NCBI GenBank assembly: GCA_018398585.1
Contig: JAGTTD010000007.1
Span: 31,648,911-31,712,910 of the forward strand
Source of the DNA: Simmondsia chinensis
Taxonomy: Eukaryota; Streptophyta; Magnoliopsida; Caryophyllales; Simmondsiaceae
Length of the DNA: 64,000 nucleotides
Direction of reading: 5' to 3'
The position numbers and the translations under genes are program-made. The notes beneath the pieces were generated by a model that saw only the letters and a program-made list of their open reading frames with translations, ran no database searches and was not told where the DNA came from. Of the stretch, positions 1 to 64,000 are shown piece after piece (position 1 is the stretch's first letter; the number at the start of each line of letters is the position of its first letter).

Positions 1-480
1 ATAGCAATGCGGAATAAAGGGATGGGGGAATAATTAGACACCGCAATTTACGTGGTTCAGCCAAATCCTCCATCCACGGAGGGGAAGCAACATAATTTCA
101 CTATTATAACCAAGGTATTACAACAGAATTTCTCACTCACACTCTACCTCACACTTTTGGACTACGTATTTAGTCCCTTGCTTCCAACCCATACCTAAAC
201 CTTAACACAAGAGGTCCTATTTATAGGCCTCTACATTCATAACTCCCTGCAACCCAAGAATAACCATCATTGGGTTCCAATAAATCCAGTCATGAATAGC
301 AGTTTAGAATATCATCAGTTTCTAACCTTAACAGGAGTTGCTGATTAACGAGAATGAGGAGATATACATGAAAGCATCCTCGATATGGTGATACTCATCC
401 ATGCAATCCAAGATGGTGGTCATTGCACTGTCAACTATTGGTTTGTATTCCAAGACACTCAATTGTTAGTTCATCCTTTT
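1..480 (-). repeat. LTR-like fragment cut by the window edge
   Basis: No coding capacity was seen. The stretch has LTR style: a 'tttacgtggttcag' segment, a GGAGG/CCTCC hairpin near 70-85, and a palindromic TATA-like 'cctatttatagg' near 217-228. The same style appears in the LTR at 17900-18467 ('tttacgtgg' followed by a CTC/GAG hairpin). Minus orientation is inferred from that similarity. The left end is outside the window. Confidence 0.4.
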
Positions 481-1010
481 CACGTTCCTTTTTCGTGGTT
501 CCATTAATGAGTAAATTGAGGCGTACTCCAACCTATCACCCGAGAGTACACTCCTGTGGTGGGTAACACATTAACTCTGGGAGTTACAGTGCCAAAGATT
601 CTGTTTGTGCCAGTGCGGGGCATAAACGACTTAGGGTAGAGGTTTACTCCTCGGCGCGATAATTCTTCGGTTGGATTCCTTTTTCTGCCCCTTTCATTAT
701 TCACATCTTTATTCAATTATCCTAGTCATTCTATAAACTTGCCTGCTAGAGCTTAAGTTCTGTGTTGTTCAAGCTTATGATTTTTTTGGTTCATCTTAAG
801 ACTAACCCCTTTTTCTAGTATAAGCTTGGTCATGCAAAATCTCTTGATTAATTCTCGAGGTCAAGGTCAATTCTCTTGAGATTACTTCAATTTGAGGTTA
901 GTAAGTTTTTTCCTAAACTTGACTTGAGCATTTTGAAGTTCTTTTGTCTGACTTGTGTTTGGTGTTTGATTGCTTATTAACCCTCATTGTTTCCAACAAT
1001 TTCCAATGAA
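481..1010 (+). repeat. R-family repeat, copy R1 (partial)
   Basis: This copy carries the hallmark block of the R family: a 'gcgtactccaa' segment, 'gagagtacactcctg', a 'gagttacagtgcc' block and 'ggcataaacgacttaggg' at about 505-660. The same order of blocks occurs near 9.5, 16.4, 17.6, 20.0 and 62.6 kb. The 5' half of the repeat is absent. The 720-1010 stretch is AT-rich and may be its divergent 3' part. Confidence 0.5.
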
Positions 1011-1021
1011 AATATCTATGC

Positions 1022-3479
1022 GTGTTTCTTTGCTTATTACATTTATTTTTTCACCTTGTCATTTGCCTCCTTAAGTCAAGGTTCTGGAATTTAGAAGACG
1101 TAAAAAGGCTAGAAATTAGACAAGTATTGGACTTGTCTTCATTGCAATATTTCTGTGTGACGCCTAACCCAATTATTATTCGTAACCTTCTTACTCATTA
1201 TGGTCATCATGGTTTTCTTGTTGATCATGGAGCTTTATTTCCTATAACACACGTGGGTTCTTCAATCCCTACAAAATCTCAGGCACTTGACCTTAAAAAT
1301 GTCCTACATGTTCCAAAACTCACTCATAGCTTGTTATAAATTAAGAATTTTTATCAGGATAATAATTGTCATTTGTAATTTTACTTTAAGTTTATTTGTG
1401 TTAAGGACAATACTACAAGGACCTCGCTTTTTCAACTATTGAATAACGACCCTATCTATGGTTTCTCGTCTCACATCTTCGGTTTTGTCGCTCGTGTCCA
1501 TACTAGAGAGCTACATCCATGTCATTGAGGTAGTAATACTCTAGGTACATTATGTAAACAAAACATTATTTCTAGTTCTTGTTTTTTCAGAATTTTGTCA
1601 ATCGTGTTTAGATAAATTGCATCATTTGCCACTTGAGCGTGTTTTGCATGCTACCACTCCAATATTAATACTAAATCATTCGGATGCATGGAAATTGCCC
1701 ATTTCTTTTTACTTAAATTGTTAGATACTATATTATGTTTATCTACGAATTTTCATGCTTTACCAGGCTATATCGATGTAAAATAAATATGATTTTTTTG
1801 GAACAGTTATGCTTCAAACCTCTGATTGAAATCAATTTAAATTGTATTCACTCCTATTTATCATATCCTAATACCCCACAACAACATGGGGTGATGGAAC
1901 AAAAGCATAGATTTTTAATTGAAATGGCACAGATACTTCTTATTCCATCTTGTCTTCCATATAAATTTTGGGATGATGTGGCTTGCAATACTTGTTTTAT
2001 GATTAACCATCTTCCCACTCTTGTTTTGTTACTCCTATCTCCTTTTGAAAAGCCTTTTCCCCAAATCTCTCGACTTTAAGTAATTTCAGGCCTTTAGGTG
2101 TGCATGTTATTGTAACCTCACACCTTGTGCCCTTCATAAATTAGATCCATGATCTACTCCATGCTTTTTTGTTGGCTATGTTGTACGTTACAAGGGCTAT
2201 CGATGCCTTAATTCTATCACCAGGCATATTTACTTAGTAGTCATGGTCTTTGGTGAAACACGCTTCCCCCACTACTTGTTGCTTTGTCCACCACCTTTGA
2301 CATCGGTGGCCACCACAATCTGGTTGCGCCACTTATTCTTCCCTCATATGTGGCATCTACTGCCCCACCATCAGAAAACGAGGTCGATTATCCCTTGTCT
2401 AGAGTTGCTGTGTTGGGGTGCAGTAGTGTCTCGATTCTTGTGATGTCTTTGGGGCATCCTTTCTTTTTTTTTTTTTTTTTGCCTCCTTTTTCACATGTTG
2501 GCTATCTAGCTCCCGATCCTTATCTGTCCAGCCCCACACCACCCACAAGATTAGACAACAACCTAGTAGAGGTACCCATCGCGGGCGTCTCCTACATCCA
2601 TTGCGGCAGCTGGAGTCTCACCATCACAGGGTGCCGTTGTACTAGAGCCCAGTGACTGTGAACCCCCCCACCCCGCCCTAATATCCTCTGCTAGTATTGC
2701 TTATCCACCCATGATAACCTTGTCTAGTTTGGTTATCACCCCAACGGCCCCATCTCCTGACAAGTTTCCATCTGCTAATGTTCACCCTTGGAAAACCCAC
2801 CTAACGAAATTAAAAAACCGAAATACCCACCATTGTTCTCTTCTAGTATGGTTGATAAGGAATCCACCCTATTTTGGACATGTTGTAAAGGATCCTCAAT
2901 GGCAAGAAGCCATGTTTAATGAGTTCAATGTGCTCATTTAGAACAATACTTGAGACTTAGTTCACTATGACCTGTCTCAGAACCATGTAGGAAGCACTCG
3001 AGCAAAATACAAACAAATGGCTTTATTGAACTATTTCAGGCTACTTCAGGCCTCCATTAATGTGAAGGGATTGACTCCAAGCAGACTTTTAGCTCTTGTC
3101 AAACCTTTCATGATTCAGTTTACATTTTTCACTCAGTGCTTCTCACTTCTAGCCTCTTAGGCAACTAGATGTGAAAAATTCTTTCCTCCGTGGTTTCTCA
3201 TATGAAGAGGCCTACGGGCGTTGACCATAGGAACTTATCTATCCTAAATATCCAGATCTTGTTTAATGCCTATGTAAGGCGCAGTATGGTATTAAGTAGG
3301 ACTCACTTGCATTATTTTAGATGTCTAATGGTTTTCTTGATAGTTTTGCTTTCATTTATAGTAGAGCAAATCCAACTTTATTCATTTGATGCACCTCTAC
3401 TACCCTTATTATTTTCTTACTTTATGTTAGTGACATCATTCACCAGGTACATACCCAACTAACATTCACAAACTCAAGT
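1022..3479 (+). pseudogene. Copia pol remnant: protease to RT
   Basis: Broken gag-pol of the Ty1/copia order. At 1150-1340 it reads as the end of the protease and the core that leads into GAG-pre-integrase ('LKNVLHVPKLTHSLL'). At about 1735-2080 it matches the integrase core end ('YPNTPQQHGVMEQKHR', 'KFWDDVACNTCFMINHLP'). At 2240-2710 is a Pro/Ser-rich linker with a poly-T tract at 2462-2480. At 2880-2941 the RT begins ('DPQWQEAMFNEFNVLI'), and at about 3400-3440 a decayed copy of the RT active-site region reads 'LLYVSDII' in place of the usual YVDD. Many stops and frameshifts are present, so no protein is made. The following hAT insertion splits the RT at 3480-3487. Confidence 0.7.
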
Positions 3480-3487
3480 ACCATCTC

Positions 3488-6400
3488 CTAGTGGCAGCCA
3501 GTGGGCCGGGCCGGCCCGAAAACCAGCTCGGGCTAGCCTGTTTGGGCCTGGGCTTCCCCTAAGCATGGGCCTATTGGTATATGTAGCCGTTGCATGCCAT
3601 TAGTAAAAAAAAAAAACTCTAATTTTTTTTCTATAAATACTAACCTCATTTTCTCATTTTACCATATAACAATCTCTCTAATTCTCTCTTCTCTACTTAC
3701 TCTACTTACAACTTACTCTCCAATTCTGTCTTCCCAATTTTCTCAAGTTCGAAGTTGCAACTGTTTTCTGCTTGTAGAATCTTATAGCAGTTCAATTTTC
3801 AGTTTTCGCTTCGGTAAATTTAGTACCGAAATTTTATTTGTTTGTCATTTTTATTTACCTAATTTGTATTTTACTTACATTTTATAATTATAAATTAACG
3901 AAAAAAGGCTCATAATTCATCTTCTGGAGTTGGTCGATCTAGTTCTAGGTCTTACAGACCGCCTAAAGTAGCTAAGCTTAATACCAAAGAACGAGAATAT
4001 TTACAACCCGTTCTAGCACCTCCCTATATGGACACCTTTAGTTGGGAACAAGATCATCACTACAAGCAGGATTATCCTAAATCAAGTGGGGTGGGATGTT
4101 CTCAAAACGAACCCACACCCACCACCGATGAAACTGAAACCCGCACCATCACTACCGGTAGGCATAGTACTAGCGATGTGTGGAACCACTTCACACTAGA
4201 TCGCGAAAATAATAAAGCATAGTGTAAATTATGTGATCCGCCTAAAATTTTTAGTCATTTACGCGGTGGTGAGACAGGCATGTTAAAAAGACACCTAACA
4301 AAAAGCCACCATGAATTATACGCGGCTAAAACCCAACAAACTCTAGTACAGCAAGTGATTGGTGCGCTTGCTAGCTTTAGGTTTTCCTGCTAGCTTTAGG
4401 TTTTCAAAGGAAAATAATAGACGTGAATTAGTAAGATACGTCATTGGGGCATAAAAGCCATTTAAAACCAGCGAAGACCTTAGATTCGTCCAGTACTGTC
4501 AAAACGCGTTAAACCTTGCCACTGTAAGGGTTCCTTTGAACACTTTCAAGCGAGACGCATTCAAAGAATTTAATAATGTGAGAAATGAATTACAAGATAT
4601 TTTAAGGACGAACATAAGCATGTTCTCGTTGACGTCCGACACGTGGAAGGCGAAACCCATTGTGCCTTTCTTGTGCATAACGGCACATTGGATCGATTTT
4701 TCCTTTATAATGCAAAAACGAATAATTGCTTTTGTAGAATTTGAATATCCCCACACTGGTCAGACAATAACGGGTGCTATTATGGAGGCATGCCAGCAGT
4801 GGGGGTTACATCGCAAAATTTTTAGCATTACTTTTGATAATGCTTCAAACAACGATGCTTCTGTAAGACACTTAATTAGGCATATTAGACCCATATTAGA
4901 TGAAAAATGTTTCCATTTATGTTGCATATATCATATTTTGCATTTAATAGTAATGTATTGTTTGGAGCTTATATATGCTTCTCTTGAGTCTTTAAGAGAA
5001 GTAATTATAGCAATTAAATCATCCGGAGGTAGGAAAAAAAATTTAAAGCTCTTTGTAAGACACACGGTATTCATTTTACATAGTTTAAATTAGATACACA
5101 AACTAGGTGGTCATCCACGGTAGAAATGTTAGAAAGAATGTTACCATATAAAGATATTTTAATTGAATTTGTGCAAGATAGTCGTTCAGATCTAAGGAAT
5201 TTTAATTTGCTTAACATATATTGGGATGCAGTTAATGAAATTTGTATAGTTTTCGTAATTTTTAAAGATTCTATGAAATTTTTTTTTTTTTTTTGGTGTT
5301 ATTATCCTACCATTCCACATGCAATATCTAAACTTGTAGATATTGGTACTTGGATGGCAAAGAACGAATCCAACCCCTTGTTGACGTACTCCATTGCCGC
5401 CATGAAGCAAAAATTCTATGAATTACCATTAACATATTGTTTTGCCACCATTTTTTATCCCCACTGTAAACTTATGGGTTTACAATTATTTTCACAATAT
5501 TTTTACGGCAAACTAAATCCAACTATTAATATAGCATCTTTTATTTCGCGAGTTGATATAAATTTACGTGAATTTTTTTCCTAGTATGCTCGAAGATTAT
5601 CATCTAATAATCCACATGCTTTTTCTACATCATCCTTTACATCCTCTGGTAAAGGAAAATCATATGCGTGGGATATGTTGGACTGATTGAAGCTCAAACA
5701 AAGTCCCACGTCTTATGAAGAACTTGATTTTTACTTGTGTTTGCCTATGCTCAAGTTCTACCGGACGTAGGCGACTTTGCATTTTGATCTTTTACAATTG
5801 TGGTGTTCCAAGCGAACCCAATATTCCATGCTTTCCACCATGGCATGTGATATACTAACGTGTCTGATGTCTTCAGTGGCATCGGAGTGTGCTTTTAGTA
5901 TAGGTGGCAGGTTGATTGGATCGAAAAGAGCAAAGCTATCACCATTCAGCTTGGAAATGTCAGTGTGCTTGAAGGACTGGTTGCATGCAATGGATCAAAA
6001 AGAGCAAAGCTATATACGAACGACGAAGAAGACGACTGTACCATCGATACAACAAGTCCTGTACTAACCCCCGCTAGTTTAGATTTAGCTACCTTATTTA
6101 TATAATTGTAATTCTATTTCTTTATAATATATTTCCTTTTATAGAATATATTTGTAATTTTAAATAGTGGGAACATTTTTTTTTTTTTATCATATTAGTA
6201 TAGTTGTATTTTTTTTTTTTTTTACCACAAGTTTAGTTGTATTTGTTAACAATTTATACTACATTTTATTTTATTAAATATATTTATAATTATGATTGTG
6301 TTGTATTATTAATCAATAAATTATAATTATTTTTTGTTCAAAACGAATGTATATTTTTATAGTTTTAGAAAGCGCTGTTATAATTGTATTTTATGTTATA

Positions 6401-6598
6401 TTATATGATGTAATACATAATATATATAATGCATATATTAAATTAAAAAAGGGGAGGGGGGAGCTGGGCCAGGCCCGGAAGCGACCCGGTCTGTCCCGGG
6501 CCCACTGGGCCAGGCACGAGCCTAGGCCCAGCCCAGTCCTGGGCTGGGACTGGGGGCCTGGGCCCAAGCCCGGCCCAGCCCGGCTCGTGGCCACCGCT
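3488..6598 (+). mobile_element. hAT transposon 1 with GGGCC-rich ends
   Basis: An 8-bp TSD, ACCATCTC, is present at 3480-3487 and 6599-6606. The ends begin CTAGTGGCAGCCA on the left and, in reverse complement, AGCGGTGGCCA on the right. Both are followed by GGGCC-rich subterminal DNA. The element lies inside the RT of copia 1 and encodes a broken hAT transposase (3905-6067). AT-rich stretches at 3600-3900 and 6070-6450 flank the gene and hold no other ORF. Confidence 0.9.
3905..6067 (+). pseudogene. hAT transposase (Ac-like, BED finger plus hATC), broken
   Basis: Would be a DDE-type cut-and-paste transposase acting in the nucleus. Visible in order: an N-terminal Ser-rich stretch; a BED-type zinc finger at about 4180-4330 ('WNHFTLDRENNKA', 'CKLCDPP', then LKRHLTKSHHELY); the catalytic core ('SLTSDTWKAKP' near 4630, 'SITFDNASNNDAS' near 4830); and the C-terminal hATC dimerisation block ('SVASECAFSIGGRLIGSKRA' near 5870). 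Compared with the related gene at 26968-29184, the start codon is AAG instead of ATG (3905-3907). There is a stop after the zinc-finger start (about 4220), a frameshift near 5090, a poly-T insertion near 5281-5294 and further lesions near 5580-5780. Non-functional. Confidence 0.85.
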
Positions 6599-6654
6599 AC
6601 CATCTCTAGCCAATTCGCCATAAAGGACCTTTACCCCCTTCACTACTTCCTAGG

Positions 6655-7193
6655 TTGTGTTGTAAACGAACCGAGTCGAGCCGAGCACCCTTATGTTCAA
6701 GCTCGAGTTTGAGCAAATCTCTTATCGAACTTTTGAAACTTTGCTCGAGCTCGGATCCATAATCTTTTAGTGCATTCAGTACTTGGCTTATTAGCCAAGT
6801 CAAGATTATTCGAGCTTGTTATCAAGCCAAGCCTAGCTTGATAATGTGTTGAGTCGAGCTAACAATTGAGACAATCATGCTCACAATTCGAGTTCGTTAG
6901 CAAGCGGAGCCTATCAAGCCATTATCAAACAATATTTTAACTAATATTGAGCTCTTAACGAGCTTTTAAGAAGCCCTTAGTGCTGTAAAGGAGCTCTTTT
7001 CTATCCCTTATTAAATTATTTGCAAACGTTAATGAGCAGAGCATTTCCTTGTTCAAACTTGGCATAATAAGCTGATCAAGCCTTTTCGAACTCGACTCAA
7101 TAAGCTATCGAGCCTCCATAATAGACACAACCAAGCTATAATCAATTTTGAACACGACTGGTTCAATGAATGTTGAGTTCGTTTTCACCCTTA
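6655..7193. mobile_element. hAT-type MITE (AACGAA...GAGCTCG family)
   Basis: A 539-bp non-coding element flanked by an 8-bp TSD, TTCCTAGG (6647-6654) and TTCCTAAG (7194-7201). The ends carry GTAAACGAACCGAG on the left and 'gagttcgttttcaccctta' on the right, which are inverted relatives. The interior is rich in CTCGAG/GAGCTC motifs. It interrupts the RT of copia 1. A truncated relative lies at about 13800-13960. Confidence 0.7.
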
Positions 7194-7201
7194 TTCCTAA
7201 G

Positions 7202-8075
7202 CATTGGGGCCAAATGTGGTATAATTAGACTTACGCTATCCCAACACAAGTACATCACAAATCTCTCAACCAAACATAACATGCATGATCCCGAACCTTT
7301 TAAAACCCCTCTCCTTCTCGAGCACACCTCTCCCTAAATTAGTGGAACGCGTAAGGACCTCATTGAACACAAGAGTGTGGCAGTATCAGACTTAGTCATC
7401 CTAATATTTGCTATGCAATTAACCCATTTTTCCAATTTATGCATGCTCTAGGTTCCATCATTAGCAAGTTGTAAAGTGCATCCTGTGTTGCCTGAAAACC
7501 ATACCTCGTCATGCTCTCTTCTTCCTTTCAAGATATTGTATCACTATGGTAGCCTTTGTTGGTGCAGATTAGGGAGACTGTCCGAATACTCGACATTTCA
7601 ACATCGGGTAAACTTTATTTCTTAGACCCAATTTTATCTCCTGGTGTGCCAAGAAACAAGAAAATGTTGCCAAATCCATCATTGTCTCAGTATCGAGCCA
7701 TGGCCCAAGCCGTGGCTGAAAGTGACTAGGTTTGTTATTGCGGTGTGATTTGGGCCCTTGTCATTCTAGCCCAATCTTGGTGTACATTTATAGCGTTTTG
7801 GCCTTCTAACTTGTGGCTAATCCCATTCCCAACGATCGTAACAACCACGTTAATGTAGATTTTTACTATGTTAGGGAGAAAGTTCTAAAAGGTGATCCCT
7901 GGGTTCAATATGCCCTCAACACCAAGCAAGCTGTTGAAGTCTTCGCCAAGAGTTTTTCTGCTGATTGCTTCCATTATCACAAAGGAAATCTACACGTGAC
8001 TTCCACCTTTCATATTGAGGGGTCTTTTGAGGATATTATATATTTCATCATATTATTAGAGGATATCATACACTA
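7202..8075 (+). pseudogene. Copia RT end and RNase H remnant (unit A)
   Basis: Translated across frames, this gives the end of the copia RT and the RNase H: a 'HxxHxWQVVKRIL' block near 7460-7490, a 'DADWAGCPNT' relative near 7560-7590, 'LISW.AKK' near 7635-7660 and the C-terminal 'YYVREKVLKGD' near 7865-7895. Stops and frameshifts are frequent. A paralogue lies at 13923-14760 (unit B), and a related end at 60400-61090. Confidence 0.65.
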
Positions 8076-8930
8076 TTGATAGTTGTTCATGTAATCACTT
8101 CTCTGTCCTCTATCCTCATCTAATTTATCCTAGATCTAAATCTAGGTGCATCCTGACTATTTTCTCATGTCTATATAAAAGGGTTATGTAACACTTACTA
8201 AAAATGGTGCAAGACTAGGTGTTTTTACAGATAATATTATGTATCTCAGGTCAACTTTCTAAATAAGGTTAAGGGTGAAAGGTAGATGAGAACCATATGC
8301 GCACACCGACTGCCATGCTAGGCAAAGCTGGGCTTGGGTGTGGGCGTGGGTGTGGGTGTTCCTTTATAGAAAATATTTTCTATTTTCTAAGAAATAGGAA
8401 ATAAGAATTGTGTCGCTTCCCGAAAGGAGATTGCTTTTCTGCAGAACATCAATCACTTACCCTTGCTCAATTATGAGTTTATCATTCTTGTTGTTAGGAT
8501 TGAAGGCTGGTGATTGTTGGGTTAAAGGCGTCCCTTCCCATCAATCCTCTCGACTTTCTTTCCATGTTTAAATCTCACTGAACTATTGAGCAAAGTAACT
8601 AGTGCCACTTGTACCTAGTACCAAACGAGTGCATATTAGAAGTTGAATCATGTTATTTTTGGAGGACAACCGCTGACAACACTATATGCACTCGAGTAGC
8701 AGTGAAATCACCTATCAAGAAAGTGGCATTTTCTCAACGGTGCGGTATTAATGTTTTTAAGATTCTTTTGATTTCGTCTATAGTTGATGCGTTTGATTCT
8801 TAATTGTTGGTTTTTGCAACTTTTCTAACAATCCTTATTTATTCAGTCATCTTTAATTTCACAACATGTAACTTATAAAGGATGAAGGTCGTGCTATCAA
8901 AAACCCCAAACCCATGTGGGCGTTTCGGAG
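8076..8930 (+). other. LTR-like and non-coding spacer
   Basis: No gene was seen. Near 8150-8190 there is an LTR-like stretch with 'tatataaaagg' and then 'gcaagactagg', matching 14860-14915 in unit B. The stretch 8270-8900 matches 15030-15730. It includes a short GGGTGT-rich run (8335-8360) and a direct relative of 'cgcttcccgaaaggagatt'. The small ORF at 8609-8803 shows no recognisable domain and its reading is not conserved in unit B. Confidence 0.4.
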
Positions 8931-8931
8931 T

Positions 8932-10067
8932 GTGTGCTTCAATTTTGTTAAAGTCTTCTATCTCAAATAAACATTTGGAGGTGGGGAATCCTTTTTATAT
9001 GCCCTTTTCTTCTTGGGCTTAGTAAAGTCTTGTGGGCAAAGAGTGAGCTTGATAGACCACACGTGCAAGCACACCGCCTCGTCATGCCGGACCGACCAGT
9101 GCATCGCGATGTGGTGTGGTGTAGTGTGGACTTTGTCCGACCCTAACTTTTATTTTTGCTATCCATATTTATAGTCATTGTGATAAAAATTGAATTCGAC
9201 AAAATTCTTTCGTGGTTGAGCTCGAGGCTGCAAGCTAGATCCCAAGATGTCAACTTTAGGCCATTCCAAGCTCGAGATATCGCTGTTTACTAATTTAACC
9301 ACCCACTCTTTACATACTCACGCCTTCCTTGTTTAAGCTGGATTCTTAGCTCCTCAATATCCGCCTAAGTTTCCATATTGAGGGCCGGATTTCTCGCCCT
9401 CTTCCTGTCTGATAGTTATCCTAACAGGTCGATTTAAGTTCAGTGCCTTGGATGATTGATTAAGACACAAAAACATATAGAAATATTACTCCTCTTCTTT
9501 CATACTATCTTGAAGTAACTCTCTTCTGAGCAAGTAGGGACAAACTTCAGTCTATCACTGAGATTACACTTGTAAGATGGGTGCCCGGTTAACCTTGGGA
9601 GTCAGAGTGCCAGTGATCCCATTTGTACCGCTTTGACAGCATAAACAACTTAGGGCAGTGGTGAACCCTACACCACAGCAACTTGCCTTAGTTCAATCTT
9701 CCTACTCTATCATCATCCGAGCTTTACACTATTGTGGCGGGGGTCTTGTTTACCTGGGAGCCGGAGTGCCAGTTATCCCATTTATGCTAGTTGGGGGTAT
9801 AAAAATAACTTAGAGCAGTTCTTAACTCCATAGCTCAGCAACTTCCTTGAGTTTGCTCTTTCCTCTCTATTTCCTTTTCTTTGTGTTATTTAATTATCTT
9901 TACTCAATTCCATTTTGCCTAAGTTCAAAGTATATTGTGTTCAGTTGAGGTCTTCCTGTTTAAAATCTCTCAATCAGCCAGTTTGAATTTTGTTTTACCC
10001 CATCTTGAGTAAGCTTTATCTATATCGAGTTTTATTTTTCTTGTTATCCATTTGCTTTATTTTTGGA
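8932..10067 (+). repeat. R-family repeat, copy R2
   Basis: Starts at 'tgtgcttcaattttg', which is shared by the copies at 19.26, 61.97 and (reverse) 22.5 kb. It contains the 'gaccacacg...tgtggactttg' block. It then has two tandem versions of a roughly 170-bp block with 'gagtgccagt', 'cataaa.aac..aggcagt' and 'cagcaacttcc' (about 9590-9690 and 9760-9850). No ORF. It may be an LTR of an unknown family. TSDs were not resolved. Confidence 0.5.
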
Positions 10068-10072
10068 ACCAT

Positions 10073-10303
10073 AAAAAAGTAACATGCCCAGTGTCCCAAG
10101 GGGTCCCGCCCAAGCAGGGTCTGAGGGGGACGGATGTACGCAGCCTTCCACCTTCAATGTATTATCCCTGAAAAGAGGTTGTTTTTGAGTGGCCCATATC
10201 TGAGGGTAAGGACGTCTTAAAAGGCCTTCAATCCTGATACTGCTCTCACCCATTCACATTTAATTTCAATATTCTAATAAAATTTGATGACAGCATGTTA
10301 AGT
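10073..10303 (-). mobile_element. 5S rRNA-headed SINE, copy C (old)
   Basis: On the minus strand a decayed 5S-derived head runs from about 10303 to 10192 and is followed by the Au/TS-type body ('ggctgcgtacatccg', then 'cagaccctgc', 'cactgggcatg') and a T-rich tail at 10073-10080. It is flanked by ACCAT at 10068-10072 and 10304-10308. It aligns end to end with copies A and B. Most differences are C to T or G to A, as expected from decay of methylated cytosines. Unit B lacks this insertion at the matching place near 18565. Confidence 0.75.
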
Positions 10304-10308
10304 ACCAT

Positions 10309-11274
10309 CTTTTAGAACCAAACTAACACAATAATATCCTGTCCTACATTGAATTAAGGTCAAGGTCGTCCCATCAAAAACCCAAATCCTTAGCGTGTCA
10401 TGTCCTCAACCTTACAAACGTGTCAATTAGATTTGCGTCAACCTATCAAATCGTAAGGGACAATGCACTCTTACAGCTAGATTCTTTGATTTTCTTGGCT
10501 CTCCCCTTTTGTTTTTGCATGTCATTTAAAAAAGGGGGGGTTTTTTTTTTTTTTTTAAATAATCGCTTTTAAAATTATTTATTAACTATAACACTTTCCT
10601 AATTTTTTTTCAGTCAAATCATTTATATTAAAGCTCTTAGTTTTTCATTCAAACTACATATGTAATTTTATAATTTTTATGTAAAATAGGAGAGATAAAC
10701 ATATATACTAGCGTCAACACCCCTTGGTAAAATAATATACTCTTCAGTGGCCTTTATGCGCAAGTGGGAATCCACTATATGCTTGTGTGTATAGATATTC
10801 GTACCAGCACCCTGAGTGTAAGAATATAATACTTTACCAATAGAGCTAAAATTAAATTTTTTTTTTAATAGTTTTCTATGATTTTCTGTATAATCTAAGT
10901 AAAGTCTTATATGTGACCGTAATATTAAGGATATCAGTATAGGTGGTCGAAAGAAATATTTAAACTTTTGAAAGTGTGGTTTTCTAAAGGTTAAAAATTT
11001 GTAGTGATTAAATAAAAAGTAGTACTTTTAAAGACAGTTTTGTAAATAAATAACCTTTATAAAAAAAAAAATTCCCATATCTATTAGTTTGAAAAGAGTG
11101 TAACTCCCGTTCAAGGAAAAAAAAAGAGAGTGTACCTAAATTATCACATGCTACAGAGTTTGCATAAGAAATTTGAATGTTAATATAATATGAGTGACTC
11201 TCAATCAAATGTCACTAATTAACTAATAACGATCCTATTTCAAGTTTATATGAACATCACAAGTTTGAAACCAA
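10309..11274. other. AT-rich spacer of unit A
   Basis: No gene was seen. 10309-10500 matches 18560-18860, 10560-10870 matches 18950-19250, and 10880-11274 matches 20450-20870. These matches define the tandem duplication. A homopolymer cluster (G then T) is at 10532-10556. Confidence 0.5.
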
Positions 11275-11282
11275 CACATTAT

Positions 11283-11818
11283 TAGAGGTGGCCACGGGCC
11301 GGGTCGGGCTAGGCCCGGTCTCGGTCCCTTGGGGGCTCACCCTGGCTCGGGCTCGGGCTCGGGCCCGGGCCCAGGTTGGCCGGATCCCCCCCCCCCCCCC
11401 AATTTTTTTTTATCTTGACTATTTTACAAAAAAATGAGACTAATGGAATTTGAACCCCATCCCTCTAGCATGCAAAGCACCCTTATTACCATGTGGGCTA
11501 AGATTTTTTTGTAATTTTATTGGGTATAAGAACAATTTAACATACTTTACAAAAAAAGGACAAAAATTTGATACAAAATTGACACTAGTAGGATTTGAAC
11601 CCCATACCTCTAACATATAAAGTTCACCATTATCATGTAAGCTACTATTTTTTTGGGATTTTATTGGGTAAAAATATACCCATGCGGGCTCAGGCCGGGC
11701 CTGGTCCCAATTTTTTTGGGGCCGAGGAGAGGCCCGGCTTGCTTGGGAACCGGGCCTTGGCCCACGCGGGCTGGGCCGTGTCAGGTTATGAGCTAACCCG
11801 GCCCACTGGCCACCTCTA
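11283..11818. mobile_element. Non-autonomous hAT element with perfect TSD
   Basis: A 536-bp element. TSD CACATTAT is at 11275-11282 and 11819-11826. The terminal inverted repeats read TAGAGGTGGCCACGGGCC on the left and, in reverse complement, TAGAGGTGGCCAGTGGGCC on the right. GGGCC-rich subterminal DNA and a C-run (11388-11400) are present. Unit B shows the empty site near 20863-20875. The same end type occurs in the transposase-bearing hAT at 3488-6598, so it was probably mobilised by that group. Confidence 0.93.
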
Positions 11819-11884
11819 CACATTATGTTCATTACACGAAAAGCCATGCACTCAAGAATAAAATTAAAATTAATTGGTGTCTAA

Positions 11885-12590
11885 AGGTCTGTTTGAGATT
11901 ACTTATTTCTGGGAAAAAAATATTTTTTTGGAAAAAACACTTTCTAGAGATTTGACGGTGTTTGACAACTGTGAAAAAGCACTTTTTATTAAAAGTAGAA
12001 ACTATTTTTCTGCTTTTAAGCAGAAGCAAAAGCGAAAACTAAACAATTGAGAATATGTATATTTCAAATACCATGAAATTTATTAATATATTTAAAAAAT
12101 AATTTCTATATTTCACAAATAGTTTATATATTATAAAAAAAATATATTAAACATGAAAAAATTATTTTAATAATTAATAATATATTTATGGTATTTTGAA
12201 AATATTTTAAGTTTCTCATAAAATTAATTATTTTAAAAATATAGATAAAATATTTTAAATATTTAAGAAATATTTGTATCTTTAGAAAATATTTTAAATA
12301 ATAAAAAAATATTTTAAATATTTAAAAAATATATTAAATATTTAGAATGGTTCATGGGTGATTTTTTTCAATTATAAAAGACTTATGTTAGTATCCTTTC
12401 TAATAATTTTATAGAAACAAACACTTTTTTTTTAACATTGGTCAAATACTCACAATAATACCATAAGTGATTTTTTACTAGTTTGCCAAATAGAAACTAC
12501 TTATTTGAAATTACACTTTTTACAAAAGTGCTTTTATAAGAAGTGTTTTTGAAAAAAATAGTTTTTTTCATAGCAATCCCAAACAAGCCC
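11885..12590. mobile_element. Tourist-like (PIF/Harbinger) MITE
   Basis: A 706-bp AT-rich element flanked by TAA (11882-11884 and 12591-12593). The ends are inverted: AGGTCTGTTTGAGATTACT on the left, and GGGCTTGTTTGGGATTGCT in reverse complement on the right. The similarity continues inward as A/T-rich 'aaaaaacactt' blocks. No ORF. The 3-bp TSD and end sequence suggest PIF/Harbinger. hAT is the alternative. Confidence 0.65.
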
Positions 12591-12593
12591 TAA

Positions 12594-12844
12594 ATCATTA
12601 AATAATCAATACTTACATGTCTAAATAAGTTATTGAACTCCCAATCCGGATCTTTTAATATTACGATTTTATGATCCCACAATTGTTGATGGATCCGGAT
12701 CCTAAGTAAAATCTTAATTTTGCACAATCTTAAGACCCATTGATGTTAAACAAAACTAATGGATAGGATTATAATACGATTTTATGATTCTACCATTTCT
12801 ACCTCAATTATGTCAATGCATACATAAGAAGTTAAAAAGTAAAA
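12594..12844. other. AT-rich spacer
   Basis: No gene was seen. It contains 'tacgattttatgatcc' and 'acgattttatgattctacc' repeats that resemble 'gtagaatcttacgattttcg' at 13610-13630, possibly the ends of an older non-coding element. Confidence 0.3.
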
Positions 12845-12859
12845 ATTTCAAGCATATAT

Positions 12860-13012
12860 ATACATATATATATATATTTATACATGGTAAGGACGGGGGA
12901 GAGGGGAGTAAACCCCACAAACTCCTCAATTAAAGGCAAGTGGGAATCGAACTCAGGCCCTCCTGAATGGGTGCCGGCGATGCAAACCACTATGCCAACG
13001 CCCTAATGGGCC
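12860..13012 (-). mobile_element. tRNA-derived SINE with 15-bp TSD
   Basis: A 153-bp element. TSD ATTTCAAGCATATAT is at 12845-12859 and 13013-13027, identical on both sides. On the minus strand the head reads 'ggcatagtggtttgcatcg' (box A-like), then 'gagttcgattcccac' (box B-like), then a body with 'ttgaggagtttgtggggttt' and a C-rich run followed by 'ccttaccatg' and a TA-rich tail. A second copy of the same family is at 21808-21984. Confidence 0.85.
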
Positions 13013-13027
13013 ATTTCAAGCATATAT

Positions 13028-13330
13028 TGTAAACAAATTTAACTTTTTACACTTAAATAAAAGAAAGTTAAATTAAATGTTTATATATTCTCATGAAACT
13101 AAAATTAACTTAGTTTTAAGTAATAACCTTTTAAAGTTTTATTAGCAACATATACCTTGTAAGTTCTCATGATCTTTTGACCATATAATGACATATCTAT
13201 ATTATATGATAATGTATCATCATAGTTGATTACATTTCTTATGCATACTCTTATAGGTTGAGGTCTCATACAATACTTCGCGAATTATGCAACTGATTTT
13301 AATACCAAAAATAATTATATCATACATATA
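13028..13330. other. AT-rich spacer
   Basis: No gene, RNA or repeat structure was recognised in these 300 bases. Confidence 0.4.
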
Positions 13331-13335
13331 GTATA

Positions 13336-13608
13336 TGTCAAAGAACCAACATTCCCCAAAAAATTAAGCATGTGGGTTAAGGCCTAATAATATTTTATGC
13401 TCTAATATGCCATCTCACTCAAATGCTCATTAGGCTTGAGCGCCACCTTATAGCTTGTGCTTAAATTATTTAATATTGAAAGTGCGGATTATTAGGATTT
13501 GAACTCATGACTTCTTGGTTAACATAGCTCTGATACCATGTCAAGAACCAACTTTCCCGCAGATTAAACTAATAGGTAAAGGCCTGAGATTGATTTTATG
13601 CTCTAACA
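13336..13608 (-). mobile_element. TRIM retrotransposon (273 bp)
   Basis: Terminal direct repeats of 72 bp (13336-13407) and 70 bp (13539-13608) begin TGTCAA and end CTAATA/CTAACA in plus orientation. In minus orientation the element reads TGTTAGAGCATAAAAT... to ...TTGACA. The primer-binding site TGGTATCAGAGC lies directly inside the right LTR (complement at 13527-13538). Flanks are GTATA and GTAGA. There is no coding capacity, so it would depend on proteins from an autonomous element. Confidence 0.88.
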
Positions 13609-13922
13609 GTAGAATCTTACGATTTTCGATCCGATTGTAGGATTCCGATTCTATTAACCCCTAACGATCCTAAGTGGAAACCCGATTCTAACAACCTCAC
13701 AATTCTTTACAATCAGATTGAATTAGTTGGATTTGTGTTATATCAATTTTTGGGTCACTAAACTCTCCGCCATTTTCCTAATTTCCTGGGTCGAGTGTGG
13801 GTTGAAAATGGCCACCTAGATAAGCTTATTGAGCCTACTTGAACTCGGCTTGATAAGCTATCGAGCCTCCATAATGAATAAACTTGAGCTGTAATCGATT
13901 TCAAATACTAGTAGTTCATTAA

Positions 13923-14760
13923 ATGTTTAGTTCCTTTACAACCCTATTCCCAGACATTGAGGCCAAACCTAACCTAACTAGACTTTCTATGTCCCAACAT
14001 GGGTACACCACAAATCTTATAACCAAACACCACATGCATGATGCAAAACCTTCCCTTCCTTCTCGAGCACCCATATCCCAAAATGAGGGGAATTACTTTA
14101 GGACCCCATTAAAAACAAGAGTGTGGAAGGTGCACTTCAGTATCATACTATGACTCATTATGGTATTTGCGATTTATGCATGCTCCTAGGTGCAATCATT
14201 AGCAAGTTGTAAAGCGCATCCTATGTTATCTCAAAACCATACCTAATCATGCTCTCTTCATCCTTTTGAGATCTCGTACCACTATGGTCGCCTCTGTTGA
14301 TGCAGATTCGAGCGATTGTTCGAATACCTGACGTTCCACCACTAGGTATGCTTTTTTTCTTACACCCAATCTTATCTCCTGGCATGCCAAGAAAAAAAAC
14401 CTAATGTTTTCAAATCCACCAATGAGTCTTAGTACTGAGCCATGGCCTAAGCCGTAGTTGAAAGTGACCGGGTCTGTTATCGCAACATGATTTTTTGTTG
14501 TTTTGGCCCAATCTTGGTGTACTATGATAACGTTTCTGCCTCTTATCTTGTGGGTAATCCCATTTCCAACGATCATAGCAAGCATGTTAATGTAGATTTT
14601 TACTATGTCAAAGGAGAAAGTTTTAAAAGGTGATCCCTCGGTTAAATATACCCTCGCCACCAAGCAAGTTGTTAACATGTTTGCCAAGAGTTCCTCTACT
14701 AATTGCTTCAATTATCACAAAGGTAATCTTCACATGACTTTTCCCGTTCATATTGAGGGG
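13923..14760 (+). pseudogene. Copia RT end and RNase H remnant (unit B)
   Basis: The first 230 bp read in one frame as the end of the copia RT ('FPDIEAKPNLTRLSMSQHGY', 'LITKHHMHDAKP'). Then follow RNase H pieces: 'QVVKRILCYL' near 14190-14230, 'VDADSSDCSNT' near 14297-14330, 'NLISWHAKKK' near 14365-14400 and the 'VYYDNVSASYLVGNPIS' block near 14518-14570. Frameshifts and stops occur throughout. Paralogue of 7202-8075. Confidence 0.65.
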
Positions 14761-15751
14761 TCTTTTTGAGGATATTATATCTCTCATGATGTTGTTAGAG
14801 GTAATATTATATCCTCATTTAGTTCATCCTAGATCTAAATATATGTTTATCTTGATTGTTTTCCCTTCTCTATATAAAAGGGTCTATATACCTTTTTGTT
14901 GGAAATGATGCAAGTCTAGATGTTTTAAAATCTTACTTCTTCATAAAACCGCATTCCATATTAGAAAATCATTTAAGAGATATTCACCTAAAATAAGGAA
15001 ACTCAAGTTAACTTTTTGAATAAGATTAAAGGTGAGAAATAGATGGGAATGATACGCACATGCCGTCCATGATGCTGGGCTAGGCCGGGCTCGGGCATGG
15101 GTGTGAATGTTCTTTTTATAGAAAATATTTTTCATTTTCTCTAAAAATGTTGCGACAAGGAAATAAGAATCGTGTCGCTTCCTGAAAGGAGATTTCTTTT
15201 CTACAAAATGCCATTTACTCCTTGTTCAACTATGACTTTATTATTCTTACTGTTGGGATTGAAGGCTGGTGATAGTTGGGGTTGAAGGAACCCCTTCCCA
15301 ACAATCACCTTCATTCCTGTATAAACTCACCAATTCTAAGGTTTCCAGTATCTAAAGATAAACAATGTTTTGCACTTTCTTTCCATACTTAAATCTCACT
15401 TAATTTTTGAGCAAAGTAACTAGCCCCACTCCTACCTAGCACCTAACGAGTGCACATTAGATGTTGGATCGTGTTAATCCCGGAGGACAACCATTGACGA
15501 TATTGTGTACACTCGAGTAGCAATAAATGCCTTTTAGAACAACGCCATTTTCACCACTACATTGTATCCATGTTTTTAAGATCTTCTAATTATGTCTTTA
15601 ATTGCTGTGTTTGATTCTTACTGCTGTTGTTTACAATTTTTCTAGCAACCTTCGTTCATTCACATAATATACTTCCTTTCTCTACTTTTACAACAAATAA
15701 GATCAAGGCGCGGCTATTACAAACCCCGAACCTATGTTCGCATTTAGAGGT
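14761..15751 (+). other. LTR-like and non-coding spacer (unit B)
   Basis: No gene was seen. It matches 8076-8930 in order, including 'tatataaaaggg' at 14871-14882, a GGGCTCGGGC-rich spot near 15080-15100 and the 'cgcttcctgaaaggagatt' block near 15176-15195. Confidence 0.4.
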
Positions 15752-16498
15752 GTGTGATTCAATTTAATTCAAGTCTTCCATCCGACATAGAAAATTTGGA
15801 GGTGGGAAAGCCTCTTTATATGCCCCGTCACCTTGGACTTGGTAAAGTATTGTGGGCCCAAAGTGGGCTTGATAGGCCACACGTAAGCGCTCACATAGCC
15901 TCCATGTGGGGTCGGCCAGTGCATCGCTGTGTGGTGCAATGTGGTGTGGACTATGTCTGACCCTAATTTTTATTTTTACATTCATTATATTTATAGTCAT
16001 TGCAACAAAAACTGAATTCGAGAGAATTCCTTCTTGGCATAGCTCGAGACAGCAAGCTCAAGCTCGAGATTTCAACCTTACGCCATACTGAGCTCGTGAT
16101 ATCACTGTTGACTAATTTAACCACCCATTCTTTACATACTTGCGCATTCTTTGTTTAAACCATATTCTTATCTCCTCAATATCTGCCTGCGTTTCATGTT
16201 AAGGGCTTGATTTCTCGCCCTCTTTCCATGGCTAGTAGTTACCCTAACGAATAGATTTGTACTTATAAGTTTAGTGCCTTGTAAGACTGATTAAGACACA
16301 AAAATATACAGCCAAAAAAAAAAAAAAAAAAAAACCTCATCCTCTTCTCTCATACTACCTTGAAGTTACTCTCCTTTCTCTATTACTGAACAAGTAGGGA
16401 CGTACTGCAGTCCATTACCTGAGAGTACGATCCTGTGCTGGGTGCCATGTTAACCTTAGGAGTAGGAGTGCCAGTGATGCCGTTTGTATTGCTTCGAG

Positions 16499-17503
16499 TG
16501 TTGAGACATAGACACTACTTGTTGTGTCTTTCGTTATGGCTCAGCGAGATTTGAGACAAAGAGTTACAAATCGACAAAGGTTACAGCACAGGAAAGAAAG
16601 ACTACAGGATAAAACACATGTGAAATAAAAATACCAAATGTAACATGGGTTCAAACTCCAAAAAAATGGTCCTAATCTACGGCTCCTTATTTCTAGAGAA
16701 ATATATCCACTATTATGATTATATGATAAATTACAAACTAAGAACCAAACACATAAACGAATTACATAGGAAATCCTAGGCTTCTAAGTCAGAAACCTTG
16801 ACTATGAATCAGAGGATGTAGCCTATCCACTCACCATAACCACAATCTATGCTTAGGAACTGGATAGGAAGCTAAGTTTAGGGTTTTAAGAGAGCAATAG
16901 AGGATGAAGGGAAAACAAAGGAGAAAAAAACAGAAAAATGAACTCTCATTTTCTCTCTGTTAAATCATCTCTTTTGTACTCGTTAAGCCTCACCCGCATT
17001 GTGCCTCACAATGGTTGATAAGCATCTCATATGACGGTCCAGATTCACCCAAAAAACACAAAATGTCAAACATATCATATGCCGGTCCAGATTCACCCAA
17101 AAAACACAAAATGGCCGTCACCAGGACGACACGCGTCCTAGGGGAGCATAACAGAGGAGCGACACATGTCATGTCCCACAAACGACTTCAGGGCTTCTGT
17201 AGCGATGCAGGCAAAGCGAGAAGGGGAACGGGCAAGCAAATATGCCCAACAATCAGAGGCATAATGGTCCTTGACCAAAGTGCCAAAATTTTCAAAATCT
17301 GGACGGAATGAACCCTGCTTTTCTGTTTATTCACATTCATGCCACTGCTTTAAATTGAATCATGCTTTAGACATAAAACGATGCATTTTGCTTTCCCCAT
17401 TTGTTGAGACTTTGCATTTTTGTCCTTATATATAGATTCAATACTTGATATAATCCTATGTATTTTAGAAATAATTAGTATATATAGGAACCAATGTTCA
17501 ACA
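16499..17503 (-). mobile_element. Probable solo LTR
   Basis: A 1005-bp insertion into R3, seen by alignment with R2. It starts TGTTGAGACATAG and ends GTTCAACA, so its termini are TGTTGA/TCAACA. No ORF with a domain was found. Minus orientation is favoured by a TATATATA near the right end, read leftwards. The expected 5-bp TSD is not clear (TCGAG against AATGG), so the class is uncertain. A 48-bp tandem duplication lies inside at 17027-17122. Confidence 0.5.
17027..17122 (+). repeat. 48-bp tandem duplication
   Basis: Two copies of a 48-bp unit that contains 'ggtccagattcacccaaaaa' start at 17027 and 17075. They differ at a few bases. Confidence 0.9.
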
Positions 17504-17853
17504 AATGGCATGAATGACTTAGGGCAGTGATGAACCCCACATCACAACAACTTGCCTCGGTTTGATCTTTCTTCTCTATCATCATCCGAGTGTACACTAC
17601 TATGGTAGGCGTTGTATTAACCCTAGGAGCCGGAGTGCTAGTGATCCCGTTTGTACTTATGTGAGGGGCATAAAAACGACTTAGGAAAATGGTTGACTCC
17701 ATGACGCGACAACTTCCTTTGCTTTGATCGCTCCTCTCTATTTCCCCTTCATTATGTCTTTTAATTTTCTATGCTTGAGTCCATTTTGTCTAAGTTCGAG
17801 GTATATTTTTTTTCAGTTCACTTCCTATTTGAAATCTCTCTGTCAGTCAGTTC

Positions 17854-18467
17854 TGAAAGGGATAAAACTTAACAAATTTGATATGCTCTGATACCAATTT
17901 GTTGGGAAAATCTTAATACGGAAGCGTGAACCCTGATAACTTGATCCGATTCAAATAATATGACTCACACAAACGAGAAGTAAACAAATATATGGAGAAA
18001 GAAAGAACAAACACGAACACACAATATTTACGTGGAAACCCCTCTACAATCGAGAGGGGAGAAAACCACGGGCGGAGATGGAGATTCTTTATTGATACTG
18101 AACAGAAGAATTACAACGACACTTTTTCAGAACGAGATCTATGAAAGAATTACAAATCACTTTCTCTTAACTCTCGTAGCACTCGAATATCTTGGAGGAA
18201 TTACAAAATTACCTCATTCTTAATGGCGACGCCTCACTCTTAATTTGGGTCGCAATTGTGACAAAACCCTACGACCTAATTTATAGGCGCAGGCCGGGGA
18301 GGTCCCGATCAATCGGGAAACACCCGATCGATCGGCCCTCTAACTGCCTTAAAAAGCCCGAAATTTCCTTAAATCACCCGATCGATCGGGCTTCCTTCCC
18401 GATCGATCGGTGACCCTACGGCAACCCCATAAAACTAAAACAAGTAATTTGAGACATAAACCTAACA
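17854..18467 (-). mobile_element. Copia-type LTR with PBS and a stub of the second LTR
   Basis: TSD AGTTC is at 17849-17853 and 18468-18472; the uninterrupted site is seen near 9985-9995. On the minus strand a 568-bp LTR (TGTTAGG... to ...CCCAACA, 18467 to 17900) is followed by a Met-tRNA primer site (complement GCTCTGATACCA at 17885-17896). Then comes a 31-bp stub whose end (TGAAAGGGATAAAACTTAA in plus) resembles the LTR terminus. Best read as a full element whose interior and most of the second LTR were deleted. GATCGATCGG-type palindromes occur at 18325-18412. Confidence 0.75.
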
Positions 18468-18472
18468 AGTTC

Positions 18473-19258
18473 GAATTTTGTTTTACCCCATCTCGAGTTA
18501 GATTTATCTATCTCGAGTTTGCTTTTCTGGTTAGCCATTTACTTGATTTTCCAACAACTCCCAGCATACCCCATCCTAAATTGAAATAAGGTCAAGGTCG
18601 TCCCATGAAGAACCCAAATCTTCACCATACCCCACCCTCAATCTTGCAGTCATGTCACTTAGATTCAAACATAAATCTCACCATACCCCACCCTCAATCT
18701 TACAGTCATGTCACTTAGATTCAAACATAAATCTCACCATACCCCACCCTCAATCTTACAGTCGTATCACTTAGATTCAAACCTAAATCTTAATCGCATC
18801 AATTAGATTTGCTTCAACCTATCTTTTAGTGCTAGCTAAATTCTTTGATCTAGTTGGCTCTCACCTTTTGTTTTTGCTTATGTCATCAAAAAATGTTTTT
18901 TTTTTTTTTAAATCGCCTTTAATAATAATTAATTTTCATTTAACTATCACAACTTTTCAATCTCTCAAAAAATTGCCTTCAAAAGTTTGAATTTTTTTCA
19001 ATCAACCATTTATGTTAATGTCCTTAGTTTTATATATTGAGACCACACATGTAGTATTACATTTTCTAATATAAAAATAGGAAGATAAAAACATATGTTG
19101 ATGGCGGCGCCCTTGATATAACAATATACCATTAAATAGTCTCTCTGTGCAGGTTTGAATCCCATGATATGCTTGTAGGTATGAAGATTTGTACCAATGT
19201 ATAGAGCCACCTTAAGAGTACAATGCTTTAGCAACTAAGAGTTAGAATTTGGGGATAA
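18473..19258. other. Unit B spacer with triple tandem repeat
   Basis: No gene was seen. It matches unit A 9995-10067 and 10309-10870. A 56-bp unit containing 'caccataccccaccctcaat' is repeated three times at 18623-18790. Unit A has only one relative of it. Confidence 0.6.
18623..18790 (+). repeat. Three tandem 56-bp repeats
   Basis: Unit starts at 18623, 18679 and 18735. The units are nearly identical, so the expansion is recent compared with the divergence of units A and B. Confidence 0.92.
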
Positions 19259-20100
19259 TGTGCTTCAATTTTGGAGTCTTTTATGTTTTCACCCTAATTC
19301 CACATTGAAATTCTAGAGTAGAAGAGTTTAGTTTATATACCTTCTTGTTATTGCACTTGGTAAAGTATTGTAGGGTCTAGAGTGGGTTTTGTGAACCACA
19401 CACGCGCGTCCGCCCGCCATCCTCACCGAGCTGGCGCGTCGCAGTGTGGTGTGATGTGGACTTTTTCTAATCCAGACTTTTATTTTTACAACTCTTGTGT
19501 TTGTTTAAGTTGTCGTAAACCAACTCGAGTTGAGTCCTAGTCCTGGGTAGTGCTTGAGGCTTTTGGCTCAAACCTATGTTGTCCCTCTTGAGTGGACTTC
19601 GAGGGTGTTGCCTCGAGGTACCACCATGTCACCTGTCTCAAGGCTCGAGGCTACGAGCTCAAGCTCGAGTATGCGTTTTGACCGCGTCTCTTCCCGCTCT
19701 TTCCTTAATTGATTTTTTATAATTGAACGGATTTTTAGGTGATCTCATATCAACCACTTTCCTTATTTGAGACGGATTCTTTGCAATGATCTTTTACTTA
19801 ACCTCCAAGTATTTTACTCTATAAATACGGTGGTTTAGGGTTATGTTAAATATACAATTCACTTATGAAAATACAGAATTTCTCCTTCTCCTTCACCGTT
19901 TACTTTTCTCTGTCAATATTCTCTCCTCTGCTACTGAGCAAGTTGGGGCGTACTCCAACTCATCTCTCCGGAGTACACTGCTGAGTTGGGTGCCATGTTA
20001 AACCCTGAGAGTCGGAGTGCCGCTTGTCCAATTGTACCTTTGTGGGGGTATAAACGACTTAGGGCAGTAGATTCGCTACGGCGCAGCAATTTCTTCAGTT

Positions 20101-20336
20101 ACCAACACGCTGTCACCGGATCCCATTAGAACTCCGAAGTTAAGCATGCTTGGGCGAGAGTAGTACCATGATGGGTGACCTCCTGGGAAGTCCTCACTCT
20201 CGGGTTGGGGGCACTGGGAAACAGCCTCTCTTCAGGTTAACACCCTGAATGGGGAAGGCTGCGTACATCCGCCCCCCACAGACCCTGCGTAGGCGGGAGC
20301 CCTTGAGGCACTAGGCATGCTTCTTTATCTCTTTCC
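20101..20336 (+). mobile_element. 5S rRNA-headed SINE, copy A
   Basis: A 236-bp element. The head (20101-20197) follows plant 5S rRNA from about nucleotide 13 ('accaacac') through 'caccggatcccattagaact', box A, the intermediate element and box C to 'gggaagtcctc'. The body then reads 'gggaaacagcctctcttcag', 'ggaaggctgcgtacatccg', 'gaccctgcgtaggcgggag', and a pyrimidine-rich tail follows. Flanks CTTCAGTT (20093-20100) and CTTCTGTT (20337-20344) are a probable TSD. The R6 copy near 62700 shows the uninterrupted sequence. Confidence 0.85.
20137..20197 (+). promoter_or_regulatory. Internal Pol III promoter of SINE A (5S type)
   Basis: Box A-like 'aagttaagcatgcttgggc' starts at 20137. It is followed by the intermediate element 'gagtagtacc' (20157-20166) and box C-like 'gatgggtgacctcctgggaa'. 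In 5S genes these bind TFIIIA. Near-consensus sequence suggests the promoter may still be competent. That is inference only. Confidence 0.7.
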
Positions 20337-20450
20337 CTTCTGTTCTTTCATAAAAGTCGCTTTCTTTCATCTTTTTTGTAATCTCGAAATCAATTATATT
20401 AACAAAAGAGTTATATTTTGGTCACTCATTCACCTATTACACTAACACTA

Positions 20451-21110
20451 AGCTAAAATTGACATGTGCTATATGTTTTCCATAATTTTATACATAAACT
20501 AAACAAAATCACACATGTAACCCAAACAAAATACTAAGGATATTAATATAGGTTGGTTGATTGAAATATTTAAACTTTTGAAGATAATTTTGTAAAAAAT
20601 AAAAAAATAAAAACTTACAATAGTTAAGTGAAAATAACTACATTTAAAGATGACTTTCTAAAAAAAATAACCTTTGAAAAAAACGAAATTTCAAATTTAT
20701 TAGTTCGAGAGATACGCTATCACATGCTACAAAGTTTTCATAGAAATTTGAATATTAATTAATATAATATATTAGTTGACTCGTTTGCAAATGTCAGTAA
20801 TTCACTTAATCACGAATTTAATTTCAAAGTTTTTATGAACATCACAAGTTTGAAACTAACACAGAATGTTCACTGTGCAAAGAGCGATGCACCTAAGAAT
20901 AAAATTAAAATTAATAAGATTTTTGGTCAACCATTACATAATCCATAGTTAGATGTCTAAATAAAAGATTTACTTACCCAATTATTTACAATCAGATTCA
21001 ATTAATTGGATTTGTGTTATATCAGGTCTGAATCACTAAACTTGCCACTCTTTTCCTAATTTCCCAATTCGGGTATGGGTCGAAAATTGCCATCTAGCTA
21101 CCTATGAGTG
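20451..21110. other. AT-rich end of unit B
   Basis: No gene was seen. It matches 10880-11274 and 11827-11870 across the empty site of the hAT MITE, then 13690-13800. Confidence 0.5.
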
Positions 21111-21589
21111 CAAGCAAATCAAATGTTTAATAAATACTCATGTTCAAGATCGGTGAAAAGTTGATTATGAAGTGTGATTAGGGGTGTGATAAGTAAATGA
21201 GTTGAGTTCGAGCATGTTTGATAAGCATTAAAGTTACGAAACAGTAGTTTGCAGTCAAACGCTTGCTAAAACTCTTTAATAGCTCCATCGAGAGCTTGTT
21301 TATTGCTCAGTATTAGCTAGATGATTATTCAATGGTAACTCGTTAATAACTCGAACAACTTAGTTTGGTAGAAAGCACAAATATGTAGCTACTTTGGCTC
21401 AATAGTGATAACAATCTCGAAGCAGCACTATTATTGGATAATTTTTTATCGTATCAAACTCAAACAAAATTTCAAAAAATTGATTAAGGCTCGACTTGTA
21501 CTTCTATGCGTTAAACCTTATAAAATTTTAGTTTGAACAAGGGGTGTTTAACTGGAGTTATTAAAAGAATAACACAAATGGGTAATCAA
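21111..21589. mobile_element. hAT-MITE-like non-coding stretch
   Basis: 'attaggggtgtgataagt' followed by 'gagttgagttcgagc' near 21178-21215, and Ser/Leu-codon-like GAGCTCG motifs further in, resemble the ends and body of the MITE at 6655-7193. The right end lies near 21540-21560 ('aacaaggggtgttt'). Boundaries and TSD were not resolved. Confidence 0.4.
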
Positions 21590-22620
21590 AAAACAAACTC
21601 GCGACAGATAAAACTAACGTTTGGCCGATTGAAACTTGAACTAACTGAGGATCCTTGAACAGAAGGACCGCGAACTAGACACACTGGGCCTCAAATCGGG
21701 GTAAATAGGAACTTAAGCAAGACAACTTTGAGTACAGACAATTAAGCAACATATGTAATTAGAATATGAGAAGAAAGATTAAACTGAGGAATTATTGTGC
21801 TGTGGAGTCCCTTAGGGATATAGCCGAGTGGTCGTGATCGCCGGTTGCCAACGAGGTGACCCGGGATCGAATCCCACAAAGCTCAAAATGGTCTCCTCTT
21901 TATTGAGGATTTAAGGGGTTTATCTACTCCTCTCCCCCCCCCCCCCCCCCCCCCCCCCCCATGGCTTTACCATAAAAAAAAAAAATCGTGCTGTGGAGCT
22001 CAATACTGCCATAAGTCGTTTATGTCCTCATAGTAGTACAAACTAGATTGAATTGCACTCTAACTCTCACTATTAACACGATGCCCACCACTAAAGTATA
22101 CTTTTGAGTGATGAATTGGAGTATGCACCAACTTCTTCAATAATGGCTGCAGATGGACGGATATAGAGGAGCAGAATTCGGCTCAATTAACGAAAGAGCA
22201 TCTTACGGAAGGAGTAGGCATTCCTCCAATCAATAGACAACATCTCAAGGTCGATCTTTGAACCCCTCGAGCTGAAACCCAGAGTATTGGCCAAGATAAA
22301 AGTTTCCCACGTTTCCAATTCTATCGCAACGACTACAAAAGCAATGACCATAAAAATAAAAGTTTGGGTCAAAAAGAGTTCACGCCAAACGGCGACCAAC
22401 GCAACGCTCGCTACCCGCAAGATTTTACCCAGTCAAAGAAAAATGATATATGATCAAAAGTTTCTGTCTGAGATAAGTAAACTTTTACAAAATTGAAGCA
22501 TTCCCAATAGAGTAACTTGTTTGCACCCTCAAAGCCCAGCCTAGTTACAAAATAGTAGATCAAGTCGCCAAGACTTGGTCGTTGCACTTTCACAAAAGAA
22601 AATAGAAAGGACTTGAAAAA
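21590..22620 (-). repeat. R-family repeat, copy R5 (inverted)
   Basis: Reverse complement reads 'gcttcaattttgtaaaagtt' near 22490, then 'gacccaaacttttattttta' near 22370, then the 'gcatactccaattcatc' and 'cataaacgacttatggcagt' blocks to 'ctccacagcac' near 22000. Diverged. The tRNA SINE at 21808-21984 is inserted near its end. Confidence 0.5.
21808..21984 (+). mobile_element. tRNA-derived SINE with 14-bp TSD and C-run
   Basis: A 177-bp element. TSD ATTGTGCTGTGGAG (21794-21807) and ATCGTGCTGTGGAG (21985-21998). The head reads 'tatagccgagtggtcgtgat' (box A-like) and 'gggatcgaatcccac' (box B-like). The body has 'ttgaggatttaaggggttta', a C-run of about 30 (21936-21960) and an A-rich tail. Same family as 12860-13012. 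Confidence 0.85.
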
Positions 22621-22797
22621 TATTTGACATTTTTAATAAAGCCCTACTCGGAATTGACGCGTTTCTCCTATGTCCCACTACAATATTTGAAAATTGTATA
22701 CATATTACAACCCCTTTATTGTCTTTCATAAGCTCCCCCCAACCACTCACTTTTTCCCTTTTCCGTTGCTCTGGGCACTTACCAAAACAATTTGAAA
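22621..22797 (+). other. Upstream region of a small ORF
   Basis: Not matched to any repeat in the window. Pyrimidine-rich 'cactcactttttcccttttc' directly precedes the ORF start, like a plant leader. No clear TATA box was picked out. Confidence 0.3.
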
Positions 22798-22968
22798 ATG
22801 GCGGGCACTCAACCACCAGCACCACCCCGACGACCACCCTCGGGTAGCGGCACCCCCCGTCGTGTGATCCCGATGCGAGGAGGGGTGCTCAAGAATGTCC
22901 TTAAGTTGATTTTCTCTCGTTGGACTGGGCGCACGACCCGGTCCACTGTTGTACCGGATACCAGATGA
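22798..22968 (+). CDS. Small basic hypothetical protein (56 aa)
   Basis: Product not recognised. The ORF runs ATG to TGA with 57 codons. Its start context is 'gaaaATGGCG', which is good for plants. The N-terminal 20 or so residues are Pro/Arg/Gly-rich ('MAGTQPPAPPRRPP'), followed by a basic and hydrophobic segment ('GGVLKNVLKLIFSRW') that could form an amphipathic helix, and a short Thr/Arg-rich tail. It lies in about 440 bp that I could not assign to any repeat. The GC-rich codon use contrasts with the AT-rich surroundings. Downstream, 'ttgtttgtaac' near 23034 resembles a plant 3' UTR signal. It could be a real small-protein gene, an exon or upstream piece of a longer gene, or chance. Conservation was not tested. 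Confidence 0.4.
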   Translation: MAGTQPPAPPRRPPSGSGTPRRVIPMRGGVLKNVLKLIFSRWTGRTTRSTVVPDTR

Positions 22969-23099
22969 CGATCGGGTCATATGCGAGAAGGGGTGCTGCT
23001 CTTTGGAATTGAATTGTGTAGAGAGCTTACAATGTTGTTTGTAACATTAGTTTTCATTTTCCTCTAAATGTTGCATTCGGTGAATAAGTTTAGGGCCTG

Positions 23100-23216
23100 A
23101 TTGATAGGTGGAAACAACGTCAACAACAATCGACTGTCTTAAAGTGGTTGCATACATCTTATCTTTTCCATACTCTGTCTTTTTGAGGAGCTGTGTTGTT
23201 GTTGTTGTTTCCATAT
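23100..23216 (+). mobile_element. Degenerate Au/TS-type SINE
   Basis: 'gtggaaacaacgtc', 'ggttgcatacatcttatc', 'ccatactctgtctt' and a 'gttgttgttgttg' tail follow the order of the Au/TS body, with many substitutions. No head was recognised and no TSD resolved. Confidence 0.5.
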
Positions 23217-24029
23217 TTTTTTGGTTTTTAAAAGTACTAAGAGTCATATTTTTTTTATATAAGCTTTAGATATTTAATTTTTTATTTTTTTTCCAGAGTT
23301 AAAAATAAAGAAAAGAAACCAATAGTAGGGAAGTATTGTTTCAAAAATTATGATAACTTTTTTCCCCAAAAACCCCGCTCTTACATATTTGAGTTTAGAC
23401 CTCTCACCATGAAATGGGCTCAATTTTAATTATACATATGTATTCGTTTTTACTATAGTAAAGTCTTATTCAGTATATGTTGTAGCTAGTGGTTTTCTTT
23501 TTTGTTTTTTGTTTTTTGTTTTATTTTGGGATAGTTAGAGGTACAATGATCAATTAATATGGAGCAATTAACTCTTTGGTGAAAGAAAGTAATAAATTTT
23601 TGGACATTGACAAACAAAAAAAAAAAAAAAAAAGAGGAAAAAGCAAAAAAGGTGTAAGGACAAGACATAACTACACCAGAATCTCTCATTTTTAAAGGAG
23701 TCATCATCACAAATGGCTTAGCTCTCTCGCCTGCTCGTTTTTTCTCTTTTTGTGTTTGGATTGGCTCTACTGGAGTATAAAATTAATTTTAAGTACTTAC
23801 CTATTTTTTGAGCTTTTAGGATAATTAATTTATTGATGTGATATACAAGTCTCTTTGATTGATGGGCTTAACCAAAGTTCGAAATCCTTATAACATTAAC
23901 TCATAACCCTAAAATAATCTAAGCATATGATACGAGATGAGTGTGTGTAATTTATGCTTCAAGTCTAATGCGCCTTTTTATTAAAGGTCAAGGTCGACTA
24001 TAAAACCATTTTTAGACATTCATATATAT
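23217..24029. other. AT-rich non-coding stretch
   Basis: No gene was seen. It holds poly-T/poly-A tracts (for example A-run 23615-23632) and a (gttttt)n-like tract near 23497-23522. Confidence 0.45.
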
Positions 24030-25870
24030 TTTTTTTCTTTTTAACAATGGTAAGGACAAATCAGAAGGAGCCACCCCCACGTAAAACAGGGCGGCCGGAA
24101 GCCTCCACATTGGAAATGCGCAGCAGGGTGGTGGAAGGATCACGAACTTCGCAATTGAAACTGATGCTTCCTAAGCCCTCGCTTGCCATGAAATCGGCGG
24201 ATTGATTGGCTTCGCGGTAAACATGAGAGAAGTGAATTTGAGTCATCCTTTTACCGAGAGTTGCAATCTCGTCTTTAATGAAGTGGATACCACTAGGACA
24301 GTCGAACGACCCATTTAAAGAGTTTATGACAACTTTATTGTCACCTTCGAGGATGATCTTCGAGTATCCTAGGGTGGCAGCCGTATAAAGCCCGTCCCTA
24401 GCTGCAATTGCTTCAGCAACAATGACTGACGCATTTCCTAGTCTGTTGCTCCTTGTTTTGATAACCTCACCATTAGAGTTACGAATTACAAAACCTGAGG
24501 CTGCTTGAAAACCTCTTTTGGCGCCATCGAAATTTACTTTCACCCAGTCGAATCTTGGGGGGGACCAGGATATCCAGAAGTTCTTGCTTCTTTTGCTCAA
24601 ATTCCCAGAATTGTTTGATGAATCTTCCTCTATAGTGTTTCTGCATACCCATTCCCAGTACGTCCTCTTGGCCCGGATGACCACCTGAGAAATCGGGGTT
24701 GTTTCTTTTCTAAAAATAGCGGCGTTTCGATCCTTCCATATTTGCCAACAAACCATTATTCCTTCATTGTCTTTCTGAGTGCGGAGTTCCTCCCCTAAAT
24801 CCACTTTTTTTTGGGGGGGAGGTGATCCACTTTTGGGTCTTTGCGGCGTGCCAAATCTCCTTAGCTCGTGGGCAGTTTAGAAGAATGTGGGATACTGTCT
24901 CTCTACTTTGAGCACACCAGGTACAATTAGGGTTCTAATCTTGAATTCGTTTTTGCATCTGATCCCCAGTTGCCAAGAACCCATTTTGTGCTTGCCACAG
25001 AAAGATTTTTATCTTGGGTAGGATATCCAAGTTCCAAATCCACTTGAACTCCCACTTGTTTCTGTCATCCCACTCAAGATTATGGGCAAGCCAAGTGGCA
25101 GACTTGACGCTGAATTTTCCGGTACTGGTGAATCCCCAGCAGAACTGGTCTTCCCTGGGCGATAGGGGAACTGGGACGCCCATAATGGAGTTGACCATGT
25201 CTTGGGGAACAACTTGATCAAGAGCTTCCTTATTCCATTCCCCTTTGGTGATGTAGTCAGCTACCAAAGTTGAGGAATCGATATCACTAGGAGCGGACCT
25301 TAGGCTTTCTGCCAGAGGCCCTTCCTCTACCCACCAATCCTTCCAGAAGTTGATTTTAGCACCATTCCCCACTTTCCATTTGATTCCTTTTCTTATGAGG
25401 TTCCTAACAGCCATTATTCCCTTCCAGGCTGGGGAATCCGTTCCTTTGCAAGTATAGTCAAAGAAAGAGGAGTTACGAAGATAACAATCCTTTATGACCT
25501 GGATCCATAAGTTGTTTTCGTTCATCAGTATTCGCCATCCAAGTTTGCACAGGAAGGCTTGATTAATCGCCTCCAACTTACGCAGCCCTAGTCCACCAGC
25601 CCCTTTTGGTCTGCAGATCTTGCTCCAGGCAGCCATATGAAATCCGTTTGTATTATCCTTGTTCCAGAAAAAACGACGGCTAATTGAATCCCCCTGTTTG
25701 CAAACTTTTTTGGGGAGTTTAAAGCATTGCATTACATGGCTCGGCATGGATTCAGTTGAGGACTGAATCAACGTAACCCTGCCTGCTTTAGACAGTTTCC
25801 CTGCCTTCCATTTTGCTATTTTACCTTCCATTTTCGGACTCCATATTGAGGACTCCATATGTGAGTTTAT
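24030..25870 (-). mobile_element. 5'-truncated L1-type LINE
   Basis: The minus strand encodes only the C-terminal part of a LINE ORF2 (24061-25858). It is followed after 20-30 bp by an A-rich 3' end (T-rich at 24030-24045 in plus). Truncation at the 5' side and a poly-A-like 3' end are typical of target-primed reverse transcription. A TSD was not resolved. Confidence 0.8.
24061..25858 (-). pseudogene. LINE ORF2 C-terminus: RT end, zinc-binding domain, RNase H
   Basis: Part of a non-LTR retrotransposon polyprotein. Reading from 25858 down: the RT thumb region ('WKAGKLSKAGRVTLIQS'), the conserved 'KGAGGLGLRKLEAINQAFL', the RT zinc-binding domain ('FWQ..'-like, then a 'NCTWCAQSRETVSHILLNCP' Cys/His cluster near 24870-24925), and a plant-type RNase H at about 24090-24540. 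In the RNase H the acidic residues are in place ('VNFDGAKRG', 'VAEAIAARDGL', 'ILEGDNKVVI', 'REANQSADFMA'). Lesions: a TAG stop just after 'MQKRIQD' (near 24932) and a frameshift in the T/G homopolymers near 24806-24820. All upstream endonuclease and most RT is missing, so it is dead. The intact RNase H acidic residues suggest fairly recent insertion. Confidence 0.88.
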
Positions 25871-26357
25871 TTAGTAGAATCCCATATTGGAGTTGTAAGA
25901 GAGAAGAGATAAATTTATAAGTATGGCGGGTTACTCCACCAATTGCTAATTAATTTTAAACTAGAACTCCACTTGGACATATATGTGGATCTCGTATATT
26001 CCAATTCCGTGGATTGGGCCAAAAAAATCTAGTGAAATTTAACAGACATTGACATGATTGTTTAAACTTTGAAAAATTAGTTTAGTAGGCTCCGCAAGTG
26101 GAGGGAAATGGATCATACGCATTTATCAATCCAAATATTATAAACATTTACCGAATTTAATTAAACAAAAAAAAAAAAGGTGGGTTCGAGTATTTCTCTT
26201 TATTAATTTACAAAAGAACCATTCATTTGTAAATTAATCCTTGCAGATGTTCCATTGACCCAGAATAATCGACCTCCCAAAGTATAAAAGGAAAAAAAAT
26301 AGCATTTCAATGGATTAAATACACCTTTACTTCATAAATTTGAGAAAACTAAGGGTG
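25871..26357. other. Non-coding stretch before copia 2
   Basis: No gene was seen. 'tcccatattggagttgtaag' and 'gggttactccaccaattgct' near 25890-25955 have the look of a plant LTR edge, but no partner was found in the window. Confidence 0.35.
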
Positions 26358-26649
26358 ATTTATGTTAGAAAAATCTGCAAATTGAACACAAGTTGAAGCA
26401 AAAAATCAAACAAAATCAACAAAATAACATGCTAGATTTTTACGTGAAAAATCATCTTTCAACTAGAGAGAAAAACTATAATCCAATCGGATTTCAAACT
26501 CTCACTATGTATTTAGAATTATAATCTTTAGTTGTAACTAAAATCTAATACATCGAACCTCAAAATTTTTTACCACAACTTTTTTCTCTCTCTATTTTGC
26601 TACTTTAAGTTTACTGTAACCCCATCCTCCTCTTTTAAGTTGCCAACTG

Positions 26650-29622
26650 TAGCGGGCCGGGCCGGGCCGGGCCGGGCCGGGGCCTACCTTTTTAAAGAAA
26701 AAAAATTAATATAATATAAAGTCGTTTTGTACTAAAATTATTCTAATTCATTGATAAATAATATGAGATACAAATACATTTTTTTTCAAGCACTAATAAT
26801 GCTAAATATACATGTTCAAAAAAAATATTGTTAAATATATATAATAAAATAAAATATACAATAAATAATGGTAAATATCTTATCAAAAAAAATAATAGTA
26901 CATAAATAATGTAATAAATACAAGTACAAATACAACGCAGTTGGGGCCTAATATTTAAGTGTTGATATCAATCGCCTTGGGGGGTATCTAGGCCATCATT
27001 TGAGATATTAATTGTGCGGTCGTCTTCTTCATCGCTCGATGAATCCAGCTTCATACTCTGTTGATCTCTTGCCTCTGCTAGCAGCCAATCCTTCAAGCAC
27101 ACGGATATTTCCAAGCTTGACGGTGATAGCTTTGCTCTCTTCGTTCCAAGCAACCTGCCACCAAGACTGAAAGCACACTCCGATGCTACTGAAGACACCG
27201 GACAACTTAGTATATCACGTGCCATGGTAAAAAACACGAGATATTGGGTTTGGTTTGTGTTCCACCATTGTAAAAGGTCAAAATGCGGGTTGGCCGGCGG
27301 CCCGAAAATATGAACCATCAGTGTCCGCAAATAATAATCTAGCTCGTCACATGACGTAGGGGCTACTGTGGGAGTAAATTGCTCCAACAGCTTCCACGAA
27401 TATGACGTGTGTGAACTACTTCCACTAGATGTGGAAGATCCTACTGCAGCAGTACTAGAATTATTGGACGCTAATTGACGGGAATATTGAGAAAATAAAC
27501 TATGCAAGGCGTTATCGACATCGGCAATGAAAGTGTCGATATTAAGAGTAGGATGCAAATACTTGAAAAAATGTTGGCAAAACAAGTTGAAAACCCCGCG
27601 TTTACAACGAGGGTCTAAAATAGTTGCCAAGCAGTATGTAAGAGGCAGTTCAGAATAATATTTGGCAAACTTTTCTTTTATTGCCTGAATCGATGCGAAC
27701 AAAATGGGGTTGGATTCATTACCCACCATCCAATTGACAATATCAAGCAATCTTGATATTGCTTGAGGCATGGTCGGATAGTAGCAACCCGAAAAAAATG
27801 TCGTTGCCTCTTTAAACATGCTAAAAAAGTTACACATTTGATCTATTGTCTCCCAATTTATACCGGCTAGGTTGTAATCGCTCCATTCTGTATGATTTTC
27901 CTGGGCGAATTCCATTAGAACGTCTTTGTATGGTAGAATGCGCTCTAACATTTCTACCGCAGACGACCACCTAGTTTGGGAGTCTAATTTGAATTATTTA
28001 TATTCTATGTTATGCAACCTACATAAATTTCTAAATTTTCTTTTTCTAGTGCTGGATGATTTAACAAATATTATTACAGATCTTAAGGTGGTAAGGGATG
28101 TTTTTATAAGATCTAAACCATCCATTACCATTAAATGCAAAATGTGACAAATGCAACGAATATGGAAATACTTCCCACCTAACATGGGTCTCATTTGCCT
28201 AATTAAATGTGTAAGGGCTGCAGTGTTATTGGTAGCATTGTCGAATGTAATACTGAAGATACGTCGCTCTATGCCCCAGTCGCGGACTGCCGACATAATC
28301 ACACCCGTAATTACCTTAGCATTGTGAGGGCAATCTAAAAGTCCAAAATGAATTATCCTCTTTTGGATGATGAAGGATTCATCGGTCCAGTGTGCCGTTA
28401 TGCACATATAAGATTGGCCAGGTTTCGAAGTCCATACGTCCAACGTCAGCGAGAACATGCTCGTGTTCATCGTAAAATGTGTGAAGACCCCAGCTTTCAT
28501 CCCGTGGTACAACGTAAAAGTGTCCCGCTTTATGGTGTTCCGAGGAATTCTCACAATGGCGGGGTTCACATTTCGTTGGAGGTAGCTGACGAAATTTGGG
28601 TCTTCGCCGGTATTAAAAGGCCTTTCACTCAAAATTATATATTTAGTTAGCCCATTTCGGTTGCTCTCTTGAGAGAACCTAAAATTAGCAAGTGCACCGA
28701 TCACTTGCTGTACTAGACGTTGTTGGCACTTTTTTGGGTATTGCTCGGGGTGGCACCTAAGTACATGTCTGTTTAATGTGCCCGTCCCACTGTCAGGTTG
28801 ATGACTAAAATCCTTAGCTGGGTCACATAATTTACAAGTTGCTTTATTAGTTGTCTTATTAAGGGTAAAGTGCTTCCATACCCCACTAGTTGTACGCCTA
28901 CTAGCACCGGTACTAGTTTCAGGCTGGGCTTCGGTGGTGGGCGTGGGTTCCTTATCAGTTTATGAGTCTCCAACCCCACCACCACCTGACTCATGATAAT
29001 CTTGTTGTTGTCAAAAGTCATAATCTATATCATCAGTGTATGGGGGTGATGGGTCTGGTTGTATAAAAGCTCGTTCTTCAGTATTAAGTAAGACAATTCT
29101 ACTCCTTTTAGGGATTCTGGGTGGCCGAGAAGAGTTAGAACTAGCACGACCGGCTCCAGAGGATGATGAAGAGTTGTGTGCCATATTAGTATAAGTGATT
29201 ATTATTTATAAAATGCAAGTAGTAATGCAAATTAAATAACTAAAAATGCGAATCAAATAAAATTGCGATACTAAAATTACCGAAACGAGAGAACAATGAA
29301 ATTCGAACTTCAGCCAAATACTTTACAAACTTCGAACTTTAGAGCACAATTTTTGCAATTAGCAAAGTTAGAGAAGATGGGAGACGATGAACGTATAGAG
29401 AGAGAAGAGAGAATTGAAGATTTGGTGAGGAAATGGGTTGGGAAGGTTTAAGTATTTATAGGAAAAAAAATATAATTTTTTTTAATTAAAGAGCTGTTCA
29501 ACGGCTCTATTAATAGAGCCGTTGGGCCCGGGCCCGGCCCGCACTGGGCTCTGAGGCCTACAAAACAAGCCCGAGGCCAGGGTCATAAATGGGCCCGGCC
29601 CGGCCCGGCCCGGCCCCCTCTA
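26650..29622 (-). mobile_element. hAT transposon 2, nearly intact coding region
   Basis: Inserted in the left LTR of copia 2; the right LTR shows the uninterrupted sequence near 36300-36345. The left end has TAGCGGGCC followed by a (GGGCC)n run to 26682. The right end has GGGCC-rich DNA and, in reverse complement, TAGAGGGGGCCGGGCC. An 8-bp TSD could not be fixed, so the ends are approximate. AT-rich flanks at 26690-26960 and 29190-29500 hold no other ORF. Confidence 0.8.
26968..29184 (-). pseudogene. hAT transposase, 739 codons, three in-frame stops
   Basis: A DDE/hAT-superfamily transposase that would bind the element ends and cut and paste DNA in the nucleus. The start is ATG at 29182-29184 (MAHNSSSSSG...). 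It reads in one frame to 26968 with no net indel. In order: Ser-rich N-terminus; BED zinc finger at about residues 105-150 ('GVWKHFTLN', 'CKLCDPAKDFSH', 'LNRHVLRCHPEQY'); catalytic core with 'SLTLDVWTSKPG' and 'SITFDNATNNTAAL'; 'TRWSSAVEMLE' near 400; hATC dimerisation at about 636-700 ('SVASECAFSLGGRLLGTKRA'). The stops are TGA at 29011-29013, TAA at 28960-28962 and TAA at 27994-27996. Length is as expected for the family. Closely related to the broken gene at 3905-6067. The lesions look young, and its proteins could have mobilised the MITEs with the same ends. Confidence 0.9.
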
Positions 29623-29771
29623 TACTTGGGGCCAATGACACCCCCCCCCCCCCCAATTTCATGATCTTTTTCCTTTTTTATTTTTAATTTTCTTTTTTTT
29701 TTTGTAACTTAATAAAATAAAATAAAGACTAAATAAAAATATGGGTTGGACCTAACTATTATCTCTCCAAC

Positions 29772-31067
29772 TCATAAAAAAATCTTCGATACACTAATGT
29801 AGTTTTGAAGCTTCTCCTTGTTAGCAAATCGAACCCTCTTGGAACCCGAGCTTTGACCCTTCTCTCTCCCAAGACCATTTTCTTCAAGTATGTATAAATT
29901 CTTCAAATTTTTCTTCGCTTTTATCGCAACCAATTGCCCCTTAGTGATTGTCATTCTTCCACCTCGAGCAGAGTAGCCATATAACCCAACTCATCAAGCC
30001 TTCTTAGCGAGATCAAAATTTTCTGGAGTCATGGTACATGTCTAACTTTGGACAACGTCTTCAATTACCATTATGCATCTCAATATGAACATTCCCAACA
30101 CCTCCAATCTTGACCTCTTCATCGTTGGCTAACATAATTGTCCCATCACATTTCTTATAAGAGACGAACATCTCCCGCTTTGTACATATGTGATGAGAGC
30201 ACCTCGAGTAAAGGATTCGCGAATCCTCACTCGTTTTTCTATCTTGCATGAAGAAAGGAACGCCTCCATCATCAAAAGTGATACTAGTGAATGCCTTGCC
30301 CTTCCCCTCCTTACTAGTCCACCCTACTGGACTTCCTCTTGTCACAAGTTTTCTTCAATTCTTCAAGGTTTTCTTTCATTTTCTTGCAAAAGAACTGAAT
30401 ATGTCCCATTTCGTGACAATAATAACACTTTTTGTCGTTATAATCTCTTCTAAGTTTAGACAATGTCCTAGTGTCATATTTGCCCTCATATCCACGACCA
30501 CCAAAGCGGCCCCTTCATCATTTTTAAATTTATCCCCTTTCATCAATTTTTCATTTTCTAATAAAACTATGGTGGTCTCATCTAATTTCAAAGTTGTTTT
30601 TCTTACTAGCAATGTAGTCATGACTATCTTATAGGATTTTGGGAGAGAAGCGACCAAAATTAACGCCTTATCTTCCTCCTAAACTTTTTATCCAAACTAG
30701 CCAATTGAGATATCATTCTATTAAATGTGTTAAGATGATCCCTCAAATCGCTATCCTCTTCCATCCTTAATCGCTCTAAATCCCTCTTCAAATGCAATTT
30801 ATTTGTGAGGAATTTCAACATATAAATTTTTTCCAATTTTTCCCACAAAGATTAGGCGATTTCTTATCTAGCACAGTGCATTTAACATTCGGGGCAAGAG
30901 TGAGACGAATAGTGCTTAGCATTTTCATTTTTAACTTCCTCCAATCATCATCACTTATCTTCTCGGGCCTCTTATCAGGTAGGATCTTGTGCTATCTAAT
31001 GCAGTGCGTGTATGGGATAAAAAGGGTACGGGAAGATTCAATAGCCTTCCCTTTGAATTTTATTTAA
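29772..31067 (-). pseudogene. Copia 2 gag, protease and GAG-pre-integrase
   Basis: Reading from 31067 down: gag with a UBN2-type core ('DDWRKLKMKMLSTIRLTL', then at 30660-30848 'LTNKLHLKRDLERLRMEE' and 'HLNTFNRMISQLASLD'), 'LVASLPKSYKIVMTTLL' near 30620, an intact CCHC zinc knuckle ('CYYCHEMGHIQFFC') at about 30391-30437, then a protease at 30061-30345. Its active site is altered: the usual Asp-Ser-Gly reads Tyr-Ser-Arg in 'ILYSRCSHHIC'. GAG-pre-integrase ('TKGQLVAIKAKKNLKNLYIL') is at 29772-29954. The coding then stops at the 3' LTR. Several frameshifts and stops. Capsid parts are recognisable but pol is absent. Confidence 0.8.
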
Positions 31068-31896
31068 CTGAAAAATAAAATAACAAAGAGGGATATAAAA
31101 CTCGCTCACTCACAACATGAGGAGTCAAGAAATCCCCACAATAACGATTCTAATTTATCAAAAGCCTCTAATCCATTGATCGTACCAAACGATGCTGGAT
31201 TAAAAGGGATCGGCCAAAACTTGTTGATTTTGTGAATATCCAACCAATAGCCTAAAGAGGTAAAAGGATACACTCGATTTCTCTACCCGAGAAAAGAAGA
31301 AACAAAGACTCGATTTCTCACATCCCAAGAAAAGGAGAAACAAGGGCCCGATTTCTCACGTCAAGAGAAAAGAAGAAACAAAAATAATTGAAATTTTCTG
31401 GAAAATCATCTCTACCTAAAATGCTAATCTCTCTTCTTTTATATAGAGGAAGTAAGTGCTAAAATTAAGGAAGGAAAATAATTGAAAAAGGAAAGTAAAA
31501 TCAATTTCAAATTTCAAATTCAAAATCGTGATATTTGACCTTGAGCCTTGCCGTTGCTTAATCTCTGCCAAGCATCAAGCCAGCCACTACCGAGATTCTA
31601 GCCCCGCGTTAAGCCTTGGTCTCACCAAGCCATCTGGGTGCCCAGCTAACGCCAAGCCTCTTGATGTTGCCTCAAATCCTTGTCTCGCCATTGATTCGCT
31701 TAAACCGCCACAAAATATATGGCGACTGCATCACAATCCTTGTTGAGCAAGAAGATCTTTCACTATACTCTGTCACAAAGCAAAATTGTTCTTGCCATCT
31801 AACAATTCATTCTCAAACTTTGTACCTCTAAATAAACCACTGATCTTCAACATCTTTGCACTCTCCGGGCCTCAAGATTGAACATGCTTGGATACC
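31068..31896 (-). other. Copia 2 leader region
   Basis: No recognisable gene; this is the 5' leader between the right LTR and gag. A degenerate Met-tRNA primer site reads AGGTATCCAAGC in the minus strand near 31888. Three imperfect copies of a roughly 50-bp unit ('ctcgatttctc...gagaaaagaagaaac') lie at 31270-31385. The small ORFs at 31528-31831 have no known domain. Confidence 0.5.
31270..31385 (+). repeat. Three imperfect tandem repeats in a leader
   Basis: Units with 'cgatttctc' followed by 'agaaaagaagaaacaa' start near 31272, 31312 and 31350. Confidence 0.7.
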
Positions 31897-32107
31897 TCTT
31901 AATGAAAAAATCCACAAACCGAGCACAATCGGAAGCTAAAAGCAAACAAAATCGAAAGAATTAGAAGCACACATAATGCTGTGGCCCTCTTGTATATTTA
32001 TAGAACTTATAATGGGCTTTACATCATATACAAAGCAGGCAAATTGGGTTCAGTTATATATAGTAATAACACCTATACAATATAGTCTAATATCCCCCCT
32101 CAACTGA

Positions 32108-35100
32108 AGCAGGAGGTAAACAAATGCGAAGGTTGGATATAAATAATAGAAAAAGAGTGCGCGGAAGATTCTTTGTGAAGATATCAGCAATCTGCGGTGA
32201 GGAAGGAGTATGAAGTACTAGAACAAGACCCATTTGAACATGCTCACGAAAAAAGTGGATGTCAATCTCGATATGTTTTGTGCGAATATGCTGGACAGGG
32301 TTTGTAGATATGTACATGGCAGAAACATTATCACAATAGACCAAAATAGCTCGTGGAAGAAGACTAAGCTCACTAAGGAGAGACCAAACCCAGTAACATT
32401 CGGATACAGTGTTGGAGACCGCACAATACTCATTCTTGCACTAGAACGAGAGACGGTGGGCTGTCGCTTAGAGGATCAGGAGATAATGTTGCCTCCGAGG
32501 AAAACACAGAAACTAGAAGTAGAACGGCGAGTGTCAGGGCAACCAGCCCAATTAGCATCCGAATAAGCCACAAGTTGGTCCAAACGTGTTGGGGAGATAG
32601 TCAAACCATGATCAATAGTGCCCTTGATATAGCGAAGGATGCGCTTAACAACCATCTAGTGCGATGATCGTGGAATATTCATAAACAGACACACCTGCTG
32701 AACTGCATAAGAGATGTCAGAATGAGTAAAGGTGAGATATTGAAGGGCACCAACAATGGACCTGTATAAGGTGGGATCAGTCATAAGTTCACCGTCTTCT
32801 AAAGAAAGCTTGGACTTGGAATCTATAGGTGTAGCAACAGGCTTGCAGGAGAGCATGTCGGTTCGGTCTAGAAGATCATGTGCATATTTAGATTGAGATA
32901 AGAATAACCCTAAAGAGAGGTGAGATATCGAGATGTCGAGAAAGTAATTAAGGCACCCTAAGTCGGTCATATCAAACTCAGAGTGAAAAGAGGGAAGTAG
33001 ATAATGAAGTACCACATGAGAAGAGGCCGTGAGAACGATGTCATCAACATAGACTAATAATATAGCCATATCATGTCCACGATGTAGGACAAATAAAGAA
33101 AAATCTGACTTACAGCTTCGAAAATCCAACTGTTGTAAAAAGGTAGCAAAACAAGTGTACCAGGCGTGAGGTGCTTGTTTGAGACCGTAAAGAGACTTAT
33201 TAAGCTTACATATATGATCAAGATACTGAGAGCTGATGAAACCCGGTGGTTGTTTCATATAAACTTGTTCATTAAGTGTGCCATTAAGAAAAGCATTTTT
33301 GACATTGAGCTGATGAATAGGCCAGTTTCGAGAAGTAGCAATAGTCAAAACAATACAAACAGTAGCAGGTTTAACAACAGAACTAAAAGTTTCACTGTAG
33401 TCAATGCCATACCACTGTGTAAATCCCTGAGCAACTAGCCGAGCTTTATACCGTTCAACTTAACCTGTAGATGTTTGTTTAATACGAAAGACCCACTTGG
33501 AGCCAACAATGTTACCATGAGGGGGCGGGGGAACAAGATCCCATGTTTTATTACGAATAAGAGCATTAAATTCGTCGAGCATAGCATGCTTCCAGTTCTC
33601 ATCAGTAAGTGCCTGCTTACAAGAAAAAGGTACCTCGGGCAAAGTACTATGAGCAATCATAGAAGGTTTGAGAAGAGGTTTTACAATACCAGCACGAGCA
33701 CGAGTCACCATGGGATGAATAGTGGAAGTAGGGGGAGCCGAACCCAGTGTGGGCGGATGTGCAACCACGTTTGGTGGCACAATTGGAGGGGCTACAAGTG
33801 CAGTCGTTGGTACAGGAGCGGCAGGGGGTGGTGTGGCAGCTGCAGTGGGTGGCGCCGCAGGAGGCGGCGGCAGCGGTGGTTGGAGGCCCACGAACGGTGA
33901 AGACGTGAGTGGAGGAGACACGACTTGATGAAGCCGGGTCATTGTATCTTGAGAGAAAGTGCCCAATCATGCAAATGGAAAATTTGCTTCATCAAAAACA
34001 ACATGCCTCGAAATAATGGCTTTATTAGTAGAAAGATTCAAATATTTATAACATTTGTGATTTTGTGGGTAGCCTAAGAAAACACATATGATAGAGCGTG
34101 GAGCAAGCTTATGAGACGTGGTGGCACTCAGATTCGGATAGTAGGCACTACCAATAACCTAAAGATGATCGTAATTAACTTGGTTCTTGTATAAACATTG
34201 AAAGGAGATCTTTTTCTTAATAGAAGTGGACGGTAGAAGGTTGATAATATGAACTGTAATAGAAATTGCTTCAACCCAAAATTTCAGAGGCATGCATGCT
34301 TGAACAAGAGGTAACACATCATGTTACAAATAGTACGATGCATGCATTCAACTTTCCCATTCTATTGGGAGGTTTGAGGGCAGGAAACCCTACTGAGAAT
34401 GCCCTTTTGCAGAAAAAGACTATTAAAGTCACGTTTGATATATTCAGTGCCATCATCGCATTGAAAATATTTGATTTCTACACCAAATTGACTCAACACA
34501 AGATTACTAAATGGAACGAATAGGTCAAAAACCTCAGATTTGGCATGCATAGGATAAATCCAAAAAAAATGAGAATAATCATCCGATAATAGCAAATAAT
34601 ACTTAAAACCACTGAAACTGATAACATGTGATGTTCATACATCAGAATGAACAATATTGAAAGGACGTGTAGTACTAGTGACAGACTTTTGAAAAGGTAA
34701 ACGACTATGCTCACCAAGTTGGCAAACATGACACAAACTGGACTTAGAGAACTCGAATAAGAAATAAATTTTTATTTGACTAAAGTGGACAAGACTGGCT
34801 CCCCGGGATGGCCAAGTCGACGATGCCAGAGAGATTGTGTGTTTTTGGAAGCAACTAGGGAAACGTGTGGGGAGGATGCCACGGGCTGCCTTGGTTGACC
34901 AAATCGACTGACTGTGTTTGGTTTGGGAACAGCGAAAAGAGGCCCCGAGCTAGCCCAACGAATAATGAGGGACATTGTTTTAGCATTTTTATTGGAGAAA
35001 CCACCCGAGTCAAATTCTAAAAGGTAAAAATTATCTTTACAGAATTGACGAAAAAAGATTAAATTAGTGGAAAGACCAGGAACATAAATGACATTATGCA

Positions 35101-35669
35101 AATTGAAGGGACCAACAGGTGTAAGAATAGAACCAGATCCAATCCCAACAATTGACAAACAAGAGCCATTACCAACTAATATTTTATCATAGCTATGATA
35201 AGGACGAAGAGACGTTAGCAAACTGGGGTTATTAGTCATATGAGACGATGCGCCACTATCCATTATCTAGGAAAAATCAGTCAAAGGAGTAGAATGAGCA
35301 GTAAGAGATTGAAAATTGGTTTGAGGAGACGCAAACCCTGAATAGAAATTAGAACCAGTGGCATAAGTATTAATTGCAGGATGAAAAAGTGGTGGATATA
35401 ACATATTCTCACCATAAACAAATGCACTGAAGAAAGTAGGAGCACCAAAGAATGGTAGGCCAGGTTGGAAAGCAGAACTAATCATTGGATTGAGCATAAT
35501 CAACAGCAACCACCTCTGGGAAATTAAACAAGCAGTCACGGGAAAAAACAGAATCAATTAATTCTCTACCAGCCAAAATCTCTTTCTCCTGCGTTGAAAT
35601 CTTCGATTCCTCCACTCCACATAGGGTTTCAACTTTCAAATTCAAATCCTCTTCACTGTCTTCAATCAA
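32108..35669 (-). pseudogene. Copia 3 polyprotein: protease, integrase, RT, RNase H
   Basis: Reading from 35669 down: a short acidic stretch not recognised as gag; protease with an intact 'IMDSGASSHMTNN' at about 35225-35263; GAG-pre-integrase ('SLWHRRLGHPG' near 34800); integrase ('FWIYPMHAKSEV', 'QCDDGTEY', 34362-34595); a long Pro/Ala-rich linker (33700-33960); RT from 'WKHAMLDEFNALIRNKTWDL' (33590) with '[20 protein letters not shown]' and an intact active site '[11 protein letters not shown]' near 33045; RNase H ('DANWAGCPDTRRSTS' near 32545, 'VYCDNVSAMY' near 32320). Lesions: frameshifts near 34770, 34360-34000, 32655 and 32435, and a TAA near 33461. The gag zinc knuckle is missing, so the copy was already non-autonomous or has an internal deletion. 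Confidence 0.88.
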
Positions 35670-35932
35670 AATCTCTCAAAATGATATTCAAAAATTCAAT
35701 TTTTAGACTGTCACTTCGAGATCTCACTCCAACAAAGGCTAAAAGAAATTGCTACTTTTAAGAAAAGAAAAGAAAAGAAAAGAAGGCTGTTCGGGGGAGG
35801 CTAGGGTTAGCCGGGTTGGGGTGCTGACGGCAGCGGCGCACTAGGGTTTGACGATATTAGGGTTTTGAATATTTTGAGGAGGGAAAAAGAGGGAGGCTAG
35901 GGTTTGCCTAATTTACAAGATAGCTAGGGTTA
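35670..35932 (-). other. Copia 3 leader
   Basis: Between the primer site and the first coding stretch. It contains an (aaaag)n tract at 35757-35783 and several 'ctagggtt/aaccctag' motifs. No gene was seen. Confidence 0.5.
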
Positions 35933-36450
35933 GCTCTGATACCATGAAAGAATGAAAAGCACACATTATATTGTGGCCCTCTCATATATATATAAAACTT
36001 ATAATGGGCTTTACACCATATACAAAACAAGTAAATTGGGCTCAGTTGTATATAGTAATAACACCTATATAATATAGTCTAACAAAAATCAACAAAATAG
36101 CACATGAAATATTTGCATAAAAAACCTCTCTCAACTAGAAAGAAAAACTACAACTGTCAAACTTTTACTATAAATTTGGAATTACAACATCTAATTGTAA
36201 CTAAAATAATACATAAAATCTCACAATTTTTTGCCTCTCAAATTTTTTTTCTCTCTCTATTTTCTTACTCCTCTACGTTTGCTGTAACCCTCTCCCCCTC
36301 TTTTAATATACCAAATATGGGACGCGAAGGACCCCCACATTTCATGGTCTTTTTCCTTTTTTATTTAAAATTTGTTCTTTTCCTTTTTCTTTTGACTTAA
36401 TAAAATAAAACGAAAACTAAGTAAAAATATGGGTTGGACCTAACAATTTA

Positions 36451-37090
36451 TACCAATCATCCCTATATTTTAACTATTATGTTAATTTAGTCATTATATT
36501 TGTAATTGCATCAATTTAATTCCCGTATTATTCATATCATATCAATTTGTTTCTTAAAGTAATTTAAGTTTCTAATAAAATTTTTAGTGGTTTCGTTATG
36601 AATTCGATTAAATTGAGTTAATGGGTGGATTTCTAGTGAGTTACTTATAGCTAACATGATTTTACATTAAAAGTTATGTCAATAACTTAATTTAAATTTG
36701 ATTGAAAAACTAAATTGACATAACAAAAAAATAAAGTAGTCATTATTGTAAATAACTCTAAAATTTTTCATTTTCGAATTTTCTAAATAAATTTCTAATT
36801 CATCCAATTTGAATAAATTAAAGTTTAAGTGTCAACTGTGATAAATGATGTAAGCTTTCTAAATCATAATTCTTGAAATGTTCCCAAACTATCCCAACTA
36901 TCTAATAACTACTAAAAGAGCACATGTTTGATAAAGGGAGAGTGATTGATTAAGAGAGAGAGAGGGGCTAAATTTCTCTCTCTCTCAAACTTGTGCCCTT
37001 TGTATATAGGTTAGCTTGACCCTTACTAAAGTACTGCCCACTCATGGCGGATTCAAAACAATTTTTCATTGAAGCTACTGATATCACTCC
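36451..37090. other. AT-rich non-coding stretch
   Basis: No gene was seen. A (ga)n/(ct)n hairpin is at 36951-36986 ('agagagagagaggggcta', then 'tctctctctct'). Confidence 0.45.
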
Positions 37091-37262
37091 ATGACAAAAG
37101 CATATTTAATATCAAAGGTTTTTAAAATAATAAAAAAGGCCCCTAATTGTTATCGTATTAACAAAAAAACCCCTCTCCAACATGATGACGTCATTTATCA
37201 TCGATAGAGCTCACATGGCAACTGCTTTTTCATTAATGCTATAGTAAAATGGCAAAAGTATC
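37091..37262. repeat. Left arm of an inverted repeat around copia 4
   Basis: The reverse complement ('atacttttgccattttacta', 'cagttgccatg', 'catcatgttggagagggg') matches 40505-40700 in the same order. This could be the long terminal inverted repeat of a MULE-like element. Confidence 0.6.
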
Positions 37263-40140
37263 CTTCAATTTTCTTATTCTTACGTTGACCAGGCCTCGGT
37301 TTGAGGTAGGGGGAGGGGAGATCGTTGGGGAGGCGATCGGGGTTGGGTCTGGGCTGGGGGCATTGAGGTAGCATGGGCAGTGTCGGGGCCAAGCTTCGGC
37401 GGCAGTGCTTGGTGGATGTGACCCATGTGTGGGGAGGGGAAATAATGAGTCCATTTGTGGTTGAGTGTGAACAATTAGGGGTGGGAGAATTGTGACATCA
37501 GTGACTAACAAATTTGGGGTGACAAGATCTTTGTAAGGAAAGACAGAGTCATTAAAAACCACATGCCAACTTATATATAAATGTTTGGTTTTGGGGTCAA
37601 AATACTTGTATCCTTTATAGCGAGTGGCATATCCTAGGAAAATGCAAGGAGTAGAGCGAGGGGCAAGTTTATGAGGGCCGCAGGATGTGATGTTAGGATA
37701 ACATGCATACCCAAAGACGCAAAAGCAGTTATAATTTGGACTTCAGATAAATGTCGATGCTTTTATTCCGCCACCTTGTTTTGTTCCAGGGTATCCGGAC
37801 AAGATAGGCGGAGGTGAATACTGTCATCACGACAAAGGGCGTTCATACGCCAGTGATTATTCACCTCCACCATCGCTTGCAAAAATATTAATGGTTGTCT
37901 TAAATTGATTTTCAACGCGATGTTTGAAAACTTGGAAGAATTCGTAAACCCAAGATTTATGCTGCATCGGATAAAGCCATGTGAATTCGAAAAAATTATT
38001 GATAAATAAGACATAATATTTATAAGCGGAATGAGAGGATACGGGTGATTGTCAAACATCTGAATGTATTAATTGAAGAGGCTTGGTAGACTTATGTAAT
38101 ACACGTTCAAAAGGGAGCTTTTTAGATTTCCCTAAACAACATGTAGAATATGTATTCAAAAATTTAACACTTGAAAAGAAATGTTTCTTACACAACTTAT
38201 CAAGAACAGTACTACCTAAATGACCTAGTTTTTTATGCCACAATTCACCATTCCTTACTTGTGCTACGAGACCAATGTCGTGGTGTGAGAAGCTATAGAG
38301 GGACCCATCACTGGGTACTCGTAGAATCAGCGTCCCTGTAGCCTTATCCTTTACACAAAAACGTTCGAGTCAAATTCAACCTTGCAACTTTTATCATGGC
38401 ACAATTGTTTAATTGATAATAGGTTATGCGTGAGATTAGGTAAGCATGACATTAGGTAGTCTAAGGGGAGAGATGGGAGTGGGTATGGTGGTCGAGCCCA
38501 CAGGCATCATAGATAGTAATGCACCATTACCGACAAAAACACCCTTATGACCAGAGTAAGGAAGAAGGTTAGATAAAATACCTGGATTTGGCGTCATATG
38601 GTTCGTAGCACCAGAATCAGGATACCAATTGTAATCATGCAATTTTCCAATGGTCATGGAAGCAAATGAATCAGAGGAATCTAGGAAGGAGGTGCCATCA
38701 AAACAATATGGGCAAAGAACAGCCGGTGTCTGGTTTAGGAGCAGATCTGGTAGAATTGGGGGCTAGGCCCGAGCACACCTGCAGTAGAGTTAGGAGGAAG
38801 ACCAAATGGGGGTCGAACTGAGGAAGAAGGGCTGCGGTTTGGGGGGCCACTATGGGGTTGGAGGACCAGGTGATGGCCCGGTGGACCTCCACGGCTGCCG
38901 CGGCCGTTGCGCTTGCTCCAACCTCGGCCACGGCCACAGTTGCCGCGGCCTAGAGATTCACTAGGCTGCGGTTGCTTGTGGGCAACCATGGCGTGACTAG
39001 GATTAGGGTTAGAGTGTCCAGATTGTAGAGTTAAGGCAACTTCTTCATTGGGTAAAGAAGTTTTTAACTCTTCGTAAGTATATTGTTTTAAGGTTTGAAG
39101 AGTAAATGTTGCAAAAGCGGCATATTTAGGAGGTAAACCATAATAGCAAAGTGTTGAAATTCTCTTGAGGAAACGGCGAGTCAATGACAGCTAAGTCAAT
39201 CGTGATTGATTTTAATTCTGTGAGATAAATGTCCATTATTTTGCCATCTTTACAGTGATTTATGAGTTGGGTCCAGAGACCGAGCTCCTTAGCCATGGAG
39301 TGATCCCAAAAATGCTTAGTTAAGGCATCCCATATGACTTTAGAGGTAGAGCGGAATACGATGTCGTTTATTAGAGAACGAGATAGGGTAGCAGCAATGT
39401 AGGATATAAGGCTTTGATCCATACGAAGCCACATAATATAATCAGGATTAGGGTAAATCGATCCATTGGGGATATTGATTTGAGCGGGCGGGGAAGGTAA
39501 GTACCATCTATAAACCCTAATAGTTGGTGACATATTAACAACATGTGAAATTGTTCACGACAGGGGGGACAATTTATTGTTGATTCTAGTTTTATTGTAA
39601 CGATGCTCGTAATGTCAAAGAGGGATTAATACTAGAGAGAGAGGGTGATTATAGATATTACGGTTTGTTGGATTAGGGTTTATTGTATTAAGGTTGGGTA
39701 AGCCAAAGTGAGAAGATCCAGCCCCACCACCGACCCTATGAAGTGACGGTGAAGGGGGAGGGGGTCATGCCACCACTGCCAGCACCGGGGAAGGCACCGG
39801 AAATAGCGGGTCTGGTCATAGCATGGGAGGATAGAGAGGGGGGACGAGGGTGGTGGGATACCCATACTAAATGCCAGGTTCACTGTATGCCTCCCATTGG
39901 TGGTGGAGTACCGAAGATGGTGACACCATCATCGATCGACTAAGGAATCAATGCATCGGAGGTGATGGAACCGATATAAGGAGTGTCGGCCACCACTCCT
40001 GGGGCGGCAGCTCCTAGCACTCCTGGTGGGGGATCGGTATTGTCATGACCGGCCTCCACCGGACGCAGTGGAGCGCTGGATTGAGAAGAGAGGGAGGGGT
40101 AAAGAGCACTAGCATAGGATTGACTAGGATTAGATGCCAT
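37263..40140 (-). pseudogene. Copia 4 gag to integrase
   Basis: ATG at 40138-40140 ('MASNPSQSYASALYP'). Gag: 'IMWLRMDQSLISYIAATLSR' and 'VWDALTKHF'-type UBN2 at 39126-39533, then 'TSLPNEEVALTLQSGHSNPN' and an RG/Gly-rich segment at 38735-39184. Protease with 'WYPDSGATNHMTPN' near 38610-38640. GAG-pre-integrase 'MWHKKLGHLGSTVLDKLCKK' at 38180-38243. The integrase core has lost its usual reading near 38000 but recovers at 'FTWLYPMQHKS' and at 37600-37700 ('CIFLGYATRYKGYKYFDPK'). A Pro-rich linker ends near 37263. Frameshifts occur at 39184, 38735, 38436, 38060 and 37763. Pol is cut before the RT. Confidence 0.82.
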
Positions 40141-40450
40141 TGACGAAAAATTAAACTAATAAAAGAGAATAAGAATTAAGAATTCAACACAATGTAAGAA
40201 CAAATTAAAGGGAAAAAAAAAAGGGCGGAAACAAAAAAAATTAAATTAGAGCTGGCTCTAATACCATATGAATGTACAGAGAATTATATCTTCAAGATGA
40301 AGTATATGGGAGGCCTAGACCAAGCACAACTGCACTAGAGACTATAATGCCTTGGACTTTATATGAGTTAAGGGTGCAAGAGTAACTATAAAACCCTAAG
40401 CTAGGAATGCTCCAGAGTATGCTCTAATAATTAGCACCAAATTTGACACA
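37263..40450 (-). mobile_element. Copia retrotransposon 4, truncated
   Basis: The 5' LTR at about 40269-40450 reads TGTCAAATTTGG... to ...TTCA on the minus strand. It is followed by a near-consensus primer site ATGGTATTAGAGC (complement at 40256-40268). Gag, protease, GAG-pre-integrase and integrase follow. The element stops after the integrase/linker at about 37263 with no RT, RNase H or 3' LTR. Both sides meet an inverted repeat. Confidence 0.8.
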
Positions 40451-40504
40451 TTGTAATATGCTTAGAAACTATCTATTTTCCTTTTATTTGTTTAAAAAAA
40501 TTAT
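40451..40504. other. Short AT-rich junction
   Basis: AT-rich DNA between the LTR of copia 4 and the right inverted-repeat arm. Confidence 0.4.
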
Positions 40505-40745
40505 TATTGTAGGGTATCTTTGTCATTTTATAGTAACATTAACAACTAAACAGTTGCCACTTCAGCCTTGTTGATAGAAAATAGGGTTATCATGCTGGAG
40601 AGTAGACCTTTTATTTATACAACAAAAACTGAAGGGCTTGTTTATTAATACAATAAAAACTTAGCGGTCTTTATATTAATTCAAAAACGTTAGAATTCTT
40701 TTCATCATTTTCAAAAATATGGGGATACTAAAATATAAATAACCC
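40505..40745. repeat. Right arm of the inverted repeat, MULE-TIR-like end
   Basis: Inverted match to 37091-37262. It extends outward to 'ggggatactaaaatataaat' and 'aaccc' at about 40725-40745. A related stretch ends 'taccaagatataaataatc' near 48280-48302 inside the CACTA element. This looks like the terminal region of a dispersed MULE family. Confidence 0.5.
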
Positions 40746-41040
40746 TTAATGTTGTATAAAAATTTATACTAAGGTGACTAAAATTTCCAAATGGAGCATT
40801 TATAAAAAATGAAAAAATAGAGTATGCAAATATGATGGTGTAAGAAAATACTACAAAGATGGAAAAAAATAAAAATGGATGGAACTATACTTCATTTTTT
40901 TTTTAATTTAACTCATTAATGGTAAAAGAAAGGCATTATTGAAACCTGCTTAGGAAATTAATTTGAATTGAACACCATAGATGAATTAGTTTTGAGTTGT
41001 ACAATTCAGGAAAATAAATTTAATTTTCCGAAGAAGAATA
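40746..41040. other. AT-rich non-coding stretch
   Basis: No gene or repeat was recognised. Confidence 0.45.
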
Positions 41041-41045
41041 GTACT

Positions 41046-42568
41046 TGTTGTGAATTCGGGCCCTATAGTGGATATCGAATTTCATGGGACCATAATCCAA
41101 CAAACTCCACTATGGTCTCATGAAATTAACTCACAACGCTCTTTCGAAAATAGAGGCCATTTCGAAAACAAGTTTCATACCAAGAAACCAAACATGCTCA
41201 CACAACAACATGGGCACAATCATGGTAATCAAGCAACATGAAATCCAAGCTAAACATGCAATTCACCTAGAATTCAAGTTAGCCAAATCAATTCATACAT
41301 TGCTTCACAAGACTCTACCATGAACAATATCCAAAAAATAACCCAATATGAGTAAACAATTTAATAACCATTACTCAAAATATAAGGTACCTAAACATAA
41401 CCATACCAAACAAATGGTCCATCCAAGGTTCATTAGACCTATACCTTACACTTTTCCAAAAAAAAAAAAAAAAAAAAAACTAGAAAGGAAACAATGAAAC
41501 AATGATTCTAAGGGCATACAATTCTCCAAAGACAACACCATGTCCACATATGACTTAAACATATCATGTTGTCCCAATTCTTGGCTAAAATTCAGTAAAA
41601 TAGCTCAAATACATAATCATATGCAGAAAATTCAGCAGCTTATAGCATATTCCAGCAGCAATTAGCCAAAAAAGCAGTAAAATTAGTATGAGCAGCACTA
41701 AAGATAGCATACCAGCATGTAGCAGTCTAAAACAGTAACAAAATTCAACTTGAAACAGTCCGTAAACAACATGTTTATCATCACTTCAAGCAACAAGTAA
41801 CAATATATGTTCAACTTGATTCCAACGTCGAACTTCAAAGGTTCACCACCGTCTTCTTCTCCTTAATCTTCAGCACTCCAACCTCGAACTTCACGCTTTC
41901 TCTCTCTCCTCGACCTTTCTCACACTAGAAACGCCGTCTTTCTCCTCCATGTTTTTCCCTTCTCTCTCTCTCTGCATTTTCTTTTCCAGAAACCCCAAAA
42001 TGGGTTTCACCCATCTTTGGCTCTCTGTAAAATAATGCTCTTCAATTTTGTTCAGCTTTTTTCATCTGTAAAAGCAACTCCCTTCATATAAAGGGTAAAT
42101 ATAAAGCAATAGTGCAAGCATCATCCAACGGCTAACACTAGGACACGTGGCACGATCTGACGTTCGGGTACAGCTGGCTGGGCATGGGTAATGGGTACGG
42201 GAAATCGGGTCGAGTAATAACCACCAGGTAATAATAACAAACCTAATATTATTTTTACCCAAAAAAAAAAACAATATATTTTCCAAATCTTTTAACCCAT
42301 TTTAAAACCCAATTTCAAATCAATAAAATTGTCTATAATTTCTATTCCCCAAATTAGGATATAATCGTCCAAGTTTGCCTCCAACGAGCCTAAACAAGGC
42401 GGGTGGCTAAAACCGACAAACGACATCCTAATTTCCCGAATAGAAATTCTCCGGCAATTTTAACCTTTCATTTAGTCAAGACGCTCCAGCCTATTATTAC
42501 TGATGAACTTAGATAACTCAGTTACATCCTATAGTGGATATCGAATTTCATGTGACCATAATCCAACA
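41046..42568 (-). mobile_element. Solo LTR (1523 bp) with TSD
   Basis: TSD GTACT is at 41041-41045 and 42569-42573. The termini are TGTTG...CAACA. On the minus strand a TATA-like 'tatataaa' region near 42085-42095 is followed by a pyrimidine/purine-rich leader with a short ORF starting ATGGAGGAG near 41951. A 43-bp direct repeat ('cctatagtggatatcgaatt' and on) occurs at both ends (41063-41105 and 42526-42568). No internal retrotransposon coding remains. Ty3/gypsy is a guess from general style. Confidence 0.85.
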
Positions 42569-42573
42569 GTACT

Positions 42574-43015
42574 GTTAAAAGTAATATTATTTTTCCAAAA
42601 CCTTATTTACTTGTTTTTTAGTATCTTAGATTTTGTTCATATTTATGACCCTGTCTGGCTAAATCCAATATTTAAAAACAGGAAAAGACAAAATTGCCCG
42701 TAACCAAAACAATGTTGCTTTGATACTTGACACTGAAGTTTAGCGCCAATATTATTTTTTTGTTCCCGAGGATAACGAGATGCGGCATTTGGGCACAATT
42801 TGTATTAAAATGAAAATGCTTTGTGATCAAATTTAAATGCACCAAATGTTATCAATGGGTATTTTTGTCATTATAATTTGTTGGTTATTTAAAGTGACTT
42901 GTCATATCAACTTTCTCCCAAAAAATGAAATATCTCGATAGAGTCATATTAATTAGTACAAACAAAACCTAAGATAATAACAACACAAATTAGGAAAGTT
43001 GTGGGCCTTTTTTTT
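42574..43015. other. AT-rich non-coding stretch
   Basis: No gene or repeat was recognised before the captured exon. Confidence 0.4.
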
Positions 43016-43480
43016 ATTATTTGATGGACAAGGATGGACAAGGATGGAGCGTTCAGGAACTCGTTTAGTGATGGCTGGGATCATATCTTGTCCAAGCATC
43101 CAATACCATTCTATTATTGTGTAGGTGTAGTGGTGTTCTTCGTGCTTTTTGGATTTTGTGTGCTCATAATCCACTACTCCTCCCTAAACTGCAACGATCT
43201 GCTCATGGCTGGCTTCCAGAACTGCTGCTATGGATGGGGCATCTTGGACTGTTTCCCTGCATCCATGGAAGCATGCTTTGCCCTCGTCATTGTGGTAATT
43301 TTTGCCATCCTCGGTGTCGCCTATGGTTTCCTCGCTGCTACAATGGCCATTCAGAGGATATGGCAGGGACACTATCATATCCTTACAAAGCGGGAGCTGA
43401 CTCAAGTTAGTTCCCTTAGATGCCTCTTTACTGAACATTGTTTGGGGCAATTTGCCTCAATATGAATAAATTTAGTTCCC
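43016..43480 (+). pseudogene. Captured exon of a plant RING-CH-like membrane protein
   Basis: The frame at 43034-43465 begins 'MDKDGAFRNSFSDGWDHIL' and has at least two hydrophobic membrane segments ('GVVVFFVLFGFCVLIIHYS', then 'ACFALVIVVIFAILGVAYGF'). Between them is a Cys-containing loop ('AGFQNCCYGWGILDCFPAS'). It ends 'MAIQRIWQGHYHILTKREL'. I recognise this by memory as the conserved membrane part of plant RING-variant (RING-CH) proteins. The RING finger itself, expected upstream, is absent. After 'ctgactcaa' the reading runs into 'gttagttc', which looks like a splice donor, so the last 60 bp are probably intron. A 10-bp tandem duplication ('gatggacaag' twice, 43022-43041) precedes the frame. 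A gene fragment rather than a working gene. Confidence 0.6.
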
Positions 43481-43609
43481 TTTGGTTTCGGGAATAGCCT
43501 TCTTTTGTCTTATTTCTATCATTTTCTTACGTGAGTAGCAACAATGACCCAAAGAGAAAATATGTTTCGCTATGGAGTTGAAGTAAACGTCCTCTTAATA
43601 GGTTAAATT
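43481..43609. other. Short non-coding stretch
   Basis: Probably continuation of the captured intron. No other signal was seen. Confidence 0.3.
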
Positions 43610-43940
43610 TTTGATAGGAACAAGAGGTACTATTAAGAGAGAAATAATGTACAAGTGGTTATGGGTAAGATGTCCCTAAAATTACAAAATACAACAATAA
43701 AAACCATGAACTAACAACATAAAGCCCTCTAATCCCTTTGCAAATCAACTAAGACTATGTCAGCAAAGCCTCCAAATCTCTTTATCTAGAGAGTGGCTAA
43801 AAGGACCACCTTCTCTCATACGAAATTAACTGGTGTATGTTGATCTTTAAAGATCCTAGCATTCCTTTCAAGCCAAATATACACAAGAATCGCAATCTTT
43901 GATTTTGGAGAATAACGTTGAAAAGTCGTCTTTCTTTCCT
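43610..43940 (-). mobile_element. L1-type LINE 3' tail
   Basis: Minus-strand translation gives 'YIWLERNARIFKDQHTPVNF', 'EKVVLLATL', 'LVDLQRD*RALCC' and then 'FMVFIVV', the typical C-terminal tail and 3' end of plant LINE ORF2. Three stops. A different LINE family from 24030-25870, which ends in RNase H. Confidence 0.7.
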
Positions 43941-43946
43941 ACACAA

Positions 43947-44137
43947 TGAAGTTTCATTAACCAGGTCTTTAGCTCATTGCTGCGGGCCAACTTTTCAAGC
44001 TGAGGGTCCTCGGAAATAACCTCCCTTTAGGGTTGCCCCCTAAAGGGGGAATGCTGCGTACATCTACCCCCCAGACCCTGCTTATGCGAGAGCCCTTGAA
44101 GGCACTGGGTTTGTTGTTGTTGTTGTTGTTGTTGTTG
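43947..44137 (+). mobile_element. Au/TS-type SINE with (TTG)n tail
   Basis: The body reads 'tcggaaataacctcccttta', 'gggggaatgctgcgtacatc', 'cccccagaccctgcttatgc' and 'gcactgggt', then (ttg)n at 44109-44136. It shares the 3' body with the 5S-headed SINEs, but its head is not 5S. ACACAA at 43941-43946 and 44138-44143 may be the TSD. Confidence 0.65.
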
Positions 44138-44249
44138 ACACAAACATCAACATACTAAAACTTAAATAACCCCACATTTTAAAAATAATATTCTCCTTCA
44201 AAATGCTAAATTTACTTCCCCCAATTGTACAATTCCAAGTTAATTTTTA

Positions 44250-45080
44250 GGGTAAATTACATATTAGTACCTCAAAGTTTGGTGAAATATTTTTTTAGTC
44301 CACAAACTTTATGAAATAAATTTTTTGTCCACATGTTAAAGTGAAATAATATTTTGTCCAACCGCTGTTAAATCTTTGACCAAAATTTACCAAAAGACCA
44401 AAATATCCTTTACTAAACCAAAAAAAAGAAGAAAAATTCTGATAAAAAACAAAAAACCAAAATAAATAAATCTTTTAAATCATGACACCTCACCCCATTG
44501 TCACTGACCACTGCACCCCCGATATCTCCGCCATCGCTAGTCCAACGCAACGTCCACCATTACACATCGCCCCACCCAACCACGACAGGTCTCTTACCCC
44601 TCTCACACTCTCTCTCTCCCCCCGATCATTGGGTACCATCACTATGGATAGAGTTACCTAAGATATCAAGAAATTAAGGGATTTGAGGATACCTTTGATT
44701 CTTTAATTTTGTTGAAGAGAATGGTTAGAAATTGGATTTTGAGGGGTGGGTACAAAAATTTTTTGTTGGAGGAATAGGGGAGGTAGCAATGGAAGTGAAA
44801 GAGGAACTAGTGGTAGCCATGGTGGCGGGTGGATGGGACTTTAGGGTGAGGGAGGATGGGTCAGGTGTTATAATTTGATTGATTAAAATTTTTATTTATT
44901 TATTTTTTGTTTAGTAAAGGGTATTTTGGTCTTTTTGTCAATTATGGTGAAAGATTTAACGACAGCTGGATTAAAAAATTATTTCACCTTAGTCTATGGA
45001 CTAAAAAAATTATTTCATAAAGTTTGCGAACTAAAAAAATTATTTTACCAAACCTCATGGTACTGATATATAATTAACCC
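44250..45080. mobile_element. Non-autonomous MULE with 9-bp TSD
   Basis: An 831-bp element. TSD TAATTTTTA is at 44241-44249 and 45081-45089. Terminal inverted repeats of about 170 bp start GGGTAAATTACATATTAGTA on the left and GGGTTAATTATATATCAGTA (reverse complement) on the right. The interior 44480-44870 is more GC-rich ('ccactgcacccccgatatct', 'ggtagccatggtggcgggtg') and may be captured host DNA. No long ORF. Confidence 0.9.
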
Positions 45081-45089
45081 TAATTTTTA

Positions 45090-45564
45090 CATAAATTTCA
45101 ATTCCAAACTAATTTCTACAGATACTTTTCTTTTATCATTGAAGAATTAAATACTAAAAGACATTTCCATGGTATATTTCAATACATTTTCATTTTTCTT
45201 ACAAACGTAAATACACAAAAAAAAACCCATTTGTATTTACAATGCACTTTCTATGCTACAAAATATTTTTCGTCATTGAGAAAGTATATAAAAATCACTG
45301 AATATAATCTTAATTTTACTAAAACAATTGATAACACCAGCAATACTACTTTAAGTAAACTTAAAACACCGAGGGCACCTACTTGAGGGGCAAAACATTA
45401 GATTTTCCCGTACTTCCACCCCACCTTCATTCCTACCCCAACCACCACCATAACCACCCTTTCCCTTGATCCACTGACCCACCTAATCCTATTGCCCCTA
45501 GCATCATTACAAACCAAAGACACCCCAACCCAACATCGGCAAACCATTGAAGACATCTCTATTC
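45090..45564. other. Non-coding stretch before copia 5
   Basis: No gene was seen. A C-rich stretch (45410-45540) contains 'caccacca' motifs. Confidence 0.4.
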
Positions 45565-45569
45565 ACAAG

Positions 45570-45741
45570 TATTAGATTACACAATAGGGTCAACTAGGGT
45601 TTCCTTACTTTTCCTTTTTTACCTTAAGTTTCTTAGTTGATAAGGGCATTTATGTAATTGATTCATTGCTTACCTCCTATATGAAGGGATGATTGCATCT
45701 TTGATTGCTCATTCAAATATAAACAATTATATTGTATCACA
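45570..45741 (+). repeat. 5' LTR of copia 5
   Basis: 172 bp. A TATA-like 'cctatatgaagg' lies near 45678. It ends 'attgtatcaca'. The primer site that follows is decayed ('taaatcagag'). Confidence 0.75.
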
Positions 45742-46568
45742 TAAATCAGAGATGATTTAAGTTTAATCTTTCTTCTTTGCTCCTTTTTGTTTTTTAATTT
45801 TAAAATTAAGTTCTTTATTTTAAGTCTTTAATCTATAGAAGCTACATACTCTAACCCTAACACCCATGTTGACTGCATCTCCCCTACCCTTGTCACCAGT
45901 GTGGCTTCTTCCACACCACTACTAGGGATGCGCTGGTCGACGACTAACCTCTCTCATGTTGGGTTTATTCTGGTCTGGCTTGTCCCTATCCGCTCTATGG
46001 GGGTGACCGACTCCTTCCATGGCGTGGCCATCCCATTGGCGGGTCCTTCCATGGGTAATTGGATAGCACTGTCGTCATCTCCGACATGCCATTACCCTCT
46101 GTAAGGCCAATAATGACTGCAAACTTGTCTCCAGTGTCCCTTCCCTCTCCCCCTGAGCATAGATTGACCACTAATGCCCCTAGTCTAGCCCCAACAAACC
46201 TAACATTAGATTTCATTTCACCACTATGGTAGGGTCTTTTAACCCTAATCCCATATCCTCTCCCCTCCTCTGTCCCCTATCTAAGTCTTTTACACATCAT
46301 TAAAATTAAACCTGAAAACTTCACACATTATTCCACACGGAGAGAACAAATTTACATGATCCTCATAGCCCATCAAATTCTTAGCTATATAGATGGATCC
46401 TACCCCCGTTCCAATCCCTATATATCTAATTTAAATGGAATAATCTCCCCATATCTAGCATACATTTCATAGGTTTGAACAAATCAAAGTCTTTGATCTT
46501 GTGCAGCTGTCATACTATCCCTATCCCTTCTCAATGACATTATATGACAACCTACCTCCAAAAGCATC
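45742..46568 (+). pseudogene. Copia 5 gag, 5' part
   Basis: Leader, then a decayed gag N-terminus with Ser/Pro/Thr-rich reading (45860-46250). Just before the CACTA insertion 'NQSL.SCAAVILSLSLLNDI' is in the same position as the gag of copia 4 ('DQSLISYIAATLSRSLINDI'). Several stops and frameshifts. Confidence 0.6.
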
Positions 46569-46589
46569 ACTACAAGAAAACAGATTTTT

Positions 46590-47165
46590 CGCTATAAGAT
46601 TTAGCAACGACTGATCAAAGTCGTTGGCAAATACTAATATTTTGCAACGACAAAAAAATGTCGTTGCTAAAAATAAATTATTGGCAATGATAATATATTT
46701 TGTTGATAAAAATATATTTTTCGCAACGACATATATTGTCGTTGCAAAAGCAAACTTGTTTATTCGCAACGACAATAATAAATCGTTGCCATAGGCCTTG
46801 TCTTTAGCAACGATATTGATCAATCGTTGGCAAAAAGCATGTATTTGGTGACGACAAGAATTGTCGTTGTGAAAAATGCTACTTTAGCAACGACAATAAT
46901 AAATCGTTGCCATAGACCTAGTCTTTAGCAACGATATTGATCAATCGTTGCCAAAAAGCATGTATTTGGCAACGACAAGAATTGTCATTGCGAAAAATGC
47001 TACTTTAGCAACGACAATAATAAATCGTTGCCAAAAAGCATGTATTTGGCGACGACAAAAATTTTCGTTGCGAAAAATGCTACTTTAGCAACGACTTTTA
47101 GCGGCCGTCGGAAAAAATCATGATATTTAGCCACGACATTATATTATCATTGCCGAATATATTTT
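46590..47165. repeat. CACTA left subterminal repeat array
   Basis: About 20 copies of 'gcaacgac' or its complement 'gtcgttgc' in both orientations, spaced so that pairs form hairpins ('gcaacgacaataataaatcg' then 'ttgccata'). A roughly 120-bp higher-order unit repeats from about 46760 to 47080. These are the expected binding sites for an element-encoded DNA-binding protein. Confidence 0.85.
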
Positions 47166-48480
47166 ATTATTCATAAGTTTGCTGCCATTGCTAGCTTTCA
47201 CAATATGAAAAATAAGTGTTCCAAAAAAAAAAAAAGTAATTAAAATAATGAATTTTAAGATTTTGTACTAAATTTAAGTATCACATGTTAGAATTTAATA
47301 ATTTTTGTTAAAATTCAATCAATCTTACTATAGAACTTTAAGACAACTAAGTAATAAATTTTCAAATTTTATTGTAATATAATATTTTTAAATTCTCAAA
47401 CTAAAATAATAATATTTTGACCCAATTTTTATTCCCTCGCAAACTCACTTTTCAATTTCTCTTCCTTACTTTCATTCTTATTTTTACCTCTCTTATCCCC
47501 TAAAACATGAATTAAAGAAAATTTTTTGATATTTGTAATTAACTACAACACACCCAATTACTTTTAATGTTAAAAAAATTATACAAAAATTTATAAATTT
47601 ATAAATTAAAAATGAATACTGAAATTTTTTTTTTTAAACATTGAAAAATAAATTTTAAAAATATTATTATAGTGTTTTATGCTTTTTCCAAAAGTTAATT
47701 TTCAATAATTTGTTTAATTTTAAATTTATTAATGTTTAAAAAGGAGTGTTATGGTTAGTAACAAAGTTGATGGGTAAGTTGTATGCAACAACAAAGTTCA
47801 AGGAGTTATTTTTTGTAATTAAAAGTGGGAGAGGAGTGTATTATATTTAATTATAAAATTAAAGGGGCTATTTTTAGAGCCGATTCTGAAAATAATGCTG
47901 AAAAATAAAAAAATTAATGCTGAAAAATAAATATTTCCAAATTAAACTGCGCCATGCCAAAGCGTTTAATATACAAAAAAACCGCGTTTAAAAAATGCGG
48001 TTTAAATTATATTGAATCGTGTTTCAAAAACGCGGTTTAATAATGAACCGCGTTTTAAAAACACGGTTTAATCTCAGAAACGGCTCAGGCATATAGTTAC
48101 TATTATGCCGCAATTTAGGATGATCGTCACATTGATCTCATGTCCCTTTCGATGAAGCTCCAATATCATAAGTGCAGGGGATGTTTTATAATTACTATAA
48201 AGTTCAAAAGGTCTTATTATAATTTATATTTTTACTGATTTAAAAGTATTATGATCTTTTTTATTATTTTTAAAAATATAAAGTACCAAGATATAAATAA
48301 TCTAAATTTAATTGCAATAATTTTTTAAATTAAAAAAAAACCCCAATTCCCAACCCCCTCCACACTTATCCGCCCAAACTCCCCTAACCCCCAAAAAAAT
48401 CCCACACTTCCCACCCTTTACACATTCAAATTTTTACCCCAAACCATTTTCTCTCCATTTTTTCTCTATTATTAAACCTC
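47166..48480. other. AT-rich CACTA region upstream of the genes
   Basis: No ORF with a domain was seen. Contains a cluster of 'aaccgcgttt'-type inverted motifs at 47960-48070 and a MULE-TIR-like stretch at 48190-48302. Confidence 0.55.
47945..48072. repeat. Cluster of AACCGCGTTT inverted motifs
   Basis: Six alternating copies of 'accgcgttt' and 'aaacgcggtt' (some with one mismatch) within 125 bp. They could pair into a cruciform or bind a dimeric protein. The motif is unlike the GCAACGAC subterminal motif. Confidence 0.7.
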
Positions 48481-48698
48481 CATTAAGCTCTTTTCGTAAG
48501 TGAGAGACGAAATTGTAGTTTTGAAACACGAGAGAGAAGGTTAGTGAATTGTATTTTTAATTTTTTTGTTTTGATTATTTTTATTTTTACTTTTAAGTTA
48601 AACCCTAAGTGTATCTTTGTTTTCCATTGTGTTAGTCTCTCTCTCCGCCGGTTCCCGCTGCATCTCTGCAATCGCACCTCTCTCAAGCCGGGTTTAGG

Positions 48699-49162
48699 TA
48701 TTTTGTTTTACAATATGAAATTTTGAAGAAAGTGAAATGATTGAGAAGTTTGATGTTATGTAAACTAGTATAATATATGTGTTTATTTTTTTTATGACAA
48801 AAATTGCAGTGTTTGATTTCCCATGTTGTTTAAAATTTCACATATTTTAGAATTAATTTGTCATATTTTCAGTTTAAAATTTCAATGTTTGAGTGCATAT
48901 TTTGTTGTTCTTGTTTAATAAATTTGTGGGTATTTTATTTTACAATATGAAATTTTGAAGAAAGTGGAATGATTGAGAAGTTTGATGTTATGTAAACTAG
49001 TATAATATATGTGTTTATTTTTTGTGTGACAAAAATTACAATATTTGAGTACCCATTTTGCTTAAAATTTCAGATATTTTTGAATTAATTTTTCATATTT
49101 TCAGTTTATAATTTCATTGTTTGAGTGTTTATTTTATTATTCTTGTTTAATAAACTTGTGGG
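48699..49162 (+). repeat. 232-bp tandem duplication in the transposase leader intron
   Basis: Two copies (48699-48930 and 48931-49162) share 'acaatatgaaattttgaaga', 'actagtataatatatgtgtt' and 'ttgttt aataaa.ttgtggg' with few differences. They lie between the presumed leader exon (up to about 48690) and the transposase start at 49475, which follows the acceptor-like 'gattttag'. Confidence 0.9.
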
Positions 49163-49474
49163 TCTAAATTTCTTTTGCTTTGCTCATGATGATTTTAGGG
49201 GTTTTATGCTTGGTTTTTCTATGTGAATGTTGTCTAAAAAGTCCTCTTTTTATAAGAGTTGATGAATTGCATGTACTTAGTCCTCGGAAACAATTATATC
49301 AGTATAAGTCTATTACAACCTAATACCCCTTTTCTAATGAAATTGAAGAAGAGGAGCTACTAAACTCCTAATAATTTATCATATTATAATTTGGTTTTGT
49401 GGTTACTTTATTGGTAGTTATTCTCTTAACACTTAAATACATGCTAAATTGTATTATTATAATGATTTTAGGAC

Positions 49475-52400
49475 ATGATGGTAGACAAGAAGTGGATGAA
49501 AATAAAAGATCGAAGAACATGCGAGTATCTACACGGTGTTGATAGTTTTCTTGACTTTGCATATGAATCCTTAGACTTATGTGATAATGGGAAGATTAGA
49601 TGCCCTTGTTATAAATGCCGAAATGTTTCTGTGAAAGAAAGATGTAATGTCCGATATGATTTATTGAGGCATGGAGTTTTTCAACAATACACCATATGGA
49701 ATTTACATGGTGAAAATTTGATGATATTGAGAACTCAAATTCTGAGGATGAACATAATAGTACTGATACAACTGCTCTTGATTATATGCCCGCTATGTTA
49801 CAAGCCGCTTGTGGTGTGGCGGGAATGAGATTACAAGTAAATAATATAGGTAGTGAACATGATGATATTGGGCCAAATGTGGGTCAACAAGTTCCAAATA
49901 GTGAGGCAGTAAAGTTTTATCGCTTATTAAAAGAGCGCCAAGACCCATTAACCGTTGAGGGTAAAAAGATGTCAAAGTTAACTTATTTAGTGAAGTTGCT
50001 TCACTTGAAATGCCTTAACAATTGGAGTGATAACTCATTCACTTCCTTGCTCCGATTTCAAAATGACACATTGGGTCTACAACTTCCTACATCATATTAT
50101 GAGGCCAGAAAAATTATTACAGATTTGGGTCTCAAATATGTTAAGATTGATGCTTATAGAAATGATTGCATGATATATTGGGGGGAGCACATTGACGCTG
50201 TGGATTGTCCTACTTGCCACCTGTCAAGGTGGAAGGAAAAGAAAAAACCTAATGGAAAAAACATTCCTTACAAAACTTTTTGGTATTTTTCAGTTACTCC
50301 TAGACTCCGAAGATTTTATATGTTAAGTATGACTGCTAAATATATGCGATGGCATAAAGAGGATCGGATAGATGATGGGGTAATGAGACATCCTGCTGAT
50401 TCTCTTGCTTGGAAAATCATTTGATGAGATTTATGATTCATTTGCTTCAGATGCTCGTAATGTAAGGCTTGGCTTAGCTTGTTTCCCAACCTTTTAGAAA
50501 CATATAACATAGTGTTTGGCCGGTTGTACTCATCCCTTATAATTTGCCTCCATGGATGTGCATGAAATCTTCTTCATTTATGCTAACAGTACTTATCCCT
50601 AGAGGTGAAAAGTGTCCAGGAATAGATATAGATGTGTATTTGCAACCAATGATTGAAGAGTTAAAAATGCTTTGGGAGGTTGGTATGGAAACATACGATG
50701 CCCACTTAAAACAAAATTTTGTGATGCATGCAGTTGTTTTGTGGACAATAAATGATTATCCTGCATATGCTGATTTGTTTGGTTGGTGAACCAAAGGATA
50801 TTTTGCTTGTCCTTGTTGTCATGGGCAAAAGGAGTCATGTCATATAATTAGCAAAATGTGTTATATGGGTCATCGGCGTTGGTTGCCACAAGATCATAGG
50901 TTGAGAAAAAATTCCGAAGCTTTTGCTAACACAGAGGAAATACGGTTGGCTCCTCAACTTTTGTCAGGTGATGATGTGTTAAAACATTATGAAAAATTCA
51001 AACAAGCGCCGTTTGGTAAGAGTAAGAAGAGAAAACATGACGATCCCACTTTTAATTTATATGGATGGCGAAAGAAAAGCATTTTCTTTCAGTTGCCTTA
51101 TTGGAGAAAGCTGAAGTTGCGTCATAATGTTGATGTCATGCACACAGAGAAAAACGTTTCTGAAAATATCCTTTTTACGTTGATGAACACAATGGGTAGC
51201 TCTAAAGACACAATAAAAGCTCGACTTGATCTTGTTGCAATGAAAATAAGGAAGGAACTGCATCCTATTATAGAAGGAGAAAAAGTGCGTATTCCCATTG
51301 CATGCTACACGTTCAGTTCTAATGATAAAAGAGTAGTTTGTGAAATGTTTATGAATTTGAAGTCTCCTGATGGCTATCTATCAAACATTTCTCATTGTGT
51401 AAAGGGTGATAAAATCTCACAAATGAAGAGCCATGATCATCATGTATTCATTGAACAACTCCTTCCCATTGTGGTTCGTGGATGCTTACCTAGAAAAGTG
51501 TGTGAACCATTAATTAAGTTGGGTCACTTTTTTCGGAATTTATGCTCTAAAAATATAACGTTGAAAGATTTGGATGATCTTCAAAAGCAAATTCCTTGCA
51601 CTCTTTGCAAGTTACAGATGGTGTTTCCACCTGCATTCTTTGATGTCATGGTGCATTTGGTGGTTCACTTAGCTGAAGAAGCAATGATTGCCGGACCTGT
51701 TCGATATCTTTGAATGTATCCAATTGAGAGTTACATTATTCTTATTATTTTTTTTTCTTGCATTTGACTTAGCGAAAGCTTTCTAATGTGAAAATGAATA
51801 TGGTATTATAGGTATTTACGAAATTTAAAATCATATGTTCGCAACAAAGCACGTCCAGAAGGGTCAATTGCAATGGGGTACTTGGCCGATGAGTGTCTCA
51901 CATTTTGTTCTAGATTTATGGATGATGTTGATACAAAATTTAATCACAAAGCAAGAAACGATGATCGTGATATTGAGGCACATCCAAGCAGTGACTTAGA
52001 GATATTTAGATCTATTGGTCGTCCTCTAGGAAAGGATTCCCAGCATCATCCATCTTTGGAGGATTTTGAGAAAGCTCATTTATATGTCCTACACAACTGC
52101 GATGATCTTTTGGATTTTATTAGGTAACTTGTGATACTTTTATTTGTAGAGTCTTTGTTATACCAAACTATTCTCAATTTCTTCCAATTCATCCAATTAG
52201 GGAACACAAGTTGGAATTAGAAAGAGAAAATCATCGGAATGTTGAAAAGAGGCATAAGGAGCAATTTGCAAAGTGGATATACAACCATGTACGTATATTT
52301 ATGTTAATCATATATTTAATAAGAATAACTTCCTTTTGTAGATATTTTGAGTTATTTTTGTCCTTTATAATAGGTGAAGGAAATGCATAAACATGGAAGT

Positions 52401-53102
52401 GTGGGTGAAGATCTATATAACCTAGTATGCTATCCTTCACGCATTGTGAAGTGGTATAATGGGTATACTGTTAATGGTTTTAGATTCCACACTTTAGATC
52501 TTCAAGAAACTAGGAAATGTCAAAATAGTGGTGTAATAGTTCTTGGTGATGATGAATCTGATAAAGAATACTATAGGGTATTGAAAGATGTCTATGAATT
52601 GCAATATGGGGGCGGAAATCGTGTCTTTGCTTTCAAATGTGATTGGTATGATGTAGAACACTGTGATCGGGGATACAAAGTAGATGCATATGGCATAATA
52701 AGTGTTCACAAAGAAAGAAGGCTAAAGACGAACGAGCCTTTTGTTCTTAAATCACAAGTGCAGCAGGTTTTTTACGTGCAAGATCCTCAAGTAGATCATT
52801 GGTTAATTGTTGTAAAGACACAACCTCGAGATCTATACAACATGACGACAATAGAAATTGATGACTTGAATGAGGAAGTTGAAGATGATGCTTGTCAGGA
52901 AGATGAGGTTGCTGTTGATACATTACGCAACATATCTACGCCACTTGATAATGATGATGAGATCGGTTGTTTGGTTGGAACTGGGTTTTCAAAGAAAGAG
53001 GAGTTAATGTTGTTAAATTGGTTAAAGAGACTTTTAAGAACATCAAGGAAAATGATAAAGAAGCTAGGAGCAACAAAGAAGATGATAATCTTTGTTTTTT
53101 AA
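49475..53102 (+). pseudogene. CACTA transposase, TNP2 type (En/Spm ORF2)
   Basis: The enzyme that would bind CACTA ends and cut the element out. In order: an N-terminal transposase-associated domain (49475-49690, 'WMKIKDRRTCEYLHGVDSFL', 'CPCYKCRN'); the TNP2 core (49850-50420 with 'CPTCHLSRWKEKKKP', 'RRFYMLSMTAKYMRWHKEDR', 'DDGVMRHPADSLAWK'; 50540-51310 with 'LPPWMCMKSSSFMLTVLIP', 'DVYLQPMIEELKMLW', 'ACPCCHG' context, 'HNVDVMHTEKNVSENIL'); a DUF4218-like region (51340-52130, 'YLADECLTFCSRFMDDVDTK'); a DUF4216-like C-terminus (52410-52830, 'VFAFKCDWYDVEHCDRGYKV'). Introns are visible at about 51713-51811, 52130-52199 and 52290-52373. Lesions: a 1-nt frameshift near 49712, frameshifts at 50420-50540 and a TGA in 'GW*TKGY' near 50787. 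Full domain set but not functional. Confidence 0.9.
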
Positions 53103-53423
53103 GTGATGAATGATTACTCAATTATTTTCTCACATTATTCTTGGTTAGTGCCTTCTTTCTCTCCTTTCTTTTGCTTATGATACCATTCAATTTGGCTCCT
53201 AATTTTAGTTATAACATGCGAGCTTATTGTTATTTATTTGTAGGCTAAAAGCATAGTTGTGGTCTTGTTTGACGTTGCATTCAACTTGCACAATCTTCTT
53301 TGGGGCCTAATGTATTAACTAGTAAGGCTATACTTGAATTGTTTGCACAAATAATTGTTTTTGGGTTTGTATGGTTTTGTTGTTTTATGATGTTAAGCTA
53401 GAATTTGATTTAAATTTATAGGA

Positions 53424-55327
53424 ATGGTTGGTCGAGGAAAGGGTAAAACGACGCGCCCCACAAATATAGGTGGAAGAGGCGAAAAGGGAAGGGAAATTAG
53501 ACCTTTTCACTCTACTCATAACGACATACCCCACATTGCGAATGATGAGCTTGATGCAAGACCATCTTTAAGTGACGAGTCTCAGAGTCATTCTATGGAT
53601 ACACCAATCCAAAGAGGTAATCATAAATAATCTTCTATTATCTTTTTTATATATTTAATTAAGAATATTAGTATAAGATAACATTACAGGGCAAGCAAAG
53701 GAAAGACCAAGTTCGTCCATAGAATATCTACACTTTTGGATATTCATGGAGCAGCTAATCCCGCTCCTAGGTCCAATATGAGTTTGTCTCGAACAAATAA
53801 CCGTAATATTGTAGAAGAACCAATAGCAGCCTCTCCAGGTAGTCAAGGTAATTCATCCAAATTCTCAAACCTTATTTATTATGTTATGCGGAAAATATTA
53901 ATGTAATTAATTTTATTGTGTATTTGCTTTTTGAAAGGATCAACTACAAGCAAGAAAAGAAAGAAAGGAGAAAGGGAGAAGTACAAATCTATTGTTGTGG
54001 ATATGAAAACTTGCGTTGGAAAGTCGAAGCTCCAAATTGAAATACCTGATGATATTTTGCGAGCAGTTGGTGACAACGCACGGCAATTGGTGAATTATTG
54101 TGGTTATGTAGTTAGAACATCGGCTCCTGTGAATGTTAAAAACTATAAAGAAGCATTTCAAATTGCTGGCGACATTATGTGGAAGAAAGTGCAGGTTTAT
54201 TCATGTTTATAATTTGAAATTTCTCTAATTAGGTTATGACTTCTTTGTTATTTGTCATTCTTGTTTTAATATTTTTTTTTGTCAGGATTACTTTGAATTA
54301 AAAAACGATGACAATCGAGAGGCTACAAGATTGCAATGTTTTGTATTGGATGTAATGCAAAGATTGTATACAGGTTGGAAGGCCCAATTGCATACACATT
54401 ATAAAAAATGTGGAAAATCAGATGAAGAACGATTGAACAATCCTCCTGAAGATTGTCCAATTGATGGGTGGCGTTACCTTGTAGAGTTGTTTGGCTCAGA
54501 AGAGTTCAAGGTCTCAATTGTTAAAATAATTGTTATGTGATATCATATATATTTTACTCATCTATTTTTATTGTTATTTTTTTGAATCAGAAAATCAGTG
54601 AAAGAAATTCAAAAAATCGTCGCTCTGAAAACAGGTGTACGCACACAACTGGTAATTTGTCTTTCGCGGAAGTTGAGCACATGTTGGTAAGAAAGTAATA
54701 TATTTTACTCATATATTTTTATTGTTATTGTTTTTAAAAATGAATTTTTAATAAAAGCATAATTTTTACAGGCGTTGAACAGTAATGGAGATAAGCCCAC
54801 TGCTGATGTTATTTGGCTTGCTGAGCACACATGCCCAAATGAAGAAGGAGTGTTAGAGTGGGCAGATGAAGTTCGCTCCAAACAAGTTCATGTATGTGCT
54901 TTAATTAATTTAAATGTTCAAATTAGAACATATATTATTCTTATTTATGATTTTGATCTACTTTAATTATAGGAAAATTTTCATGAGTTGGTTCAAAATT
55001 GATCTTCAGAAGGTGCCCCCCAAACCCAAGAGGAGATGTTGCTAGCTGTATTTGATCCTCGATCTGGATACGTTCGAGGAAAGGGTACTGGTTTGAAAGG
55101 CTATATAAAAGAACGACAACAATTTGAACAAACTAAAAAGATAGATGAGTTGAAGGATATAGTTGAATATCAACATCAAAAAATTGAATCTCAGGAAAAA
55201 GAAATTGAATCGCAAAAAAAAACGTAATGAAGAACATCAAAAGGAAATGGAGGATTTTCGAAAACATAAGAATGAGATCAATGAGTGGAAACAAATGATG
55301 GAGGACATGATGCGAAATGTTCGCTAA
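53424..55327 (+). pseudogene. CACTA second gene, Transposase_24 (Ptta/En/Spm) type
   Basis: Multi-exon gene downstream of the transposase on the same strand, by position the counterpart of the En/Spm TnpA-like DNA-binding factor. ATG at 53424 ('MVGRGKGKTTRPTN', Arg/Gly-rich). Exons with recognisable sequence are 53424-53625, 53937-54194 ('IPDDILRAVGDNARQLVNYC'), 54286-54511 ('CPIDGWRYLVELFGSEEF'), 54591-54690 ('KNRRSENRCTHTTGNLSFAE'), 54772-54893 ('ADVIWLAEHTCPNEEGVLEW') and 54973-55327. The C-terminus is coiled-coil-like ('EYQHQKIESQEKEIESQK'). Lesions: TGA in 'HELVQN*SSEGAPQTQEEM' near 55001 and a frameshift in an A-run at 55214-55222. Exon limits are judged by frame and GT/AG, not RNA. Confidence 0.85.
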
Positions 55328-55829
55328 CTATAGGAGGTAATTATAAAAGTAGTTGGTTTATTATTGATGCATGGTGTGGTAATACCTTTTTTCTGGCTTT
55401 GGGTTACTCGGTCTTACAATTAATTTGTTTTATATTCATTGTTGTAGGAAATTGTGAGTTACAAGTTGGAAGCTCTAGATAGTCACCTAGATTTTGAAGA
55501 AAGCCAAAACATATGGTAGTTTTAATGTGAATTTTTTGTGGAATTATGTAATGTTATGAGATTACAATACATTGATTGTAATGTTTTGGGATTGCAATAT
55601 GTTGATTGTATTGAAATGGCTATGTATATACCTTCTGGTATTATAAATTAGGATGTTTTGTATGTTTGTATGAATTACTAATAGTGGAGCTATGTACAAT
55701 TTGTTGTATTGGAGTGTCTCCTTGTAAATGAATTTTCTTTAGTATTAATCTTTCATGTAAGACATTTTCTTTAGTATATTTGACAGCTTTTAAGAATATC
55801 GTAAGAATGATATTAGGAAATATCAAATA
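55328..55829 (+). other. 3' region of the CACTA second gene
   Basis: Probable 3' UTR and spacer, with a 'gattgtaatgttttg/gattgtattg' repeat at 55570-55615. No separate gene was seen. Confidence 0.45.
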
Positions 55830-56310
55830 TTTATGGCAATGACAATTTTTCTTGAAAAACAAAATAATTTTTAGCAACAACAGTTGTTGTTGCAAAACAT
55901 AGCACTCTTTGGCAACGACATGACTCGTTGCCAAATATAATGCTTTTTGGCAATGACATCACTGGTTGCCAAAAAACAATGTTTAGCGACGACATCAGTC
56001 GTTGCCAAAAAACAGTTTTTAGCAACGACATTAGTTGTTGCCAAAAAATAGTTTTTAGCGACGACATCACTCGTTGCCAAAAAATAGTTTTTAGCGACGA
56101 TAATTGTCGTTGCCAATAAAACATACTTTTTGCAACGAAAATTGTCGTCGCCAAAAAGCATCATATTTGGCAACGACAGTTTTCGTTGCCAAAGAGCTTT
56201 CAAAACAAGATAATGTGCAACAACCCCGCAACGACAATTGTCGTTGTCAAAAATATATTTAGCAACGATAAAGTATCTTTCGCAATGACTTTTGTCTTTG
56301 CCAAAGGTCA
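55830..56310. repeat. CACTA right subterminal repeat array
   Basis: Tandem units of about 42 bp ('gtttttagcgacgacatcac', 'tcgttgccaaaaa') from 55905 to 56160, with further inverted pairs to 56300. It uses the same GCAACGAC/GTCGTTGC motif as the left array, in mirror arrangement. Confidence 0.85.
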
Positions 56311-56327
56311 TTCTTCTTGTAGTGCAT

Positions 56328-57449
56328 GTAGGATACCCTAGCCAAGAGATTTAGAGATCACTCGATAGCTAAGGAATTTTCCCTAAGAGCCTATAGGGAA
56401 TTTACCCTAAGAGCCTAACTTACCACTCATCGAAATGATGGCAAGAGCATGGATAATTACTTCTCCGAACTAAAAAAAATATACCTAATGACTTAGCTGC
56501 TATGGATTGTCCAATTTCAAATTGAGAACTGACTCACCATACTTTTTATGGTCTACCCCCCGAATATGCTGCTTTTGCAACATTTACACGACAATTTAAT
56601 CACAACATCAGTTTTGAGGAATTAAAACCACACTAATTAACTTGGTTACAACATGCTGGAAAAACCTAGGCAATATCATCCTAGGGGCTTAGGCTCGGGT
56701 CATCATGGTGCGCCACCTTCCCACCCCACCCCTGCTCAGCTTGTTCCACAAGGTCCCCCCTCATTCAATTTAAGCCCAGGCATTCACAGCCCTCCTCCCA
56801 CACCTTGTTAAATCTGCGATCAAGTGGGTCATATAGCTACCACTTGCTCACATGATTAGTCCTCTTTCACCGATCTCGCACAATCCTTCTCTTGCCATGT
56901 CCATCAGTGAGCCACTTCAACTGGTACCTTGACTTGGGAGTATCCAACTTGATGACGCCAAACTCAGATATCGTTCGTAATCATCTTCCATATAATGGTC
57001 ATAAATGCATCCTTGTTCGAAATGGGGCTTTATGATCTATGACTCATGTGGGTTTTTTCCTCTCTTCAAACCAAATTCCGACCCCTATCACTCAATAATG
57101 TTTTACTTGTTCCCCAACTAACACACATCATTTTTTCTATTAAACAATTATGCCAAGATAACAATTGCATTGTTGAATTTGACTCATACTTGTCTTTTGT
57201 TAAGGACAAAGCTACGGGGATCCCTCCACTTTGGGTGCATAGTAATAGACATCTCTATAACTTCTCGCCCCACATCACAGGTTTTGTTGCTCAAACTCAC
57301 TCTAGACAACTTTGGCACCATTAGGTACCTTATGTAATCTAAAACTAATGTCTAGTTCTAAATTTTCTGATATTTTTCGGTCTAGTTATTTGGGAAAATC
57401 GAGAAGATTGCCATTTGAAGTAATTACATAATAGTACGGCTCTCTTCAG
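56328..57449 (+). pseudogene. Copia 5 gag end, protease and GAG-pre-integrase
   Basis: Gag resumes after the CACTA element. 'TYHSS', 'YGLPPEYAAFATFTRQFN' near 56555-56605 and 'FEELKPH' match the copia 4 gag. A Pro-rich CCHC region is decayed. Protease near 56930-57030 reads 'WYLDLGVSNLMTPNSDI', where the catalytic Asp-Ser-Gly has become Asp-Leu-Gly. GAG-pre-integrase at 57090-57330 has 'FSIKQLCQDNNCIVEFDS' and 'SRQLWHH'. Frameshifts and stops are frequent. The SINE insertion follows. Confidence 0.75.
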
Positions 57450-57682
57450 GGCAACCAACACGACGTCACCGGATCCCATTAGAACTCCGAAGTTAAGCGT
57501 GTTTGGGCGAGAGTAGTACCAGGATGGGTGATCTCCTGGGAAGTCCTCACCCTCAGGTTGGGGGCAGTGGGAAACAGCCTCTCTTCAGGTTAACACCCCG
57601 AAGGGGGAAGGCTGCGAACATCCGCCGCCCCCAGACCCTGCGTAGGCGGGAGCCCTTGAGGCACTGGGTATGTTCCTTCCTT
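57450..57682 (+). mobile_element. 5S rRNA-headed SINE, copy B
   Basis: 233 bp with a long TSD: ACGGCTCTCTTCAG (57436-57449) and ACGGCTCCTTTTCAG (57683-57697). The head follows 5S rRNA from about nucleotide 13 ('accaacac', 57454) to 'gggaagtcctc' (57538-57548). The body reads 'gtgggaaacagcctctcttc', 'gggggaaggctgcgaacatc', 'gaccctgcgtaggcgggag', 'gcactgggtatgttcc'. The copia coding sequence is duplicated at the TSD ('TAPFQLIY' on the right), which confirms insertion. Confidence 0.9.
57490..57548 (+). promoter_or_regulatory. Internal Pol III promoter of SINE B (5S type)
   Basis: Box A-like 'aagttaagcgtgtttgggc' at 57490-57508, intermediate element 'gagtagtacc' at 57511-57520, box C-like 'aggatgggtgatctcctggg' at 57521-57540 and on to 'tcctc'. 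Only a few positions differ from plant 5S. Confidence 0.72.
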
Positions 57683-58400
57683 ACGGCTCCTTTTCAGTTA
57701 ATTTATTAGGACACATGGCAATTTCCTACATTCTCTACCACATTAAACAAATATTGTGTCGTATTTGTTGATGACTTTTCAAGATTTACATGGTTATATC
57801 CAATGCAGCACAAATCTGATGTTTGTTATCTTTTAAAAATATTTAAAACTTTAGTCGGAAACCAATTTGATATGAAAATAAAAGTTTTTCAAAGTGATGA
57901 CGAAAAGGAATTTGATCACATTTGTATAAAATCATTATGTTAACGTCTTGGTATTCATTTCCATTTATCAAGTCTTGATACTTAATAGCAAAATGGAGTG
58001 TTGGACCGCAAGCATCCAAATTTACTTGAAATGGCACGAACGCTTCTTATTCATTCTAAACTCTCTTACAAAATTTCGGATGATTCAGTTTGTAGTGCTT
58101 GCTTTATAATAAATCGTCTTCCAACACCGTTATTACAAAATGCATCCCTGTTGAAATATTGTTTCAAAACCCACCCGACTAATCTCGCTTTTGCGTTTTT
58201 GGGTATGCATGTTACCCTAACCTCATACTCCGTGCCCCTCATAAATTAGCTTCCTATTTAACACCTTGTGTCTTCTTGGTTATGCGACACATTACAAAAG
58301 TTATCAATGCTTAGACCTAAAAGCAGGACGTCTCTATGTTAGTCGACATGTCAAGTTTGATGGATCTCGTTTCCCCTATCCCACACTCGTGCAAACATAG
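57683..58400 (+). pseudogene. Copia 5 integrase
   Basis: DDE integrase core: 'VVFVDDFSRFTWLYPMQHKS' near 57755-57815 (first Asp present), 'VFQSDDEKEFD' near 57885-57915 (second Asp), then 'NGVLDRKHPNLLEMARTLL' near 57995-58050, where the family has NG(V/I)xExxH, so the catalytic Glu has become Asp. The C-terminal part has 'LGYATHYKSYQCLDLK' near 58275-58320. Frameshifts and stops. Confidence 0.78.
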
Positions 58401-61090
58401 GCCCAAAATGAACAGTCCAGTGCACTTCACATTCCTGTCCTTACTACACCACAAGTAGAACAACAACTAGGACCACCATCACATCCTATTGATGCCTCAA
58501 TCGACCGGCCTTGGCCGACAACTGACGCCTCCTCCCCATCCCTTGACATAGCAGGTACCCCAGCTCGGTGGTCCTCTACAGCCCCACACCAACCGAACAG
58601 AGACCCCCTCCTCAACACCGACCATGCCAACTCCCTATCCCAACCATGTTGGCTCGCCCATCCATGGCCTCCTCACACATCAACCACTAGCCACGCCAAC
58701 TCTTAATAGTAGCTCATCCTCACTCCCAACTAACACCACTTCCCAACCACCCTCAACCGACATCAGCTCTCCCTCCTTCTGATCTGACAAACCATAATGT
58801 ACACCCAATGCAAAGATGGCTCAGAGCCGGCATCCACAAGCCCCACCACTTGCTTTCACTATCTTCTGTTTTGGTAATTTAGGAACCCACTTGTTACTCA
58901 CAGGCCATTAAAAACCCAAAATGGCAAGAGACTATGGCAGATGAACTTAATTCTAATTCGAATCATACTTGGGACTTGGTCCCTTATGACCCCAGTAAAA
59001 ATCTTATTGGAAGTACTTAAAAATGTCAGGTGAAATACAAGGTGAACAGTTTCATAGATCAGTTTAAGGCCTCGTTGCCCAAGGCTTTCACCAGCATGAG
59101 GGCATTGACTTCAAAGAAGCTTTCAGTCTTATAGTTAAATCCTCCATAATCCGTTTGTATTAGAGGGGTTCAAAAAAATCCATAACCAAAACACCGAACT
59201 GAATTCCCGAAATATTGACCTGAAAATGTGGTTAACCACATCTAATTTTCGGCTCAGTTAATCAAACCGATAAAATTTGAGGTATTTCAGGATGATAACG
59301 GTTAGTGATTTTGTTCATTCCAGTTAACCGATTTACCAAAAGAGTGTATGTCATGTATAAATTTTTACATGTTCATAATATTATATTGACAATGAAGTAT
59401 GTTTTTCTAGCATATAGGTGAATATTTCATAATGTATGATCAATTTTATCTTTTTCCCTAATTCATCTCCTAGTATCAAGTCCTCATGTCCCATTGTTAT
59501 ATCCTAAATATTAACTAAGCACTACTTTACTACAATTTAATACTATTCGTTTGCCTACATTTTGATTAAAATGAATATTAAATGTCTAATTTTTTAGAAT
59601 TTGATTATAAGTTTATAATTTGTTGAATATTCTCATGTTTTTAGATATTGACAAACTTTTAAGGAGATAAATCATATAACATGAAAGAAATATTAGATTA
59701 TTCTTTGGTTAATGGATAACCATCATAGCCGAACCGAATCACCGAAAGTCGGTTAGTCGATCTTTTCGGTCATAGCAACAATTAGCTATTTTTGAGTATT
59801 TTGGTTACGGTTAATCGAGCCGAAATAATTTTCAGTACGGTTAACCGAATCATGAACACCCATATTTTGTATTACCACTTGCCATAACTAATAACTGGCC
59901 TATCAGGCCACTCGTTGTTAAACACGCTTTCCTATATGGTTTTCTAAAGGAAGAGGTTTACATGCGACAACCTCAAGATTTCATTTATCCCAAATATCCC
60001 ATGCATGTGTGTTGGTTGCAAAAAGCTCTCTTCGGGCTCAAACAAGCTCCTCGAGCTCGGGTTCAAAGGTTCAATGACTTTTTTTATAGTGTTGGTCACT
60101 AGTAATGGGGCTGACCCCTCCCTCTTCCTACGCCTCACCTATAACTCCACAATATGCCTACTTCTATATGTTGATGATATTATCCTAACTGGAACTCACA
60201 CCCATGACCTAGACACCCTCATCAGGAACCTATCATCCCAATTTACAATGAAAGACCTAAAACCCCTCCACTACTTCCTCAGCATTAAATTTAAACATGA
60301 CCAAAAAGGCCATTTTCTAACACAACAAAAGTACACAATTGACCTACTCACCGAACTCGATATGCATGATGATAAATTGATCAAAAGTCCTTGACCCACC
60401 CACACTCAACGAAGGAGACCTTCTTCCCTACCCTATCGAGTACAGAAGTGTGGTGGGTGCTCTTCAATACCTCCATGACTCAACCTGATGTGTTATGCTA
60501 TTAACCTTATCTCTTAGTTTATGCTTGCCCCCCAGACTAGTTATTGGTAGGTTGTAAAGCGCATCCTATAGTACCTAAAAGGCATGCCCGATCACGGCCT
60601 TTCTCTCCTCCCTAGATCTTGCACCACTATTGTTCCCTTTGTTGATGTTGATTAGGGTGGCTGTCCTGATTCTCGATGCTCCACCATATGATATGCTCTC
60701 TTCCTCGGTCCTAACTTGATCTCATGGCCAGCAACGACATGAGCAACTGTGGCCAAATCCACCACCGAGTCTGAATACTGAGTTATGGCCCAAGTATAGC
60801 TGAGAGTGACTAGATCCGCTACCTCATGCAAGATTTAGGCATCCGCCACCATGGACCATCGTGATATATTGTGACAACATCTCAGCATCCTACTTGGCCG
60901 CAAATCTAGTATCCATGATCGAAGTAAGGATGTTGATGTCTACTGCTACTATGCAGAAGAGAAAGTTTATAAAGGTGACCTCCATGTTCGACACATGTCA
61001 ACCGCAAAGCAAATTGCCAAAATCTTTACAAAAGGTCTCACCTCTGATCGTTTCCTCTATCACAAGGCCAATAGTCACATGACTCTTCCT
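58401..61090 (+). pseudogene. Copia 5 linker, RT and RNase H (split by a hAT MITE)
   Basis: Pro/Ser/Thr-rich linker to about 58860. RT starts 'IKNPKWQETMADELNS' near 58905 and continues 'NHTWDLVPYDPSKNLIGST', 'VAQGFHQHEGIDFKEAFSL'. It is cut at 59161 by the MITE and resumes at 59874 ('NNWPIRPLVVKHAFLYGFLK' reading, 'EEVYMRQPQDFIYPKYP'). The active site 'LLLYVDDIILTGTHTHDLDT' near 60160 is intact. RNase H at 60440-61080 has 'VVKRI' and 'MIYCDNISASYLAANLVS'. Frameshifts at about 60395, 60480 and 60640-60860. Confidence 0.82.
59162..59865. mobile_element. hAT-type MITE with 8-bp TSD
   Basis: A 704-bp element. TSD TTTGTATT is at 59154-59161 and 59866-59873. The ends are imperfect inverted repeats: AGAGGGGTTCA... 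on the left and TGGGTGTTCATGATTCGG... (reverse complement) on the right. Many GGTTAACCG/CGGTTAACC motifs occur near both ends. No ORF. Excising it restores the copia RT. Confidence 0.88.
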
Positions 61091-61266
61091 TGTTCTCTTT
61101 GACATAATTGGGTCAACGAAGGTTTCATTACTTTTTCCTTTTTATCCTTAAGTTTCCTTACTTCATAAGGGCTTTTGTGTAATTGGTTCATTGGTCACTC
61201 CTTATATAAAGGGATGATAGTATCTTTCCTTAGACATTCAAATATAAACAATTATATTGTTTCACA
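61091..61266 (+). repeat. 3' LTR of copia 5
   Basis: 176 bp, starting TGTTCTC and ending TTTCACA. The TATA-like 'cttatataaagg' is at 61201-61212. Diverged from the 5' LTR at many sites, so the insertion is old. Confidence 0.78.
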
Positions 61267-61271
61267 ACAAG

Positions 61272-61965
61272 GCTGGTCTCGAAAGTTTTAAGATTCCAAA
61301 TGAATATTTAACATGGAGCTTTTCATATATATATTAATATTTGTTTACTAGTATGCGTCTTGATCAAATAAATTATAAAATATTTACTTAACTATAAATC
61401 AAATAAAAAATCCTACAATTTAGGCCCCTAAAGAACTCATTGGCCAAGCTAAATTGGGAGATGGGTGTTGGATGTAGCAGCTGGTCTTGGATCAGACTGA
61501 GCCAATATTTGAAGTAAAGCTTTAACTATCTCAAGTTATGAAAACATGGTCCAGACCGATTAAACCCTTGGTTAGTCCAGTCTAAGAATGTTTGTTCGGA
61601 ATTGCTTCCTTTTTGAATGAGGCATCTTGTCTCACATAGAAATTCTAAGAAGGGCAGAGTTGCCTTATACACTCTCCCTTCACTTCACATGGTCAATGTT
61701 GGGTTGGCTGGAGTGTCATAGTGTGGTTTAGTATGATCTTTGTATCATGCAGATTTAAATTTTTACCCCTTGGAGGATACAACCGTTGTGGAAATAGAAT
61801 CGCGAAATAGCAAGGCGAGAAATCTGATAGACCCTCCTTCGAGTTACTCTATTTTCACTCATCGTCAACCCAATATCCAAAATTTATGCCTCCATTCTAG
61901 TAGCTATTTAATTAATTGCTATAAAATTTTCCTATATTTTGAGGCATCTCTTAAAGGAATTTGGG
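61272..61965. other. Non-coding stretch after copia 5
   Basis: No gene was seen. The ORF at 61740-62069 has no recognisable domain and runs into the R repeat. Confidence 0.4.
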
Positions 61966-62840
61966 GGAAGTGTGCTTTAATTTTGATGTCCTGTGAAAAC
62001 CCTACATCCCACATAGAAAATTTAGAGGAGGAACGCCTTGTTTATATACTCCTTTTTTATACTTGGTAAAATCTTGTGGACCTGGAGTGGGCTTGGTGAA
62101 CCACACATGCGTGTGCTCCCACCCCACTGAACTAGCTGGCGTGTCGCGGTGTAGACTTTTTCTAGCATGACTTTCATTTTTTACGACCATTGTATTTGTT
62201 TAAGTTGTCGTAAAACAACTCAAGGTGTGTCATTGTCCTGGGTAGTGCTCGAGGCTACAAACTCAAGCTCAAGTACGCATTTGACTGCACCAATTCCCGC
62301 TCTTTCCATAAGCCGTTTTTATCCACAACTGAAGTCGGACCTTTGAGCTCTCCCATATCCGCTACTTTCCTTGTTTGCGGTGGATTCTAAGACATAATTT
62401 TTTCTTTAACCTACAAGGATTTTTCTCTATAAATATCTTGCTTTAGGATTTTGTTAAGCACACAACTAACATACAAAATTTACAAAAATTCTCTTTCTTC
62501 TTCACGGCTGTATTTCTCTCTTAAAATTATTCTCTACTCAATTACTAAGCAAGTTGGGGTGTGCTCTAACCCATCTCCCTGTAGTGCACTGCTGAGGTGA
62601 GTGCAATGTTAACCCTTGGGGTCAAAGTGCCTTTCATCCCATTGTATCTCTGTGGGAGGCATAAACGACTTCAGGCAGTCGATTCTCCACAGCACGGTAA
62701 TTTCTTCGGTTCATTCTTTCCCCCACGTTATTTTGTTTAAATTCGTTTTTATCATCGCATTGTGAACCTCTAGATCATTTTTATCGTAATAAGAGTTTGA
62801 TCACTTATTCACTCAATTTCTCCAGCGAAAGGCACTAAAA
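61966..62840 (+). repeat. R-family repeat, copy R6
   Basis: Starts 'tgtgctttaattttgatg', then 'tgggcttggtgaaccacaca', 'cctgggtagtgctcgaggct', a TATA-like 'ctataaatatc' at 62431-62441, and 'gcataaacgacttcaggcag' near 62650. It gives the uninterrupted form of the SINE A site ('aatttcttcggttc' near 62698-62711). Confidence 0.55.
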
Positions 62841-62944
62841 AACATACCATCTCTTTTTTCTTCCGATGCTTTATTGTTTCCATCCTTTCTCTGTTTTGTT
62901 TCTGTTTTTCAAAATTTTTCATTATATTCCATTCGTTGTGGAGA

Positions 62945-63095
62945 AAACATGAGTGAATCCTCCACTCTAGAGCAGACTAAAGTGATAACACCATGTCAAA
63001 TATGTGAGTTGGAGTGCCACTTGGTCCTATTATATCAGTACGGGAGTGCAAACAACTTAGCATAATGGTGAACTCTATGACATGACTATTTGGTC
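62945..63095 (+). repeat. R-family repeat, copy R7 (short block)
   Basis: Only the 'gagttggagtgccacttggt' and 'caaacaacttagcataatgg' block, a partial extra copy just downstream of R6. This echoes the tandem blocks seen in R2. Confidence 0.4.
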
Positions 63096-63289
63096 CTATT
63101 TTTTTTGTTAAGTTTTTTCCTATTCGTTACTAATTTACTAACAACATTTACCCAATTATTTAAATTTATATATATTAATTCTAGCATAACCTGACTCTAA
63201 AATCCCAATCATCTTTTAATTGGAAAATGACAGTCTAGATTTCTTTTAGATTGGTAAGGAGGGAGTTGGGGCATTTTTCTCCTCGTATG

Positions 63290-63576
63290 ATTTAATTGTG
63301 GGTGGTATCTTTGTGCCTCTTGTATAAATTATAATAAACAAATACTAAAGATAGGAACACAAGAGGAAAGAGCCAAAGTGAATTGGATAATTCTATGTAT
63401 ATTAGAAGAATATTCTAAATGATCTCACTATTTAGGTAAATTAGAGGAATATGCTATTCTAGATGTCTTGTATTATAGAAATATTCTAGATGCCCTATAC
63501 TAGCTATCTTGCCTATAAACAGGCACTCTTGTACTCATCTTTAGTTATTCGAACACATAAGTATTGTGCTTTCATA
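63290..63576 (+). repeat. 5' LTR of copia 6
   Basis: Ends 'gtgctttcatatg' next to a Met-tRNA primer site (TGTTATCAGAGC, about 63576-63588). A TATA-like 'cctataaacagg' is at 63511-63522. Start uncertain (about 63290-63330). It contains a short internal repeat of 'attctagatg' at 63443-63502. Confidence 0.65.
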
Positions 63577-63709
63577 TGTTATCAGAGCTCTCACTCGAAT
63601 TTAATTTGTTTTTCGCTTCTGCTATTATTTATTATTTTCTGATTTGTGTTGAATTCTCTATTATTGTTTCTTTTTCTCTGAATCTTTTTTTTTTCTTTCT
63701 TATAATTCA

Positions 63710-64000
63710 ATGGCAACTAACTCTAGTCAGACTTGTGCAAACGCACTCTCTTCCCCTCTCCCATGCTCAGGGCGGTCAATGCTGGCTCCCCACCAGTGCA
63801 ACCCGGTGCCTCTCTCCCCATGTTGGACCTGGTGACCGACGTCCCCCATGTCGGCTTCACCCTTTCCAACATCTCTCTCCCTCGGTTAGTCCATACCGGT
63901 GTCGCCATCTCCGGTATTCCACCACTACTTGGGAGGCCTACAGTGAACTCAACATTTAACCTAGGCATCCCATTCCCCCCTCTTTTCCCTGTTTTTTCTC
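63710..64000 (+). pseudogene. Copia 6 gag start (cut by the window)
   Basis: ATG at 63710 ('MATNSSQTCANALSS'), 120 bp after the primer site, followed by Pro/Ser/Gly-rich reading, as in the gag starts of copia 4 and 5. The frame breaks within about 45 codons. The likely continuation in another frame is 'VAISGIPPLLGRPTVN' near 63902-63950. Continues beyond the window. Confidence 0.55.

Follow-up and report, generated by a model that had tools for sequence, protein, structure and literature searches.

Among LINEs, BovB belongs to the RTE clade. The springhare SINE Ped-1 joins a 5S rRNA head to a BovB tail (PMC3747384, Table 1), and for the moth SINE HaSE3, also 5S-headed, an RTE-clade LINE is named as the mobilising partner (PMC7245038). 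There are reports of SINEs with 5S heads in vertebrates, in insects, and in Aspergillus (PMC7245038, PMC8010984, PMC5063351). Vertebrate SINE3 elements, the beetle SINE3-1_TC, and AfuSINE3 of Aspergillus use box A, the intermediate element (IE), and box C of the 5S head as an RNA polymerase III (Pol III) promoter; the partners named for the vertebrate and beetle elements belong to the CR1 or I clade (PMC7245038, PMC5063351). For plants, SINEs are described as derived from tRNA (PMC9033089). Where a 2024 study of plant retrotransposons that bear 5S (Cassandra) illustrates how promoters are acquired, its example is animal SINEs (PMC10853983). The tobacco TS SINE has a tRNA head over a tail derived from RTE-1_STu; ∼100 bases of this tail are nearly identical to the 3′ end of the RTE-clade LINE, and both end in TTG repeats (PMC3747384).

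The family that we describe here from Simmondsia chinensis combines features of several of these systems. Like Ped-1, it pairs a 5S head with the 3′ end of a LINE of RTE type; unlike it, it is not an animal element, and an independent origin is implied (PMC3747384). HaSE3 and related moth SINE3 families likewise have a 5S head, and HaSE3 an RTE-clade partner (PMC7245038, PMC8010984), but the moth families are insect elements of 294–389 bp with ∼500–4,400 copies per genome (PMC8010984). The SINE3s of vertebrates, the beetle, and Aspergillus share the 5S head and its three promoter elements, but are animal or fungal. TS has the RTE-type body and TTG tail found in our type I copies (see below) under a tRNA head instead of a 5S head, and the Au SINE has common body motifs, named in an earlier sequence-only reading of this locus, and a short T-rich end like that of our type II (PMC3747384). 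Cassandra and Ajax also are mobile elements that use a captured 5S promoter, but they are LTR retrotransposons without a LINE tail, and the duplications of Ajax are 5 bp long (PMC10853983, PMC10886601). With a probability of about 0.9, we interpret the family as a non-autonomous retrotransposon, a SINE of SINE3 structure in which a 5S Pol III promoter is joined to a LINE tail, which inserts by means of a LINE and has passed from a type I to a type II form.

The window (the whole 64,000-nt stretch analysed) contains three copies, A, B, and C. Copy A, a type II element, spans positions 57450–57681 on the forward strand (232 bp), where the sequence-only reading had placed it; measured against the family consensus, it is missing the first ∼8–10 bases. 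The target site duplication also claimed there is present, with TACGGCTCTCTTCAG on the left (57435–57449) and TACGGCTCCTTTTCAG on the right (57682–57697), both on the forward strand like the parts of the element itself. The 5S rRNA-derived segment (57454–57548) is 89.5% identical over 95 bp to the host 5S gene L071. It includes box A (AGTTAAGCGTGTTTG, 57491–57505, one change from the consensus), the IE (CGAGAG, 57508–57513), and box C (AGGATGGGTGATCTCCTG, 57521–57538, one change from the SINE consensus); for these we take box A to be positions 50–64 of 5S and assume the other promoter positions in the same way. The body (57555–57669) is the 3′ end of a resident RTE-type LINE, with homology from AGGTTGGGGG on, and is followed by the type II pyrimidine-rich tail ATGTTCCTTCCT (57670–57681). 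The motif ggctgcgTacatcc, earlier ascribed to the body, stands in copies B and C; copy A has ggctgcgAacatcc in its place.

The host sequence around copy A is a decayed element that we take to be Copia; its downstream flank reads FVDDFSRFTWLYP in one frame and, used as a genome query, gave 40 scored matches in the list, the window's own among them. Five Copia relatives were fetched at the upstream junction. Three of them (L072, L073, and L074) were aligned across the site of copy A, and all three carry a single copy of the 15–16 bp duplication sequence and no insert; L075, which matches the right flank only, and L076, with a weak left match, were left out.

Copies B and C are likewise real. Copy B, of type II, lies at 20099–20326 on the forward strand and shows no clear target duplication, though its empty site is visible in L004 and again at 62.5–62.7 kb of the window, where an insert-free copy of the sequence that it hit lies at 62513–62720 (forward strand). 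Copy C (10309–10072, reverse strand) is an old, diverged 5S-headed SINE with 75.5% identity to the type II consensus. It is flanked by TGGTTCCAAAA on the right (10061–10071) and TGGTTCTAAAA on the left (10310–10320), and a second copy of its target sequence without the insert lies at 18468–18665 (reverse strand). Empty sites were thus found for all three window copies. The window also holds a headless body with a (TTG)n tail and no 5S head (43995–44137, forward strand), with no LINE protein match upstream. ARAGORN found no tRNA in the 64 kb. Much of what else the window contains (24061–25870, 26968–28959, 32656–35266, and 49714–53102) has the look of transposon remnants, with frames named by eye as LINE/RNase H-like, hAT-like, Copia-like, and CACTA-like.

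The head of the family is derived from 5S rRNA and carries box A, the IE, and box C. The Rfam 5S model (RF00001, gathering score 38) matches copy A at 57443–57559 with 77.1 bits and copy B at 20097–20201 with 65.8 bits, and reports no 5S in copy C; further family loci submitted to Rfam gave 5S in four of four cases, at 63–68 bits. Copy B is as close to the array gene L071 as copy A is (89.5% over 95 bp), and copy C has 68.6% identity to it over 70 bp; the corresponding values for the 5S gene L069 are 89.2% for copy A (93 bp), 89.4% for B, and 68.1% for C. The claim of about 95 bp of 5S rRNA with all three promoter elements in copy A is therefore upheld by both the Rfam match and the identity to a host gene. 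The type II consensus is identical to three host 5S genes at 15/15 positions of box A, 6/6 of the IE, and 16/18 of box C. The same figures hold for type I, measured against a composite host 5S that is one or a few bases off each fetched gene.

The folding predicted for the element as a whole resembles that of shuffled sequences (z = −0.82) and gives no support to a special fold. A re-paired helix I of 5S was considered in both types (AGGGTT/AATCCT and GAGGG/CCCTC), but shuffled ends formed equally long stems in 1,261 and 1,263 of 2,000 trials, so we do not claim a compensatory change.

The host 5S genes themselves are located in arrays on contig C8, as seen among the 47 scored of 51,838 first-look 5S candidates. 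Two 5S rDNA arrays lie there in opposite orientation (4.686–4.702 Mb, forward; 6.397–6.415 Mb, reverse), with genes spaced by some 435–444 bp and 421 bp, or roughly twice these values; the two genes read differ slightly in sequence. A 5S gene-like sequence of 111 bits (L070, G000:C29:34924700–34924890) stands away from these arrays and is the sole C29 match among the 47; a type II SINE starts within ∼10 bases after it.

The 3′ part of the family has its source in a LINE. Open frames upstream of some headless bodies read LRWFGHVSRR...RGRGRPKKSWLETIRQDLTHLNLREKMALDRTRWRASIRV in L047, with related frames in L041, L045, and L031. Across all fetched loci and the window, this LINE protein end matches in eight places. 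In seven of these the body follows downstream on the same strand, 160–321 bp away; the eighth match (L005) stops 29 bases before the end of the fetched stretch. LINE copies and both SINE types can be aligned from one common base, AGGTTGGGGG. What had been called an Au/TS-type body is the 3′ terminal part of a LINE that resides in the host genome, and the SINE thus has a LINE-related 3′ end; the TS part of the earlier label agrees with the literature on TS (PMC3747384), and its account of the origin is corrected. Pfam returned nothing above cut-off for the LINE protein end, the one match being AT_hook with an E-value of 0.76. Its motifs presumably resemble those of plant RTE proteins. We call the LINE RTE because of these motifs and the TS literature (PMC3747384). 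The LINE behind the headless bodies is itself probably numerous, since such bodies are dense in several fetched loci: four in L045 and three in L041 (10 kb each), and two in L006 (905–1021 and 1783–1901).

Headless bodies also bear on how the 5S head was acquired. Au and other Angio-domain SINEs are tRNA-headed, unlike this family; Seibt reportedly defined the Angio-SINE superfamily in 2020 by a 37-bp Angio-domain. The sequence-only reading had proposed a plant SINE3-like family made by a head swap. On this view, the tRNA head of a TS/Au SINE was replaced with a 5S head, either through recombination or through template switching at the RNA level. TS does carry an RTE tail of like kind under a tRNA head, and the short T-rich end of type II resembles the (T)2–5 tail listed for Au (PMC3747384). 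Moreover, five of 11 uncut headless bodies in a random genome sample have no LINE protein upstream and may have another origin. The other six of the 11, however, are LINE ends, and tRNA A and B boxes of the SINE-Finder type occur within 250 bp upstream of none of the 11 (chance expectation, 52 of 2,000 random stretches). Type I, furthermore, has its start at the first base of 5S or close to it, and it bears the TTG tail of the LINE. TS and Au heads are tRNA-derived with A and B boxes, and the head here is 5S; the RTE-type tail with (TTG)n that characterises TS is found in type I, and type II has (CCTT)n/T. That 5S RNA was fused directly to the LINE tail is a simpler account than a head swap, and it fits better because no tRNA-headed copy was seen (0/11). 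The proposal of a 5S-headed, high-copy SINE therefore stands, and its head-swap origin is less well supported and, in our judgement, unlikely.

The copies fall into two types. Type I starts with AGGGTTCATTTACCAGGCACTAAGG, where host 5S genes start GGGTGCGATCAYACC, and retains, close to where its 5S part ends, the GTGTTGC that precedes the LINE tail and (TTG)n. Most of 20 type I copies have this RTE-type (TTG)n tail; in two of the 20 (L055 and L062) the greater part of the 5S head is missing, and some copies have lost a portion of the body. Type II, the commoner type, starts with TACCAAAGAGGGCACCAACACGCCGT, lacks GTGTTGC, and ends in (CCTT)n/T. The 5′ ends of the two types can hardly be aligned. 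Between them lies an 82-nt promoter stretch in which the two consensuses show 0/82 differences, as against 14/120 in the LINE-derived body (Fisher p = 0.001); this stretch is identical to three host 5S genes at 78–79 of 82 positions. We infer that type I is nearer the founding fusion than type II. The type II tail no longer fits the TTG repeats of the LINE: either the body alone is recognised, or the LINE partner has changed.

The family is very abundant. A genome search with the element gave 3,927 first-look candidates; the best 40, which were scored, all start at query base 1–6 and end at 228–233 of 233. The junction between 5S and body has 7,824 genome matches at ≤3 mismatches for type II (34 bases) and 3,615 for type I (32 bases). 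Both patterns read backwards as a control gave no match genome-wide, and neither pattern matched viral contigs. The family thus extends far beyond three loci, which excludes the case of only three copies that the sequence-only reading had set against itself. A random sample of 20 places of 10 kb (200 kb), drawn from 17 contigs comprising 585 of 831 Mb, contained seven 5S-headed copies in five of the 20 places, five of type II (one of these, L043, without the tail end) and two of type I. It further contained 12 headless body stretches, of which one, type II-like, is cut at the edge of L034 and was set aside to leave the 11 discussed above; the consensus read backwards found nothing in the sample. 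Seven copies per 200 kb extrapolate to ∼29,000 headed copies per 831 Mb, with Poisson limits of 11,700 to 60,000 and a true uncertainty that is wider, because two of the sampled places have two copies each. Type II alone (five in 200 kb) would account for some 20,000 copies. The aligned stretches of the seven headed copies, summed by hand, make up ∼0.8% of the sample. Among the matches listed, exact type II junctions appear by eye to be sparser mid-contig than near the ends of C1 and C2.

Dispersed copies of the family are bounded by target site duplications of variable length. Among 55 matches in the fetched loci, 37 were near-full and were tested; the other 18 were left out. A duplication score of at least 12 was reached by 20 of the 37, and by 0.2% of 1,500 mismatched flank pairs. 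The duplications measure 14–22 bp in 19 of these 20 copies (L021, whose repeat is mostly T, is left out). The same 19 copies end in pyrimidine tails of the TTCC type, in many cases T-rich or TTCCTT(CCTT)n. Strong duplications occur mostly in the best-matching copies, which is a weakness of this evidence: one of six near-full copies from the random sample (L038) scored at least 12, and the others are more diverged or, in two cases, of type I, with ends other than those modelled in this test. Among 20 type I copies that contain an exact junction, eight scored at least 11, a value that 99% of mismatched pairs do not exceed. In most of the eight the repeat ends directly before AGGGTTCATTT and resumes after the TTG repeats, and in L053 it is A/T-rich and out of place.

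These boundaries weigh on three further explanations. The sequence around each of copies A, B, and C recurs elsewhere in the genome, as would be expected if copies had been carried about solely as passengers within segmental or satellite repeats of larger size. However, flanks are unlike from copy to copy among those read, and insert-free versions of the surrounding repeats exist; for these copies, that contradicts the other circumstance held in advance to tell against a SINE, namely copies that always sit inside larger repeats, and we give the passenger explanation almost no weight. Equally far-fetched is the idea that 5S rRNA retropseudogenes or dispersed 5S genes came by chance to lie beside LINE ends: genuine 5S arrays and one stray 5S-like gene are present in the genome, but thousands of sites show an identical fusion point, and the duplications enclose the fused unit. 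Cassandra elements, finally, make short, fixed target duplications. As a known plant mobile element that bears 5S, Cassandra, with 5S in its LTRs, could have left the 5S pieces as solo LTRs or remnants (PMC10853983, PMC10886601). The duplications here, which abut the 5S–LINE unit, vary between 14 and 22 bp, unlike those of LTR elements, which are short and of fixed length (5 bp in Ajax; PMC10886601). The 3′ part, moreover, is the end of a LINE and bears TTG or CCTT/T tails. The arrangement of a Cassandra TRIM, with 5S within LTRs and short fixed duplications, is not the one found, and we consider a Cassandra origin highly improbable.

The SINE3 interpretation suggests the following course of events. 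Copies would be transcribed by Pol III from the internal promoter of the 5S copy at their 5′ end, giving an RNA whose 3′ part would copy the 3′ end of the resident LINE, with its (TTG)n tail. Because of this copied end, the LINE reverse transcriptase, the probable source of the enzyme, may accept the RNA as a template. Insertion would proceed through target-primed reverse transcription, which would leave the 14–22 bp duplications of the clear cases. As for origin, a roughly full-length 5S transcript may have been joined to a LINE tail, most simply via template switching, with type I (5S, LINE tail, and TTG repeats) as the putative founding form. Type II would then be a derivative with an unchanged promoter core, changes at both ends of the 5S part, and a (CCTT)n/T-rich tail in place of the TTG repeats. 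We see about even odds for a fuller scenario: a plant SINE3 born independently from a 5S transcript and an RTE-type LINE tail, with a master lineage that later traded (TTG)n for (CCTT)n/T-rich ends while the 82-nt core stayed unchanged, possibly switching its LINE partner before or during the expansion to ∼20,000 type II copies.

The family is structurally a SINE3, possibly the first in plants. No earlier plant SINE3 family was found in the literature searched; the earlier surmise that the family is new or poorly described is consistent with that literature, without being proven by it.

Such copies crowd the annotation of 5S genes, as the 51,838 first-look 5S candidates in this genome illustrate. 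SINE-Finder looks for tRNA A and B boxes. AnnoSINE treats candidates nearly identical to Rfam RNAs as possible non-coding RNA and removes those highly similar to known RNAs (PMC8825457). Tools of either kind may miss a plant 5S-headed family. Beside Ped-1 and HaSE3, the plant family would be one more case, of independent origin, in which a 5S head is combined with an RTE-type LINE. Its copy number also bears on a reported speculation that retroposed 5S copies remain silent or weak (PMC8010984): a plant SINE3 that numbers in the thousands or tens of thousands suggests that a SINE can be highly successful with a 5S (type 1) promoter.
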